Positions 1 to 64,000 of a DNA stretch of 64,000 nt are shown in pieces. Source of the stretch: Aureococcus anophagefferens (Eukaryota; Sar; Pelagophyceae; Pelagomonadales; Pelagomonadaceae); NCBI RefSeq assembly GCF_000186865.1, contig NW_008705562.1, forward strand, positions 2,768,821 through 2,832,820, read 5' to 3'. The position numbers and the translations under genes were made by a program. The number at the start of each line of letters is the position of its first letter. Within the stretch, counting starts at the first letter, position 1. The notes beneath the pieces were generated by a model. The model did no database searches. It saw nothing but the letters and a program-made list of their open reading frames with translations, and was not told the origin of the DNA.

Positions 1-2
1 TC

Positions 3-1727
3 CACGACCTCGTGCCCCTCGACGAGGCCACGCGGCACCGGACGATCGTCGTCTCGTCCGCGTCCGCGGACGCCGAGGTGAGCTCCTACACGCTGGGCCT
101 CGAGTTCGACGACGTCGCCGAGGCGAAGCTGGCGCCGGCGCCCGCGGGCACGTTCCAGATCGGCCGCGTGACCTTCAACTCGGACGCGGGCTTCGAGAAG
201 GGCCGCGCGGTTTTAGACGCGGGCCTCCGCATGGGCGGGTCGTCCGTGAGCGGGCTGGCCATCGAGCTGCCGCTGGCGGAGGTGCTCCAGAAGCGCGTCG
301 CCTTGTTGTCGGACACGCTCGACGAGCTCGTCCAGCCCCAGCTGAAGCAGGCGACGGCGACCGTCGAGGTCCACGACCGCAAGCTCGAGGAGGAGCGCGA
401 GGCCGTGCTGGCGCTGCACGTGCGCCTCGACGCCATCGAGGAGATCGCGCGCGCGTTGGACGCCAAGCCCAAGCACCGCGAGGGCGCGGACCAGGGCCTC
501 GTCGACGACCTCGTGACGCGCGTCGACGCCGTCGAAAACCGGCTCGACAAGGTCGAGCGGCGCGACCCGGGCGAGTCGCGGCCCGTCGAGGTCGCGCCGG
601 CGGGCGGCGGGCCCGACGCGGGCGAGCTCGCGTCGACGGTCACCGAAACCATCATGGCCGAGCTCGAGCGCATCGGTCTGTTGGTCGCGAAGGAGTCGGA
701 GACGATCGGCCGCGTCTACGAGGTCAGCGACGAGTGCCTCGCGTCGACGGCCATCAAGCACGTCGACGACCTGAAGAAGACCGTGTCGGCCCACTCGGAG
801 GAGCTCAAGGACGCGCTCGCCAAGCTCGCGGCGAAGCTCGGCAAGGACGAGTTCGCCGCGCTCTGCGAGCGGCACGGCGACGCCGACAACCCGCTCCGGC
901 CCATCTTCGCCTACATGCGGTCCCTCGTGAGCCCGCTCGAGGAGCACAAGGCGGACCGCAAGGAGCTCGACGCGCGCATCGTCGGCCTCGACACGATCGT
1001 CACCGCGCGCTACGAGGAGGCGCTCGCGTCGGAGCGGAAGCGGACGTTGAAGTTGTTCGCGGACGTCAACTCCAACATGGACCTCGTCGTGGGCAAGGTC
1101 GACGTCGCCGAGCGCGACGTCGCGGCCATGAAGCAGCAGTTGCTAAACGACAAGCTCGCGCTCCACGTCGCGGCGCAGAAGGTCGTCGACGACGACATCA
1201 ACGGCAAGATCGACGCGCAGCACGAGACGCTCAAGAAGATGGAGGACGCCCTCGAGGACGCGCTCAAGGCGCTGGAGGGCACGCCCAACGAGACGACGGT
1301 GCGCGCCATGCTCAGCAGCCTCCAGGACCGCATCGTGTCCAAGCTCGGCGGCGCGAACGCGGCTCTTTCGGGCGAGATCGCGTCGATGAAGCGCGAGCTG
1401 CCGCGCAAGGTCGCGCGCGAGGACGTGCTCCGCATGCTCGCCAAGGGCATCCGCGAGGTCTCGGAGAAGCTCAAGTCGCCCGACGACGCCATGATGGTCG
1501 GCCGCGTGCCCTACCGGTGCATCGCGTGCAACAACACCTCGGGCATGCACGACAAGCAGGCCGCCAAGGTCGTCCACGCGGGCCTGAGCCCCGTGTCCGC
1601 GACGCTGCCGCCGGACGCGCGGGGGCACCACCCCGTCATCGTCCAGGCGGCCTACTCGACGGGCCGCGCGGGCGCGCTCCGCCCGCTCCAGCGCCAGGGG
1701 CCCGCGGGCATCCCCGTGTCGCGCTAG
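3..1727 (+). CDS. Coiled-coil protein, 5'-partial, possible DUF4795-like C-terminus
   Basis: The reading frame is open to the left edge, so the start lies outside the window; the first in-window Met-like codon is a GTG and is not a convincing start. About 575 residues are visible. Most of it is charged heptad-type sequence predicted to form long coiled coils. Near the C-terminus a CxxC pair (YRCIACNNT) is followed by a basic and then a proline-containing stretch. This arrangement resembles the DUF4795 region of ciliary coiled-coil proteins such as QRICH2, where a similar Cys pair follows coiled coil; the resemblance is from memory and weak. The gene ends at TAG, 20 bp before a second copy of its own 3' end (see the tandem repeat). 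It faces the next gene tail to tail. Confidence 0.6.
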   Translation, partial: HDLVPLDEATRHRTIVVSSASADAEVSSYTLGLEFDDVAEAKLAPAPAGTFQIGRVTFNSDAGFEKGRAVLDAGLRMGGSSVSGLAIELPLAEVLQKRVALLSDTLDELVQPQLKQATATVEVHDRKLEEEREAVLALHVRLDAIEEIARALDAKPKHREGADQGLVDDLVTRVDAVENRLDKVERRDPGESRPVEVAPAGGGPDAGELASTVTETIMAELERIGLLVAKESETIGRVYEVSDECLASTAIKHVDDLKKTVSAHSEELKDALAKLAAKLGKDEFAALCERHGDADNPLRPIFAYMRSLVSPLEEHKADRKELDARIVGLDTIVTARYEEALASERKRTLKLFADVNSNMDLVVGKVDVAERDVAAMKQQLLNDKLALHVAAQKVVDDDINGKIDAQHETLKKMEDALEDALKALEGTPNETTVRAMLSSLQDRIVSKLGGANAALSGEIASMKRELPRKVAREDVLRMLAKGIREVSEKLKSPDDAMMVGRVPYRCIACNNTSGMHDKQAAKVVHAGLSPVSATLPPDARGHHPVIVQAAYSTGRAGALRPLQRQGPAGIPVSR

Positions 1728-1858
1728 TCCTAAGGAAGCGACCGGCTTTACGCGTCGCCGATGGCGGCGTCGCCAGCGCCAGGGGCCCGCGGGCATCCCC
1801 GTGTCGCGCTAGTCCGTAAGGACGCGACCGGCGTTACGCGTCGCCGATGGCGGCGTCG
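1688..1858. repeat. 85/86-bp tandem duplication across a convergent gene junction
   Basis: Copy 1 runs 1688-1772 and copy 2 runs 1773-1858. They differ by one inserted base and a few substitutions. Each copy holds the last codons and stop of the rightward coiled-coil gene and the complement of the last codons and stop of the leftward membrane-protein gene. The functional ends are the outer ones: the plus-strand stop in copy 1 and the minus-strand stop in copy 2. Confidence 0.9.
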
Positions 1859-3096
1859 ACGACGGGCACGCCGAGGTACCAGGGCACGGCGAACGTGTCG
1901 TGGTCCGGCACCGCGTCCCAGCCCTCGTCCCGGCGGACGAGGGGGAGCGGCTCCGTCTGGCCGACGTAGCGGGAATAGTAGCGCACGAGGCCGAGCGCGA
2001 CGACGCAGACGCCGCGGGCGAGGCAGAGCGCGCTCGCCAGCGCCGCGGCGGCGCAGACGCGGCGGCCGTCGAGCTCGACGCGCGTCGCGCGCCGCTTCAG
2101 CGACACGAACTTGCCCCGGTCGATGGCGCCCTCCGCGAGCCGCGCGACCAAAATCTCGCGCCGCCGCTGGCGCTCGTCGAGGCAGACGGCGCCGCTGACG
2201 ACGGCGATGGCCGCGAAGGCGAAGGCGAGCACGTAGAACTGGGCCGCGCCCTTGGCGCGGCGGTCGAGGAGGCGCCGCGGCCGCGGCGGCTCGACGCGCC
2301 ACGTCGCCGCGCCCTTCCGCGCCTGCGCCCGCGCCTCGAGGGTCGCGCGCCGGTGGAGGAGCAGGCACCGCAGCAGCTGGAAGAGCTCCAGCAGGCACCA
2401 GAGCAGCGTCGGCGTGAGCACCGCGAACCACGACCCCGCGGCCTCGTCGAACGCCGTCTTGCCGTCGAGCTTCCAGGACAGCGCCGCGCCCTGGAGCGCG
2501 ACGAGCACGGCGGCGACGACCGTCGCCGGCGGCGTGCCCCGGCAGAGGCCGAAGCGCACGGCGACGAGCGCGCAGAGCGCCCACGCGGGGCCGCAGACCG
2601 CGGCGACGCGGACGTTGACGTCCGCGACGAAGCGGAAGTAGAGGAGCAGCTCCGTGGCCACGAGGGCGGCGCCGACGAAGAGCCACTGGAGGCTCCGGCC
2701 CAGCACCGTGAGCGCGAAGGGCACGCGCTCGCGCCGCGCGCGCGCGACGTACTTGCGCAGGAGCTGGAGCGCGCGCAGGTGCAGCGCGGCGCTGAGGCCG
2801 TGCGCGGCCCAGAGCGGGCAGAAGTACATCCAGATGGGCCGGTTCTTGAACTTGGGCACCTCGGCCAGGCGCAGGCTCGCGAGCAGCGCCGACGCGAGGA
2901 AGCCGCCCATGAGCACGGCCAGCGTCCGCAGCAGCGCGCGGGCGACGCGGTGCGCCCCGCGCGTGCGGTGCCGCTCCTCGGCGAGGCCCTTGCCCGACTT
3001 GATCTTCCGCGGCGCCTGCACCAGCGGCGGCGCCGCCTTGCCGGGCTCCACGTGCACGCCGAGGAGGCGCTCCTCCTCCGGCGCCGACGCCTCCAT
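1834..3096 (-). CDS. Multi-pass membrane protein of unknown function
   Basis: This is a 420-residue protein starting at an ATG shortly upstream of the first hydrophobic region. The first 60 residues are polar and basic. About eight hydrophobic segments follow, spread over residues 60-390 (for example around residues 60-80, 120-145, 155-180, 190-215, 230-250, 290-310 and 350-375). The piece RPIWMYFCPLW before the second membrane segment recalls the aromatic-Pro-Leu-Trp motif of TMEM185/FAM11-type membrane proteins, but the match is short and I do not assign the family. No catalytic motif is visible. Its last codons are part of the local tandem duplication. Confidence 0.65.
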   Translation of the reverse strand: MEASAPEEERLLGVHVEPGKAAPPLVQAPRKIKSGKGLAEERHRTRGAHRVARALLRTLAVLMGGFLASALLASLRLAEVPKFKNRPIWMYFCPLWAAHGLSAALHLRALQLLRKYVARARRERVPFALTVLGRSLQWLFVGAALVATELLLYFRFVADVNVRVAAVCGPAWALCALVAVRFGLCRGTPPATVVAAVLVALQGAALSWKLDGKTAFDEAAGSWFAVLTPTLLWCLLELFQLLRCLLLHRRATLEARAQARKGAATWRVEPPRPRRLLDRRAKGAAQFYVLAFAFAAIAVVSGAVCLDERQRRREILVARLAEGAIDRGKFVSLKRRATRVELDGRRVCAAAALASALCLARGVCVVALGLVRYYSRYVGQTEPLPLVRRDEGWDAVPDHDTFAVPWYLGVPVVDAAIGDA

Positions 3097-4663
3097 ACTG
3101 CGCGACGTGTGCTAAGTGGGCTGCCCCGCACGCTGCACCAACATTAGACGATTTCAGATTGGCTTTCCAACAAATTGTATCACTAAGTTTACGTCGGTAT
3201 TGATGCTGCGACACGAAGTCCGCGCTCGGCTATGGACGAAAAAGTCGTCTTCACCAGCCCGTAGCTCGACGCAGGAACCGAGTCAAGAGACAACCCCCGC
3301 TGCAGCGAGGATCGGAAGCCTGTCGACGACACATTCCCCGCGGGGATGTCACTCCCCAGGATTGCGTCGCGTCGCGCACGAGGCGCCGCAAGGGGTCGGG
3401 AAAGGGTTGCTCGCGTCCCCCGCACCCTTTTCCGTCGTGTTCGAGTTCACGGAGCGTCGGGGATCGTTCGTCTATGTAGTGTGGGAGTCCCCTTTGATGC
3501 GCTCGACCATAGAGGTCGAAGACTTTGACTTCCAAGGTCTCCGCGACACGTGCGCGCACCCCGCGCCGCGCAGCACCCGGATCGGGTTCAACCGTCGCGC
3601 GAGGCTGCCCCTGGATCCCGGCAGCCAATGGGACCCCGAGCACGAGCCGCGCGGCCCCAGAGCACCGGCGCGGGGGCTCTGCGCGGCCCGGGCGCGCCAT
3701 CACGAACGACTCGGCGCCGAGCAGCCCGTCCCCCGGGCGGCCCGTCGCGCTTCCAAGCCGAAGAAACGCCGGAATATGTCACCGTACATGGCCACGGCCG
3801 CGCGCAGCCCGCCAGGGTGGGCGCGGGGGCCCAACTCGCCGACTTCGGTTTGAGTTCCAGGAACTCACGCTCTTGGCACTTACCGTCGGCCGGAACGCAA
3901 CATTAACTTATTGAACCTAGAAGTTTACTTTCGAAAAAGGGTTGGACGTCGTCGATGATGGTCGCACGATCTCTGATGCTGGGTTTGGCATGTTCCAGGC
4001 CAGGGGGAGAGAAACTGAGCACACTTCGCAATGGCAATTCGGGGTCGAGCATCCCAAATCTTCAGCCCGCTCGTCTCGGGAGCACGCAGAAGCCGAGATC
4101 ATTTTCCCCTCTCTCTCCGCGCGCGCGAGGCGGTCCCCGCGGCGAGGTTCTGGGTGCTCGAAGGTACTATGCCAAGCGAACCCCTCTCTCGTCGCCCCGA
4201 TTCCGGCCGGCAGCCGCGCGGGCATAGTACCTTCGGGCGCCCCAGACCCCAGACGCAGCCCCGCTCCGCCGACCAACCACATCGTCTCCATCAAAAGACG
4301 ACGTTTCAGCCGAGCGATACATTTCACTGCAACTTGGTCCGTCGATTAGTAAGTGCTTGGCATTCGATTGCCAAGAGCGCGAGTTCGCGTAACTCGGCGC
4401 CACTGCGGGAGATACATTAATTTCGATACATAATTTTTGTTTGAAGCCTCGGACAGAAGAATCTGAAATCGTCTATTTCCCGTAGCGCAGTTTGTGTGCT
4501 GCCGGACGATGGGCGCCCTCGAGCGCTAACCGCTCGATGGGTGCGCGGTCCTAGGCGCCTCCGCGCGTTGCCTCGAGACCCCCGGCGAGCCACTGATCCT
4601 CGTGGACGCGTCTAGACGGCAACGCCGGCTCGGCGCCTCGAGGCAACCTCCGCGCGGACACCG
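3097..4663. other. Gene-free stretch of about 1.57 kb
   Basis: No reading frame here has convincing protein character. The base composition is less GC-rich than in the genes, with T/A-rich patches near 3150-3200, 3890-3950 and 4400-4490. It contains the inverted repeat at 4146-4248, small hairpins at about 4357-4376 and 4378-4401, and an 11-bp inverted pair (4567-4577 with 4637-4647) just upstream of the next start codon. It probably serves as promoter space for the genes on both sides. Confidence 0.6.
4146..4248. repeat. Inverted repeat, 28-nt arms, 47-nt loop
   Basis: The left arm (4146-4173) and right arm (4221-4248) are reverse complements apart from about four mismatches; the inner 15 bases of each arm match perfectly (GGTACTATGCC and flank). 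The pair could form a long hairpin in DNA or RNA. No clear direct repeat flanks it, so a MITE origin is not shown. Confidence 0.8.
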
Positions 4664-7067
4664 ATGGGCCTCCTCGGCGGGCTCCTCGGCAAGAAACCGA
4701 GCGTCGAGGATGCGCCGGCGCCCGTGCGGCCGGCGACGCAGGTCGCCGTGAGCCACGCCGGCCCGACGGCGGGCGACGCGGACCAGGCGCTCACCGTCGC
4801 GACGGCGAACGTCCACACGCGGGCCCACCACCACCGCGGGCGGCCCAAGGAGGAGGAGGAGCCCCTCGCGCCCGCGGCGGACAAGGCGGCCCCGAAGAAG
4901 GCGGAGCCGAAGAAGGCGAAGCTCGGGGACAAGGCGGAGCCGCCCCTCGACGAGAGCGGCAAGAAGTACGTGCGACCCGGCACGGAGCGCTTCGAGCACA
5001 AGCCAGCGTCGAGCGACAGGAGTGCTTTTTCGCGTGAATTTCGCCTGAAGATGTGAAGAAATCCGACCCCGTCGCACTAGGCACAAGCGAAAAAAGCGAA
5101 AGTCGCGGACGAAGGTCAAGGTCGAGACGCCCGCGGACATTTTGGCCGCGAACCTCACCGTCCAGGCCAACGACGTCCTCGCCGCGTGGCGCGCGTACCA
5201 GGAGGAGCGGCAGTACGTGCCGCCCCCGACCAAGGGCTGGGCGGGCTTCAAGCACCGCCACGCGCAGCGCAAGGAGCGCTTCTACGCCAGGGTCACCAAG
5301 GTCCGCGCGCTCCGGGGCTGCGTGACGCTCTACAAGCGCTGGAAGGAGATGAACAAGCCGAAGCGGTCCACGGAGGGCTACCGCGTCGACGAGACGGGGC
5401 CCGAGTTCCCGGCGTCGCTCATGGACCGCGCGTCCTTCATGCAGCTCTCGCTCTGGGCGCGGACGCACAACGTGACGCAGCCGGAGCTCTACGGTTTGTA
5501 CGAGACCTACCGGTCGCACCTCGCGATGAAGACGCACCCCGACGAGTCGCGGAAGCTGCCGAACCGCGTGTCGCTCCTCTACTTCCAGGATCTGTTCGAC
5601 CACGGCATGTCCGAGGCCGCGTCGCTCGTGCTGCTGCCGACGCTGTTCGTGAAGGAGACGCACGGGTTGGCCAAGGCCAAGGTGAACTTCGAGATCGACT
5701 TCGTGCGCTTCGTCATCGCGGGCTACGCCTTCGCGCGCTGCTCGCCCGCGGGCGTCGTGCTCAAGTTCTTCCGCCTGCTGCTCGACTACCACATGTGCAA
5801 CGAGCAGGTCTACATCACGCTCCGGCCCTTCGAGGAGCTCGTCGCGCTGATCCACGGCGGCATCAACCGCCCCCTGCTCGTGCTCTTCCACGAGGCCTTC
5901 GGGAAGCGCACGCACGTGCGCTTCGTCGAGATGGTGCGCGCGTGCGTCGCGATGCCGCCGCTGCTCTACCCGCTCTTCGTCTTCCACCGCCACTTCAAGC
6001 GCAAGTTCTTCAACAACCAGTTCTGGGCGCGCCACGCGCTGCCCTGCATGGACCCGTCGGAGGAGGACCTCTTCACGCACCTGTTGATCCCGCCGGCCAT
6101 GGAGCGGGCTTTGGACGGCGCGCGATGCCTGGAAGACGCGTGGCGGCTCGCGGCGCGCCGCGTCTTCGGCTGGGTCCGCATGCCGATGACGGACGCGTCG
6201 GAGTACTGGCTCGAGCTCAAGTGCGACGACTGCCGCGACCTCGACGACGAGCCGCCGGACGAGACGGTCGTCGCGCACCACACGGCCGCGCTGCGCCAGC
6301 ACTTTGGGTTCCGCTTCGGCAAGTTCGTCGCGACGCTGGCCTTCGACGCGCGGCCCCTGGCGCCGGGCGCGCTGCCCGCGTCGACCTGGGCCCTCTTCGA
6401 GGAGCCCCTGCGGAGCTGCCTCGAGCCGGGCGGCGCGGATCTGGACTGCACGGCGACGACGACGGCGACGCCGCGGCGGCGGCCCGTGCGCGAGTGGCCG
6501 AACCCCGTCGCCGAGGACCCGCACGTGCTCAAGGGGCCCGACAGCTTCTACCACAAGCAGCCCGCGGACGTGCTGCGCCACGGCTGGACGACGCTGCGGG
6601 ACCCGCAGTCGGGCGCGGACTTTTACTACCACGCGCCGACGGGCGAGTCGCAGTGGCTCGACCCGAGGTACGACTACCTCGTCTCGGGCTGGGAGGGCCG
6701 CAAGTCCTGCTTCTCCGAGTCGCGGCGGCGCGACGCCATCGACAGGGGCAAGATCGTCATCCCGGGCGTCACCGACGTCGACCCGGACACGGGGCTGCCG
6801 TCGGGCGAGGACCACCTCCACGTGGGCGGCCACCGCGCGGCGGCCGTCTTCCACCGGCGGCCCGAGGGCAAGCAGGCGGGCGACCGGAGCGACGACGTGA
6901 AGAACCCCCTCGCGGACGACGCGTCCTCCGTGAACTCGAACCTGTCGAGCCGGTCCGGCGTGTCGTCGCTCGCGAGCGGCGGGCCGGGCCAGGCGAACAC
7001 GAAGCTCGACGTCAAGAAGAAGGGCGCCATGGCCGTGCTCTCGGCCGCCGGCGCCCTGCGGAAGTAA
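4664..7067 (+). CDS. WW-domain protein, two exons
   Basis: Exon 1 is 4664-4995 and exon 2 is 5081-7067, joined through an 85-bp intron. The product is 772 residues. The N-terminus starts MGLLGGLLGKK, is basic and Pro/Glu-rich, and may be myristoylated since Gly follows Met. The central 350 residues are helical and well conserved in style but I do not recognise a family. A WW domain lies at about residues 620-650, with GWTTLRDPQSG at its first Trp and the second Trp in SQWLDPR. The tail is Ser-rich. The splice is supported because joining at the duplicated GCACAAGC gives the smooth junction ERFEHKRKK. A GT donor at 5008 in the same phase would add four residues and cannot be excluded. Confidence 0.75.
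4996..5080 (+). mobile_element. Candidate short introner or intron in an 8-bp direct repeat
   Basis: The 85-bp intron begins with GCACAAGC (4996-5003), and the same 8 bases follow its AG (5081-5088). Removing 4996-5080 restores one copy of the octamer and an open frame, the same geometry as the four clear introners in this window. The ends (CAGCGTCGAG and rc CTAGTGCGAC) are only loosely inverted, and the interior is not recognisably related to the longer elements. It may be an old or different family, or a chance octamer. Confidence 0.45.
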
Positions 7068-7257
7068 TGTTGTGTCGTTTCGAGGTGGGGTGCGGTATCG
7101 CGACGGATGAGAGCGAGCTTGAAGGAAAGGAGCTGGGAAGGTGAATCGAGCTCGAGCCGCTTCTCGCGCGCGCCCCGTCCGACGCCTGCTCGGCCGCGCG
7201 CGCCGCGCCCTCGACGCCTGCTTCGCCGCCCGCGCTCTACTCTACGTCGCGCGCGCC

Positions 7258-7392
7258 ATGAGCGACTACGCCAAGGTGAAGCGCGGCGGCGGCGCTTTGA
7301 AGATGAAGGGCGGCATGAAGAAGAAGCGCAAGCAGCGCAGCGCCGAGGACCGGCCGAAGCCCGTCGAGGCGGCGGCGGCGGCGCCGGGCGCG

Positions 7393-7425
<33 letters not shown>

Positions 7426-7975
7426 TTCAAGGTCTCGGCGGGCACGGGCCGCATCTCGTCGAGCGCGACGCCCGCGCCCCGACGCGTCGCGCGCGCGCGC
7501 GCGACGACCGTCCCTCCCCTCAGGCGGCACGGCGGTCATGGGCTACGAGTCGCTCTTCATGGACGAGCTCGCCGTCGGCGACGCCCTGGTCATCACGCAC
7601 CCGAAGACGCTCACGGACGAGACGCGCATCGTGAAGATGGTCCTGAGCAACGTGTCCATCTCCATCAGTTCGCCGTTCTCCACGGACCTCGTGACGACGT
7701 GCACGTTCCGCTACATCTCGGCGCCCAAGGTCGAGGAGTCCGACGACGTCAAGCGCGCGGCGGAGAAGAAGATGAAGGTGAGCCGCGAGGACCACGCCGT
7801 GGGAGACTACGCGGGCAGCGGCGGCACGACCCTCGTCTACCGGCGGAAGAAGGAGGGCAACGTCGGCGGCTCCAACGGCTACCACATCGTCACGGAGCGC
7901 CTCACGGAGGAGAAGACGCGCAGCGAGCTCCTCGAGATGCGCTCCAAGTACAAGTCCGACCGCCACTGCGCGTGA
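7258..7975 (+). CDS. FAM32A-like N-terminus with acidic run, two exons
   Basis: Exon 1 is 7258-7462 and exon 2 is 7524-7975, giving 218 residues. The start DYAKVKRGGGALKMKGG followed by a Lys/Arg run resembles the start of FAM32A-type nuclear proteins. After about 45 residues comes an unbroken run of eleven Asp. The second half (GTGRISSSGTAVMGYESLF onward) looks like a small beta-rich domain that I cannot name, and it ends in a basic helix. The 61-bp intron uses a GC donor (GCGCGACG) and CAG acceptor; no GT in the neighbourhood has the right phase. Splicing yields RISSSGTAVMGYESLF without a break. Confidence 0.7.
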
Positions 7976-8209
7976 CGCGCGGGTCGCGCGGGTTCTTATG
8001 ATGGGCGCGCCCCTCGCGTTTTTTTGTGCTGTGGGTCGACCTCGCATGGATGATCGCGGATGATCTTGTCGTGCGCACGCGTCGGGGACGTCCTCTGGCC
8101 TTCAACCTACGAGGCAAGGAGCCAACGATGCCATGACGATTCTCGGAGCGGCGCTCGACTCGCTCGATCGAGGTTTCAGCACGCTTCTCCGCGCTGTCCG
8201 CTGCACACC

Positions 8210-8883
8210 ATGGCCGCTCTGCGACGCATACAGTGCGTTCTCCGCGTCTGAAGAGATGCCGCGACCGCTGGCTGCGCCAAAGCCGCAAACGAGGCGGCTC
8301 CAGCAGCCCTTCAACAATTTGCCACTGACTCGCCTTTCGAATGCCCCGTCGACCGCCGCTCCCCACGCGCCGCAGGAAGGAGCTGAACGACCTCGAGGCG
8401 AACCCCGTGGACTTTTGCTGCGGCGGGCCCAAGGGCGACGACCTGCTCGACTGGGGCACCGCGCGTCGCCCGCGTCGTACCCTCGCGCCTTCTCGAGACG
8501 CTTCGCGGCGCGCGCGCGCCGTCGACCCGCGCCCGCACCAGGTGCTGACGGGCCCCGACGGCACGGCCTACGAGGGCGGCGCGTTCCAGCTCGACCTCAA
8601 GTTCCCGACCGAGTACCCGTTCAAGCCGCCGAAGATCAAGTTCGAGACCAAGGTCTACCACCCGAACATCAAGACGGACACGGGCGAGATCTGCAACGAC
8701 GTCCTCGTCTCCAACTGGTCGCCGACGCTCAACGTGCGCTACGTCTACACGACGCTCCACGAGCTGCTCAAGTCGCCGAACGTCGACCACCCGCTCGAGC
8801 CCGAGATCGCGCAGGAGTTCGCGTCCGACCGCGCCACCTTCGACAAGAAGGCCAAGGAGATGGTCGACAAGCACGCGAGATAG
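8210..8883 (+). CDS. Ubiquitin-conjugating enzyme E2, three exons
   Basis: Exons are 8210-8232, 8376-8460 and 8542-8883, 149 residues, the classic E2 core length. It accepts ubiquitin (or a ubiquitin-like protein) from E1 as a thioester and passes it to substrates. The N-terminal helix MAALRRIQKEL is split after residue 7 by a 143-bp GT-AG intron. The HPN motif is at about 76-78 and the catalytic Cys at about 87 in EICND. PTEYPFKPPKI is the E2 signature before it. The second intron (81 bp) uses a GC donor; its length is a multiple of three, so an unspliced reading would add 27 residues between WGT and VLTGP. Which E2 class it belongs to is not settled; the sequence has UBE2D- and UBE2L3-like features. 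Confidence 0.9.
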
Positions 8884-9190
8884 GTCGGCCGCGCCGCACC
8901 GACGGGACCGCGGCGGCCCCGGCCGCCGCGCTCTGACCTCGCACCCTCGATCGCCGCGGCGCGGCTCGCGCGGGCGCGGATCGGCGCTGCGAACGGACGC
9001 GCGGCCTTCCACGTAACCGTTCCCACCGCCATCGTTCCGTCTTTTTTGGGGTCGGGCGCGTTTCGGGGCGCCGGACGCCGTCGTTGAACCGGATGTTGCA
9101 CATTGATCACTGGTGGACGATGTGTGACCCTGACCGCGACGTTCCCGCGCCCTGACTGGCTGCGCGAGCGCTCTCACCTGCTGCTCGACC
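8884..9190 (+). promoter_or_regulatory. Intergenic region upstream of COG4
   Basis: This 307-bp gap has no coding potential. It contains a TGTTGCA motif at 9094-9100, about 90 bp before the COG4 start, one of several TTGCA/TGCAA motifs near gene starts in this window. No TATA box is evident. Confidence 0.35.
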
Positions 9191-11281
9191 ATGTCCGCCC
9201 ACTGCGACATGGAAGCGCTCGGCGAGCTCGTCGCCGCGTGCCACGAGGCGCGCGCCGAGGGCGACGACGACGCCATCGTCGCGTCGCTGTTCCCGCTGCT
9301 GAACGCGTCGGCGCGGGTCGCGGCCACGTCCGCCGACGCCGTCGAGGTGCAGACCGTGGGCGCGCTCGTCGAGGCCGCCGTCGCCGGCGCGCGCGAGCGG
9401 CTGCGCGCGAGTTTGGAAGTCGCGGCGACCGTCGCGGCGCGCGGCGCGGGCGAGGTCGTCGGCGACGGCGGCGAGGCGCGGAGCGACGAGGCGTCCGAGG
9501 CCGTGGCCAAGTGCTGCGAGCGCATGGCGCTCGTCGGCCTCGAGGCGCCCGCTCGAGCGGCGCTCGGGCACGCGATGGAGACGGCGGCGAAGCGGCGGTC
9601 TAGTACGGCGACGCTCGAGGTCCGCGGGGGCCTGCCGCCGCGCCGGACGAGCGACGGCGACGACGAGCCGTCCGTGCACGCGCACGCGACGGCCCTGGGC
9701 AACGCGCTGGGCGCGTGCTGCGCCGTCGCGGGCGTCGCGGAGGCCGCGGCCGCGAGCCTCGGCGACGACGCGGCGCGCGCGCTCGCGGCCGCGGCGCTCG
9801 ACGTCGGCGCGGCCGCGGGCGTCGACACGCTCGAGCGCTTCGTCATGATGCGGTCCGTCGAGACCGTGGCGCGCGAGGTCCACGAGGAGTCGTTCGTCGC
9901 GCTCGACGAGCTCCTCGACGAGGTGAGCTTCGCTTTGCAGTTCGGCCACCGCTTCGAGCGCTTCGTCGAGGCGCGGCTCGGCGTCGATGGTGCCGCGGCG
10001 ACTTTAAAACACCTGTCGCCGAGCCTCCAGCTGCTCGTGGGCCACTACGTGCAGATCGAGGACGCCTACTGCGACGCGTGCGTCCGCGTCGCGTGCCGCG
10101 ACGTCCGCGCGACGCTGGACCCGGACCCCGAGGGCGACGAGCTCGACTACGCCGGGGACCACCCCCTCGACGGCGCCGAACCGAACCCGGACGACGACGC
10201 GGCGCTCGTGGCCCTGCAGGACGCGTTCTTCGTCCTACGGCGCGGCGTCGACCGGGCGATCTCGACGCTGAGCGAGCAGGCCGCGCTGAGCCAGCTCCAT
10301 CGGACGCTGACGACGATCTCGACGGACGCGCCGGAGGATATTTCGGTCTACGGCGCCGCGGCGTCCATCGCGTCGCGGAAACGCCGCGACGAAACCGTAA
10401 AAACGCTCGCGGACGCGCTCGCCGAGGCCGTCGACGAGGAGGTCCACGGCGCGTCGCCCGCGGCGCTGACGGCGGCCTGCGGTGGCGCCTTCGCCTGCGC
10501 GTCCCACTGCCGGTCGCTGCGGGACGACGTCGTCGCGGAGCTCGCGGCGTCTTTACCCGCGGCGCTGCCTTTACTGGAGGACTTCGACGGCGCCGCGCGG
10601 ACCTACGACGCCCTGGCCGCGGGGGCGTTGGACGCGCTCTTCGACGAGCCGTCGCTCGCCGCCGCGCGCGCCGACTACGGCGCGTCGCTCCGCGATTCGA
10701 CCTACGGGCGCCTGAGCGACCGCGACGCCGCCGCCGCGGACCCGACGGCGGCGGCGCCGCTGCTCCGGGACTACGAGGCGCGGATCTTGGGCCACCGCTG
10801 CGTCGCGGGCGCCCTCGCGGCGCTGCCGACGGGCGGGCCGCGGCTCGCCGTCGCGCGGCGCCTCGCGGCGGACGCGGCGGACGCGGCGCTCGGCTTCCTG
10901 ACGGACGGGTCCGCGCCGAAGCTCGGCGCCTTCGGCGCGCTGGCCCTGCGGCGCGACGCGCGCGCGCTCATGGCGCGCCTGGGCGAGCTCCTGCCGCCCG
11001 AGGAGTCGCTCGACGAGGCCCGCGCGGGCGAGACGTTCCGGTCGACGCTGCGGCCGCAGTTCGCGCCGCTGAACGTCGCGCTGGCGCTCGCGACGCTCGA
11101 GGCGCCCGCGGACGCGCGGACCGTGCCGCTCCGCGCGTCGGGCGTGTCGCGCGCGGACCTCGCGGCCGTCCTCGGCCGCCGCCGCGACTTCGCCGCGGCG
11201 GCCGTCGACGCCGCGCTCGACGCCGCGCACCTCGCGCCGGGCGACGGCCTCGCCTGCTTCCGGCCCCAGCGTCGGTCTTAG
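9191..11281 (+). CDS. COG4: Conserved oligomeric Golgi complex subunit 4
   Basis: This is a 696-residue intronless gene, somewhat shorter than animal COG4. COG is the eight-subunit tether that returns Golgi enzymes in retrograde vesicles; COG4 is in lobe A and contacts SNARE/Sly1. The N-terminal third is helical and Ala-rich. The recognisable core is around residues 245-300, LLTEV-like DELLDEVSFALQF, then LLVGHYVQIEDAY, which matches the COG4 pattern of a Gly-Tyr-Tyr helix followed by an acidic turn. A later stretch DAFFVLRRGVDRAIST corresponds to the conserved helix before the C-terminal half. The identification is from these family-typical segments and overall length; the C-terminal third is diverged. 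Confidence 0.75.
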   Translation: MSAHCDMEALGELVAACHEARAEGDDDAIVASLFPLLNASARVAATSADAVEVQTVGALVEAAVAGARERLRASLEVAATVAARGAGEVVGDGGEARSDEASEAVAKCCERMALVGLEAPARAALGHAMETAAKRRSSTATLEVRGGLPPRRTSDGDDEPSVHAHATALGNALGACCAVAGVAEAAAASLGDDAARALAAAALDVGAAAGVDTLERFVMMRSVETVAREVHEESFVALDELLDEVSFALQFGHRFERFVEARLGVDGAAATLKHLSPSLQLLVGHYVQIEDAYCDACVRVACRDVRATLDPDPEGDELDYAGDHPLDGAEPNPDDDAALVALQDAFFVLRRGVDRAISTLSEQAALSQLHRTLTTISTDAPEDISVYGAAASIASRKRRDETVKTLADALAEAVDEEVHGASPAALTAACGGAFACASHCRSLRDDVVAELAASLPAALPLLEDFDGAARTYDALAAGALDALFDEPSLAAARADYGASLRDSTYGRLSDRDAAAADPTAAAPLLRDYEARILGHRCVAGALAALPTGGPRLAVARRLAADAADAALGFLTDGSAPKLGAFGALALRRDARALMARLGELLPPEESLDEARAGETFRSTLRPQFAPLNVALALATLEAPADARTVPLRASGVSRADLAAVLGRRRDFAAAAVDAALDAAHLAPGDGLACFRPQRRS

Positions 11282-11316
11282 AGTTCTTAGCCAGTAGTGA
11301 AAACCCCGCGGGGGCC

Positions 11317-11976
11317 TCAGATCACGAGCATGCCGTTGTTGCGCATGACCTTCTGGACCTTGCGCTCGTTGACCTTCCACGCCGGGTTCCTCGCGTTGAG
11401 CTCCTTGAAGACGCGCTTGACGCCGTAGTCCGGGTGCGCGTCCTTGATGGACCGGCACGCCGCGAGGAGGTCGTCGTCGCTCGGGCCCTTGCGCTTCGGC
11501 GGGCTCGCGGGCGCCGCCTTGGGCGCCTTGGCCGACTTCTTCGGCCGGAGCGGCGGCGGCGCGGGCGGCTCGTCGTCGTCGTCCGAGTCGCCCCAGCGCT
11601 TCTTCTCCGCCGGCGCCGCGGCGGGCGCCGACGGCCGCGCGGGCGCCTTCGGGCTCTCGGCCGCCTTCTTGGGCGCCTTGGCCGACTTCTTCGCGGGCGC
11701 GGCGACCGGCGGTTTCGCGGGAGCGGCCGGCGCGTCGTCGATGGGCCGGAAGCCGAAGCCCACCTGGGCTCCCGGCGGCAGTCCCGCGCCCGAGTTGATG
11801 GTCGTCGGCATGCGCATACTCGCCAGCCCGTCGCCGTCGTTCGACTTGCGCGACTCCTCGAGGACGGCCGTCGGCTTCTCAACCTTCTCCTCGACGATCG
11901 GCGACGTCGACTCCGTCGGCGGGGGAGGCGGTGTGGGTTTGTTAGGCTCGTCGTACGTCGAGAACAAGCATCCCAT
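11317..11976 (-). CDS. Possible lipid-anchored protein with C-terminal HTH-like module
   Basis: This gene encodes 219 residues. It starts MGCLFST; Gly2 and Cys3 make N-myristoylation and palmitoylation likely, so it may sit at a membrane. The middle 110 residues are disordered, rich in Pro, Ala and Lys, with an acidic DSDDDDE patch. The last 50 residues form a compact charged helical module (SIKDAHPDYGVKRVFKEL then KVNERKVQKVM), similar to a short helix-turn-helix seen in many algal proteins, in which VKRV and a Trp are conserved. The membrane anchor plus this module is an odd combination. Function unknown. Confidence 0.65.
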   Translation of the reverse strand: MGCLFSTYDEPNKPTPPPPPTESTSPIVEEKVEKPTAVLEESRKSNDGDGLASMRMPTTINSGAGLPPGAQVGFGFRPIDDAPAAPAKPPVAAPAKKSAKAPKKAAESPKAPARPSAPAAAPAEKKRWGDSDDDDEPPAPPPLRPKKSAKAPKAAPASPPKRKGPSDDDLLAACRSIKDAHPDYGVKRVFKELNARNPAWKVNERKVQKVMRNNGMLVI

Positions 11977-12181
11977 CTCACGCGTTCAAAAGCGAGTGAG
12001 AACGCGTGCAGCCACAGTTCCTCGAGCTCCGAGTCGATGCAAGGCGACTGCAACTTGGGAGTGCAACATCGTCCGCGCGCCGCCGCCTCTCGGGCCTGAG
12101 CCGACAGGCTGCAACATCGCGATTTTTTACGCATGCCGTCGTCGCAGCCCGAGCCCTTCGCCCGCACGACCACCAGCACAG

Positions 12182-13192
12182 CTAACTTACCCAAGGCCGC
12201 GGCGCGCTGACGCGGTGCCCCGCCTTGGACCGCCGGACCTCGAACCTCCGGTCGAACTCGGCCTCGATGGCGACGCGCGCCGCGTCGGCGGTGTCTCGCG
12301 TGAGCGCGACGCTCCGCGACCCCAATGCGATCTGGAAGGCGTGGGACGTCCGCGCGTCGCGATGAACGTAGGCGTCGACGTGCCGCACGTCCGCCACGAG
12401 CGTCGACGTCGCCTCGGCGACCGCGGATACCCGGGCGACGTCTCCGTCGACGCCGAAGAGCTGGACCTCGAACGTGTAGCACGCCGGCGCGTCCTCGACC
12501 CCGGCGAGCTCGCCATCGCGCGCGAGGCAGTGGAGCCGCGCGTCGCGGGGCGAGAAGCGGCGCAGCCGGTGGCTCCGCGTCTCGTAGAACGGCGCGAACC
12601 GCGACGATTCCGCGACGAGCAATCCGGCGTCCGCGGCGGCGACGTCGAGCTGCCACGACGCCTTGAAGGCCTGGATCCGCGCGGCGTCGTCGCGCGCGCC
12701 GCGGAGGTCCGGCGCGGTGCCGGCCTGGCCGCCGTCGAGCGCGACGACGAGCTCGCCGCGCGGCGCCAGAAGCGACCGCTCGACGTTCGCGCACGCCGCG
12801 CGGAGCAGCTCGCGGTTCTTGCGGATGTTCTGCTTGCCCGGCGCGTGCGGGAAGTTGAAGATGACGCGGTCGAAGCGACCGAGCGCTTGCGGCGCCGTCG
12901 CGTCGACGCCGTAGACCGCGCCGAGCCCGTCCGCGCGGCGGCGCGCGTCGCCGCCGTAGAGCTCCTCCAGCGACGCGGGCGACTCGAAGGTCGTCGGCAC
13001 GACCTCGACGGTCGCTGCGTCGGCGACGGCCGCGCCGCAGGACAGGTCGCCGTCGCCTAAAAGCAGGATGCGAGCGACGGTAGCGCCGCAGCAGGTGCGC
13101 GGCGCGACGAGCCGTTCCAGCGTCGTCGACGACATGGTCGCGAGGCCGCGCACGGCAGAGATCATCGTCCAGGTCGCGAGTGCGCGCAGCAT
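12182..13192 (-). CDS. BMT5-like rRNA methyltransferase with FDX-ACB-like domain
   Basis: This is a 336-residue protein. Residues 40-215 match the BMT5-like (DUF2431) family, which methylates uridine N3 in 25S/28S rRNA in yeast. The SAM-binding start is ILLLGDGDLS, and the family-typical catalytic segment DRVIFNFPHAPGKQNI is at about residues 105-120, followed by a helix with NRELL and the strand GELVVALDGGQAG. Residues 245-330 have the alternating pattern of the ferredoxin-fold anticodon-binding (FDX-ACB) domain, as in animal FDXACB1, which also joins the two. The first 20 residues could be an organelle signal, but an inner Met at residue 20 is also possible. Confidence 0.75.
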   Translation of the reverse strand: MLRALATWTMISAVRGLATMSSTTLERLVAPRTCCGATVARILLLGDGDLSCGAAVADAATVEVVPTTFESPASLEELYGGDARRRADGLGAVYGVDATAPQALGRFDRVIFNFPHAPGKQNIRKNRELLRAACANVERSLLAPRGELVVALDGGQAGTAPDLRGARDDAARIQAFKASWQLDVAAADAGLLVAESSRFAPFYETRSHRLRRFSPRDARLHCLARDGELAGVEDAPACYTFEVQLFGVDGDVARVSAVAEATSTLVADVRHVDAYVHRDARTSHAFQIALGSRSVALTRDTADAARVAIEAEFDRRFEVRRSKAGHRVSAPRPWVS

Positions 13193-13355
13193 CGATCAGA
13201 GCGCTACCGAGGCGGCGAAGAAGGTCGCCCACGCGATGCACGAGATCGACAAGCTCAAGGAGAAGTACGACGATCTCGAGAACCGCGAGCGGAATCTGGC
13301 CTTCAGTGTGTCACGGGCGTCTCATATGAAATTGCCACAAGCCATCGCGCACTGA
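13134..13355 (+). CDS. Short coiled-coil reading frame, doubtful
   Basis: Up to 73 residues from 13134, or 39 from an inner ATG at 13236. The part at 13205-13310 has good coding character and heptads (AHAMHEIDKLKEKYDDLENRE), but the beginning overlaps the antisense start of the BMT5-like gene and the end looks like non-coding sequence (a T/A-rich patch with TTGCCAC). It could be a small gene or an unrecognised 5' exon of the membrane protein that begins at 13446. Confidence 0.3.
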   Translation: MVARPRTAEIIVQVASARSIDQSATEAAKKVAHAMHEIDKLKEKYDDLENRERNLAFSVSRASHMKLPQAIAH

Positions 13356-13445
13356 GGGCTCAAGCCGCACCGGCGTCAAGGTCGAGAGCAGCAGCGGCTC
13401 CGGCTCGGCGGCGGCGCGGCGGCGAGCGCGCGCGCGGCGCGCGGG

Positions 13446-14315
13446 ATGATGTCGAGCCTCTTCTGCCTCGCGACGCGTTTTCTCAGCACGATCCTGTTCT
13501 TCGCGGCGGCGGTGGGCCTCTTCAGCTGGCGCTACACGCAGAAGAGCGAGCTCGACGAGCGGCCGAGCAGCGTGGGCCTCGTGACGCGGGGCTACTTCGT
13601 CAACTGCTGGTGCGTGGCCCTCCTGGCGCGCGGCTGCAGCAGCGGCGCGCAGCTCTTCGGTTGCAGCGGCGTCGGGTGCCGCGTGACGTACTGGGACTGC
13701 CGGCTCCTCCGGGGCCTCGCGGACGCGCCGTTCTGCAGCACCTACGGCCTCTTCGTGCTCTTCGTGGGCCACGTGTCGTCGACGGCGTCGGGCCGGACCT
13801 TCCCGCGCCTCGTGCCGCTCTTCGGCATCCTCAACGGCGCGTTCTACGCCGCGCTCGTCGCGCTCGCGGCGAAATGCCTCGCGTCGCGCGAGCACGCGGA
13901 CGTCTACGGCGACCTGGCCTTCGACGCCATCGGCTGCGCCTACCTGGGCCTCCTGGGCCTCCTGGCCTACTTCGCGCGCGACCTGCGGAAGACGCTCACG
14001 GGCGACGGCGCGTTCCTCGTTCCCGGCGAGCTCCTCCAGCTCGCGCGGGCCATGATCGGCCTCCTGGGCCTCGTCTTCGTCTGCCAGGCGGTGCACTACT
14101 TCTCCTGGACGAGCCGGGGCGCCGAGGCCTGGCTCACGGGACCCCGGGGGCACACGACGTGCCACGGCATCTGCGCGACGGACCTCGCGCTCGACGTGGG
14201 CCTCGAGCTCCTGCCCTCCGTCGCGGGCTTCGCGCTGCTCAGGCGCGGCGGCGACCGGCGGCGGGGGGCGCCCGCGCCGAGCCCCTTCGCATCCCGCTAC
14301 TCGTCCATCGTCTAA
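13446..14315 (+). CDS. Seven-segment membrane protein
   Basis: This is a 289-residue protein with about seven hydrophobic segments, near residues 7-25, 48-70, 93-110, 118-142, 152-175, 197-220 and 245-262. The first luminal loop is Cys-rich (CSSGAQLFGCSGVGC), suggesting disulphides. The topology and spacing recall the THH1/TOM1/TOM3 and GPR137-type membrane families, but I see no diagnostic motif and make no firm assignment. The tail is Arg/Pro-rich and polar. It ends 15 bp before the stop of the convergent permease gene. Confidence 0.6.
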   Translation: MMSSLFCLATRFLSTILFFAAAVGLFSWRYTQKSELDERPSSVGLVTRGYFVNCWCVALLARGCSSGAQLFGCSGVGCRVTYWDCRLLRGLADAPFCSTYGLFVLFVGHVSSTASGRTFPRLVPLFGILNGAFYAALVALAAKCLASREHADVYGDLAFDAIGCAYLGLLGLLAYFARDLRKTLTGDGAFLVPGELLQLARAMIGLLGLVFVCQAVHYFSWTSRGAEAWLTGPRGHTTCHGICATDLALDVGLELLPSVAGFALLRRGGDRRRGAPAPSPFASRYSSIV

Positions 14316-14330
14316 CCAGTGTGGGCGGAC

Positions 14331-15704
14331 CTAGGCGCCGACGAACGTCGCCGCGACCATCGTCGGCATGAGCAGCACGCCGGAGACGAGCACGGCCGTC
14401 GCGGCGCTCTTCTTCGCGCTCGGCTCCGGGTGCGTCTTGACGAAGACGAGCGGCGGGATGATGAAGGCGACGAAGGTCGAGCACGTCGCGCCGATGAGGC
14501 CCAGGATGACCCCCAGGTCGCGGACGACGGCGGCGACGAGCCACGTGCCCGCGAGGAACGACAGCGTGAAGCCCGCGACGTACCTCCGCCGCAGCGGCGG
14601 CCCCGTCGCCGCGTCGCTCAGCCTCGCGCCGGCCTCCACGCCGAAGGAGCCGTGCTCGACCAACGACAGGAACGAGTCGCGCGCGGGCTTGCACATGAGG
14701 GGATACGAGAAGCTCACAAGCGCGGAGAACCCGAGCCGCGACACGACGACGGCCTCCTCGGAGCCCGGGTAAGATTCCAGCAGATCGCTCGACACGTCCG
14801 CGCCGAAGGTCGCGTAGCCGGCCATGCCCACGGCGACGTAGAGCGCGCCGCAGACGCCGATGGAACACGTCGCGACGGCGTCCATCTTTCGCTGCGTGTA
14901 GCCCTTGAGCTCGTTCGCGATGCCCAGCACTTGCGCGTGCGCCGTGAACGCGAAGATGACGATGCTGAGCGCCGTCAGCGGGCCGAAGCCCCGGTCGAGC
15001 TCGACCTTGTGGAGCCGCTTCGGCCGCGCGCAGTCGAGCTCGTCGTCGTCGCCGCACGACGCCGCGCCCCAGAGGCCCGCCCAGTAGACGAGGACCATGG
15101 CGCTGCCGTAGGCGACGAAGATCACGCCGAGCGCCGACGTGAACTGCAAATTTTCGAAGCTTTCCTGGAACGCGAGGGGCGCCACGGTCAGCACGCCCAC
15201 GCCCACCCAGAGCTGGCGCGAGAGCAGGTCCACGGGGTGGGCTTTGAGGATCGTCTCGTGGCCGACGATGCGCTCGATGGCCGAGGGGAACAGCGTACTG
15301 AAGACGATCACGTAGCTGCACGCCAGGCCGAAGCACATGATGACGACGCTCACGTCGATGAGCCCCACGGACCGCGGCGGCAGCGCCTTCTTCGCCAGGG
15401 CGAAGAACGTCGCGGGCCCGTCGACTTCGCGGCTCACGAGCGTCAGCAGGTGCATCGTGAAGGCGGACGCCGCTCCGGCGACGACGAGCAGCGCGATGGT
15501 GACGACCCATCCCGCGGCCGCGAAGCCATAGGGCAGCGCGAGGAGGCCCGCGCCGAGGATGGCGTTGGAAAGGTTGGCAACGGAGGAGAAGAACGTCGCC
15601 CGGCCTTCGGGCTGCTGCTCCGACTCGCGCACGCTGTAGTCGTCGAGGAGCGGCTCGCCCGCGTTGATGTTGAATTGGGAGCGCGGGTCGTCGAGGCGGC
15701 TCAT
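14331..15704 (-). CDS. Amino acid permease, AAAP/SLC38 type
   Basis: This is a 457-residue transporter from the ATG at 15704. That start was chosen over an upstream in-frame one (15833) because MSRLDDPRSQFNINAGEP begins a typical polar N-terminus and leaves 131 bp to the divergent giant gene. The first transmembrane helix carries the family signature NLSNAILGAGLLALPYGF, and ten or eleven helices follow. It should carry amino acids, probably with H+ or Na+, across the plasma or a vacuolar membrane. A negatively charged loop with several Cys lies near residue 215. Substrate cannot be read from the sequence. Confidence 0.85.
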   Translation of the reverse strand: MSRLDDPRSQFNINAGEPLLDDYSVRESEQQPEGRATFFSSVANLSNAILGAGLLALPYGFAAAGWVVTIALLVVAGAASAFTMHLLTLVSREVDGPATFFALAKKALPPRSVGLIDVSVVIMCFGLACSYVIVFSTLFPSAIERIVGHETILKAHPVDLLSRQLWVGVGVLTVAPLAFQESFENLQFTSALGVIFVAYGSAMVLVYWAGLWGAASCGDDDELDCARPKRLHKVELDRGFGPLTALSIVIFAFTAHAQVLGIANELKGYTQRKMDAVATCSIGVCGALYVAVGMAGYATFGADVSSDLLESYPGSEEAVVVSRLGFSALVSFSYPLMCKPARDSFLSLVEHGSFGVEAGARLSDAATGPPLRRRYVAGFTLSFLAGTWLVAAVVRDLGVILGLIGATCSTFVAFIIPPLVFVKTHPEPSAKKSAATAVLVSGVLLMPTMVAATFVGA

Positions 15705-15835
15705 GGCGCCCGAAGACACCCGAAGACGCGCGCGCAGCCCCGATCGAGAGCAATCGAGAGTGCTTTGCGTTTCGGACTGCAACAACCTATGCACATTGTA
15801 TGCACTGTAAGCGCGGCAGCGCCGCTGGGGCAACG
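15705..15835. promoter_or_regulatory. Shared divergent promoter region
   Basis: These 131 bp separate the starts of the permease (minus) and giant gene (plus). They are clearly less GC-rich than their flanks and contain CTGCAACAAC at 15778-15787 and GCACATTGTATGCAC at 15791-15805, matching the TGCAA/TTGCA motif seen near other starts. Confidence 0.4.
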
Positions 15836-18800
15836 ATGGCCGAGGCGCCGGACGATGGGGAGGACTGGGATGCCCAGTTCGACGCCATCTTCGACAACGT
15901 GCGCGGCCTCGTCGACAACGACTCGCTGCACGACAGCGACAGCGTGACGACCATGAGCCCGCGGCTCGAGGCGGTCTACGACTGCTCCCCGGCGGGCAGC
16001 GACCACGTGCCGACGCCGCGGGAGCCCGTCGCCGAGGAGGTCGCGGAGGACGTCGAGGTCGTCTTCACGCCCGCCGAGGCGCCGGCGGAGGAGGTTGCCG
16101 AGGAGCCGGCGGCGGACGCGGCGCGGCTCGGCGCCGCGCTGCGGCTCGAGGGCCGGCCCGGCGCGCTCGAGGGCCTGACGCGCGCGGAGCGGGCCCACGC
16201 CGTCACGGCGGCGGCGACGCGCGTCGCCGAGGCGGCCGAGGCGGCGGGCCACGCCGAGGGCGACGGCGGCGCGCTCGCCGTGTTGAGGGTCGTCGCGCGG
16301 CTGTTGCGCGGCGACGCGACGGTCGCGCGGTGTCGCGGCGGCGAGTACGGCGGCGGCCGGGGCCTCACGTCGAAGATCAGCGAGGAGCGCTTCGCCTACC
16401 GCGTGCGCGCGCGCCGGAGCGCCGCCGCCGTCGTCGAGGCCGCGCTGCGGCCCGACCGCGTCGACCCGAAGCCCGCGCCGTTCGGCCTGGCGCGCGAGCG
16501 CCGCGACGACCTGCGCCGGGGCGAGGCGCCCGCGGCGAGGAAGCAGCCCCCGGCGGGCCCGGGCCACAAGCTGCTGCGCAAGTCCCTGCTCGGGGGCATG
16601 TTCGCCGTCCAGGCCAAGGCCGGCGGCGCGGACCTCGCGGAGCGGCGGTTCCGGAAGAACCTCGGTTTGGTCGACGGCACGGAGTCGTCGGCCGTGCCCG
16701 GCTACGAGAACGGCGCCTTCGTGTTTTTGTGGTCCTTCCGCGAGTGGGTGCCCTGCCGCGTGGAGCGCATGCGCATGGCGTCCGCGGGGCCCGGCGAGCC
16801 CAAGGTGAGCGAGGTCCTGCTCCACGAGCTCGGCCGCGACGACCTCAGCGACAAGTGGATCCCCGTCGCGTCGCCGCGCATCCGCACGGTGGTCAACACC
16901 TGCGTCCCCTCGCGGCGGCGCGGCGACCTGCCCAAGCCCGGCACGCGCGTGCGGAGCTCGTGGTCCGCGCGCGACGAGGCCCACTTCTGGAAGGCCCGGG
17001 GCCCGCGCGGCGGCCCCGCGGGCACGGTCATCAAGCTCGCGCCGGAGCGCGACGCGGCCCAGGTCGAGCTCGAGGGCCTGCTCGCGACGGAGCGCCTCTG
17101 GCTGCCGCTCCATGCGTTACGAGCCCTCGACGCGTCGGACGACGGCGGCGCCGCGGTCGCCGCGCGCGCGAGGGCCGCGGACCTCGTCCGCGCGGCCATC
17201 TCGCAGCACGAGCCCGTGCGCTTCGGCCGCGTCGTCACGCGCGTCATGCGCGGGCAGCGGGCCCTCGTGAGCCTGAGCTACGAGGACGAGAGCCGCGGCC
17301 TCGGGCCCGAGAAGATCGCGTGGACGGTCTGCGCGACGACGCCGGGGCGGAAGAAGCGCGAGGACCCGGGCGCGCTCTTCGTCAAGCAGATCGAGCAGGA
17401 GGAGGCGGAGATCCGGGCCCACCGCGACGCCCAGCGCCACGACGCGCGGCGCCACGCCTTCGCCGAGGAGCGCCACCTCGCGGGCATCCACGCGGACGGT
17501 TCCGGCGGCGCGCACCTGAACCACGACATCTTCGCGCTCCTGGAGGAGGACGACAGCGACGTCGAGGGCGAGCTCCACGAGGACGAGCTCCACGCGCACC
17601 GCGCGACCTGGCGCGTCATATCGGACCCGGACGAGCCGCGGCACGCGAACGGCCTCTGGGCGGGCCCGCCGTTCCTCCGGAAGCGCGTCCCCGACCAGCT
17701 CGTCAAGGAGCTGGGCTTCAAGCCCGAGGTGCTGGGCGACCGCGCCTGGACCGACGCGTCGCGGGCGCGGCTCTGCGACGCCGTGGCGCCGCGGCTCGAC
17801 GTCTGCCGCGGCGCGCTCGTCTTCGCGCGGTCCTGCGGGCGCACGTCGACGGAGCTCGCCAGGGCAGGACAAGAGAGCGAAATTCCCAACTTCAAAGGCT
17901 CATATCTCGGCCGATTTCAACTCGTTTCGGCTGATTTTTGGACGAGCGATCATCTTTCGGAACGGCCTCGAAGCGTGGATGCTTTTTCTGGAACGCGCGC
18001 GCGCGGAACACTCACGTTGAAGCGACGTTGAATCTCTCTTGTCCTGCCCAGGAGCTCGCGTCCGTCCGCGAGCGCAAGTGGGAGCAGCACGTCTACTGCC
18101 ACCTCAAGGACGTGCCGTCGTTCCTGACGTTCCGCTCGATCATCTGCCCCCGGGGCTACCTCGAGCTCGTCTGCGCGCTCGCCTGGCGCGCGGACGCGGG
18201 CGACCGGGCCGAGGCCGCGGTCCGCGGCAAGCACGCGTTCACGCTCGAGCTCGGCGACTGGGCCGAGCTGGGCTACGGGGCGCACCTGGAGTGGCTCGAC
18301 GACGCGGAGCGGCGGTTCCTCTGCCGCGCGCTGACGATGCGCCTCGAGAGCCGCCACGGCGCGCCCGTCTTCCTCGTCAAGAAGTCGAAACACGTGCTCT
18401 GGCCGACGCCGGAGAGCCGCTGCGCCTTCCCGCCGGGCGACGGCGCCGTGGACGTGCCTTTGGAGGAGCCCTGCGCGCGCACGGGGTCGTCGCGGTCCGG
18501 GCCCTGCGCGCCGGGGCCCCACGGCGCCGCGGACGGCGAGATCCTCTGGCGGTCCGTCGCGCGGCTCGCGACGCCGACGGCGTCCGCGCGCGACGTCGAG
18601 GACGACGGCCTGGGGCGCGTCTCCATGCAGCGCTGGCTCGTGTCCGCGCGGCGCGACGGCGGCGCCGTGGCGCTCCAGGCGAAGCACGTGCCGTCGGGCG
18701 CGACGGCGTACTTCCGCGCGGACGCGGGCCACTGGTGCGACCTCGGGCGCCTCCGCGCGCCGCTCCAGTGGCTGAGCAAGGCACAGCAGCGGGGCCTCGC

Positions 18801-21800
18801 GGCGCGCTTCATCGATCTGGGGCTGGTGGACCACCGCACGGCGGGGCTGCGGCAGCGCGTCGAGGGCGTCGTCGGCTCCGAGCTCCGCGCGCGCCTCGAC
18901 GGCCGGGGCTCGCGCTTCGCGGGCGGCAAGCCGCGCGTGAGCCAGGTCGAGAAGGACGCGCTGTCCATGGCCGCGGCGGCGAAGAAGCTGCGCGAGGACC
19001 GCAAGCGGCGCCGCGAGTCGCGCGCGCGCCGCGCGTCGCGGGCGCCGCCGTCGGACGGCGACGACGCGTCCAAGGACGAGGAGTCGCAGGCGTCGGGCCT
19101 CACGGGCGACGACGCGTCGCAGGCCTCGCGCGAGAAGCGCGCCGAGGAGCAGCTCGCCGTGCCCGACGATTTGGGGTCGCTGGGGTCCGTCGACAGCGCG
19201 GACAGCGGCAACCGCGCGGGCAACGCGTTCCTGAAAGACGTCGTCGTCGCCGCGGGCCAGCGGCTCCCGTCGTTCATCGACGAGACGGAGCTCGACAAGG
19301 CCGCGAGCGCCGTCGTCCCGGACGCGGGCGACATCCCCGACTCCATCTACAAGGACGACAACCACCTCTTCGACAAGGGCGGCCACGTCGTCCGCGCGGA
19401 CAAACAGAAGCCGGCGGAGAAGGAAGAGGAAAAACCGAACCCGGACCGCTTCCACGAGGGCGAGACGCGCGAGGAGCACCGCGCGTCCGAGCTCGCCTTT
19501 GAAAATCTGCGGCGCCAGGAGCACGAGCACGACGTGCCCCAGGGCGAGCAGGACAGCCTCGGCGACGTCGGCTCCTACGAGACCTTCGACAGCGAGTCGC
19601 TCGAGGAGGACGACGACGCGTCCGAGTCCGAGTCCGACGACGACGACGACGCCTTCGAGGTGTCCCACGCCGAGTACGCCTGGGCCCGCGACTTCATCGC
19701 CGCCGCGGGCAAGCCCGGCGTGCTGGCCAAGAACGCGCACCGCAACTTCGTCAAGGGCGAGCGGCACCTCGTCGACCGGCTCACGTCGCGCAAGGCCAAG
19801 AAGGTGCTCAAGGGCGGCGGCATGGAGTCGCCCCAGGGCAAGTTCACGGTCGCCGCGGCGGCGGCCAAGGCCTGCGCGCGGGAGGCCTACCTGGCCAAGA
19901 ACGCGATGAAGCAGGAGAAGCTCGAGCACTCCATGTCGCGGCTCACGATCAACCGCGCGACGCTCGTGCGCAAGTCGCGCGTCAACTCCATCATCGCCAC
20001 GGAGGCGCAGCAGGCCGCGGCGGACGCGACGGAGGCGTCGTCCCTGAGCGACGGCGCGCTCGTCGCGAAGCGCCACGCGGCCGACGCGTCGACGATGCTC
20101 GTCGCGCTCGCGACGGAGGCGGAGAAGCTCACGGAGCGCCTCGAGGCCCTCGCGCCCGAGGGCTGGTGGCCCACGGCCCTGCGGCTGCTGGACCCGGACG
20201 ACGACGGCGAGCCCGACGGCGAGGACGACTCGACCTACGACGACGTCTCCGCGGGCGGCGAGCACCAGCGCCCCGGCGGCATGTCGCACGCGGAGGCGAA
20301 GCGCCGCGCGCGCCTGACGATCGAGGCGACGCTCGCCGCCGTCGGCGCGGAGGCCCTGACGCTCGGCGACGTCCAGCGGCGCGCCCACGCGACGCTCAGC
20401 CGCGTGCGGCGGAACCGCGTCGCGCTCTCCCAGCTGACGATGGCCATCGCGCGGACGCGCGCGCGCGACAGCGGCCGCGCGGCCGCGGCCGCGGCGGCGG
20501 CCGCGAAGCTCGGCGCGCGCGCGGGCCGCACGCTCGGCTGGCCCCTGCTCGCGAGCCGCCTGCGCACGGTGACGGACACGGCGCTCCGCTGCAACGTCCG
20601 CGACGGCGGCGACGCGCTCGTCGTCGTCGCCTCCAAGAAGCGGCGGCGGAACCGGGGCCACAACGACGGCGGCGCGTCGACGGACGAGTCGTCCGACGAC
20701 GACGGCGACTACGGCCGCGACGCCGCGGCGACGTCGCTGCGCGTGCCGCGCGACGCGTGGCGCGGCCGCGCGGGCCACGAGGCCGACGCGCCCTGGGTCT
20801 ACGCGTCGCCCGCGGCGCGCTACGAGCTCGGCATCCGCGTCGCGAACTGGGTCTGCCGGTCCACGGACGTCGAGGACGCGGCCGAGGCGGCGCGCGACCG
20901 CGCGCGGCGCGACGCGGCGTCGTCCGCGCTCGGCGCCGCGGGGGACCAGTTCTCGCCGCCGGGCACGCGGCGGCTGCCGCGCATCACGACGCGGGCGTCC
21001 CTCGTCGCCGGCGCGAGCCGCTGCGCCCTGGGCGTGCGGCCGGGCCCGCTGAAGATCGCCGCGGCCATCGTGCGGCGGCCGCGGTCCGCGGCGGGCGCGT
21101 TCTTCGCGACGGCGCTGGACGTCGGCGCGGGCGTCGTCGTCGTCGCGCGCGACGCCGCGGGCGTCGAGCTCGCGCGCGACTTCGTGGACAAGGCGACCGT
21201 GGCCGTCGGCGCGCGGGGCCGCGCGTGGCACCGGCGGCCGCTCGTCGCGCGTCCGGCCGAGCGCAAGAAGTTCCTGACGCTGTGCATCGACGCGGCCGCG
21301 GACGCGGCGGGCCGCTACGGGCGGACGCCCTGGGGCCGGGACCCCCAGAGCGACGCGAAGCTCTTCCGGAGCCGCGGCGTCGCCGTCGCGTCCGGCGCCG
21401 CGAGCGACCCCAACTGGTCCGTGCCGTCGCGGAGGCTCGTCGCGGCCGCGGAGGCGGCCAAGGAGCGCGTGCTCCTGGGTCTGGGCGAGGAGCGCGAGGT
21501 CGACGAGCACGCGGCCAAGGACCGCGACGACGACGAGTCCTACGAGCCCGCGTCCGAGGCCATGAACGCGCGGCGACGAGCGTACGCGGCGCGGCAGATC
21601 GCGCGGGGCGTCGCGCTGGCGGAGAAGGCGCCGCGGTTTTTGGGTTGCCTCAGCGCCGCCGAGGCGGAGCAGTCCTGGCGCAACCAGCTGCGGCGCGAGG
21701 CCGGCGCGGTGAAGAACGACGCGCGGAAGCGCGTGCAGCGCCGCGCGGACGACGCGCGGCGGGCCTTCGCGGGCGCCGCGGCGGCCATGGCCGACGCGCG

Positions 21801-24732
21801 CGCGCGGCGGCGGCCGGGCCTCGCGCTGCAGGCGGCGCGCGACGCCATCGCGAGCTTCCACAAGTCCGAGCGGGCCCTGACCAAGGGCGAGGTCGCCCAG
21901 CTCTACGCGTTCCGCGCCGAGGCCGCGCTGAACGTGCAGCTCGCGGGCGAGGCCGTGACGGCCATGAAGCACTGCGTCCACGGCTTCCACGGCGACCCCG
22001 TGCCGCCGCGCTGGCGCTTCCTCCTGGCCAAGTCGCTCCTCGTCAAGGGCGACGTGCGGCCCGCGCGCCACGAGCTGCGGACGCTTTTAGACCACGCGAA
22101 GGACGACGAGGACACGAAGCTCTACACGAAGTGGCTCAATCTCACGAAATGGAGCGGCGTCGACGAGTCCACCTCGAAGCTGAGGCGCACCATGGCCTTC
22201 GAGGACGCGCACAATTTAGCGAAGCTCCAGAGCATGCAGCAGCAGTTCGCGAACTACGACAGCGGCCAGTACGCCAAGGACCACCGGAGCCGCGAGGAGC
22301 GCCTCGCGCTCCAGAAGATGATCGACGACGCCGAGCGGGCCATGGCCAAGGCCGAGGAGAAGCCGCCGGAGTACGAGAGCTTCTACGACTGGGTCACGGA
22401 CAGCGACTCGGAGGAGGAGGACGACATCGGCGTCTTCCGCCGGCCGAAGATCCTGCTGGACGCGGACACGCTCGTCTCCATCGTCGTCAAGAGCGCCCTC
22501 GCGCCCCTCGAGGTGCGCCGCCACGACATCGAGTCCGCGGCGGCCGGCGTCGCCGCGGACAACTGGCACCGCACGGACATCAACCAGGCCGCCGTCGCCG
22601 CCAAGGCCGCGCTGCCCATCGCCTGCGAGATCGCCGTCGACGCCTGGTGCCAGATGTACCCCGGGGAGCTCGGGGCCAAGGAGGCGAACGCGCTCGAGGC
22701 CGCGGCGCTCCGCATGGCGGTAGACACGTCCGCGACGCTGAGCCTCGCGCGCAAGGAGAAGAAGCGGCACCGGGCGACGTTCATGCAGGAGGTCGGCGTC
22801 GACGAGCTGCCCGTGCGTTTATTGTCGGCGACGACGCCGCGGTCCGTGGGCCGCGTCTTCGGCAAGGCGGAGACGTACTGCGTGCTACGGGTCGAGGAGC
22901 GCGAGGAGGTGCCCGAGGAGGAGGACAAGACGAGCTTCGGCGAGTCGAATTCCCGGGCCATCGCCGCGAAGATCATCTCGATCTGCGACGGCAGCGACGC
23001 GTCGTCGGGCGGCGGCAGCCAGCACCGCGACCACGTCGTCTCCGTCGCGGAGCTCAAGTCCGCGCTCTTCCGCTCCGAGTTCAACGGCTTCGTGACGTGG
23101 CTCATGCGCAACGAGTCGTCGGTCTTCGCGGCCTTCGACAACGGCAACAGCAAGACGCTGGACTACGACGAGCTCATCTACGCGATCGAGCTCTACGAGT
23201 TCAGTCTCCGCGAGGAGATGGACGAGCAGGAGCGCGCGAAGGAGAAGGAGGACCAGTCCCGGGAGACGGCGGAGGACCGCCGCGCGTCGCGCCTCGCGCG
23301 GCGCGAGACGAAGCGCGCCGCGGAGGCGGCGAAGGCGCCCCCGCCCGTGCGCCACGCGGCGGGCCGGCTCCGCGTCGGCGACGTCGCGCCGGCGCCCGTG
23401 CCCGCGCCGACGGCCGACGAGGCCCAGGCCCTCGAGGACGCGGCGACGACGCTGGACATTCTGGCCGTGAACACGATCACGAGCCGCGTGCGCTTCGCGG
23501 AGGACAACGAGGAGGACCTCGACTTGATCCACTGGGAGGTCGGGCGGACGCAGAGCTCCAAGTCCAGGGCCGTCAACGCGCCGGCCTACTTTGGGAACCT
23601 CTACTCGCTGCCGCCGCCCATCGAGACGAACGAGTGGTGGCCGCCGAACAGCAAAGAGGAGCCCGCGAAGTGGATCTTCGTCGTCGAGGTCTGGAACAAG
23701 GACGTCATCACGGGCATGAAGCGGCTGGAGACGTGCGTCGGCGAGGCGCGCATCACGGCCCGGGACCTGTTGGACACGCTCCACGAGCTGCCGAAGCCGC
23801 CGACGGCCGCGGCGAAGAACCCGACGGCGACGGACCCGGCCGTCGTCGAGCTGCCCGTGCGGCCGCGCAAGGGCGCGAAGCGGCGCGAGCGCAAGCGGGC
23901 CGGCGGCACGGTGACGCTCCACTGCTGGCCGCCGCCGGCCTGGGCCGTCGCGCCCGACGACGACGAGAAGGCCGAGGACGACCGCGAAGCGGCGGGCACG
24001 AACCTCGACCTCTCGAAGCGGGACGAGAAGCCGCCCCTCGACGTCGGCGTCGACATCGGCGACGAGGACCTGCTGTCGCAGATCTCCATCGAGAGCGGCC
24101 TGAGCCTCGGCAGCGGCCAGCAGGCCGCGGGCGCGCCACCGGAGAAGCCCGCGACGCGCGGCGCGGCGCGCGCGTCGCGGGGCTCCAAGGACTCCAGGGA
24201 CGGCGCCGCGAAGCCCGAGGAGCCGCCGGGCGCGCGCCGGCCGACGCGCATGCGGCCGGGCACGCGCGAGTCCATCGCCTTCGCGAAGCGCCAGACCGTG
24301 CTCGCGGAGGAGCGGGCCGCGCGCGACGAGTTGGGGGTGTTGGGCCGGCTCTCGGGCTCGCTGAAGCCGCCGCCGCCGAAGCCGAAGAAGGGCCTGCTCG
24401 GCGACGACCACGAGCGCCTCTCGCTCCAGCACAAGGCCGCCATCGAGGAGGAGAGCGACGCCAACGACTCGAGCGACGACGACGAGGGCTCGGGGCCGCC
24501 GCGCGACGACGGCTCCCTCGTGTCCGCCGTCTCCGAGGACACGACGCTCCGCGCGCCGCCGGACGACCAGGACCTGCCGCGCGAGGGCGACGCGTCCGCC
24601 GAGGGCGTCCGCTTCGCCGACGACGACAGCCTCGTCTCCGCGGTCTCCGAGGACACGACGCTCCGCGCGCCGCCCGAGGCCGGCGCGCCCGCGGCGGCCT
24701 ACGAGTGGCACGGCGCGCTCACGGAGGTCTAA
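15836..24732 (+). CDS. Giant multidomain protein of about 2,900 residues, split by an introner
   Basis: Exon 1 is 15836-17857 and exon 2 is 18052-24732 if a GC donor at 17858 is used. The ATG at 15836 is preferred, with another in frame at 15800. No known full-length family is recognised. The N-terminal 670 residues hold Trp-rich beta-type segments (FVFLWSFREWVPCRVERM) and acidic linkers. The region around residues 1960-2060 looks like TPR helices. A single EF-hand-like loop (FDNGNSKTLDYDELIYAI) lies near residue 2380. A C2-like beta segment (KWIFVVEVWNKDVITGM) follows near 2560. The last 250 residues are disordered with two copies of SLVSAVSEDTTLRAPP. Exon 2 alone is 6.7 kb without an intron. 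It may be a cytoskeletal or signalling scaffold, but that is a guess. Confidence 0.7.
17860..18051 (-). mobile_element. Introner D, 192 bp, inside the giant gene
   Basis: The termini are inverted repeats of about 18 bp with one mismatch (left CAGGGCAGGACAAGAGAG, right complement CTGGGCAGGACAAGAGAG). The 8-bp direct repeat GAGCTCGC flanks it at 17852-17859 and 18052-18059. The AG acceptor is the right terminus. The direct repeat begins with GA, so a canonical donor is not at its first base; a GC donor at 17858 would keep frame and leave six extra bases (Glu-Leu). The interior shares TTCGGCTGATTTTTGGACG and the CTCACGTTGAAG end with the other introners in reverse orientation relative to the gene. 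Confidence 0.85.
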
Positions 24733-24749
24733 CTGTGTGTGTGTGTGTT

Positions 24750-24814
24750 CCAGTCCTCGGCCTTGCGCGGCGGGCGAAGGCAGGGGCCGAAGTCCAGTCC
24801 TCGGTCTTACTCGG
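24750..24814. repeat. Imperfect 44-bp-spaced direct repeat between convergent genes
   Basis: CCAGTCCTCGG followed by a C/T-variable CTT occurs at about 24750 and again about 24794. It lies after a short TG run (24734-24748), in the 141-bp gap between the giant gene's stop and the hydrolase stop. It looks like another local tandem duplication at a tail-to-tail junction. Confidence 0.55.
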
Positions 24815-24873
24815 GGTCTCGGCCCGGTCTAAAGGGCCACCTCCCGGCCCTCGGCCGGCGTCCTCGGCGTCTT

Positions 24874-26130
24874 CTACCCGTAGAGGTCGTAGAGCCAGGC
24901 CTCGGCGCGGTCCACCCAGTCGCAGATGGGCGCCTTGTCGAGCCGCGCGAGGATGATGTCGCGCGCCGCGTGGACGTCCGCGGCCTCGAAGGGCGACGCG
25001 TCCGCGCACGCGCCGTAGTCGTGGCCGCCGCGGTCGTAGATCGCGAGCTGGCTCCGCGGCCCCGCGCGGTTCTCGAAGTAGTCCATGGACGCCGTGTAGC
25101 TCGCCGCCGCGTCGTCGACGGCGTGGGCGACGAAGGCCGGCGGCGCCCGGTCCTTGGGCGTCACGTGGCTCGACGGCGCGACGTCGTCGCCGGGGGGCAG
25201 GAGCGCGTTCAAGATCAGAAACGACGGCGTCGCCGGGGCCTCGTCGACCCAGTCGATGGGCCCGTAGGCCCGCTTTGCGCCGACGGCCCGCGCGGCGAGG
25301 TGCGCGCCCGTGTCGAAGCCCGCGACGCCGACGGCTTCCGCGTCGACGCCGAATTGGTCCGCGTGCGCGCGGACGTAGGACACGGCGCGCTGGAGGTCCG
25401 CCAGGGCGTCGTTCGACTCCTTCTTGCCCGGCTTCGGGATCTCCATGGGCACGCGGTACTTGAGCACGAAGGCGACGAAGCCGCGCGCCGCGAACGCCTC
25501 GGCGACGTCGTGGCCCTCGCGGTCGATGACGAGCGCGTCGTAGCCGCCGCCGGGCGCGACGATGACGCAGGGCTGCGCGCCCTCGACGTCGCTCCGCCGG
25601 CCCCGGGGCCAGTGCAGCGTGAGTGTCGGCACGGAGACGCCGTAGAGCCGCCGGATGCCGTCCGCGCCGACGCGGCTCACCTCCGCGGGCGCGGGCTCGG
25701 CCGCGTCGCCGGGCGGGCCGTAGGGGAAGAGCGTCGACGTGCCGTCGTAGTCCGGCTCCATGTGGTTCTCGTCGTTCAGGGGCAGCCCGGGCAGGAATTC
25801 GAGCTCCGGCTGCCTTTTCGGAGGGAGCGGCCCGGGCGCCGCGACGCGCGGCTTCGCGGAGGCGGTCTGGGCGGCGGCGGCCTCGGCCTCGGCCTCCTTG
25901 GCCGCGGCGGCGGCGGCCGCGAGCTCGCGCTCCTTGAGCACGGCGGCCTCGCTGGGCGGGACGAGCTCGAGCTCGCTGAGGACGCGCTGGCCCTCGGCGT
26001 CGTAGACGACGGGCGCCGGGTCCTTCCTTTTGCTGTGGACCACTGCGTGCTCCTTCTTCTTCGCGCCGCGCACGCCGCCCTCCGCGGCGTGCGCGGCCGC
26101 CGCCGCGACGACGACCGCCAGGAAAAGCAT
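24874..26130 (-). CDS. Secreted alpha/beta hydrolase with Asp at the nucleophile position
   Basis: This is a 418-residue protein with an N-terminal signal peptide (about residues 1-16, hydrophobic and Ala-rich) and a low-complexity Ala/Glu linker to residue 120. Residues 180-400 resemble the esterase/acetylxylan-esterase-like hydrolases of the BD-FAE type: the oxyanion Gly run is VAPGGGYDAL, the elbow is GFDTGAHLA, the acid is in HAVDDAA and the His is in DRGGHDYGA. In this family the elbow is normally GxSxGG; here Asp replaces Ser. Asp nucleophiles occur in dehalogenases and epoxide hydrolases, but in this subfamily the change more likely means altered or lost activity. Cys are few, consistent with a secreted or vesicular enzyme. 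Confidence 0.75.
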   Translation of the reverse strand: MLFLAVVVAAAAAHAAEGGVRGAKKKEHAVVHSKRKDPAPVVYDAEGQRVLSELELVPPSEAAVLKERELAAAAAAAKEAEAEAAAAQTASAKPRVAAPGPLPPKRQPELEFLPGLPLNDENHMEPDYDGTSTLFPYGPPGDAAEPAPAEVSRVGADGIRRLYGVSVPTLTLHWPRGRRSDVEGAQPCVIVAPGGGYDALVIDREGHDVAEAFAARGFVAFVLKYRVPMEIPKPGKKESNDALADLQRAVSYVRAHADQFGVDAEAVGVAGFDTGAHLAARAVGAKRAYGPIDWVDEAPATPSFLILNALLPPGDDVAPSSHVTPKDRAPPAFVAHAVDDAAASYTASMDYFENRAGPRSQLAIYDRGGHDYGACADASPFEAADVHAARDIILARLDKAPICDWVDRAEAWLYDLYG

Positions 26131-26341
26131 GCACGCGGTTGTTTGCGATTGTCAATACATCGTCCGAACTTTTTTGGGGCTGCCAAGAACTCAATCAAAA
26201 TGCGAGAGGAAACTTCGCAAAGAGCAGTCGTATTGCACTCGAGTTGCAGAGAACAGGGAGGCCTCAGTAGGCTACTAGTACTAGTACTAGTGCTGTACTC
26301 GTAGCTAGCACCCCCCCCCCCCCCCCCCAACGCCCACCTCA
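26131..26341. repeat. Low-complexity intergenic region with C18 run and triple ACTAGT
   Basis: An AT-richer stretch is followed by three tandem ACTAGT hexamers (26274-26291) and a run of 18 C (26311-26328). TTGCA motifs lie near 26233-26247. The C run is a likely site of length error in the assembly. The region lies upstream of the hydrolase and downstream of the next gene. Confidence 0.75.
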
Positions 26342-27589
26342 TCACTCCGCGGCGGCCGTCTCCTTGGGCTTGTTCTCGTCGAGGCGGATGCCGAGGACGT
26401 AGCTCGAGTTGCGGCAGGTCTGGAGCGTCTGCTCCTTGGTCAACACCCACTCCGTGGACCGGTGCTTCGCGAACGTCTCCTTGTCGCCCTTGGTCGAGTT
26501 CGCCAGCACGACCCGGTTGCCCTCGTGGTAGCGGCCGTAGCAGAAGTCGAGGAGGAGCGTCTTTCCGCAGGCTTCCGCGACCAGGAACTTGCCGTCGAGG
26601 TAGAACTGGGGCGCGACGCCGACGGCGTCGTCGTCCGTGGGCTGCCCGACGCCGAGGAACGCGTAGTTCATGCCGCCCGCGCAGGTCGTCTCGCCGTCCT
26701 TGAGCACGATGGCCAGGCCGCCCGTCGTCTTGATGGGCCCCCGCGCGTCCTTCGTCGGGAGCTTGGGCGCCTCGACGACGAACTGGCGCGGGTCCCCCTT
26801 CGGCACGAGCACGAGCGCCATGATCAGCTCGTCCGGGTCGCGCATGCCGCCGCCGAAGACCTGCTTCACGGCGTCGGACGCGTCCGCCGGCACGCAGGCG
26901 CGCGTCGCGGCCTCGTTGGACCGCACGAGCAGGCCGATCGTCGCGAGGATCTGGTCGAGGACGTACTTGTCGAGGTCGAAGTCCATGGGCTCGCAGCCGG
27001 GGATCTTCGACGCGGCGCCGTTGTAGGCCGCGATGCCCGTCTGCCACGTCGCCGTCAGCGTGTGCTTCTCCATGACGGCCTTGACGACGGGCTCCATGCT
27101 CTTCGCCAGCGCCGCGTCCGCGGTCTTCACGAGCGCGTCCGCGAAGGCGCCGCCGGGCTTCGCGCAGAGCTCGACCATGTTCTCCGCGGGCTGTAAGTCG
27201 GCGATGATCGCGTCGTAGCAGGCCTTCGTGCGCGCGTCCCGGGCGACGGTGAGCGCCGCGTCCTTCATCGACACGGCGAGCGCGTCGACGACGTTCGTGA
27301 TCTCGCCCGCGAGCTTCGAGCCCACGAGCGGCACCTTGCCCACGGTCTCCGCGAGCCAGTAGAACGTGCCCGCGTTGGGCACGGGGATGGCGTACGCGGG
27401 CTGCGTCCAGGTGTCGAGCACGGCGGCGGCCGCGAGGGCCGACGCCACGGACGTCGCGAGCACGTCCGTCATGGCCTTGAACGCCAGCTGCTTCTGGAGC
27501 TCCGGGTCCATGGCGTGGAGCGCGGCGATGCGCTCCTGCTCCTCGGGCGTCAGCGCCTTGGCGGCGCTGGCGCTAGCTCCGGCGCCCAT
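26342..27589 (-). CDS. Protein of unknown function with possible myristoylation signal
   Basis: This is a 415-residue single-exon protein. It begins MGAGASASAAK, so Gly2 may be myristoylated. Residues 55-230 are helical; the stretch around TWQTGIAAYNGAASKIPG then DLDKYVLDQILATIG has the pattern of DUF4197-type helical proteins, a similarity I rate as weak. Residues 240-400 look like a beta-rich domain with several Cys (TCAGGMNYAFLGVG, FLVAEACGKTLLLDFCYGRY). No catalytic motif is evident. Confidence 0.6.
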   Translation of the reverse strand: MGAGASASAAKALTPEEQERIAALHAMDPELQKQLAFKAMTDVLATSVASALAAAAVLDTWTQPAYAIPVPNAGTFYWLAETVGKVPLVGSKLAGEITNVVDALAVSMKDAALTVARDARTKACYDAIIADLQPAENMVELCAKPGGAFADALVKTADAALAKSMEPVVKAVMEKHTLTATWQTGIAAYNGAASKIPGCEPMDFDLDKYVLDQILATIGLLVRSNEAATRACVPADASDAVKQVFGGGMRDPDELIMALVLVPKGDPRQFVVEAPKLPTKDARGPIKTTGGLAIVLKDGETTCAGGMNYAFLGVGQPTDDDAVGVAPQFYLDGKFLVAEACGKTLLLDFCYGRYHEGNRVVLANSTKGDKETFAKHRSTEWVLTKEQTLQTCRNSSYVLGIRLDENKPKETAAAE

Positions 27590-27665
27590 AACGCAGACTA
27601 GAAGGCTGCCCGCCGCCGGGGAAGTGCGCGGACTGCACCTTGCAGTGCATGCTTACGTCCGCCGC

Positions 27666-28854
27666 CTAGAAGATGCCGAGGGCGTCCTTCTGCTTTTTCT
27701 GTTTCCAGGCCGGGAGGCCGTGGAAGGCCGCGATGTCCATCTTGAAGTGGGTCGCGAAGTCGGCCTCGCTGAGGTAGACCTCGAGCTTCGTCGGGTCGAC
27801 GTGGGGGAAGTGCCGGTCCGCCTTGAAGGCCTGGAGCTCCTCGAGCGTGAAGAGGCCGTGGTGGTCCGTGACGCGGTCCAGGTCGATCTTGTTGTTCTCG
27901 AGGTGCTGGCGGGCGACGGACATCTTGTGCCGCGCGGCCGACTTGGCGCGGCGGCCGCCCGTGTCGGCCGAGTCTGCGACGTCCGGCGAGAACCCGACGG
28001 CCTTCTTCGGCGGCGGCGGCGGCGCGGCGGCGCCCTCGTCGTCCGACGACGACACGTGGTCGTCGAGGTTCACCGTGTGCGTCACGGGGTTCGACGTCGC
28101 CCGGTGCCGCGGCAGCGACGACCGCCGGCGGACGGGCGCGGCCGCGGCGACGGGCGGCGCCGCGGGCGCGACGGGCGCCGGCGGCGCGACGGGCGCCGGC
28201 GCGACGGGCGCGGGCGGCGGCGCGGGCGCGGCGACGGGCGCGGGCGGCGGCGCGGGCGCCGCCGCGGCCAGCGCGGCCATGGGATTCATCTTCATCGACN
28301 NNNNNNNNNNNNNNNNNNNNNNNNNNNNNNNNNNNNNNNNNNNNNNNNNCGCCGCGGCCGCCGCGGCCGCCGCGGCCCGCGCCCGCCGCGCCGACGCCGC
28401 TCGACGCCGCGCGGTCCGTCTGCTTGCCGCGCGCGGAGAAGATGGCGGCGCAGGTCTCCTTCTCCTTGTTGTACTGGAACATCTCCACAATGTCGCCGCC
28501 GTGCTTCGGGTCCGTCGCGCGCGGGCCGAGCATCTCGACGATGGCGACGCGCGTCTTCACGGACGTGAGCGTCTCGAGGACCGCCTTGATCTGCGCCACG
28601 GAGAAGAGGCGGCCCTCCTTCCACGTCGCCACGACGTTGAGCTTGTGCTCGTTGGCCTCGTCCTCGTTGAGCTCGGCGACGAAGGCGGCGTGGTCCGCGG
28701 CGCTGCACTTGGCGCAGCCGGCGACGACCTCGACGCCCTTCTTCGCCTCGGCGGCGGCGACGGGCTTCGTCGCGAAGGCGACGGTGTCGTTCTTCGCCTT
28801 GTCGGCGAAGGGGCTCAGCATGATGCTGCTCCGCCGCCGCTGCGGCTGCGCCAT
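27666..28854 (-). CDS. DUF4476-like plus villin headpiece protein, broken by an assembly gap
   Basis: The N-terminal part (28854 down to 28350) encodes about 168 residues. Residues 60-110 (FSVAQIKAVLETLTSVKTRVAIVEML) match the DUF4476 helical pattern, which normally reads as helix, valine-rich turn and 'privD'-like end. After 50 N the C-terminal part begins with a long Pro/Ala-rich linker, then an acidic patch. The last 60 residues are a clear villin headpiece, with LFTLEELQAFKAD, VYLSEADFATHF, and the end LPAWKQKKQKDALGIF containing the actin-binding KKxK/F pattern. It should bind F-actin. The two halves are in different frames across the gap, so the true gap length is not 50. Confidence 0.75.
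28300..28349. other. Assembly gap (50 N)
   Basis: A run of 50 N inside the Pro/Ala/Gly-rich linker of the villin-headpiece gene. Simple GC-rich repeats border it on both sides, the probable cause of the break. Confidence 1.
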
Positions 28855-29024
28855 GGTCGCGCTCGCGGACGACGGCGCGACGAGCTTATTTTAGGGCTGC
28901 CCCCAATAGGAAGCGGCAATTTGACGTGATATATATGCCCACGTTGCATTTCGAGGGGCCATCGAACCGCTTTCAAACCCGGGCTGCCCGTCGCGATCGC
29001 AGCGCACGCGGCGCGAGCGGCGGG

Positions 29025-32000
29025 ATGAAGCCCAAGCTGCTATGGTGCGTGCGGGGCTCGGGCGCGCGCGGGCGGGCGACACGGGACCGCCGAAAAACTC
29101 CTAACAAAACCCCATTCGCAGGACGGACCCGGGCCTGCCGCCGCGGCGCGAGGACAACGTCAAGGCGACGGTCTACGCCATCGCGTTCCGGCCCGACGGG
29201 ACGCAGATGGTCGTCGCCGTGTCGAACCTCGTCCTCGTCTACGCGACGTCCGACGGCGACCTCGTCCACCGGCTCCGGGGCCACAAGGACGTCGTCTACA
29301 CCGTCGACTACGCGCGCGACGGCCTCCGCTTCGCGTCCGGCGGCGCGGACAAGACGGTGATCATCTGGAACCACAAGGGCGACGGCATCCTGAAGTTCAC
29401 GCACAACGAGTCCATCCAGATCGTCTGCTACAACCCGACGACGGAGCAGCTCGCGTCGTGCACGGCCACGGACATGGGCATGTGGTCCAAGGAGCAAAAG
29501 TCCGTCACGAAGCACAAGGTCTACTCCAAGATCTTATGCGCGAAGTGGAACAACGACGGCCAGTACATCGCCCTGGGCATGTACAACGGCCACGTGCAGA
29601 TCCGCGAGAAGAACGGCCAGGAGTACAAGGTCATCGAGAAGACCGCGCCCGTCTGGTGCATGGCCTGGAGCCCGGCGCGCGACGACCCCTGCGACCTTTT
29701 AGCCGTGGGCTGCTGGAACCAGACCGTGAGCTTCTACCAGCTGAGCGGCGCGCAGTACCTCAAGGAGCGGCGCGTCCACTTCTACCCGTGTTCTCTGGGC
29801 TACTTCACGGGCGGCCAGTACATGGTCATCGGCGGCAGCGACAAGCGCGCGTCGCTCTGCACGCGCGAGGCCGTGCGCCTCAAGAACATCTGCGAGCTCG
29901 ACGAGTGGGTCTGGTCCCTCGCGGTGCGGCCGCGCCAGCCCGCCGTCGCCGTCGGGTCCTACGGCGGCGCGATATCCATGTGGACCGTCGAGTTCGACGC
30001 CGTCTACGCGCTGGACGGCGACCGCTTCGCCGTGCGCGAGCACATGACCGACGTCGTCGTCCACCACATGCAGGCCGAGAAGCGCGTCCGCATCAAGTCG
30101 CGCGACTACGTCCGCGGCATCGCCGTGTCCAAGGACCGCCTCGCGATCATGCTCCCGGACCGCGTGAACATCTACGAGCTCCACAAGCGCGAGGAGGCGG
30201 GCGTCGACATGCACTACCGCCTGCGCAAGGAGCGCATCTACGTCTCCGGCGACTGCGGCAAGCTCGGCGTGACGTCGAGCCACGTGATCCTCGCCCGGAA
30301 GAACAAGCTCCAGCTCCACGGCTTCACGAAGCCCAAGGAGCGCGAGTGGGTGCTCGACGCCGAGGTGACCTGCCTCAAGGTCGACGGCGGGCCCGTGGGC
30401 AAGGAGGGGCTGCTCGTCGGTTTAGCGGACGGCGCCGTGCTCAAGATCTACATCGACAACCCCTTCCCCATCGACATGGTCAAGACGTCGGGCGCCGTGC
30501 GCTGCCTCGACACGTCCGGCGACCGCGAGCGCCTCGCCGTCATCAACGACGACGGCCGCCTCCAGGTCTTCGATTTGAGGACCAAGGACGTCGCGTTCTC
30601 CGCCGAGGGCGCGTCCTCCGTGTCCTTCAACTCCCAGTTCGACGACATGCTCTGCTTTTCCAAGAAGGACGTCGACGAGCTCTACGTGAAGACCGGCGCC
30701 CACCCCGTGCAGCAGCACAACATCCGCGGCGCGGTCATCGGCTTCGTCGGCGCGAAGCTCTTCGTCGTCGCGGACCAGAACGTGTCCGTCATCGACCTGC
30801 CCCAGTCCGCGGCGCTCGCGCAGCACGTCGACGCCAAGGAGTTCGACAAGGCCCACCGCATCGCGTGCTTGGGCGTCACGGCCGCGGACTGGCGCCGCCT
30901 CGCGAACGCCGCGGCGAAGAATTTGGACCTCGCGACCGCGCGCGCGTCCTACATGCGCGTCCACGACCTGCGCCAGATCGAGCTGCTGAACTCCATGGAG
31001 GTGCGCCAGCAGCAGGCGTCGTCGTCCGCGGCGCTGAACTCGCCGGAGAAGGGCAAGGACGGCAAGGGCCGGCGCGACCGCGGCGGCGCCAAGGACAAGG
31101 AGGCGGAGAAGAAGGCGACGGAGGCGCTCGAGCCCCTCTTCCAGGCCGAGCTGCTGGCCTACGCGGGCCTCTACCAGGAGGCGGCCAAGGCCTACACGCG
31201 CGCGGGCCACGTGAAGCTCGCGATCGACCTCTTCGCGGACCTGCGCCAGTGGGAGGAGGCGAAGCTCTTCGCGGCGTCGTCGGACTCCATCGACACGCGG
31301 GACCTCGTGCGGCGCCAGGCGGAGTGGGCCGAGGAGGTCGAGGACTGGGCCGCGGCCGCGGACATGTACGTCTCCGCGGGCGACGCGATGCGCGCGGTCA
31401 AGCTTTTAGGCGAGCACCAGCAGGGCAACTGGACGGAGCAGATGGCCGCCATCGCGCGCAGCGTCACGGGCGAGGACGTGCTGCGCCAGTGCGCGCGCTG
31501 CTTCCTGGCCGCGGGCGAGGACGCGCTCGCGCGCGAGGTCTACGCGAAGCTCGACGACGTCGAGGCGCTGCTCCAGCTCTACGTGCGCAAGCAGCAGTGG
31601 GCCGAGGCCATCAAACTGGCCGAGGACGCGTCGGCCAAGTTCTCGAACGCGCACCGCGCCAAGTTCGACCAGACGTTGTATTTGCCCTACGCGGAGTGGC
31701 TCGCGCTCCACGACCGCTTCGACGAGGCGCTCGAGGCGTACCGCAAGAGCGGGCGGCCGGACATGGCCCAGCACATGATGGAGCAGCTCACGTGCAACGC
31801 CGTCGTCGAGTCGCGCTTCAAGGACGCGGCCTACTACTACTGGCTCCTCGCGTCGGAGACGCTCCACGTCGCGTCGGGCGAGTCCGGCGACGACGTCGCC
31901 GTCGCCAAGATCATGCCCGCGTACAGCGCCCAGCTCCACAAGGCGGATTTGTACTACGCCTACAACTTCATCGAGTCCTTCTTCCTGCCCTTCACGCCCC

Positions 32001-32914
32001 TCCAGCCCGAGGTGCTCTTCCAGTGCGCGCGGTTCCTCGTGAACGGCCTCGGCGCGCGCGAGGCGCCCCACGGCATCTCCAAGGTGAAGATCCTCTTCGC
32101 GCTGGCGAAGCAGGCGAAGCACCTGGGCGCCTACAAGCTCGCGCGCTTCGCCTACGACAAGCTCCAGCACATGAAGGTGCCCGACGAGTGGCAGGAGCAG
32201 CTGGACGTGGACATGCTCACGATCCACTCCAAGCCCGTGCGCGACAACCCGGAGCTGCTGCCCGTCTGCTACCGCTGCGGCGCGGCGAACGCGCTGCTGA
32301 ACCCGGCGACGAACGCGGCGACGCTGTCGAACAAGGTCGGCGACGAGCGGTCGCGCGACGTCTGCACGTCGTGCGGCCACCCGTTCGTGCGGTCGTTCCT
32401 CAACTTCGAGATCCTGCCCCTCGTCGAGTTCATCCCCGAGGCGCCGCTGGGCGACGACGAGGCGCTGGAATTGATCCGCGAGGCGCCGCCGGAGACGGGC
32501 CGGGACCGCCGGAAGCTGCGGGGCCAGTGGAACGAGTCGAAGGAGGGCGAGGCGAACGTCATGTCCATGGGCGGCGACGACGACGCCTACGACGACGACG
32601 ACGCCGAGGACCTCTTCAACAAGTGCATCCACCGCACGCTCTCGAACCAGGAGGGCGTCAACTCCTACGCGCCCGTGACCGTCGACGCGGAGACGCTCCG
32701 GTCGCTCCGCCGCGAGCACGTCTTCCAGTGCAAGCCTCGCGCGCCGGGCATGCGCGCGACCTACTACAAGTCCGCCATCGCCGACGTCCACATCGCCATC
32801 TCCCAGTCCTGCCACAGGTTCTTCCACGAGGAGGACTTCGAGTTCCAGGTCCTCCGCGACGGCGCCTGCCCCTTCTCCCGCGTCAAGGACGTCGGCGACT
32901 TCGGGCCCTGCTAG
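29025..32914 (+). CDS. IFT122: Intraflagellar transport protein IFT122
   Basis: Exon 1 is 29025-29044 (20 bp) and exon 2 is 29122-32914, joined over a 77-bp GT-AG intron; the product is 1,270 residues. IFT122 is a core IFT-A subunit for retrograde ciliary transport and for entry of membrane proteins into cilia. The N-terminal half forms WD40 propellers (AIAFRPDGTQM, GHKDVVYTVDYARDGLRFASG, DKTVIIW). The middle and C-terminal half are TPR-like helices (GHVKLAIDLFADLRQWEEAK, DAAYYYWLL). The C-terminus has two Cys-pair zinc-binding sites (CYRCGAAN with CTSCGHPF, and a final Cys/His group). The first exon supplies MKPKLLW, fitting the family's start. The gene looks intact and full length. Confidence 0.95.
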
Positions 32915-33154
32915 GCGAGCGCCGACGCGCCCGGCGCCACCCTCCGCCCCCCGAGCGCGGGGCACCTTTATCCGACTGTACGCGCGCGGGGGCTCGACTC
33001 ATGACCGACAGCTCGGACCGCCCTCACTGACCGCGCGCGAACTTGCCGCCCGCGCGCTCGGCGCCATATTCAATATAAAAAAAAATCCCAAGGTGGAAGT
33101 ACCCCTTTGCACTTTTGAGAAACATTTCAGCTCGCAAGAGTGCGACGTAGGACG

Positions 33155-34803
33155 ATGATGGCCCGCGCCGTGTGGGCAACCCTCCTCGTCGCGGCCCACG
33201 CGGCGTCCACGACGCCGTCCTTCCACGAGCAGCGCCTGCTCTGGGAGGACAAGAGCATCGACAAGAGCGACGCCAGTTCCGTCGGCGTGGTACGACGCCG
33301 CGTCCCCGGGGGCGGACCGGGGCATGGGGGGGGGCGGGGGCCCGCGTGCCACCATCGACCGCGTCTCGTTAGGCCGGCGGCGAGTGCTACAAGGGGAAGA
33401 CGGACTGCCCCTTCTCGACGCGGTGCAAGAAGGTCAAGGAGAAGGAGAACGGGAAGACGGTGTGGAAGCACCGGTGCAAGCACAAGGCGCTCTTCCCGCT
33501 CAACGGCATGGACATCGCGACGATCGTCATGCTCATCGTCGCGACGGCCCTGGCCGCCGGCGGCGGCATCGGCGGCGGCGGCCTCCTCGTGCCCATCTAC
33601 AGCATCGTCGGCGGCTTCCCGACGACGCAGGCGACGGCGCTGTCGCTCGCGACGATCTCCGGCGGCTCCATCGCGAACCTCTACACCTACACGCAGCGCT
33701 ACCACCCGAACCCGACCCTGCGGCGGCCGCTCATCGACTACGACGCGTCGCTCCTCTTCTGCCCCGCGCTGCTGGCCGGGACGATGTTCGGCGGCCTCTT
33801 CAGCGTCATGTTCCCGCCCTGGCTCGTCGTCATCTGCCTCGTCGTGCTCCTGGGCTACAGCGGCAAGCGCACGGTGAAGAAGGGCATCGCCAAGTGGAAC
33901 GCGGAGTCCGCGAAGCAGAAGAAGCTCAGCGACGAGGAGGGCGAGATGGAGCTCGTCGACAAGTCGCCGATGGCGGACGCGGAGGAGAAGGCCGGCGGCG
34001 ACGAGGAGACGGCCGTGGCGGCCCTCGAGGACGTGCCCCTGGGCGTCGAGAACCCGCTGAAGCCCGGCCTCACGGAGGCGCAGTCCGTCCGCCTCACGAC
34101 GATCCGGAAGGCGGAGTCGCGGCTCTGCCAGTGGTCCAACTGGGGCTACACGAGCCTGCTCTGGGGGCTCGTGCTCGGCTTCGCCATCCTGCGCGGCGGC
34201 CGCGGCGGCGAGAGCGCGATCCCGGGCCTCGAGTGCGGCGACGGGCTCTACTGGGGGCTCTTCGTCATCAACCTCGTCATCCTGCTCGTCGCGACGTACT
34301 TCCTGCGCATCCGCACGCTCAACGCGGCGGAGGAGAAGACGGCGCTCGGCCACGAGCCCCTCGAGGGCGACCTGGCCTGGGACAAGAAGACGACGGCCGT
34401 CTACCCGGCGCTCTGCGTCTTCGCGGGCGTCGCGGCGGGCCTGCTGGGCATCGGCGGCGGCATGGTGCTGGGCCCGCTGCTCGTGGAGCTCGGCTGCCTG
34501 CCCCAGCCCATCGCCGCGACGTCGGCCTACGTCGTCTTCATCACCGCGACGGCGGGCCTCGCGCAGGTCACGATCCTCGGGCTGCTCCCGGGCGACTACG
34601 CGCTGCTCTTCTCCTGCTTCGGCGTCTTCGCGACGTTCCTGGGCCAGACGGCCGTCGACTACGTCGTCAAGAAGTACAAGAAGGACGCCATCGTCATCCT
34701 CGTCATCGGCGCGATCATGATCATCGCGCTCGTGCTCATGGCCTACAACGGCATCATGCAGATGATCTACGCCGAGAACTACGGCTTCTCGCCCCTCTGC
34801 TAG
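33155..34803 (+). CDS. TauE/SafE-family anion permease, two exons
   Basis: Exons 33155-33286 and 33373-34803, 520 residues. The N-terminus is a signal peptide (MMARAVWATLLVAAHAAS) followed by a short luminal Cys-rich segment (ECYKGKTDCPFSTRCKKV). Then come eight or nine membrane helices in two homologous halves: the first begins GGGIGGGGLLVPIY and the second GLLGIGGGMVLGPLL, the paired glycine motifs of the TauE/SafE (sulfite/organosulfonate exporter) family. The two halves are separated by a charged cytosolic loop of about 110 residues. The intron is 86 bp with GTGGTA donor and TTAG acceptor. Plant and protist homologues are single-pass-anchored paralogs of unknown substrate; export of sulfite or a related anion is a reasonable guess only. 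Confidence 0.85.
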
Positions 34804-34844
34804 GGGCCGGGCCCCGCCCCCCCCCCGCGCGCGCCGTAGGTCCG

Positions 34845-35533
34845 TTACCCGGAGTAGGCCGCGTCGAGCCGCCGCTTCTTGTGGTCGAGCTGCGCCTCGG
34901 CGACCTCGTGGGGGAAGAGGCGGTTGTTGAGCGCGTCGAAGCGCGCGCCGCCCTCGTCGTCGCCGTCGCGCGGCCGCCGCGGCGCGCGGGCCTGGCGCGG
35001 CGGATCGCGACGACGCTGTCCCGGACGGCCGCGCCGTCCTTCTTCAGCGCGAGATCCGCGGCCTCCTCCGACCCGAAGGTGATGATCGCGCAGCCGTTGA
35101 AGGCGCGCGTCGTGTGGTCGCGGACGCGGTGGAACTCGCGGACGACGCCGCAGTCGCGGAAGAGCGCCGTCACGTCGCCGTCCGTGACGTTTCGCGGCAG
35201 GCTCGACACGAAGACGGCCGTGGGCCGTGTCGTCGCCGCGCGCGGCTCCGGCGCCGCGGGCTCGCGGTCCTCGTAGACCTCCTCCGGGGCGTAGTCCGCG
35301 CGCATCGACGGGTACGCCGCCTCCGCCGCCTCCTCGAAGCTCCGCGGCGCCTCCTCCCACTCCACGGGCTCCGGCGCCGGCGCGGGACCGTCCGCCGTCG
35401 GCGCGGGCGTTTCCGTCGGCGCGGGGGTTGCTTCAGTTTCCGCGAGCGCCGCGTCTTCTTTCGCCTTTGCCTTCGCTGCGGCGGCGGCCTTGCGCGCCGC
35501 TCGGCCCGTGGGCGGCAGCGTGAAAAAGCTCAT
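34845..35533 (-). CDS. Single-RRM protein, frameshifted near its C-terminus
   Basis: From ATG 35533, about 230 residues. The first 110 are low complexity (Ala, Thr, Pro, Glu). An RNA recognition motif lies at about 112-185: RNP2-like AVFVSSLPRNV and RNP1-like FNGCAIITFGSEE. After the RRM the frame gives way to an Arg/Thr-rich non-native reading, while the +1 frame continues as GARFDALNNRLFPHEVAEAQ and ends in YSG at 34845. A 1-bp error in the GC-rich stretch at about 34970-34990, or an undetected small intron, would explain it. The family is like EIF3G/EIF4B-style or small-RRM proteins; no more can be said. Confidence 0.65.
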
Positions 35534-35610
35534 AGCTCGCTGCGGCAGGAGCGTCAAAATTGAGTTCAAGGTGCCGAGAAAAAGCATTTTTCAGATGCCG
35601 TGGGCCTCCC

Positions 35611-36966
35611 TTACGCCGCGGTCAGCTTGCCACCGCCCTCCGCGGTCTTGCGGAGCGCGCGGAGGAGCTCGCGGAGCACGGCCGGGTCGTCGTCGACGTC
35701 CGTCGCGCGCGCGCCGTCGTCGAGCATCTTCGACGTGATCTTGAGCATGGCGCGGTTCATGTCCAGGTCCGGCGCCTCGTGCGGCCCGCGCTCGAGGAGG
35801 CCGAAGGCCACGGCGCCGGCCTCCCTCGCGGCCGCGTCGACGTCGGCGTAGGGCCGGAAGACGACGGTCAGCGGCCTGTCGCGCCAGAGCGCGGCGACGC
35901 GCGAGAACGACGACCAGTAGCTGCCCAGAACCTCGTCGCAGGCCGCGAGGCTGAGCACGTCGACGAGCGCGTCCTGGACGCCCAAACTGCAGGTTCTGTT
36001 GGCGACGCCGTCGACGGCGGTGCGCTTCGTCGCCGTCGCCGCGCGCCATCGTTCCGCGAACTCGGCCTCCAGGGCCGCGTCGTCGGTCGCGAGGAAGACG
36101 CTGCGGTCGCCGCGCGCCTCCAGCGCCTCGTGGAAGAGCGCGAGGGGGGAATGCATGACGGCGAAGTGGTTGTCGGTCCTCCGGACGTGGACGCCGACGG
36201 ACTTTCGGCCCGGCGCCGGCCGCAGGACGCGCGCCGCGACGGCGTCGACGGGCACGAGCCGTGACAGGCATCGCGACCGGTCCGCCTCGAGCGCCCGGAG
36301 CGCCGGCGGCTCGTCCGAGCCCGCGCCGCCGCCGCCGAGCCGCTCGCCGTCTTTCGGGTAGAAGAACGTCATCGCCTCCACGAAGAGGCATTCGTAGGAA
36401 TAGTAGGGGTCGTCGAAGCTTTCGATGCGCTCCTCGCCTCTTGTCGCGCCGTGGCTGCCGTCGCCGACGCAGCGGCAGCAGCCCGCCGTCCGCGCCGCGC
36501 GCCCGAAGCGCCGCGCCGCCTCTCGAGAGCCCTTCCCCGCGGCCGCGGCCGTCTCGAGCGCGTCGAGGGCCTCGGCGGCGGCGACGGCCTCGACGGTCGT
36601 CCGCGCGTCCGCCGCGAGGAGCAGGCCTGACGCCGCGGCGTCGAAGAGGTCGCCGAGCTCGCAGCCGCACGCGCGCGCCGGCCGCCAATCGACGACGACC
36701 CGGCACGGCTCGCCCGAGACCCTCGCCAGGTCCTCGGCGAGCACCATCGCCGACGCCAGGGCGCGCAGGCGGTTGCAGAGGCCCAGCGTCGGCCGCAGAT
36801 AGACATAGGCCGGCGTCCGCGGCCGCGGCGACCGCGGCGCTGGGGCGTGCAGGCTCCGCGCGTGGCCGCAGACGCAGGCGCCGTCGTCGTGCGCGAAGCG
36901 CTCGAAGCACGCGCAGGCGCAGCCCGCCGCGCAGCACGCGCCCGAGAACCAGGTGTCATCAAGCAT
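35611..36966 (-). CDS. NodZ/FUT8-like glycosyltransferase with CxCGH motif
   Basis: 451 residues from the ATG at 36966; an in-frame ATG at 37089 would overlap the divergent gene, so the shorter form is chosen. The N-terminal 35 residues are Cys-rich (CCAAGCACACF) and end in CVCGHARSLH, a small zinc-binding-like motif. The catalytic part shows the GDP-sugar (alpha-1,6-fucosyltransferase/NodZ) fold signatures: GLCNRLRALASAMVLAEDL near residue 65, GVHVRRTDNHF near 260, ATDDAALE near 292, and ALVDVLSLAACDEVLGSYWSSFS near 350. No signal peptide or membrane anchor is evident, so it may not be a standard Golgi enzyme. Donor and acceptor are unknown. Confidence 0.7.
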   Translation of the reverse strand: MLDDTWFSGACCAAGCACACFERFAHDDGACVCGHARSLHAPAPRSPRPRTPAYVYLRPTLGLCNRLRALASAMVLAEDLARVSGEPCRVVVDWRPARACGCELGDLFDAAASGLLLAADARTTVEAVAAAEALDALETAAAAGKGSREAARRFGRAARTAGCCRCVGDGSHGATRGEERIESFDDPYYSYECLFVEAMTFFYPKDGERLGGGGAGSDEPPALRALEADRSRCLSRLVPVDAVAARVLRPAPGRKSVGVHVRRTDNHFAVMHSPLALFHEALEARGDRSVFLATDDAALEAEFAERWRAATATKRTAVDGVANRTCSLGVQDALVDVLSLAACDEVLGSYWSSFSRVAALWRDRPLTVVFRPYADVDAAAREAGAVAFGLLERGPHEAPDLDMNRAMLKITSKMLDDGARATDVDDDPAVLRELLRALRKTAEGGGKLTAA

Positions 36967-37079
36967 GGGCTCCTCATCGCAATGCGACCATCTGAGAGGC
37001 AGCCCGAGAAAGACAACATCGAGTGCTCCGTTGGATCCAGATGATGCCGCTGCCACCGATGCGACGGAGCTGGTCGAGC

Positions 37080-38063
37080 ATGTCCGCATGGTCGCGCCGG
37101 GCGCTGCTGCTTGCTGCTCTAAGCATACCTCTCGTCCAGTCGTGGGCGCCGCAGCCGCCGCGCCGTCCGCTGCGGTGGGCGCCGCCGCGCCGTCCGCTGC
37201 GACCGCTGGCGGCGTCGCCGGACGACGCGGCGCTCGTGCGCGTCCTCGACGTCTTGCGCGACGGCGAGGACGCGGCGAGCGACGCCTACGAGGAGAAGCG
37301 CGGCTGCTTCGTCTTCGAGCCGCCCGGCGGCGCGCCCTGGGGCGTCGTCCACTTCGTCGGCGGCGCGGCGCTCGGCACGTACCCGCACGTCGCCTACGGC
37401 GAATTGCTGCGCCGCGTCGTCGCGGAGACGGGCGTCGCGGTGGTCGCGACGCCCTTCGCCTTGTCGCTGGACCACGAGACCGCGGCGGCGGAGTGCCGCG
37501 CGGCGCTCGACCGCTGCCTCGGGGACTGGCCGCGGGGGCTGCCGGTCTTCGGGGTGGGCCACTCGCTCGGCTGCAAGCTGCTGCTGCTGAACGAGGCGCG
37601 GGCGCCGCGCTACGAGCGCCTCGTCCACGTCGCGGCGAACAACTTCGGCATCGTCGACTCGGCGCGGCTGCTGGAGGTGTTCTTGGAGGGCTTCGAGGAC
37701 GGCCCCGCGGGCGACGCGAGCCCCTGGGGGTCCATCGCGGAGATCGTCGCCGCGGGCGCGGCCATGGCCGGCGTCGAGATCGCGCCGTCGCCCGAGGAGA
37801 CGCTCCGGCGCCTGGACGCCGTCGCGGCGCCCTGCGCCTTTGTGACGTTCGACCGCGACGACCTCGACTGCTCCGCGTCCCTCGCCGCCGCGCTGCCGCG
37901 GAGGGCGAACGTCGCGGGCCTCGACGGCGACCACCTCACGCCCGTCTTCGTCCGCGTCGAGGGCCTCGACTTCGCCATCGGCGACAGCGCCGCGGTGGCC
38001 GGCGTCGCCAAGGCCGTCTCCGACGCGCTGACCGCGATCCCGGAGGTTAAGCTCCTGGCGTAG
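37080..38063 (+). CDS. DUF1350 alpha/beta hydrolase, plastid-targeted
   Basis: 327 residues. The ATG at 37080 gives a signal peptide followed by VQS/WAPQPP and a basic transit-like stretch (RRPLRWAPPRRPLRPLA): a bipartite heterokont plastid presequence, with Trp at the position after signal cleavage where the ASAFAP motif normally has Phe. The mature part matches DUF1350, a chloroplast hydrolase-like family of unknown substrate: GVVHFVGGAALGTYPHVAYGELL, VVATPFALSLDH and the elbow GVGHSLGCKLLLL (Ser in GHSLG). A late His lies in DGDHLTP. It is head to head with the glycosyltransferase, 113 bp apart. Confidence 0.85.
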   Translation: MSAWSRRALLLAALSIPLVQSWAPQPPRRPLRWAPPRRPLRPLAASPDDAALVRVLDVLRDGEDAASDAYEEKRGCFVFEPPGGAPWGVVHFVGGAALGTYPHVAYGELLRRVVAETGVAVVATPFALSLDHETAAAECRAALDRCLGDWPRGLPVFGVGHSLGCKLLLLNEARAPRYERLVHVAANNFGIVDSARLLEVFLEGFEDGPAGDASPWGSIAEIVAAGAAMAGVEIAPSPEETLRRLDAVAAPCAFVTFDRDDLDCSASLAAALPRRANVAGLDGDHLTPVFVRVEGLDFAIGDSAAVAGVAKAVSDALTAIPEVKLLA

Positions 38064-38234
38064 TGTCCTTTCCCGCGCCCGGCGCTCCTTCGCGCGCGCC
38101 GCTGATGAGCGCCACGTGATGAGCTCGCCGAGTCGAGTCACGAGTCGAGGCGCCTGAAAAGTTCAACATCGTGTGCAACGAAGTCCAGCTCGAGAGGCAT
38201 GGTCGGTCCCGAAGACGCAGCCCCCTGAAGCTCG

Positions 38235-39861
38235 ATGGTCGTCGAGGAGGCAGCCCCGGAGGGCTACGCCGTCGTCAAGTACCTCGGGAAGCGGTACAAG
38301 GTGCGCCTCGCCAAGCCGACGACGGCCAAGAGCTTGCTGAGAGCCATCTCGAAGAACTACCTGCGCAACACCAACCCCGCGACCCTCGTGCTCCACACGG
38401 AGTTCGAGACGACGCTCGGGCGCGACGACCTCGTGCACCCCGGCTGGACGCTGCGCTGCACGCCCGCGCCGCCCGCGCCGCGGGCCGACGCGGGCGCGCC
38501 GCGGCCGCCGAGCCGCCTCGACCGGTGCAAGCCCTGCGGCGACGAAGCCGAGGGCGCCAAGCAGGACGACGGCGGCGACGACGACCCCCTGTCGTCCGTG
38601 CCCGTCTACTACGCGAGGCGCCGGCGCTTCCGGCGCGGCGAGGCCGGCGCGGCGGCGCACTTCCAGAAGTTGGGCTACGTGGTCTTCGCGGCCGCGCTCG
38701 ACGGCGCGGAGGCCGCGACGTGCCTCGACAAGCTCTGGACCTTCCTCGAGAAGGTCGGGCCGGGCCTCGACCGGCGCGACCCGTCGACGTGGGCCGACGC
38801 GTGGCCGCCCGGCGTCGGGGGCGCGGGCATCCTGTCGATGTTCGGCGTGGGCCAGTGCGAGTCCAAGTGGTTCGCGCGGACGCGGCCGCGGGTCCGCGAG
38901 TGCTTCGCGGAGCTCTGGCGCGCCATGGCCCACCCGCGCGCGGACCCGCGGGATCTGGACGCGCCCGGCGGCCTCTGCGTGTCGCTCGACGGCGGCTGCG
39001 CGTGGCGGCCGGGCCTCAGGGGCCAGAAGGGCTGGCAGCACGTGGACCAGAACCCGCTGCTCAAGCCCGGCTTCGAATGCATCCAGGGCCTCGTCTCGCT
39101 CACGCGGACGAGCAAGGCCGCGGGCGGGAACCTGCTCGTGGAGCGGAGCCACGCGGACGTCTTCCCCAGATTAGTGGACCTGTACCCGGAGCAGGTCCGG
39201 AGCCGCGACGGCGACGACTTCTTCTCGCTGCCGCGCGCGGCCGCGCGCCGCGACGGCCTCCTCGGCGGCGACGGCGGCGGCCGCCACGTCGTCGTCCACC
39301 TCGAGGCCGGCGACCTGCTGTGCCGAAACCAAATCTTCAACCCGACTTCAATGTGAGCGTATTCGAATGTTTTGATACAAGCTCTTCGGCTGGGCTTCGA
39401 GAACTCGACGAGAGCGATCGATCCGTCCAAAAATCAGCCGAATCGACTTTGATTTGACCGAGCTAGAGAATTCTCAAGTTTGGTCAGGACCACCCAAACC
39501 AGTGGTTGGTTTCGGCACAGGCGACCTGCTGTGCTGGGACTCGCGGACGGTCCACTGCTCCTGGCCCGGCGACGGCCTCCTCGACGAGCCCGGCGCGCCG
39601 CCGGCCAAAGCCGACCAGCTCCCGACGGACCGCCTCGCGCGCGCGGCGCTCTACGTGTCCTTCACGCCGCGGTCCCTCGTGCCGCCGGACGTCGCCGCGA
39701 AGCGCCGCCAGGCCGTCGCCGACGGCGCGACGACGACGCACTGGGCGAGCGTCTGCCGGCGCCGCGACATCGTCCCCAAGGACATGTCCGACTACGAGCG
39801 CTCCCGCTTCCGCGCCCAGCCGACGCCGCCGCTGTCGCCCGAGGCCCTAATGCTGATTTAG
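38235..39861 (+). CDS. Phytanoyl-CoA dioxygenase-like protein, interrupted by an introner
   Basis: Exon 1 is 38235-39309 and exon 2 is 39521-39861; joined they give 471 residues with no frameshift. The family is Fe(II)/2-oxoglutarate-dependent oxygenases. The iron ligands are likely HxD in GWQHVDQNP (about residue 275) and the distal His in WDSRTVHCSWPG, just after the splice point; an Arg in the following strand would bind 2-oxoglutarate. The N-terminal 70 residues are a ubiquitin-like-looking beta segment (KYLGKRYKVRLAKPTTAKSL) joined by a Pro-rich linker. The intron is an introner; without splicing the second iron ligand would be lost. Substrate unknown. Confidence 0.85.
39318..39520 (+). 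mobile_element. Introner A, 203 bp, inside the dioxygenase gene
   Basis: The termini are a perfect 14-bp inverted repeat: CTGTGCCGAAACCA (39318-39331) and its complement (39507-39520). The 8-bp direct repeat GCGACCTG flanks it at 39310-39317 and 39521-39528. Removing 39310-39520 (211 bp) as a GC-AG intron restores the codons for GDLLCWDSR exactly. The donor is the first GC of the left repeat; the AG is the end of the right terminus. The interior is AT-richer than the exons and nearly the same as introner B. Confidence 0.95.
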
Positions 39862-40005
39862 CGATCAGCGGGTTAGGAAATTTCAATAGGAGACGATCCT
39901 GTGTGGTCGTGGGCGCTCAGCCTGCTCTGAACGCTCGTATCGGCCCGCCGCACATGGGCGCCAAGGTCATCCAAGGGCTCTACGCGCTCGACGCGTGGTC
40001 GTAAG

Positions 40006-41049
40006 TTAATCGTCGTCGGACGACGACGAATCATCCGCGCGCTGCGTCCGCATGGAGGCGAGGAGCTCGTCCAGCCCCCCCGCGCGCGCGATCTCGGCGA
40101 CGTCGAGGGGCGCGCGGAAGCTCGAGAGCTCCGAGGGCATGACGGGCGGCGAGTCCGCGTCGACGACGCGGAGCTCGAAGTCCGTCGACGGCCCCCGGGG
40201 CCGCGCCGAGGCCGCGGGCCGCAGCGCGAGGAGCTCGGGCCACGCGAAGAGCAGCGGGTCCGTCGCGACCGGCGGCCCGACGTCGACGAGGTAGGCGCGG
40301 CGGCCGTCCAAGGCGACGTCGAGGACGCAGTCGCGGGGCACGTCCACGCCGGCGTCGACGAGCTTCGCGATGCCCGCCTTGACGCCGCGGAGCGCGGACC
40401 CGTCGTCGTCGTCGAACTCCTCGAAGACCTCGTCGACGCGCCGCTGGCACGCGGCGACGAGGACGCCGTCCAGCAGGAAGCAGCGGAACTCGCGCGACGG
40501 CTCGAGGTCGCGCCAGGCGCGCAGGGCGACGACGGCGTCGCACTTGATCGCGTCCGCGTCGCCGCCGTCGCCGCAGCCGTCGTACGCGCGGCCGACGTCG
40601 TGGCGCGCGAACTCCGACGCCGCGAGCAGCGCGAAGACGTCGCCCGCGCACTCGCACTGCAACCGCCCGCCCGTGAGCCAGGCCGCGTCGCGCGGCGCGG
40701 ACCAGTTGAGCTTGCAGAACGCGACGCCGCCGAGCTCGGCGATCGCCGCGTCGACGGCCGCCTCGTCGTCGGGGAACCGCGGCGCCGGCGCCGACTCGTC
40801 GTCGCTGAGCTCGCAGTCGTCGTCGACGGCCGTGCGGCCCCGGCTCGCGACGCGCGCGCCCTTGGCCGTCTCCGGAATGACCATGGGGCCGTCGCTGCCG
40901 AGGAACTCGACGAAGGCGCGCGACGCGGGCACGACGATGGTCTTGAACGTGTGTTTCTTGTTGAGCGGGTACCAGTGGCAGATGGAGCACTGCGTGACGT
41001 CGGCGCAGGTGAGGGTTGGCGCCGCATTGGCGTGCTCGAGGGCGGCCAT
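40006..41049 (-). CDS. CDC123: CDC123/D123 family protein
   Basis: 347 residues from the ATG at 41049. CDC123 is an ATP-grasp-fold chaperone that assembles the eIF2 translation-initiation complex. The N-terminus has the family signature TQCSICHWYPLNKKHTFKTIV, then a Ser/Asp-rich acidic loop and GGVAFCKLNWSAPRDAAWL, the ATP-binding strand. EFRCFLLDGVLVAACQR and the metal-binding segment YLVDVGPP, where the family usually has 'IDFNPF', are also present. The latter is diverged (VGPP in place of NPF), so nucleotide binding may be altered. The C-terminal 60 residues are acidic and disordered. Confidence 0.9.
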   Translation of the reverse strand: MAALEHANAAPTLTCADVTQCSICHWYPLNKKHTFKTIVVPASRAFVEFLGSDGPMVIPETAKGARVASRGRTAVDDDCELSDDESAPAPRFPDDEAAVDAAIAELGGVAFCKLNWSAPRDAAWLTGGRLQCECAGDVFALLAASEFARHDVGRAYDGCGDGGDADAIKCDAVVALRAWRDLEPSREFRCFLLDGVLVAACQRRVDEVFEEFDDDDGSALRGVKAGIAKLVDAGVDVPRDCVLDVALDGRRAYLVDVGPPVATDPLLFAWPELLALRPAASARPRGPSTDFELRVVDADSPPVMPSELSSFRAPLDVAEIARAGGLDELLASMRTQRADDSSSSDDD

Positions 41050-41153
41050 CGCGCAGGCGAATCGCTGAGTTGAAAAAAGCACCTTTGTTTTTTTGACACA
41101 GCAATAAATTTATTTGGCAGCAATCGAGCGCGTGCTCCAGTCCGCGGCCTGGC

Positions 41154-41897
41154 GTGCACGATGGAAGAACTTTTCAAAGCGGCTCTCACCCGCCCGATGA
41201 CGAAAGGGACGGGGCCGTTACGCCGCCTCCAGAGCAAGAACGGCCGCCGCCTCCAGAGGAAGACCTGCCGCCGCCGGGCAGCCTACACTCGATTCCCATC
41301 GACCTCTTTGTGGACGTCCTGTCCTATCTCGACGTCGCGAGCCAGGGCCGCGCTGAAACCACATCGCAAGGCTTCCGGCGCCCCGCCGCGTGGCGCGCCG
41401 TCTGCGCCCGCGAAGGCCTCAGCGTCACCGGCTGCCCGAAGGCCGCCGCGCGGCGCGGCGCGACCTGCGACCACGCGGACGCGTCCTCGGACGACTTCGC
41501 CTGGTCGCTTGAGGACGGCGGCGCCGTGGCGACGTGCCGCGCGTGCGGCCGCGCCTACGCCGCATCGCTCGTCCTCGACTACGTCGACACGCAGTTCTTC
41601 TCCAGCAAGCTCGTGACGCGCGCGACCTTCGTCGCGCGGCGACCGGCGCCGTCGAGCCGGCGCGAGTTCGACGTCGTCTGGACTTGCAAGCAGGCGGCGG
41701 CGTCCAAGGCCGCCCTCGCGCCCCTGGGCTACGTGGCGCCGCGCGCGCCGCTCGGGCGCGCGCGGTTCCGCGCGCCGCGCGCCGGCTTCTCCTACGTGAT
41801 CCCGCAGCCCGGCGCGGCCTACCAGCCGCTCGGAGCTCCGGCCAGGCGCTACACGAACGGCGAGATCCTCCAGCTGGCGTCGACGCCCGAGTCGTAA
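41154..41897 (+). CDS. F-box-like protein, start uncertain
   Basis: 247 residues in an open frame that has no ATG near its start; the first codon shown is GTG at 41154, so a true start may lie in an unseen upstream exon or be non-ATG. Residues 40-80 (SIPIDLFVDVLSYLDVASQGRA then AWRAVCAREGL) read like an F-box. Such proteins bind Skp1 in SCF ubiquitin ligases. A CRACGRAY pair and Trp/Cys residues follow. The C-terminal part ends with a repeated Pro/Gly segment. It ends tail to tail with the MCTP-like gene. Confidence 0.55.
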   Translation: MHDGRTFQSGSHPPDDERDGAVTPPPEQERPPPPEEDLPPPGSLHSIPIDLFVDVLSYLDVASQGRAETTSQGFRRPAAWRAVCAREGLSVTGCPKAAARRGATCDHADASSDDFAWSLEDGGAVATCRACGRAYAASLVLDYVDTQFFSSKLVTRATFVARRPAPSSRREFDVVWTCKQAAASKAALAPLGYVAPRAPLGRARFRAPRAGFSYVIPQPGAAYQPLGAPARRYTNGEILQLASTPES

Positions 41898-41913
41898 CGG
41901 ACCTTAGAGCGGA

Positions 41914-42044
41914 CCGCACGTGAGATGGGACTTACGGCCCCGGCTTCACCCCCCCCCGCACATGAGTGGAACTTACAGCCCCGGCGTCTTCACCCCCGTC
42001 CCGCACATGAGATGGCACTTACAGCCCCTTCTTCACCTCCGGCG
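41914..42044. repeat. Three tandem 42-45-bp copies over the MCTP-like gene's 3' end
   Basis: Copies at 41914-41955, 41956-42000 and 42001-42044 each start CCGCAC(A/G)TGAG and contain an ACTTAC(A/G)GCCCC core. The third holds the minus-strand stop codon and last codons of the MCTP-like gene; the others are decayed copies in the gap after the F-box gene. One copy would leave about a 34-bp gap between the two stops. Confidence 0.85.
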
Positions 42045-45000
42045 GCGGCGTCGCGGGCGCGTCCGCGGCGGCCGCCGCGCGGGAGTCGTCCGCGCGGTCG
42101 CAGATGCAGCGCTGGAGCGCGCGCGCGTCGCGGTGGTGCGCGGCCGCGAGGCGCCACTCGCGGTGGACGTCGGGCTTCGACTTGAGGGGCGCGTGGAGCG
42201 TGAGCACGGGCAGGTTGTCGCTCGCGAGCGCGTCGTCGACGAGCCGCGCGTCGCCGAGGCTCACGACGAGCACCGGCGTGACGCCCGAGAGCGCGTGCTG
42301 CGCGGAGTACCAGAACTGGAGCTCGGGCCCGCGGACGGCGGCGAAGTGGCGCCGCCAGGCCGTGGACCGGCGCCAGAGGGGCCCCGCCCAGGCCGCGCCG
42401 AGGCGCCGCGCGGCGGACCGGCGGTCGCGGCGCCAGTCGCGCGCCTTGCGCCGCTGCGAGAAGAGCTGCTCGAGCTCCGGCTCGCAGGGCAGCGCCTCGA
42501 GGAGCGCCAGCAGCCGCTGCCAGACCGTCGCCGGCTGGGACGGGGGCCGCGCGCCGCCGCGGCCCGCCGCCGCGACGGCCGCGGCCGACGCGGCGTCCGC
42601 GTCCGCGTCCGCGCGGCGCGCGGCGCGGGCGCCCGCGCGCGCGCAGCACGCCGCGCGGCGCAGGGCCGCCGCGAGGCCCCCGTCGCCGGGCGCGGGCGGC
42701 GCGGCGCCGTCGCCTTCGCCATCCGCGGCGTCGGCGGCGTCGGCGGAGTCGGCGGCGTCGGCGGCGTCGGCGGCGTCGGCGCGCGCCGCCGCGGCGACGA
42801 GCGCGTCCGCGGCGGCGTCGCAGCGCGCCGCGGCGCGGCGCGCGGCCGTCGCCCGGGCCACGCGGTGCGCGCGGCGCTGGAGCCGGTGCCGAGCGTCGCC
42901 AGCACCCCCAACACGTCCGCGCGCACCGACGCGGCGACGGCGAGCGCGAGGACCAGCGCGCCGAAGACGAGGAGCGTGAAGGCGGGCTGGGACCACTCGA
43001 GCAAACCCCGCACCTGCTCGCCGAGGCGCACGGCGTCCTTGAGCGAGTTCTGGATCTCGACGGCGCCGTGGCGCGCGCGGCGGAACCGCGACAGCAGCCC
43101 CGTGCCCGCGACGGCGCCGGCGTCGCCGTCGCCCGGCGCGTCGGCGTCGTCGCCGGGCGGGGCCTCGTCGCAGGCCACCTCGAGCTCGGCCTCGCGCGCG
43201 TCCAAATCCCGAAACGCGCGCCGCGCGGCCGCGTCGCCCAGCAGCTCCAGGCGGCACCGGAGCTGCGCGCGCGGCGGCGCCGCGGGCGCGTCGTCGCCGT
43301 CCGCCGACGCGTAGCCGCCGTCGTCGTCGGAGACGTCGTCGCGCGCGTCCGCGCGCGGCGCGCCGTCCGCGGCGCCCGGCAGCAGCGCGTCGCGCGGCGG
43401 GCGCAGCGGAAGCCAGCCGCCGGGCTCGAGGAATCCCGGGAGGCCGTCGTCGCCGCCCGCGGCGGCGACGGCGCCGAGGGGCACCTCGGCGACGCCCAGC
43501 AGCGTGGCGTCCGGGTCCCGCGTCGGCGACAGGCCGAAGCAGTCGCCGCCGTCGTCCTCCCCGTCCCCCTCGCCGCGGAGCAGCGCGCCCAGGGACCGCA
43601 GGGACCCGGCCGACGGCGCGCCGCGGCTCAACGCCGGCGCCATGCGGTGCGGGTAGTAGGCGGGGCTCGCGCGGTCCCGGAAGGTCCGCGCGAAGAGNNN
43701 NNNNNNNNNNNNNNNNNNNNNNNNNNNNNNNNNNNNNNNNNNNNNNNNNNNNNNNNNNNNNNNNNNNNNNNNNNNNNNNNNNNNNNNNNNNNNNNNNNNN
43801 NNNNNNNNNNNNNNNNNNNNNNNNNNNGTCGCGGCTCGGCGGCGCCGCGGCCTCCGCGGCGTCGCGGTCGTCGTCCGGCGCCGGCCCGGGCGTCCGCGCC
43901 GCCGGCGGCGCGACGGGCGACGGCCGCCCCGTGGCCCACTGGACGAGGCGCTCGGCCTCGTAGACCGCGCGCGACCGGAGGCCGACGCGCGGCGGCGCGG
44001 ACGTCGACAGCCGCGGCTTCGCCGCGAAGGCCGCGGCCTCCGGCGCCGCCGTCGCGTCGCGCCGCGGGTCCTCGACCTCGGCGAGCCGGTCCCAGGCCCA
44101 GGACCGCACGAGGCGCCGGCCGTCGCCCGCGACGTCCGCGACGGGCTCGAGCGCGGCGACGCCGACGTCGACGCACCGCAGCGCGCCCCGGCCCGCGACG
44201 CTCGCCGCGGCGGCGTCGCCGGCGTCGCGGCAGGCGCGCCGCGCGTCCGCCAGCAGGTCGCCCGCGCCCGGCGCGCCCTCGGGCGCGCGCACCGCCGCGC
44301 AGACGTCGCTCGCGGCCGCGGCGGCCGCGGCCGCGACGGGCGCGAGCGTCGGCGCGGGCACGTACTTGAGCCGCACGCGGGGCCGCGCGTCGCCGCCGGC
44401 GTAGGGCTCGAGGCCGTCGACGCCGAGCAGCGCCACGCGGAGCACGGCGACGTCGCCGCGCGTCCGCGGGCCCCGGTCGCCGGCCTCGCCGAGCCGCCGC
44501 CGCGCCCAGTCGCCCTCGAGGCGCTGGAGGCCCAGGGCGCCCAGCCCGCAGACGCAGAGCAGCACGGGCAGCGCGAGGAAGTGGTCCCGGGCCCACAAGA
44601 GGCACGCCGCCAGGCACACCGCGACGGCGCCGCCGGACGCCGCCGCGTCGTCCCACCTGTGTGCAAATCAACCACTGGTTTGGGACGTCCCGACCAAACT
44701 TTGAAATTCTCTAGCTCGGTCAAATCGAAGTCGATTCGGCTGATTTTTAGACGGATCGATTGCTCTCATCGAGTTCTCGAAGAACCAGTGGATGTGATCG
44801 TGCCAAACATTCGAATACGCTCACATTGAAGTCGAGTTGAAGATTTGATTTGCACACAGCGTCCCACCGGAGCAGGCGGTCGACCGCGGACACGAGGCCC
44901 TGGACCCAGGCCACGACGACGAAGAGCCGCTTGAGCAGCTCCACGGTCGCCGCCGGCGACGGCGCGTCGTCGCGCGGCGGCCGGTCCTTGGCGCGCCGCG

Positions 45001-47085
45001 CCGCGTCGAGGAACGCCGCCGGGGCCCTCCGAGACACCGCGACGCGCGCCTCCACGAGCGCCGCGACGTTGCCCCGCCGCAGGCCCGACGCGTCGTCCGT
45101 CGCGCCGTCGACGAAGGCGGACCCGCCCTCGACCTCCTCCTCGCCCGCGGCGGCCGCGTCCTCGTCCGCCAGAAGCGCGTACCACCCCGCGCCGGTCCGC
45201 GCCTCGGCCGCGCGCGCCGCGGGCCGCGCGAAGCGGTGGAAGCTCGCGTGGCTCGCCGGGTCGTCGTCGCTGTCGGAGTCGGACGGCGCCGGCGGCGCCG
45301 GCTCGGCGCCCGCGAGGCACCGGAGCGCGCCGTCCATCGTCTCCTTGACGGCCGCGAGCCGCCGGTCCGCGTCGCGCTCCGCGAGCTCGTACAGGCTCAG
45401 CGTGCGCCGCCCCAGCAGGGCGCCGCCGGCGGGGTCCGCGCTCGACGACTGGGCCCGGAGCTCGAGGAGCAGGCGGTCCCGCGCGGACGTCGCGCGGAAC
45501 GTCGCCGACAGCCGGAGCCGCCCGAGCTGCGACGACCGCGCGACGACGCGGCTCGCCGCGACGGCGTCGCCCAGGCGCGCGACGACGACGACGGGCGCCT
45601 CGAGGAGGCGGCCGCCCTCGTCGTCGGAGCCGTCGTCGTCGCCGTCCGCGTCGCCGTCGATCTTCAGCGTCGGCGGCAGCGCGTCGTCCGCGCCCCCCGA
45701 CCGCACCTGCGCGGAACTCGAATCTTCGACCCGACGTCAATGTGCGCGTCATCGAACGGTTTGGACTCTTCGACTTTGCTTCGAGAACTCGACGAGAGCA
45801 CTCGATTCGTCCAAGAATCAGCCAAATCGACTTCGACGTGACCGAGCTCGAGAATGTCAAAGTTTCGTCGGGACGTCCCGAACCGGCGGTCGAGGTCCAC
45901 GCCGGATCGCACGAGCCGCGCGCGGCGCACGTCGACGTCGACCTCGGCGACGACGTCGCCGTCGTCCACGGGCGGGATTTTTGGCAAATCCGGCGGCGGC
46001 GGGGCCGGCGCGTCGGCTTTGCTGTAGCTCCGCGCGAGCGTCGCGATGTACGCCGCTGTGTGCGTCGGGCTCCGCCCGACGGCGGCGCCCGCGGCGCCGA
46101 CGAGCGTCCCCGCGGCCAGCGCCACGGTCAGCCCCGCGCCCGCGCCCGCGGCGGCCGCGACGGCGCCGCCGGCCGCGAGCGCGACGCGCGACGCCGACGC
46201 CGTCGCCGCGGCGACGGTCGGCGGCGCCGCGGCGGCGCGCGCCGCGTGGGCCGCGTCGTCCGCCGCGGCCGCCGCCGCCGCGGCGTCGGCGTCGCGCAGA
46301 TCCGACGCGCAGCGCGGCGCGAGGAGCGCGAGCCACGCGGCCGCGGCGCCGGAATCGTCCGGCGGCGCGCGCAGCAAAAGCCGGCCGCCGCCGTCCGCGA
46401 GCTCGAAGCCCGGCGTCTCGAGGTCGTCGCGCCGCCGCAGGTGGACCGCGGCGAGGTCGCCGAGCGCGTGGACCTCGTGGTCGCGCCAGGAGCCGCCGCC
46501 GGCGGGGCCGTGGCGGTAGCTCCGGAGGCTCGTCTCGCCGTCGCGCCGGAGCTCGCAGTAGCGCTCGCGCCAGGACGCGTCGGCGTCGCCGACGCGCCAG
46601 CAGAGCAGCGGGCCGCCGTGGACCGCGGCGCCCGCCGCCGCGGGCGTTTGCGCGCCGTTGAGCGCCGCGCGCCACGCGGCCGCGTCGCCCTCGTCGACCG
46701 CGCGCCAGAAGCGCTCGGGCTCGCCGGCCGCGCACTGCACGGCGAAGCCCCCGCCGCCCCAGCGCCCGCTCTCGGGCAGCGAGAAGGGCCGCGCCGTCTT
46801 CTCGCCGAGCCGCAGCGCGGCGGCCGATTCGACGGCGCGCGATGCCGCGCTCGCGAAGACCGCGAGCTCGCGCGCGCCGCCGTCCCCGACGCGCAGCGCG
46901 GCGTAGCGGTAGGCCCACTTGCGCGCGCCGCCGTCGTCCGTGTAGCTCGTGAGGAGCAGGCCGCTGCGCGCGACGCGCCACGCGTCGTCCGCGCCGCGGG
47001 CGCAGGCGAGGGCCGGCAAGTCCTCGTCGGTCGCGTCGCGGACGAGCGCGGCGAAGGCCGTTTCGTCGAGCGGCGAGTCGGCCAT
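42019..47085 (-). CDS. PH/C2/MCTP-like membrane tethering protein with two introners, gap and frameshift
   Basis: Exons on the minus strand: 47085-45913, 45706-44868, 44656-42019, roughly 1,550 residues plus an unknown gap. Exon 1 has two PH-like stretches (about residues 20-110 and 155-270, the latter WRVGDADASWRERYCELRR) and a Gly/Ala-rich hydrophobic segment. Exon 2 has a C2-like beta region. The exon 2/3 join reads LLRWDDAAASGG before a membrane pair, and near the C-terminus LLEWSQPAFTLLVFGALVLAL is the tryptophan-led membrane region typical of MCTPs; PATVWQRLLALLEALPCEPELEQLF is like their C-terminal phosphoribosyltransferase-C block. Such proteins tether ER to plasma membrane. A 130-N gap (43698-43827) and a frame change near 42890 break exon 3; both are probably assembly errors. 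Confidence 0.75.
43698..43827. other. Assembly gap (130 N)
   Basis: A run of 130 N inside exon 3 of the MCTP-like gene. The reading frame before and after it differs, so its length is not reliable. Confidence 1.
44657..44859 (-). mobile_element. Introner B, 203 bp, sense to the MCTP-like gene
   Basis: Perfect 15-bp terminal inverted repeat CTGTGTGCAAATCAA (44657-44671 and, inverted, 44845-44859), flanked by the octamer GTGGGACG on the gene strand (plus-strand CGTCCCAC at 44649-44656 and 44860-44867). The intron is 44657-44867, 211 bp, with GT donor in the octamer and AG from the element's end; splicing restores RLLRWDDAA exactly. Same length and nearly the same interior as introner A, but with different termini. 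Confidence 0.95.
45707..45904 (+). mobile_element. Introner C, 198 bp, antisense to the MCTP-like gene
   Basis: The interior reads in the introner A direction on the plus strand while the gene is on the minus strand. The flanking octamers are GTGCGATC (45905-45912, gene strand) and GTGCGGTC (45699-45706), one substitution apart. The intron is 45707-45912, 206 bp, GT donor in the octamer and CAG acceptor from the element end. The terminal repeats are degraded (about half of 16 positions match) and the body is more GC-rich than A and B, so it looks older. Splicing gives RARLVRSGGADD in frame. Confidence 0.85.
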
Positions 47086-47291
47086 CTTTTCCTGCGCCTT
47101 TTTTTTCAGATGAAGCTCGTTAGCCGCGCGCGTGCGTCGAACGAGAATTCATTGCGACGTGCTCCGCCATCATCCGCTCGGAGAATTTGACTCGAGCGCT
47201 GAAGCCAAAGTTGAAGGCCGAGCGGCCGACCGCGGCCGACGCCTCGGCCGGCGTGCCAGACTTAGGCTAGCGAGTGGGGACGGCCGCGCGC

Positions 47292-48530
47292 CTACCGGCG
47301 GGCGCAGCAGGCCTGCGCCTCCTCGCACTGGCACCACGCGGAGCCCTCGTCGTCATCGCAGTCGTCCTCGCAGTCGCAGAAGGAGTCGGCGCCGTCGCAC
47401 TGGACGGAGCCCTCGCCGCCGTCATCGTCCTCGCCGCACGCGTAGGGGCACTCGTCCGCGGCGAGCGTGCCGTCGAAGCCCTTGACGGCGCAGCGGCCGT
47501 CGGGCCACGCGGAGACCCACTGGCACGTCTTCGCCGGCGCGTTCTTCTTGTACCACGAGTCGGAGTCGCCGTGGCAGGCGCCGCAGGACGCGCTGCAGGC
47601 GTAGGACGCGAGGCTCTTGCCCTTGTGGCCGTCGTCCTCGCCCTTGACGGCGCAGCGCGCCGAGTAGGCGGAGACCCAGGCGCAGTCCTTCCACGGCACG
47701 CCCACCTTGTGCCACGTCGGCGAGTCGGCGCAGTCGTCGTCGTCGCACGACTCCGGGCAGGAGCCGTACCCGTCCTGGTCCGCGTCGCCCTCGACGTCGC
47801 AGCCGTTGTCGCAGCTGTCGCAATCCATGTTGCCCGGGCCGTCGCAGCTCGCGCAGCCCTCGTAGCACGAATAGGCGTACGAGTACGAGTAGCTCGAGCC
47901 GTCGTCGTCGTCGACGAACAGCGACACGGTCCCGTCGGTCGGGTACTCGTTGATGGCGTCGTCGTCGTAGCAGGGGTCGATGGCGACGCAGGAAGAGGTC
48001 GTGAGCGTGCCGAAGCCCATGTCCGTGTAGTAGCTCGTGGAATCCGCCGCGACGCAGCCCCCCGTGCAGTCGTCGTAAAACACGATGATCTCGTAGCCGT
48101 CCTCGCAGGTCTGGCAGTCCATCCAGTCGCCGTAGACGGCGTCCTCCGCGGTGAAGTAGCCGCACGTCACGCACGCGCCGGGCGTCGACGGCGCGGCGAG
48201 CACCGTGTCGTCGTCGATGTCGCTCGCGTCGCCGTCGAAGCACAGGTCGCCGGACTGGACGTAGACGTCGCAGAGGGAATCGTCGAAGCTCTCATCGACG
48301 TAGCCGCCCAACTTGCTCGCCTTCTGGCGGGGCGTCGCGTGAGCGCGCTGCGGGGGCGGCGCATCCCACTTCGTCTCCGCGGCTGCGGCGAAGTCGGCCT
48401 GCGTGAGGCGGCCGTGCTCGGCGAAGGCCTTCTTGAGGACCGGGTGCGCCGTGTCCACGAGTGCCTTCTTGCCGAACGCCGCGGCGTGGGCGCCGGTCGC
48501 CAGCAGGAGGTTCATCAAGTGCACCATCAT
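47292..48530 (-). CDS. Secreted Cys-rich protein with two paired-Trp repeats
   Basis: 412 residues from the ATG pair at 48527-48530 (an in-frame ATG at 48566 adds a polar leader). The first 20 residues are a signal peptide (MNLLLATGAHAAA). The mature protein is very acidic and has about 45 Cys. Near the C-terminus are two homologous units of about 45 residues, each with W-x4-P-x2-C-xWVSA-x3-RCAVKG and a closing CSxxCG; this unit is common in stramenopile secreted proteins and has an ShK-like Cys pattern. A Ser/Tyr run (SSYSYSYAYS) lies in the middle. No enzyme motif. Probably a cell-surface or secreted protein. Confidence 0.65.
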   Translation of the reverse strand: MMVHLMNLLLATGAHAAAFGKKALVDTAHPVLKKAFAEHGRLTQADFAAAAETKWDAPPPQRAHATPRQKASKLGGYVDESFDDSLCDVYVQSGDLCFDGDASDIDDDTVLAAPSTPGACVTCGYFTAEDAVYGDWMDCQTCEDGYEIIVFYDDCTGGCVAADSTSYYTDMGFGTLTTSSCVAIDPCYDDDAINEYPTDGTVSLFVDDDDGSSYSYSYAYSCYEGCASCDGPGNMDCDSCDNGCDVEGDADQDGYGSCPESCDDDDCADSPTWHKVGVPWKDCAWVSAYSARCAVKGEDDGHKGKSLASYACSASCGACHGDSDSWYKKNAPAKTCQWVSAWPDGRCAVKGFDGTLAADECPYACGEDDDGGEGSVQCDGADSFCDCEDDCDDDEGSAWCQCEEAQACCARR

Positions 48531-48603
48531 GCGGGCAGCCGGATTTGGATTCTGATTCAAGTTCAAGGTGCAATTGAGTCAAAGGTTACGTCACCATAAC
48601 CCC

Positions 48604-50712
48604 CTAGGACACGTCGAGCTCGAGGATGTGCTGGACGGCGGCCTCGAAGGTGGCGACGTAGTAGCCCGTCTCGGAGAGGCGCTTGTCCGGGTCGCAGAGC
48701 GTGCAGAGGACCTTCTGGAGGTAGGAGAGGTTGGGGATGTCCGCGTTGACGAGGACGTAGATGAAGATGGGGAGGAAGTCGTCGGCGCCGAGGTGGTTCT
48801 CCGTGCCCGGGTGCTCGATGCGGTAGAGCTGGGGGATCTCCTTGGCCGCGGCGAGGAGCGCGTCGAGCTTGTCGCAGGGGAGCGTGTAGGAGCCGATGTT
48901 GCTCAGCTGGTAGATCGCGGACTCCCACGAGCTCGGCGAGATGTGGTGCACGGGGATGCCGAGGGCCGTCTGGGGCATGTGGCGCGCGTTGGCGCAGCGG
49001 GCAGCCAACCGCCGCTCCTCGGCGTCGATGTCGCCCCGGAGCAGGCCGTGGAGCTTGTCCATCAAAGGCACGAAGATCTCCGTCTCGATCTGGCGCCGGA
49101 TCGCCGACGACAGGATCGCGTTCAGGTCGTCCTCGGCGATGCAGCTCTTCCGCCGCAGCGCCACGGCCACCAGCAAGTCCGCGCAGCCCTCCAGGAGGCA
49201 CGCCTGCAGGTGGTCGATGTACTGCTTCATCTTCGCGAGCATGTCCAATCCCGACTCGAACGCGTGGCCGCCCGCGGCCGCGACGATGTCCGCCAGGATC
49301 TTCTCGAAGGCGGGCAGCGCCAGCACCTGGCACACGGCGACCTGCGCCGCCTGGCGCAGCGTGATGTCCGGGTTCCGCTCCAGCAGCTCGAGCGACGCGC
49401 GCCGCTTCGGCACGTCCAAAAACCGCTGGAGCGCGAGCGCGACGTCGCCGCTGTGCGCGTGCAGCCGCGCCCCGAAGAGCATGCCCGACACGCGCCGCGC
49501 GTAGCGCTCGAGGCGCACGCGGCGGTCGTTGACGCTGTGCGTCGTCTCGTAGAGCGACGGCCGCCGCGTCGGGAAGTCGAGCTTCTCCGTCGACGGCCGC
49601 AGCGCGACGAGCTCCTCGTGGAGCTCGAAGAACTCGCGGAACCGCCGCGGCACGCGCCACTCCGCGCCCGCGAGCACGTCGAGCACCCAGAGGATGTAGA
49701 CCGTGTGGTCGTCCGCGTAGTCCGTGCCGAGGATGCGCACGCAGAGCGCGGGCCGGAGCCGCGCGGTGTCGACGCGCACGGCCTCGGGGCCCTCGGCGCG
49801 GCCCCGGCGCGGGTCCATGTGGTCGTCCTTGAACTCCTCGCCGCCGTCGCGCCGCGGGCTCCGGTCCCCGGCGCCGCGCGCCGCGCTCAGCTCGGACCGC
49901 GTGTCCCACTGCTCGGACCGGCGCTCGAGCTGCGCCATCATCGCGCTGAGGCCCTCGGCCTGGGCCTCGTCGATGACGCCCTGCTCGTGGAGGATGAAGG
50001 CCATCTTCGTGAACCGGCCGCCGCCGCGGCCCGGCCCGGCCGCCGCGCGGCTCCGGCGGCCGCGCCGCAGCAGGAGCACGACGTCGGCGTCCGCGGCCCG
50101 GATCGTCGCGACGAGCTCGTTGAGCGTCGTGCCCGGCGGGAAGAAGCCGTCGCCGATGCCCAGCACCTCGTCGCCGACGCGCACGCCCGCGGCCTCCGCG
50201 CGGCCGGGGCACTCGGGCCGGCCCCGCGGCAGCGCGTGGACGACGATGCGGCCGTCGCTCGTCGACTTGACCGTGACGCCCAGGCCCTCGCCCGCCGCGC
50301 GGCTCAGCCGCGCGCGGAAGCACGTGCCCTCGGCGACGACGAGCACCTTCTCCGCGGCGCTCACGGGCAGGTCGCTCGGCTCGGACACGCCCGCGGGCCG
50401 CGACCGCGCCGGCGGCGGCGGCGGCGCGGTCCGCTTCGCCGGGGGCGACGCGGCGTCGGCGGCGGCGGCCGGCGGCGGCGGCGCGGTCCGCGGCGACGCG
50501 GCGGCCGGCGGCGGCGGCGGCGCGGTCCGCTTGTCCGCCGGCAGCGGCGGCGGCGCGCTGCGCGCGGCGACGACCGGCGCCCGCCCGCCGCTCCCGCCGC
50601 CCTCGCGCCGCGCGACGACGGGGAGCGCCTCGGTCATCGACGGCGGCAGCGTGAGGAAGCCGTCCGGCAGGGTCACGCGGTGGCCGCGCGTGGTCGGCGG
50701 CGTGTCATCCAT
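48604..50712 (-). CDS. PDZ-PX-VPS9 protein, putative Rab5-type GEF
   Basis: 702 residues from the ATG at 50712, chosen as the first with a natural-looking start; an earlier in-frame ATG exists but lies in promoter-like sequence. Residues 30-130 are Pro/Ala-rich. A PDZ-like domain covers 135-220 (GEGLGVTVKSTSDGRIVV with RVGDEVLGIGDG). A PX domain is at about 310-430 (YILWVLDVLAGAEWRVPRRFREFFELH). The C-terminal 230 residues are a VPS9 domain ending DDFLPIFIYVLVNA with the conserved Asp-Pro/Leu-rich helix; VPS9 domains activate Rab5-class GTPases, and PX binds phosphoinositides on endosomes. The PDZ addition is unusual for VPS9 proteins known to me. Confidence 0.85.
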   Translation of the reverse strand: MDDTPPTTRGHRVTLPDGFLTLPPSMTEALPVVARREGGGSGGRAPVVAARSAPPPLPADKRTAPPPPPAAASPRTAPPPPAAAADAASPPAKRTAPPPPPARSRPAGVSEPSDLPVSAAEKVLVVAEGTCFRARLSRAAGEGLGVTVKSTSDGRIVVHALPRGRPECPGRAEAAGVRVGDEVLGIGDGFFPPGTTLNELVATIRAADADVVLLLRRGRRSRAAAGPGRGGGRFTKMAFILHEQGVIDEAQAEGLSAMMAQLERRSEQWDTRSELSAARGAGDRSPRRDGGEEFKDDHMDPRRGRAEGPEAVRVDTARLRPALCVRILGTDYADDHTVYILWVLDVLAGAEWRVPRRFREFFELHEELVALRPSTEKLDFPTRRPSLYETTHSVNDRRVRLERYARRVSGMLFGARLHAHSGDVALALQRFLDVPKRRASLELLERNPDITLRQAAQVAVCQVLALPAFEKILADIVAAAGGHAFESGLDMLAKMKQYIDHLQACLLEGCADLLVAVALRRKSCIAEDDLNAILSSAIRRQIETEIFVPLMDKLHGLLRGDIDAEERRLAARCANARHMPQTALGIPVHHISPSSWESAIYQLSNIGSYTLPCDKLDALLAAAKEIPQLYRIEHPGTENHLGADDFLPIFIYVLVNADIPNLSYLQKVLCTLCDPDKRLSETGYYVATFEAAVQHILELDVS

Positions 50713-51222
50713 GAGCGACGGCGCGCGTGTCGGGCGCGGCTCACGCGCCGCGGAGGCGGCGCTCACCGCGTGGCATGATGTCCTTGTCTCGTGATCATCT
50801 CTCACAGCAGGTGTGGCAATTTTATACCCCCGGGCATAAGCACGCGCGCCGCCGAGAGCTCCTCGCCGCTGCCCAAGTGGCGCGGATGCGGTCTCTGGAG
50901 CGCCATCGCACAAGCCGTGTGCCGTCTGCGACTTGATCGAAGAGGCGTCCAGATGAAACCGCGCGGCCGCGCGGCAGTCCCGCAAGCTGCGTGTGTAAAA
51001 ACCAGCCCACCGACGACGACGTAGGTCGCTGCGACAGAAGCCGTGCCTGGCGGTCGTCGCGCTTGGCGGATCGAGGCGGCCGCCGCTTGGCTCACGCTCG
51101 CCAATCAAAATTTGCCACTATTTTTCTTGAAGGGAATTTTAGCTTTTTCGATTACCATTGGCCATCATCGAGGCCGAGACCGCGTCACATTGGGCGCCGT
51201 CCTGTAAGGTTCCCGGGCTAGC
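50713..51222. promoter_or_regulatory. Divergent promoter region, 510 bp
   Basis: Between the VPS9 gene (minus) and VAMP7 (plus). No coding potential. It holds TGTGGCAATTTTATA near 50812-50826 and AAAATTTGCCACTATTTTTC near 51107-51126, an inverted pair of TTGCCA-type, T/A-rich motifs, one on each side, which suggests a proximal promoter element for each gene. Confidence 0.45.
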
Positions 51223-52020
51223 ATGACGATCCTCTACGCGCTGGTTGCGCGCGGCAACACGGTGCTCGCGGAGTACACCTTCACGTCGGGCAACTTTCCG
51301 ACGATCACGCGCGTGCTCCTGGGCAAGATCCCCGAGCAGGATGGTCCGCGGCGGCGTCCGCGCCCCGTCCGCCCGCCCCGCGCCGCGCGCACGGTCGCCG
51401 CCCGCAGGCAAGATGAGCTACGTCTACGACCAGTACGTCTTCCACTACGTCGTCGAGAACAAGATGACGTTCCTCTGCATGGCCGACGAGCGCGGCGCCG
51501 CGCCCGATCGCCGCCGGCCGCGCGCGCGGCGACGCGGCCCGCCCCTTTCGCGCGCAGGTCCTTCAAGCGGCGCGTGCCCTTCGCGTTCCTCGACGACGTG
51601 AAGAACCGTTTTTTCGCGACCTACGGCGACAAGGGCCAGGCGGCGATCGCGTTCGCGTACAACGAGGACTTCGGGCGGACGATCCAGAAGCAGCTCGAGT
51701 TCTACAACGGGCCCCAGGCGGACCAGTTCGCGACGGTGCACAAGAAGCTCGACGACGTCAAGAACGTCATGGTCCAGAACATCGAGATGGTCCTCGAGCG
51801 CGGCGAGAAGCTCGAGCTCCTCGTCGACAAGTCGGAGCAGCTCCAGCTCGACTCCTTCCGCTTCCAGAAGAGCTCGAAGAAGCTCAGGCAGGCCATGTTC
51901 TGGAAGAAGGTCAAAATCTACATGCTCATCGCCTGCGTCGTCCTCGTCCTCCTGTACATCTTCCTCGCGGTCCTCTGCGGGCCCACGTTCGAGAAGTGCG
52001 GCAACAAGGACAAGAAGTAG
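51223..52020 (+). CDS. VAMP7: VAMP7-type longin SNARE, three exons
   Basis: Exons 51223-51343, 51408-51489 and 51558-52020, 221 residues, the usual VAMP7 length. The longin domain (residues 1-120: ILYALVARGNTVLAEYTF) is followed by the R-SNARE motif (residues 128-190, with QADQFATVHKKLDDVKNVM and the zero-layer Arg in VLERGEKLELL) and a C-terminal membrane anchor. It works in fusion with late endosomes, vacuoles or plasma membrane. The first intron (64 bp) is GT-AG; the second (68 bp) must use a GC donor at 51490, since no GT of the right phase exists there. Splicing gives an uninterrupted longin domain. Confidence 0.95.
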   Translation: MTILYALVARGNTVLAEYTFTSGNFPTITRVLLGKIPEQDGPRRRPRPVRPPRAARTVAARRQDELRLRPVRLPLRRREQDDVPLHGRRARRRARSPPAARAATRPAPFARRSFKRRVPFAFLDDVKNRFFATYGDKGQAAIAFAYNEDFGRTIQKQLEFYNGPQADQFATVHKKLDDVKNVMVQNIEMVLERGEKLELLVDKSEQLQLDSFRFQKSSKKLRQAMFWKKVKIYMLIACVVLVLLYIFLAVLCGPTFEKCGNKDKK

Positions 52021-52283
52021 GCGCGCCGCCGCCCTCGTCGCGCGGGCGCGCCGCGTAGCGGACGTTCCCGAGGCGCCGGTCTCGCAGTTTTGGGGAGTGT
52101 CGGGGAGCGGCGCGTCGGGCGCGACGGGAGGGCTCAGCTGAGGCTCGACTCGAGTCGCAACCGGCCAATGAGCGTCGGGCGCCGCCCGCGACCGCCGACC
52201 CAGATAAAATCTGGTGCTCCTCCTCCACAGCCGCGGCGGCAGTGGTCATTGACGCCTCCTGGTCCCTGGAAGGTTGGGCCGCC

Positions 52284-53864
52284 ATGCTGCGGCGCCTGTC
52301 CCAGGGCGTGTCCTTCCGGCGCAGCAGCAGCGCCGCGGAGAAGGAGGAGGCCAAGGCCTCGAACCCCGGCGGGGGCGCCGCGCCGAGCGAGGCGCCGGCG
52401 CCGGCCCCCGCGCCGGCGGCCCAGCGCGTCTGGCGCGCGGCCAAGGACCCGAAGACGGGCCGCACCTACTACTACGACGTGCTCACGCGCGAGACGCAGT
52501 GGACGAAGCCGCGGGAGCTGCAGGACGACCGGGAGCGCGCGGCCATCGACGCCAAGAACGCGGAGAAGCGCCAGTTCTTCGACGAGATGGAGCGGAACAT
52601 GCGCAAGAACTTCGCCGCGGGGCTCACGTCCGTCGACATCCAGGAGCCCGTGAGCGGCCTCGGGTGGAAGCCGCCGCAGACGCGGCCGTCGAGCGGGTCG
52701 ATCGGCGAGGGCGGCACGCGGCTCGTGCGCACGCTGTCCACCGTCGACGACGCCTTCCTCTTCGACGACCCCCAGGACGGCGGCCGCGGGTCCTACGCGT
52801 CCGGGAGTCAGACCTGCCGGAGCCGGCGGCGGCGGTCGCTGAGCCCGCAGACCGCCGCGTGGTGGGGCGAGGTCGAGGCGACGAAGCAGGGCCCCCGCGC
52901 GGCCGCCGCGGCCCGCGAGCAGGGCAAGCAGAACCGGTCCCAGCGCACCGTGAGCTTCGCCGAGGAGAAGGAGAGCCTCGCGCGGGACCTCGCCGCGGGC
53001 GCGCCGTCCAAGACGCTCGCGAAGCCCGAGGTCGCGCGGAGCCGCAACTCGACGGGCACCATGTACGTCACGTCGACGCTCGACGCGCCGGACAAGGAGG
53101 CGACGATCAAGTGCGTCTGCCACGTGCTCCGCGCGCACATGGCCGCCGCGCTCGCGACGCCCGTGCGCGACCGCGAGGCGCGCGCGCGCCGCGGCGAGTT
53201 CAAGATCTTCGAGGACGACGACCACGCCGACGACGACGACGGCGTCGTGCCGACGGCGGCCCAGCTCGTCGCCTTCTACCGCGACGTCTTCAGCCGCGGC
53301 CAGATGGAGCTCGAGTGCATCGTGACCTCGCTCATCTACGTCGAGCGGCTCTTGAAGGCCGCGCGGGGCAAGGTCAAGCTCCGGGCGTCGAACTGGCGGC
53401 CCGTGCTGTTGAGCTGCATGATCATGGCCTCCAAGGTCTGCGACGACTTGAGCATGTGGAACGCGGACTTTAGCCACATCTGCGCCGCGTTCACGCTCAA
53501 GCGCATCAACGACCTCGAGGCCGCGCTCCTCGCGGCCTACGGCTTCAACGCCACGGTGCCCGCGTCGGAGTACGCCAAGTACTACTTCCACCTCCGGTCC
53601 ATGGCCGCGCGCCTCGGCCTCGGCGGCGACGCGGGCGACGACATCAAGCCGCTCGACGTCGCCGCCGCCAAGCAGGTCGCGAACCGGTCCTTCAAGTTCG
53701 CCAAGGACCCCAAGGCCAAGCCCGACGACGCCCTCAGCGCCGACCTCGCCAAGATGCGCGTCCGCCGCGCCGTCTCCGTCGGCGGCGACGCGCTCGAGGC
53801 CCAGGCCGCCGCGCGGCCCGCGACGCTCGAGGAGGTCGTCGACATGAACCCCAAGTCCAGCTAG
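52284..53864 (+). CDS. WW-domain cyclin, cyclin Y/PHO80-like
   Basis: 526 residues. A WW domain is near residues 50-80 (RAAKDPKTGRTYYYDVLTRETQW). Residues 110-275 are low complexity. The cyclin box lies at about residues 285-430: LECIVTSLIYVERLLKA, NWRPVLLSCMIMASKVCDD and LSMWNADFSHICAAFTLKRI, matching the PHO80/cyclin Y subgroup, with the conserved Lys and Glu/Asp of the CDK-binding surface. Cyclin Y proteins partner CDK14/PFTK-type kinases. A WW domain fused to a cyclin box is unusual and could recruit Pro-rich partners. No signal peptide. Confidence 0.85.
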   Translation: MLRRLSQGVSFRRSSSAAEKEEAKASNPGGGAAPSEAPAPAPAPAAQRVWRAAKDPKTGRTYYYDVLTRETQWTKPRELQDDRERAAIDAKNAEKRQFFDEMERNMRKNFAAGLTSVDIQEPVSGLGWKPPQTRPSSGSIGEGGTRLVRTLSTVDDAFLFDDPQDGGRGSYASGSQTCRSRRRRSLSPQTAAWWGEVEATKQGPRAAAAAREQGKQNRSQRTVSFAEEKESLARDLAAGAPSKTLAKPEVARSRNSTGTMYVTSTLDAPDKEATIKCVCHVLRAHMAAALATPVRDREARARRGEFKIFEDDDHADDDDGVVPTAAQLVAFYRDVFSRGQMELECIVTSLIYVERLLKAARGKVKLRASNWRPVLLSCMIMASKVCDDLSMWNADFSHICAAFTLKRINDLEAALLAAYGFNATVPASEYAKYYFHLRSMAARLGLGGDAGDDIKPLDVAAAKQVANRSFKFAKDPKAKPDDALSADLAKMRVRRAVSVGGDALEAQAAARPATLEEVVDMNPKSS

Positions 53865-54142
53865 GCGCCGCCGCTTTTCCGACGCGCGCCGCGCACCGAC
53901 CCGCGCGCGCGCCTAACGAACCCCGCTTCGAGCGCTCGCGGCCGCTGAAGGCCTGCAACGTCGACCGAAAACACGGCAACGTGCCTCGCCGATTGCAATC
54001 GATTGCCACAGCCGCGACGCCGATAGAGCGCCGCCTCGCTCGCGTCGTGCACTTCTGCGTCCGCAAGCTCATCGAGGAGAACAAGCAGCTCTACGCGGCG
54101 TTGCGCGGCACGCGCGTCCTCTTCCGCGACGCAGCCCGTCGG

Positions 54143-56109
54143 ATGGGCTTCGCGGACGCGGGCAAGCTCGGCGTGCCCGTCCGGCCGCGCGTCTACAGCG
54201 ACCGGCTCCCGAAGAACGTGGCGCAGGTCGGCGTCGAGGGCCCGGTCTTCGAGATCGGCGGCTCGAACCCCGACATCTTTAACCTCGACTACGACCTCCA
54301 CGCGAAGATCACGAAGAGCGAGTACTTCAAGTGCCTCTACGTCTTCAAGACCTTCGACAAGGTCGTGGACCTCGTCTACGAGAAGGTGACGTACGTCGAG
54401 CCGTGGACGCACCGCGGGACGCAGAAGCGCGGCTTCCACAAGTGCCCGTCGTCGGCGTTCTGCCTCCTGCTCAAGCTCTTCCACCTCCAGTTGACGGAGG
54501 ACCAGGTGCGCGCGCTCCTGGACCACCCGGACAGCACCTACATCCGCGCCATCGGCATGCTCTACGTCCGCTACGGCACAAAGCCCCGCGGCGTCCCCGT
54601 TACGCGCGCCGCGGCGCGCGCACCCGCCGCCGCGCGCAGGCGGCGACCCGACGGTCTGGTGGCGCTGGCTCGGCGAGTACCTCGACGACCTCGAGGAGTT
54701 CAGCCCGGGCATCCAGGCCTTCCAGACGACGACGCTCGGCGCGTCCGCGCCGCGGCGTTGAACTTCGACGGCGCGCGGGGCGCCCACGCGGCGCGCGCAG
54801 GTTCGCGCGGCGGCTCCTCGACGCGAGCGACCTCTCCTACTTCGAGACGACGCTGCCGCCCATGCTCCCCGCGGCGCTCGAGTACCGCATGTCCGTGCAC
54901 CTCGCGAAGCACGAGGACATGACGCAGCGCGCGGCGAAGAACGCGCGGCACGTCGGCACGGCGGCGCTGAGCGCGGGCGCGGGCGGCTTCCTCTGCTGCG
55001 CGCGCGGCTTCTACGGCGAGGACGACGACCTCGACGCCGAGGCGGGCCTCGTCTGGCGCCAGGACGCGACCATCGAGGCCGTCGAGGAGCCCTACGACGG
55101 CGCGCCCGACGGCACGCTGCCGCGCTACCGCGTCGCCTTCGCCGTCGGCCCGCCGGCCATGGCCAAGCTCGGCATGTTCCAGTTCCCGCCCGACGAGTCC
55201 GAGAAGAAGGGGCTCGAGGCGCGGAAGAAGGTCCTCGACGAGCGGCGCCGCGCGGACCAGCGCGACCGCGACAAAGACGACGCGCGCGCGGCGCGCGGCA
55301 AGCCCCGGCGGCCGCCGCGCTTCCACCACGGCCAGACCATCATGTCGTCGAGCGACGACGACGACGGCGCCGACGACCGCGGCCGCGACCGCGGCCGCGA
55401 CCGCCGGGGCCGCAGCAGCGGCGACCGCCGGGGCCGCAGCCGCAGCCGGAGCGGCGACCGCCGCCGCCGGCCCCGGTCGCGCGACCGCCGCGACCGCCGC
55501 GACGACGGCGACCGCGGCCGCGGCTACGACCGGCCCCGCGACGACCGCGGCTACCCCCCGGGGGGTTACGACCGGCCCCGCGACGACCGCGGCTACGACC
55601 GGCCCCGCGACGACCGGCCCCGCGACGAGCGCGGCCGCGACGACCGCAGCCGCGACGACCGCGGCCGCGACGGCGGCTACGACCGGCCGCCGCGCGGCTC
55701 GGGCCTCGACCGCTGCGGCCCGCCCCCGGAGCGCGCGCCGCGGCCCTGGGAGGTCCGGTCCTCGCCGCCGCGCGAGTTCGACCCGCGCAGCCGCGGCCAC
55801 AGGCTCTCGCGCCCGCCGCCCCGGGGGCCGCCGCCGCCCGACCGCGACCTCGACCGCGGCCCGCCGCCGCCGCCGGACCGCCGCGGCCCGCCGCCCGAGC
55901 GCGGCCCGCCGCCGGACCGCAGCCCGCCGCCCGCCGCGCCCGCGCGGCCCGACCGCCGCCCGGAGTCCGGGGCGCCCGCGCTGCCGCCCGCGCGCGCCTC
56001 GCCCGCGCCGCTGCCCTCCGGAACGGCGCGGCGGCCTACGGACGACCGGGAGCGCCGGCACTGGCGGCCCGGGCCCGTCCCCGACGACGGCCGCTGGCGG
56101 CCGAACTAA
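54143..56109 (+). CDS. PRPF38B: PRP38B-like pre-mRNA splicing factor, three exons
   Basis: Exons 54143-54587, 54640-54742 and 54801-56109, 618 residues. The open frame continues upstream without an ATG, so the start is uncertain. The PRP38 domain (about residues 35-230) has KSEYFKCLYVFKTFDKVVDLVYEKVTYVEPW, SSAFCLLLKLFHLQLTEDQV, TYIRAIGMLYVRY and DLSYFETTLPPML. PRP38 proteins help activate the spliceosome. The first intron (52 bp) uses a GC donor (GCGGCGTC) and the second (58 bp) GT. The C-terminal 250 residues are Arg/Asp/Gly-rich RD/RS-like repeats (DDRGYDRPRDDR units), as in other PRP38B proteins, then Pro/Arg-rich. Confidence 0.85.
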
Positions 56110-56111
56110 TA

Positions 56112-58784
56112 CTAGCGTCGACCCTTCCCGCGCCCGCCGCGGCCCCGGCCGCCCTTGCCCTTGCCCTTGCCCCGGGGCGCCGGCGGCGCGAGGTCGACGC
56201 GGCGCGTCGAGAGGAGCGAGCGGACGAGACCGTCGGTCGCGGGCCGCGCGCAGGCCCCCCGCCCCCGGTCGAGCGGGCTCTTGCCCGGGACGAAGGTCAG
56301 CTCGAGCTCGACGCCGCTCGGCCCCGCGACGGCGCGGCAGGCGGCGACGGACGCGTGGAACTTGGCGACGAAGACGGGCCGCCGCGTCGAGAGTAGCCGC
56401 GGCGGCCGGCCCGGCGCGTGCGTCGCCTCGAGGAGCACGGCGCCCCGGGCGTCGCCCCCGAAGAGCGCCTTCGCGTCGTCGAGGACCCGGAACGCGTCGA
56501 GGGCAGGGTGGTCGTCGGGCAGCGGGCACTCGAGCGTCGGCGCGCGCGGGTCCGGCGGCTCGCGCCAGGACCGCGCGAGCGCCCGGAGCGCCGCGCGCGC
56601 GCCGCGCGCGCGGCCCGCGCCGACGGCGCCGCCGTCGCCGTCGTCGTCGCCGACGTCGACGCCGCCGTCGTCGTCGTCGTCGCGGCGGAGCGCGGCGTCG
56701 TAGCACGCGCCGCAGAGCGGGTACGTCGCCGTCTTCGCCGCGTCCCCGGCGCCGTCGCGCAGGCCGTACCAGAGCAGCTCCGAGCGGCAGGCGGGGCAGC
56801 GGCGCCCGTTCGACGCCGCGACGGACCCCGGCCGCGGCAGGTCGACGACGTCCTTCGTCGCCGGGTCGTACAAGCGCTGCGGCCGCGGCACGAGGTGCAG
56901 GTAGTGGCCCGTGAGGCCGCAGCGGCTGAAGGCCGACCGCGACGCGTCGTCCTCGGGCCGCTCGGCGTAGACGGCGTCGAAGAGCTGCTCCATGGCGTCG
57001 ACGTGGGCCGCGAGGTGGGCGTACTTGGCCGCGAAGTTCGCGACGCAGTGCGCGACCACGGCCTCCCGCGGCGCCTCGCCCCCGGCGATGAGGTCGCAGG
57101 CGGCCTCGATGGCCGCGCGCACCTCCGGGAGCACGAGCGACGCGTCTACCCTCAAAAAGCCCCGGCAGACGACCGTGCCGAGCTCCGTCGGCCGCAGCCG
57201 CCGCGACTTGCCGTCGACGGCGACGTAGAGACGCTTGCAGACGTTCTCGATGTGGCTCGGGATCGACGCGTCCGTGCCGATGCCGTGCTTCTCCATGAGG
57301 GCGACGCAGTCCGCCTCGCTCAGGCGCTCGGGCGGCCGCGTCGTCGCCTCGCGCGGCGCCGCCGCGCATTTCGCCCGCGGCCGCGCGCCGACCGCCGGCA
57401 GCTCCAGGAACAGCGGCGGGCCCGCGTCGTCGTCGCGGTGCGGCCGGAGCACGTCCAGGAAACCCGGCGCGACGAGCGCGCGCCGCTCGACGACGAAGCG
57501 TTCGCCCGCGAGGTCGACGGCCACTCGCTGGTCCGCGTACGCCGCGTCTTCCGAGACCGACGCCAGGAAGCGGCGCGTCACCAAATCATAAAGCGCCGCG
57601 GCCTTGCCGTTCAGGACGCCCGGCGGCGCCGGAGCGGTAGGAGTAATGGGCGGGTGGTCGCCCGCGTCAAGTCCCCTCTTCGGCCGCCGCCACGCGCTCC
57701 GTTCCAAAAGATCCGCGGCGTGCGCGCCCCACCGCGCGTCGCCCGCCTGCTGCTCGATGGCCGCCCGTAGATCCATGGACGGCGGGAACTTGTTCGTCTC
57801 CGTGCGCGGATAGCTCAAAAAGCCGTCGAGGTAGAGGTGCTCCGCGTGCTTCATCGCCATCGCCGGCGACAAGCGTAAAACCCGGCTCGCGGCCTTGAGC
57901 AGGTCCACGGTGTTGAAGGGCAGCGGCGGCGCCTTCGTCGACGTCCCCGCCGTCGACTCCACCACCGTCGCGACCCCCGCGGCGGCCGCGCCGCGGCAGA
58001 GCGCGGCGGCGACGCTCCGGTCGAAGCACCGGCCCCGGGCCCAGGTCGCGTCCGCGAAGGCGCCGTCGACCTCGAGCGCCGCGTCCGGGAACCAGTAGGG
58101 CTCCGGCTCGAAGGTCGCGATCTCGTCCTCGCGCCTCACCACGAAGCCCAGCGTCGGCGTCTGGCAGGGCCCGTAGGACAGCGTCCGCGCGTCGAGGCCC
58201 GCGTACTTGGATTGGAAGTGGCGCGTCGTGAACCGCGTGAACGCGACGCCCACCCTCAAGTCGAGCTCCTGGCGCGCGATGACGGCCTCCGACAGGCGCT
58301 CGTCGGGCTCGCCGAGCGTCGCCATGGCCTTCTCGATGTCCGCGGGCGTCACGGCCGAGAACTTGGCGCGGTGGACCGTCGCGCCGGGCCGGAGCTCGCT
58401 CTGGGTGACGTCCATGACCTGGAACGCGATGGCCTCGCCCTCGCGGTCGCAATCCAGGAAGAGCACGAGCGCGTCGCAGTCCTTGGCCGTCTCCCGCAGG
58501 TTCCGCAGCACGCTCCCGTTGCTCGGCACGCGCACGACGGGCGCGTCCCAGAGCTCGCTCGGGTCGCAGCCGTCCCAGTCGCGGTACGCCGGCGCGAAGT
58601 CGAGGTTGAAGCAGTGGCCGAGCACGGACGTGACGCGGTACTCGCAGCTCGCGCCGCCGAAGCGGCCGCGGAACTCGTGCGTCCGCGGCGACCCGCCGCG
58701 CGTCGACACCGTCGACTTGGCCAGCGCCTTGGCGATGGCGTCGGCGATCGACGGCTTCTCGGCGACGCACATGACGATGTCCAT
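56112..58784 (-). CDS. TOP3B: Topoisomerase III-beta
   Basis: 890 residues, single exon. Type IA topoisomerase that passes single strands of DNA, and in the TOP3B case RNA. The Toprim start is MCVAEKPSIADAIAK with LDCDREGEAIAFQV (Mg binding). The catalytic Tyr is in GFLSYPRTET, near residue 345. A CxxC pair after residue 700 (RRCPACRSELLWYGL) fits the family's Cys-rich C-terminal region. The C-terminus ends in a Gly/Arg/Lys run (GKGKGKGGRGRGGRG), an RGG-type tail as in animal TOP3B, which binds RNA with TDRD3. It looks intact. It stops 3 bp from the PRP38B stop, tail to tail. Confidence 0.95.
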   Translation of the reverse strand: MDIVMCVAEKPSIADAIAKALAKSTVSTRGGSPRTHEFRGRFGGASCEYRVTSVLGHCFNLDFAPAYRDWDGCDPSELWDAPVVRVPSNGSVLRNLRETAKDCDALVLFLDCDREGEAIAFQVMDVTQSELRPGATVHRAKFSAVTPADIEKAMATLGEPDERLSEAVIARQELDLRVGVAFTRFTTRHFQSKYAGLDARTLSYGPCQTPTLGFVVRREDEIATFEPEPYWFPDAALEVDGAFADATWARGRCFDRSVAAALCRGAAAAGVATVVESTAGTSTKAPPLPFNTVDLLKAASRVLRLSPAMAMKHAEHLYLDGFLSYPRTETNKFPPSMDLRAAIEQQAGDARWGAHAADLLERSAWRRPKRGLDAGDHPPITPTAPAPPGVLNGKAAALYDLVTRRFLASVSEDAAYADQRVAVDLAGERFVVERRALVAPGFLDVLRPHRDDDAGPPLFLELPAVGARPRAKCAAAPREATTRPPERLSEADCVALMEKHGIGTDASIPSHIENVCKRLYVAVDGKSRRLRPTELGTVVCRGFLRVDASLVLPEVRAAIEAACDLIAGGEAPREAVVAHCVANFAAKYAHLAAHVDAMEQLFDAVYAERPEDDASRSAFSRCGLTGHYLHLVPRPQRLYDPATKDVVDLPRPGSVAASNGRRCPACRSELLWYGLRDGAGDAAKTATYPLCGACYDAALRRDDDDDGGVDVGDDDGDGGAVGAGRARGARAALRALARSWREPPDPRAPTLECPLPDDHPALDAFRVLDDAKALFGGDARGAVLLEATHAPGRPPRLLSTRRPVFVAKFHASVAACRAVAGPSGVELELTFVPGKSPLDRGRGACARPATDGLVRSLLSTRRVDLAPPAPRGKGKGKGGRGRGGRGKGRR

Positions 58785-58965
58785 CGCGTTGCTGGCGTGT
58801 TGCGGCGCGTTGCGCGCGGGCTATCGAGGCGTCAAATGAGGGACCATCGCCTGGTTTACAGCCTTGCTAATCGAGGCACCATGCCTGTCCAGGTGTGGCA
58901 ACGCGCTCCTCCTCCTTCAAGGTGAATTCAATCCGGCGGTCGACCCGCAAGCACACGGTACTTTA

Positions 58966-60285
58966 CTAAGCGGCGTAGCGCGGGGCCGCGGTCGGGAGGT
59001 TCGCGATGGCCGCGGCCGCTGGCGAGCCGCGCGGCGCGCCGAGGAGGAGCTCGCGCTTCGGATAGCGCGGGTCGTCCGCCGGGAGGTCGAGGAGGCGGAC
59101 GACGTAGCCCCGCTCCGCGGCGTAGGCGAGGCGGTCCGTCTCGACGACGCGCTTCGCCCGCCGCTGGACGCGCGCGACGTCGTCGTCGTCGTCCGCACCC
59201 ACCCCATAATCCGCGGCGGCGGCGAGGACCCCCCACTCGGAGGCGTCCTCGAGCTCGGAGGCGAGCCAGCGGCTCCGCGGGTACTCGACGTTCGACGGCC
59301 GCGCGGCCCTCTGCGCCGACGTCCGGGGCATGCGGCCGCCGACGACGGCGCGGTCCGTGAGCGACTTCCCTAGGCAACAGGGGGAGATGGCGAACGGAAT
59401 TTGAGCGTCGAGGGCCGCGTCCATGGCCAGGTCGCTGACGGCGCCGCACGCGTGCAGCGACACGACGCAGTCCGTGTCGCGCACGGTGAGCGCCGCCGCG
59501 TCCGCTTCGAGAGCGCGGACGTTGGCGCCCGCGCGCGCCTCCAAGAGCCGCAGGGTCTCGCCGTTGATGTCGACGGCGACGACCTCGTCGAGGGCCCAGA
59601 GCCCGAGGGGCACCGCGAGGTTCCCCGTGCCGGCGCCGACGTCGACGCAGCGCCGCCGCGCGGAGCCCGCGAGGAGCGCCGGCAGCACGGCCCCAAAGGC
59701 CTCGACGGCGAGGCGCTTCCGCGCCGCGCGCGCGCCCCGGAGCCGCCCGCCGCGCGCCGGATCCGCGTCCGCGGGCATCGCCGCCCAGTCGACCGCCGGA
59801 GCCGCGAGGACGCGCGGCTCGGCGACGCTCGAGAAGCGGTCCACGAGCTCGCGGCGCCGCGCCCTTTTTCGGTCGCCCGCGCGCCGCCTCGCCTCCGCGC
59901 GCCGCGCCCGCTCGGCGACGTCGACCGCGGGCGCCTCGCGCGGCGCCTCGGCCCGCGGCGGCTCCACGACGCACCGCTGGCGGTCCTCCCCGACGACCGC
60001 GCGCCCGTCCAAGGCGGCCACGCACGCGCGCGCGTCGTCTCCCTCGGCGAAGGAGAGCCGCGCCGACCCGCCGTGCTGCTTCTGCGCGTCCCTCTTGCGC
60101 CGCCGGTCCACGCCCTTGACCTCGATGCCGTGCGGCGCGATGTTGACGCGGTCGCAAGCCGTCCGCAAGCTCGCCTCCACGGACGCGACCGACGTCGTCC
60201 ACGGCAGGTTGCTCACGCGCACGTGGACTGGCGGACTCAGGGCCATTGCGCCCGAGATGGCCAGGAGGAAGGCTGCCATCATCAT
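58966..60285 (-). CDS. RRM plus METTL25/GSTCD-like methyltransferase
   Basis: 439 residues from the ATG triplet at 60279-60285. The first 20 residues (MMMAAFLLAISGAMA) look like a signal peptide or organelle leader. An RRM-like domain follows at about 20-100 (VHVRVSNLPWTTSVASVE). Residues 195-320 contain the SAM-dependent methyltransferase core: CVDVGAGTGNLAVPLGLWAL, VVAVDINGETLRLLEARA, and CVVSLHACGAVSDLAM then ISPCCLGKS, the METTL25/GSTCD-style (methyltransferase 32) pattern in which the Cys pair and LHACG are conserved. Substrate unknown. RRM, methyltransferase and apparent leader together suggest an organellar RNA methyltransferase, as an inference. Confidence 0.75.
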   Translation of the reverse strand: MMMAAFLLAISGAMALSPPVHVRVSNLPWTTSVASVEASLRTACDRVNIAPHGIEVKGVDRRRKRDAQKQHGGSARLSFAEGDDARACVAALDGRAVVGEDRQRCVVEPPRAEAPREAPAVDVAERARRAEARRRAGDRKRARRRELVDRFSSVAEPRVLAAPAVDWAAMPADADPARGGRLRGARAARKRLAVEAFGAVLPALLAGSARRRCVDVGAGTGNLAVPLGLWALDEVVAVDINGETLRLLEARAGANVRALEADAAALTVRDTDCVVSLHACGAVSDLAMDAALDAQIPFAISPCCLGKSLTDRAVVGGRMPRTSAQRAARPSNVEYPRSRWLASELEDASEWGVLAAAADYGVGADDDDDVARVQRRAKRVVETDRLAYAAERGYVVRLLDLPADDPRYPKRELLLGAPRGSPAAAAIANLPTAAPRYAA

Positions 60286-60417
60286 CCCTCGACTGCGGCA
60301 CCACTGCAACATGAACCACCCGAATCGTGTCGCAGCGCCCGCACGCCTCGCGCCGGCGGCCGACCGAGCGGGAACCGACGGCGCGCCGGTGGCTATGTTA
60401 CTCCCCTAGAGCGCCCC

Positions 60418-61914
60418 CTAGAGGGAGTCGATGCACGGGCGGTAGGGGACGTCCATGATGCGGTTCTTCGAGAGGCACTTGGCCTTTGCGTTCGCGTCGA
60501 GCGGCCGGCGGCGGTTGATGATGGGGCAGCGGCGGTGGCCGCAGAGCCGGAGCTGGTTGTGGAGGATGAGGTCGCACTTGGCGCAGGCGATGACGTCGCA
60601 GTCCCAGCAGAACATGGTCGCGGGCTCGGACGAGCACCGCTTGCACCGCTCGTCGGCGATGGACCGGATGACGTGCGCGCGGAGGCGCATGGGCTTGGCC
60701 TCGGCGCGGGGGCCGACGTGGACGATGTCGCAGCAGTCCTGGCAGTAGAAGGCGCGGCAGGAGCCGCAGCGCACCGTCGCCGCGCAGACGCAGCGCGAGC
60801 AGACCTCCGTCGCCGTCGGTTTGACGAAGTGGTTCACGGAGATCGTCGGCGCGGACCAGGACCCGGCGAGGGAGTAGGGCGAGTCGACGCTCCGCGCCGC
60901 GAGGGACCGGCCCGGCGACGCGGGCCCCGGCGACGCGAGCGCCGCCGCGGGCGCGGCGAGCGCCGCCGCGGGCGCGGGCGCCGCGGCCGTCGCCGCGGGC
61001 GCGAACGTCGCCGCGGGCGCCGTCAGGGGCCGCAGGGGGCTCGCGGCGGACCCCGGGGGGCTCCCGCGCCGGGAGCCCGCCGTCGCCGCGCGGCGCCGCG
61101 GGTCGGGGGTCCGCGGCAGCAGGGACGGCTTGCCCCCTATCCGGCTCAGCGTGAGGCTCCGGTCGAAGGACCGGATCTTCGAGCTCCGCAGCTTGTCCGC
61201 GGGCACGCCGCCGTAGGCGAGCACCTCGTGGTGCTTCGCGTGGCGCCGCATGAAGATCATGAACTCCTGCACGGAGATGAGCCCGGACCGGTCCACGTCC
61301 AGGGCCTTCCAGAGCCCCCGGACGGCCTCGTCGCCGAGCTCCTCGGGCTTGAGGTTCAGGCCCGGGAAGGACGTGCGCACGACGGCCTCGATCTCCTCGA
61401 AGCCCATGGACCCGCTCTCGTCCGTGTCCATGCGCCGGAAGATCTTGAACCAGTTGCCGCCCGCCTTGTGCCACTTGTCGGCCGCGCCGTTCATCGTCGC
61501 GAGGCACGCGCTTAGCGCGCGCTGGTGCTCGACGTGGCTGTAGTCGGGCCAGGTGCTGATCTTGAAGAGGTAGAGCGCGCTCTGGAACTCGTCGGGCGTC
61601 AGCTCGCCGCTCCGGTCCTCGTCGACGTACTTCCAGAGCGACAGGAGCTCGCCGCGCGAGATGAGCTCCTCGCCGAGGCCCAGGCGGATGCGCACGGCCT
61701 CGTCGAGCTCCTTGAGCGTGATGCGGTTCGACCCGTCGACGTCGATCTCCTTGAACATGCGCTTGAAGTTGCCCGCGATGCTGCTGTGGACGCCGCGCCG
61801 CCGGAACTCGCGCGCCAGCGCCCGGTCGATCTTCAGCGCGATGCCCCGCAGCTCCGTCTCGTCGAGGTCCTTGGCCGCGGAGACGTCCATGCTCGGCGGG
61901 GTCGCCGGCGCCAT
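60418..61914 (-). CDS. EF-hand protein with C-terminal B-box-like zinc fingers
   Basis: 498 residues. Four EF-hand-type loops lie at about residues 55-70 (DVDGSNRITLKEL), 92-106 (DEDRSGELTPDEF), 160-175 (DTDESGSMGFEEI) and 207-221 (DVDRSGLISVQEF), each with the Asp-x-Asp-x-Ser-Gly pattern. A disordered Pro/Ala-rich linker follows. The C-terminal 120 residues have three Cys/His clusters (CSRCVCAATVRCGSCRAFYC, CKRCSSEPATMFCWDCDV, then CGHRRC) like B-box zinc fingers. It should bind Ca2+ and possibly RNA or protein. The fusion is uncommon. Confidence 0.8.
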   Translation of the reverse strand: MAPATPPSMDVSAAKDLDETELRGIALKIDRALAREFRRRGVHSSIAGNFKRMFKEIDVDGSNRITLKELDEAVRIRLGLGEELISRGELLSLWKYVDEDRSGELTPDEFQSALYLFKISTWPDYSHVEHQRALSACLATMNGAADKWHKAGGNWFKIFRRMDTDESGSMGFEEIEAVVRTSFPGLNLKPEELGDEAVRGLWKALDVDRSGLISVQEFMIFMRRHAKHHEVLAYGGVPADKLRSSKIRSFDRSLTLSRIGGKPSLLPRTPDPRRRAATAGSRRGSPPGSAASPLRPLTAPAATFAPAATAAAPAPAAALAAPAAALASPGPASPGRSLAARSVDSPYSLAGSWSAPTISVNHFVKPTATEVCSRCVCAATVRCGSCRAFYCQDCCDIVHVGPRAEAKPMRLRAHVIRSIADERCKRCSSEPATMFCWDCDVIACAKCDLILHNQLRLCGHRRCPIINRRRPLDANAKAKCLSKNRIMDVPYRPCIDSL

Positions 61915-62132
61915 GATGGCCGGAGGGTCGCCGGCGCGCGCGGCGACAGGCGGCAGCCCGACAGCGCGCTCTCAGAGGAGAATGATTTATTTGCGGTTGT
62001 TGAGTTTCTTGAGGCCGACGTGTCTTTTTCAAGCGCGGTTCTCGCGCCGGTAGGGCAGCCTCGGCGCGCGGCCTCGTCGGCGGCACCCGGCGGCGGCGGC
62101 GGCGGCTCGCCGCGGAGCGCCGCCGCGCCGCC

Positions 62133-64000
62133 ATGTCGCTCTCCTTCCGGCTGCTGGACTGCACCTTCGCCAAGCCCTGCCAGTACTTCATCAGCCTCCA
62201 GCTCGACGACCACAAGAAGCGGCTGCGGACCAAGGTCTCCGACGAGACGGCGAAGCCGGCCTTCGACCAGGTCTTCGACCTCGGCGACTTCGAGGAGGAC
62301 TTCGCGGAGCTGACGGGCGCGACGCGGCGGCTCACGCTCGACGCCTTCGTCGTGCTCGGCCGCGAGGGCGCGTCGTCGACGCACCAGCTCCTCGGGACCG
62401 CGTCCGTGGCGCTGCCGGCGGCGCCGGCGTCGCCGGGGGCGTCGCCCCCCCGCGTCGAGCACCACAACCTCACGTTCACGCGCAAGGAGACGAAGACGAA
62501 CGGCGAGATCCCCGTCGGCCGCTTCCGCCTCGAGATCGCCGTCGGCGCGGCCGGCGCCGCGGCGCCGCCGGGCGCCGCGGCCGGCGCCGCGGCCGCGGCC
62601 GCGACGCCGCGCCTCGGCGCGGACCGCGCCCAGGTCGTCGTCCACGCGCGGAGCGCGGCCTTCGCCGGCGCCGCGGGCCTCGCGGGCCCCGTCGCGCTCC
62701 GGTGCCGCGTCGACGGCGGCGGCGGCGGCGGCGCCGGCGCCGGCGTCGCGGCGACGCGGCCCGCGGCGCTCGCCGGGCCCGACGGCGCCGCGTCCTGGAA
62801 CGAGATCGTCGTCCTCGAGGCGCCGCGCGAGCCCCGCGACGGCGAGGCCCTCGTCCTCGAACTCGTCGACGGCGCCGGCGCGGTCCTCGGCGCCGCGGCC
62901 GCGCCGCTCGCCGCGCTCGCGCCCTTCAACGGCTACACCTTCGAGGCGCCCGTCGCTCTAGGAACGGGCACGGCGACGCTCTTCGCGACGGCGACGGCCC
63001 ACGACCCCGCGCCGCCCTTCGCGCACGCCGTCGTCGTGTCCGCGCCGGAGCTCGCGTTCGCCGCCGGCGCCGCGCCGCCCGGCGCCGTGGTCGCCGTCGT
63101 CCAGCTCGCCGACGCCGACGCCGCCGAGGCATTGGTACACAACACCAACACGCCCTTCCCGACGGCGGCGCCGCCGGGCGCGCCGGGCGCGCCGCCCTTC
63201 GCGCACCGCAAGCCCACGCTCTCCGCGCCGGTGGAGGACGGCCGGGCCGCGTGGGACGACCGCGTCGTCTTCCCCGTGGGGGCGTTGGACGGCGCGGCGC
63301 CGGTCCACGGCGACCTCGCGACCTACCCGGCGGCGCTCGACCGCGCCGCGGCCGTCGTCGAGTTCTACGGCGCGGACGCGGGCGCGGCGGGCCCGCCGCG
63401 GCGCTTCCTCGGCGCGTGCGCGCTGCCCGTCGCGCGCGCGGGCGCGCCCGCGCGCGCGGCCGTCGTCGGCCCCGACGGCGCGCGCGTCGGCGCCTTCGCC
63501 GCGCGCGTCGACGTCGAGACGCGCGAGGGCCTCGGCGAGCGCGCCGGCAAGGAAACGCCGCGGACGGCGGCGACGCCGCCGGTCGCGGCGGCCGCGCGGC
63601 GCGCGGCGACGCCCGACGCGGCGCTGTCGACGTCGACGGACTGGGAGCCCCCGCCGGGCCCGCGGAGCGGCGACGGCGCGCCGGACGCGCGCGCGCGCGC
63701 GCTCGCCGACGACGTCGCGCAGAAGCAGCTCGCGATCCAGCGCCTCGTCGGCGAGCTCGAGGCGCGCGGCGCGGCGCTCCGGACCTGCGGCGGCGAGATC
63801 GACGCGCTGCGGCGCCGCGGCGCGGCCCTCGAGGCCGACAAGGGCGCCCTGGCGGCGCAGATCGCCGCGGCCGCCGAGGCGAAGGACCGCGAGTGGCGCG
63901 GCCTCGAGCGGCTTTTAGCCGACGGCGGCGACCTCGAGCGCTTCGACGGCGCGGGCGCCGCGACGAAGTTCCAGATCCTGGCCCACCTCTGCACGTCCCT
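62133..64000 (+). CDS. N-terminal C2 (NT-C2) and coiled-coil protein, 3'-partial
   Basis: The frame is open from the ATG at 62133 to the window end, at least 622 residues. Residues 1-130 look like an NT-C2 domain (FRLLDCTFAKPCQYFISLQ, DLGDFEEDFAEL, HHNLTFTRKETKTN). The next 300 residues have the alternating pattern of two further C2-like or beta domains rich in Ala/Gly. From residue 525 on it becomes helical and coiled-coil-like (DVAQKQLAIQRLVGELEARG). The stop codon and the rest lie beyond the window. Confidence 0.7.
   Translation, partial: MSLSFRLLDCTFAKPCQYFISLQLDDHKKRLRTKVSDETAKPAFDQVFDLGDFEEDFAELTGATRRLTLDAFVVLGREGASSTHQLLGTASVALPAAPASPGASPPRVEHHNLTFTRKETKTNGEIPVGRFRLEIAVGAAGAAAPPGAAAGAAAAAATPRLGADRAQVVVHARSAAFAGAAGLAGPVALRCRVDGGGGGGAGAGVAATRPAALAGPDGAASWNEIVVLEAPREPRDGEALVLELVDGAGAVLGAAAAPLAALAPFNGYTFEAPVALGTGTATLFATATAHDPAPPFAHAVVVSAPELAFAAGAAPPGAVVAVVQLADADAAEALVHNTNTPFPTAAPPGAPGAPPFAHRKPTLSAPVEDGRAAWDDRVVFPVGALDGAAPVHGDLATYPAALDRAAAVVEFYGADAGAAGPPRRFLGACALPVARAGAPARAAVVGPDGARVGAFAARVDVETREGLGERAGKETPRTAATPPVAAAARRAATPDAALSTSTDWEPPPGPRSGDGAPDARARALADDVAQKQLAIQRLVGELEARGAALRTCGGEIDALRRRGAALEADKGALAAQIAAAAEAKDREWRGLERLLADGGDLERFDGAGAATKFQILAHLCTS

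Follow-up and report, generated by a model that had tools for sequence, protein, structure and literature searches.

A gene for an Fe/2OG oxygenase of Aureococcus anophagefferens is interrupted by a 203-bp element which is very probably a recent, non-autonomous transposon with terminal inverted repeats (TIRs), an introner, and which would be spliced as a GC-AG intron together with the first copy of its target-site duplication (TSD). The insertion lies at 39310-39528 of the window, i.e. the whole stretch of 64,000 nucleotides of contig NW_008705562.1 that was analysed. According to the proposed mechanism, insertion of the element would duplicate 8 bp of the target. The first TSD copy, beginning with GC on the coding strand, would then become the 5' splice site, and the inverted element end, finishing in CAG, would provide the 3' splice site. 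As removal of the first TSD copy and the element leaves the second TSD copy, the mRNA would be exactly the ancestral one.

Structure of the insertion

The two copies of the octamer GCGACCTG at 39310-39317 and 39521-39528 (plus strand), the second being exonic, were read directly and recovered in a repeat search. Between them lies the element at 39318-39520 (plus strand), a MITE-type introner of what is called family 1 here, with the outline CTGTGCC...GGCACAG. It was delimited by direct reading, its repeats and the scored copies, and its length and its place between the octamers are as an earlier note on this DNA had given them. The same note had described a perfect inverted terminus of 14 bp. 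The terminus is indeed perfect, but its real length is 15 bp, as the inverted-repeat search gave the left TIR CTGTGCCGAAACCAA at 39318-39332 and the right TIR TTGGTTTCGGCACAG at 39506-39520 (plus strand). The GC at the start of the first TSD copy is the proposed co-opted donor and the final AG of the right TIR the proposed acceptor.

With 48.8% GC, the element differs clearly from the window (72.4%). Its 14-mer end was found at just two places in the window, even when two mismatches were allowed; shuffled controls contained 0.28 matches on average and reached two matches in 2 of 100 shuffles. The raw direct repeat at the insertion is 15 nt long (GGCGACCTGCTGTGC) because the next six bases of the host, CTGTGC, happen to equal the start of the element. 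Comparison with other copies set the boundary at CTGTG...CACAG and thus the TSD at 8 bp. A perfect 8-bp TSD was present directly at the match boundaries, with no boundary fitting, in 24 of 30 listed copies.

Elsewhere in the window, an 81-bp stretch at 4567-4647 (70% GC) has an 8-bp direct repeat, CTCCGCGC, and inverted ends agreeing in 11 of 12 positions, among the matches listed; this arrangement may be due to chance. A scan of the reversed sequence for TSDs with TIRs provides no control since reversal keeps direct and inverted repeats. The Rfam scan of the window gave no match, and a run of N, either an assembly gap or a withheld stretch, occupies approx. 43700-43830.

The oxygenase gene and its reading frame

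Frame analysis and an alignment of relatives placed exon 1 of the PhyH-like gene at 38235-39309 (plus strand), with the ATG at 38235 and the HxD motif (WQHVDQ), and exon 2 at 39521-39861 (plus strand), with the distal His (TVHC), the C-terminus and the TAG at 39859-39861. The proposed phase 1 GC-AG intron of 211 bp at 39310-39520 (plus strand) consists of the first TSD copy and the element; it was defined by the frame, the other copies and the relatives and separates the HxD motif from the distal His. With this segment removed, a single frame runs from the ATG at 38235 to the TAG at 39859 and encodes 471 aa, reading ...HLEAG-DLLCWDSRTVHC... across the junction. The exact restoration of the frame by excision of octamer and element, stated from the letters alone in the earlier note, was thus confirmed at the DNA level, and 39310-39520 would accordingly be the segment spliced out in the cell, as far as can be predicted from the sequence.

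The assignment to the Fe/2OG oxygenases is backed by the relatives P0004-P0007, in which PF05721 (PhyH) is present and which have W267-H269-D271 and the WDSRTVH stretch in common with the window protein. The latter itself matched PF05721 below threshold (E 0.02, 15.6 bits vs. a cut-off of 22), and its two exons searched alone gave no match to any family. H269 and D271 are invariant across the eight aligned sequences.

If the segment is kept, the frame stops at 39354. This would fit an unspliced insertion in an oxygenase that has become a pseudogene in this strain, but the remainder of the frame is intact and 76 of the 78 coding copies share this arrangement (see below), which makes a pseudogene extremely improbable.

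Copies across the genome

The exact 14-mer end was found at 131 places in the genome (65 forward, 66 reverse) and not once in the reversed control. The degenerate end pattern CTGTGYSSAAWYCA gave 1799 matches (891 + 908) compared to 2 (2 + 0) in its control. Further copies with the same ends, as anticipated in the earlier note, are therefore abundant: 1799 ends correspond to roughly 900 elements, and to more if many of them have one matching end only. An 18-nt internal core matched at 116 + 132 places (control 0). All of the 40 copies scored, out of 1694 first-look candidates, had at least 96% identity.

From the loci L001-L107, 86 distinct copies were extracted. They are no random sample but were drawn from the most similar copies, from 30 of the 131 exact ends and from the first 40 of 248 core matches. 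The TSD copies agreed in 8 of 8 positions in 68 cases, in 7 in 12, in 6 in 4 and in fewer in 2, with copy boundaries fitted within 14 bp from the TSD and the ends, which favours good TSDs. The element was exactly 203 bp long in 73 of the 86 copies. In a comparison of 31 copies that are 203 bp long and share the same ends left and right, six besides the window copy differed from it at a single one of the 175 inner bases, and the insertion is therefore considered recent. The element was presumably moved by a transposase.

Predicted donor and acceptor sites on the coding strand

Five of the 86 copies were dropped due to a poor TSD, a gap, or odd ends or length, and 78 of the 81 analysed copies received a confident coding-strand call. 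The coding strand was called from the codon usage of the joined flanks, which contain one TSD copy, and independently of the first bases of the TSD. The underlying model took the oxygenase gene as its seed and was then retrained on the loci under study, so that its training set overlapped with the loci that it scored.

On the called strand, the TSD starts with GC in 40 copies, GT in 36, GA in one and CG in one. A G[CT] donor was therefore present in 76 of 78 copies against a flank background of 0.203 (p 4e-50), while the antisense mirror end had G[CT] in 19 of 78 copies against 0.220 (p 0.59). Relative to background, GT was enriched approx. 11-fold and GC 3-fold, GA was at 0.2-fold, and GG did not occur. 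The inverted end supplied the acceptor CAG, which in the window is the end of the right TIR, in 77 of 78 copies. The origin of the donor from the duplicated target and of the acceptor from the terminus, put forward earlier for this one insertion, thus extends to nearly all copies, for splice sites predicted from DNA. Elements lie in both orientations relative to the called coding strand (36:42), and the intron phases are distributed 28/22/28 among the family-1 copies. The two exceptions to the donor rule are the GA copy at C13:911828 and the CG copy at C8:1801684; the latter would have GT if read on the opposite strand, and its strand may have been called wrongly. The window donor, GCGACC, resembles a canonical donor only weakly.

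As both ends of the element are equal, it has no means of recognising the direction of transcription. The sense-strand bias should therefore not come from the direction in which a transposase reads its ends. We infer that insertions were afterwards selected for a G[CT] donor on the coding strand, and that the bias among the surviving copies is the outcome of this selection for clean splicing. A transposase that prefers targets starting with GC or GT, with splicing as an incidental consequence, might explain why base preferences reach beyond the donor itself, with G at +3 in 60% of the GC copies and C at -1 in 64% of the GT copies. However, such a preference of a directionless element would give a symmetric bias, and the antisense end of family 1 stays at background. 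We consider this alternative very unlikely.

A second family and variants of the ends

A second multi-copy, introner-like family is represented in the window by a 192-bp element at 17860-18051 with the TSD GAGCTCGC and the ends CAGGGCAGGACAAGAGAG. Its core is related to that of family 1, but its ends are different. The 40 copies scored, out of 1724 candidates, had at least 95% identity. In a sample of 21, namely the window copy and 20 of the 40 listed, the TSDs were exact in 18 cases by eye, in one of these after a one-base shift. Just one of the two ends yields AG in the transcript, and on the AG-yielding strand the TSD starts with GC in 12 copies, GT in 8 and GA in one. Judging from these TSDs, family 2 may occur in one orientation only. 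The mirror end had G[CT] in 9 of 21 copies by eye, above the family-1 background of 0.22; this speaks for a target preference and counts against a pure selection reading. With the plus strand as coding strand, the window copy of family 2 would form a GA-AG intron; this strand was chosen by eye from the translation, at a place where more than one frame is open.

The ends of family 1 fall into matched classes, namely CCGAAACC, CCGAATTC, TGGAATTC, TGCAAATC, TGGAAACC and TGGAAATC. Both ends were identical in 53 of 81 copies, compared to a mean of 21.4 and a maximum of 32 in 5000 shuffles. After exclusion of the copies in which both ends belong to the commonest class, this still applied to 19 of 47 (mean 4.4, maximum 12). 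Of the 48 equal-ended copies of 203 bp, 41 had a nearest inner neighbour of the same end class, and the classes are thus mostly subfamilies. The two ends apparently change together, which would be expected if transposition required matched ends or if the sequence of one end were transferred to the other. The idea that variant ends always lie 5' in the intron was dropped, as the larger set has cases both ways and the ends usually match.

Public proteins at the junction

P0001 (ENA, 471 aa, 99% identical, 33 member sequences) is continuous across the oxygenase junction; it would stem from an allele that lacks the insertion or be a model with the intron spliced out. The five more distant relatives P0003-P0007, of which P0003 is at 73% in the alignment, are continuous there as well. 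P0002, the public A. anophagefferens gene model JL721_5867, is the only named one seen for this locus. It does not use the GC-AG pair and retains 42 element-coded residues, so that a named A. anophagefferens record has the same element at this position. An internal GT-AG pair at 39353-39437 (plus strand) is apparently used in this model, as the residues RNQIFNPTSIRIDFDLTELENSQVWSGPPKPVVGFGTG were matched by eye.

P0002 would be correct if the element were partially exonised, i.e. if the spliceosome removed only the internal 85 nt at 39353-39437 and left 42 extra residues in front of the catalytic WDSRTVHC. The model has exactly those residues, in frame, and the internal donor GTGAGCG looks good when compared with the consensus. 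None of the six other aligned relatives (P0001 and P0003-P0007) has residues there, however, and P0002 also lacks two other stretches of P0001. With internal sites, the donor rule at the TSD start (76 of 78 copies) would be pointless, and in the 42 of 78 copies in opposite orientation to the gene the internal pair is on the other strand. In addition, the named models P0009 and P0011 of another gene are likewise damaged at a GC-donor introner. Exonisation is therefore regarded as highly improbable and the internal intron of P0002 was judged to be an annotation artefact, in favour of excision of the entire 211 bp.

The other gene encodes a tRNA-dihydrouridine synthase and harbours the GC-donor introner at C8:1905303. 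P0008 and P0012 are continuous across this site, P0009 has 12 residues missing, and P0011 is truncated with what look like element-coded residues. P0012 (ENA dihydrouridine synthase) seems by eye to read through an unspliced family-2-like element elsewhere in the gene. It is thus probably derived from genomic DNA without the C8:1905303 insertion, which suggests an insertion polymorphism between strains. At the GA-donor copy at C13:911828, P0058 (60% identical) is continuous, LIGTKIPAKIVDRW, and the alignment of P0059 was uninformative. At the level of DNA and protein, removal would leave the mRNA length unchanged in the oxygenase gene and one other, from which P0002, P0009 and P0011 differ. 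Public A. anophagefferens models of two genes are damaged at GC-donor introners, with residues kept or lost or with truncation.

Possible autonomous partners

Profile searches of the genome for hAT (PF05699) and KDZ (PF18758) transposases gave no match, but carry no information since the positive controls were silent as well. The searches for MULE (PF10551) and Merlin/IS1595 (PF12762) gave no match either, with signals in 3 and 1 of 14 controls, respectively. With PF21787 (P-type RNase H), the control was silent and the genome itself gave one match at C25:178372 (E 1.4e-9). It belongs to a P-type relic at L133:2559-3731 (C25:177958-179130) of 391 codons, in which TAG occurs seven times in frame while TAA and TGA are absent. 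No TIR pair was found around C25:178372, where the left side of the match is N.

Homology to the introner core begins 106 bp past the relic stretch, with 83% over 54 nt for family 1 and 81% over 62 nt for family 2 (E 1e-9 and 3e-12, searched against six loci). This is as expected if the introners are internal-deletion derivatives of such a transposon, and P elements make 8-bp duplications. The fetched loci contain partial core matches at five further places (L014, L016, L025, L066 and L100), however, so that the introner-like neighbourhood of the relic may be due to chance. Two more P-type matches at C2:3449025-3449876 and C11:1393826-1394677, each within approx. 5 kb of a contig end, scored equally, and their frames are open over 563 aa. 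One of these copies (L134, 3.8 kb) contains neither introner-like sequence nor ends, which counts against P-type descent. Descent of the introners from a P-type DNA transposon is, from these sequences, unlikely.

Two larger candidate elements were rejected. A 4.5-kb candidate between opposite TIRs at C1:357296 and 361781 and a 745-bp candidate at C1:2651791 and 2652522 each proved to consist of two separate introners of approx. 200 bp, every one of which lacks one exact end. In the introner literature that was searched, no title or abstract opening names an autonomous partner of these elements. According to excerpts of Gozashti et al. 2022 (PMC9860276), elements mobilising introners were searched for in that study.

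Comparison with known introners

The mechanism proposed here is already known as that of the published A. anophagefferens introners. Huff, Zilberman and Roy reportedly described them in Nature in 2016 as short, non-autonomous TIR elements with TSDs, and the introner is said to carry one splice site, the other being co-opted from the duplicated target. Insertion between nucleosomes also counts among the traits of Aureococcus-type introners. The elements studied here are alike in TIR, TSD, origin of the splice sites and occurrence in both orientations, and no difference was established.

In an excerpt of a review, insertion in both orientations is credited to Huff 2016. Passages of PMC9481584 give a characteristic length of approx. 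210 bp for A. anophagefferens introners, and passages of this source and of PMC7789003 mention TIRs and direct repeats of constant length. In PMC7789003, as excerpted, the splicing motifs of A. anophagefferens are called canonical; about half of the donors of family 1 (40 of 78) are GC. In the parts of Gozashti et al. 2022 (PMC9860276) considered here, GC donors range from 0 to 50% and GA donors from 0 to 40% per introner family. That study likewise contains families with TIR and TSD. In its Fig. 2B, as far as this part of the source goes, a Symbiodinium element similarly carries the 3' site and its TSD gives the 5' site, but with a TSD of 4 bp. The Aureococcus sp. introner in Fig. 2F of the same source brings along both of its splice sites and lengthens the transcript by 12 bp, while the element in the oxygenase gene would add nothing. 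The introner elements of Amoebophrya, in the excerpts of PMC7789003, also combine internal inverted repeats with direct repeats that span the intron boundaries. They differ in their variable direct repeats of 3-5 nt and non-canonical sites, as length, ends and the 8-bp TSD are nearly constant here.

Beyond the known mechanism, this analysis adds the use of GC donors in about half of the copies, two GA-AG candidates, the matched end variants and a P-type relic next to introner-like sequence. The damaged public models at GC-donor introners in two genes bear on the annotation of this genome. The sense-strand test (76 of 78 vs. 19 of 78) separates selection for splicing from target preference by DNA alone, and the oxygenase gene clearly illustrates how a DNA transposon would make a spliceosomal intron and leave the protein unchanged.
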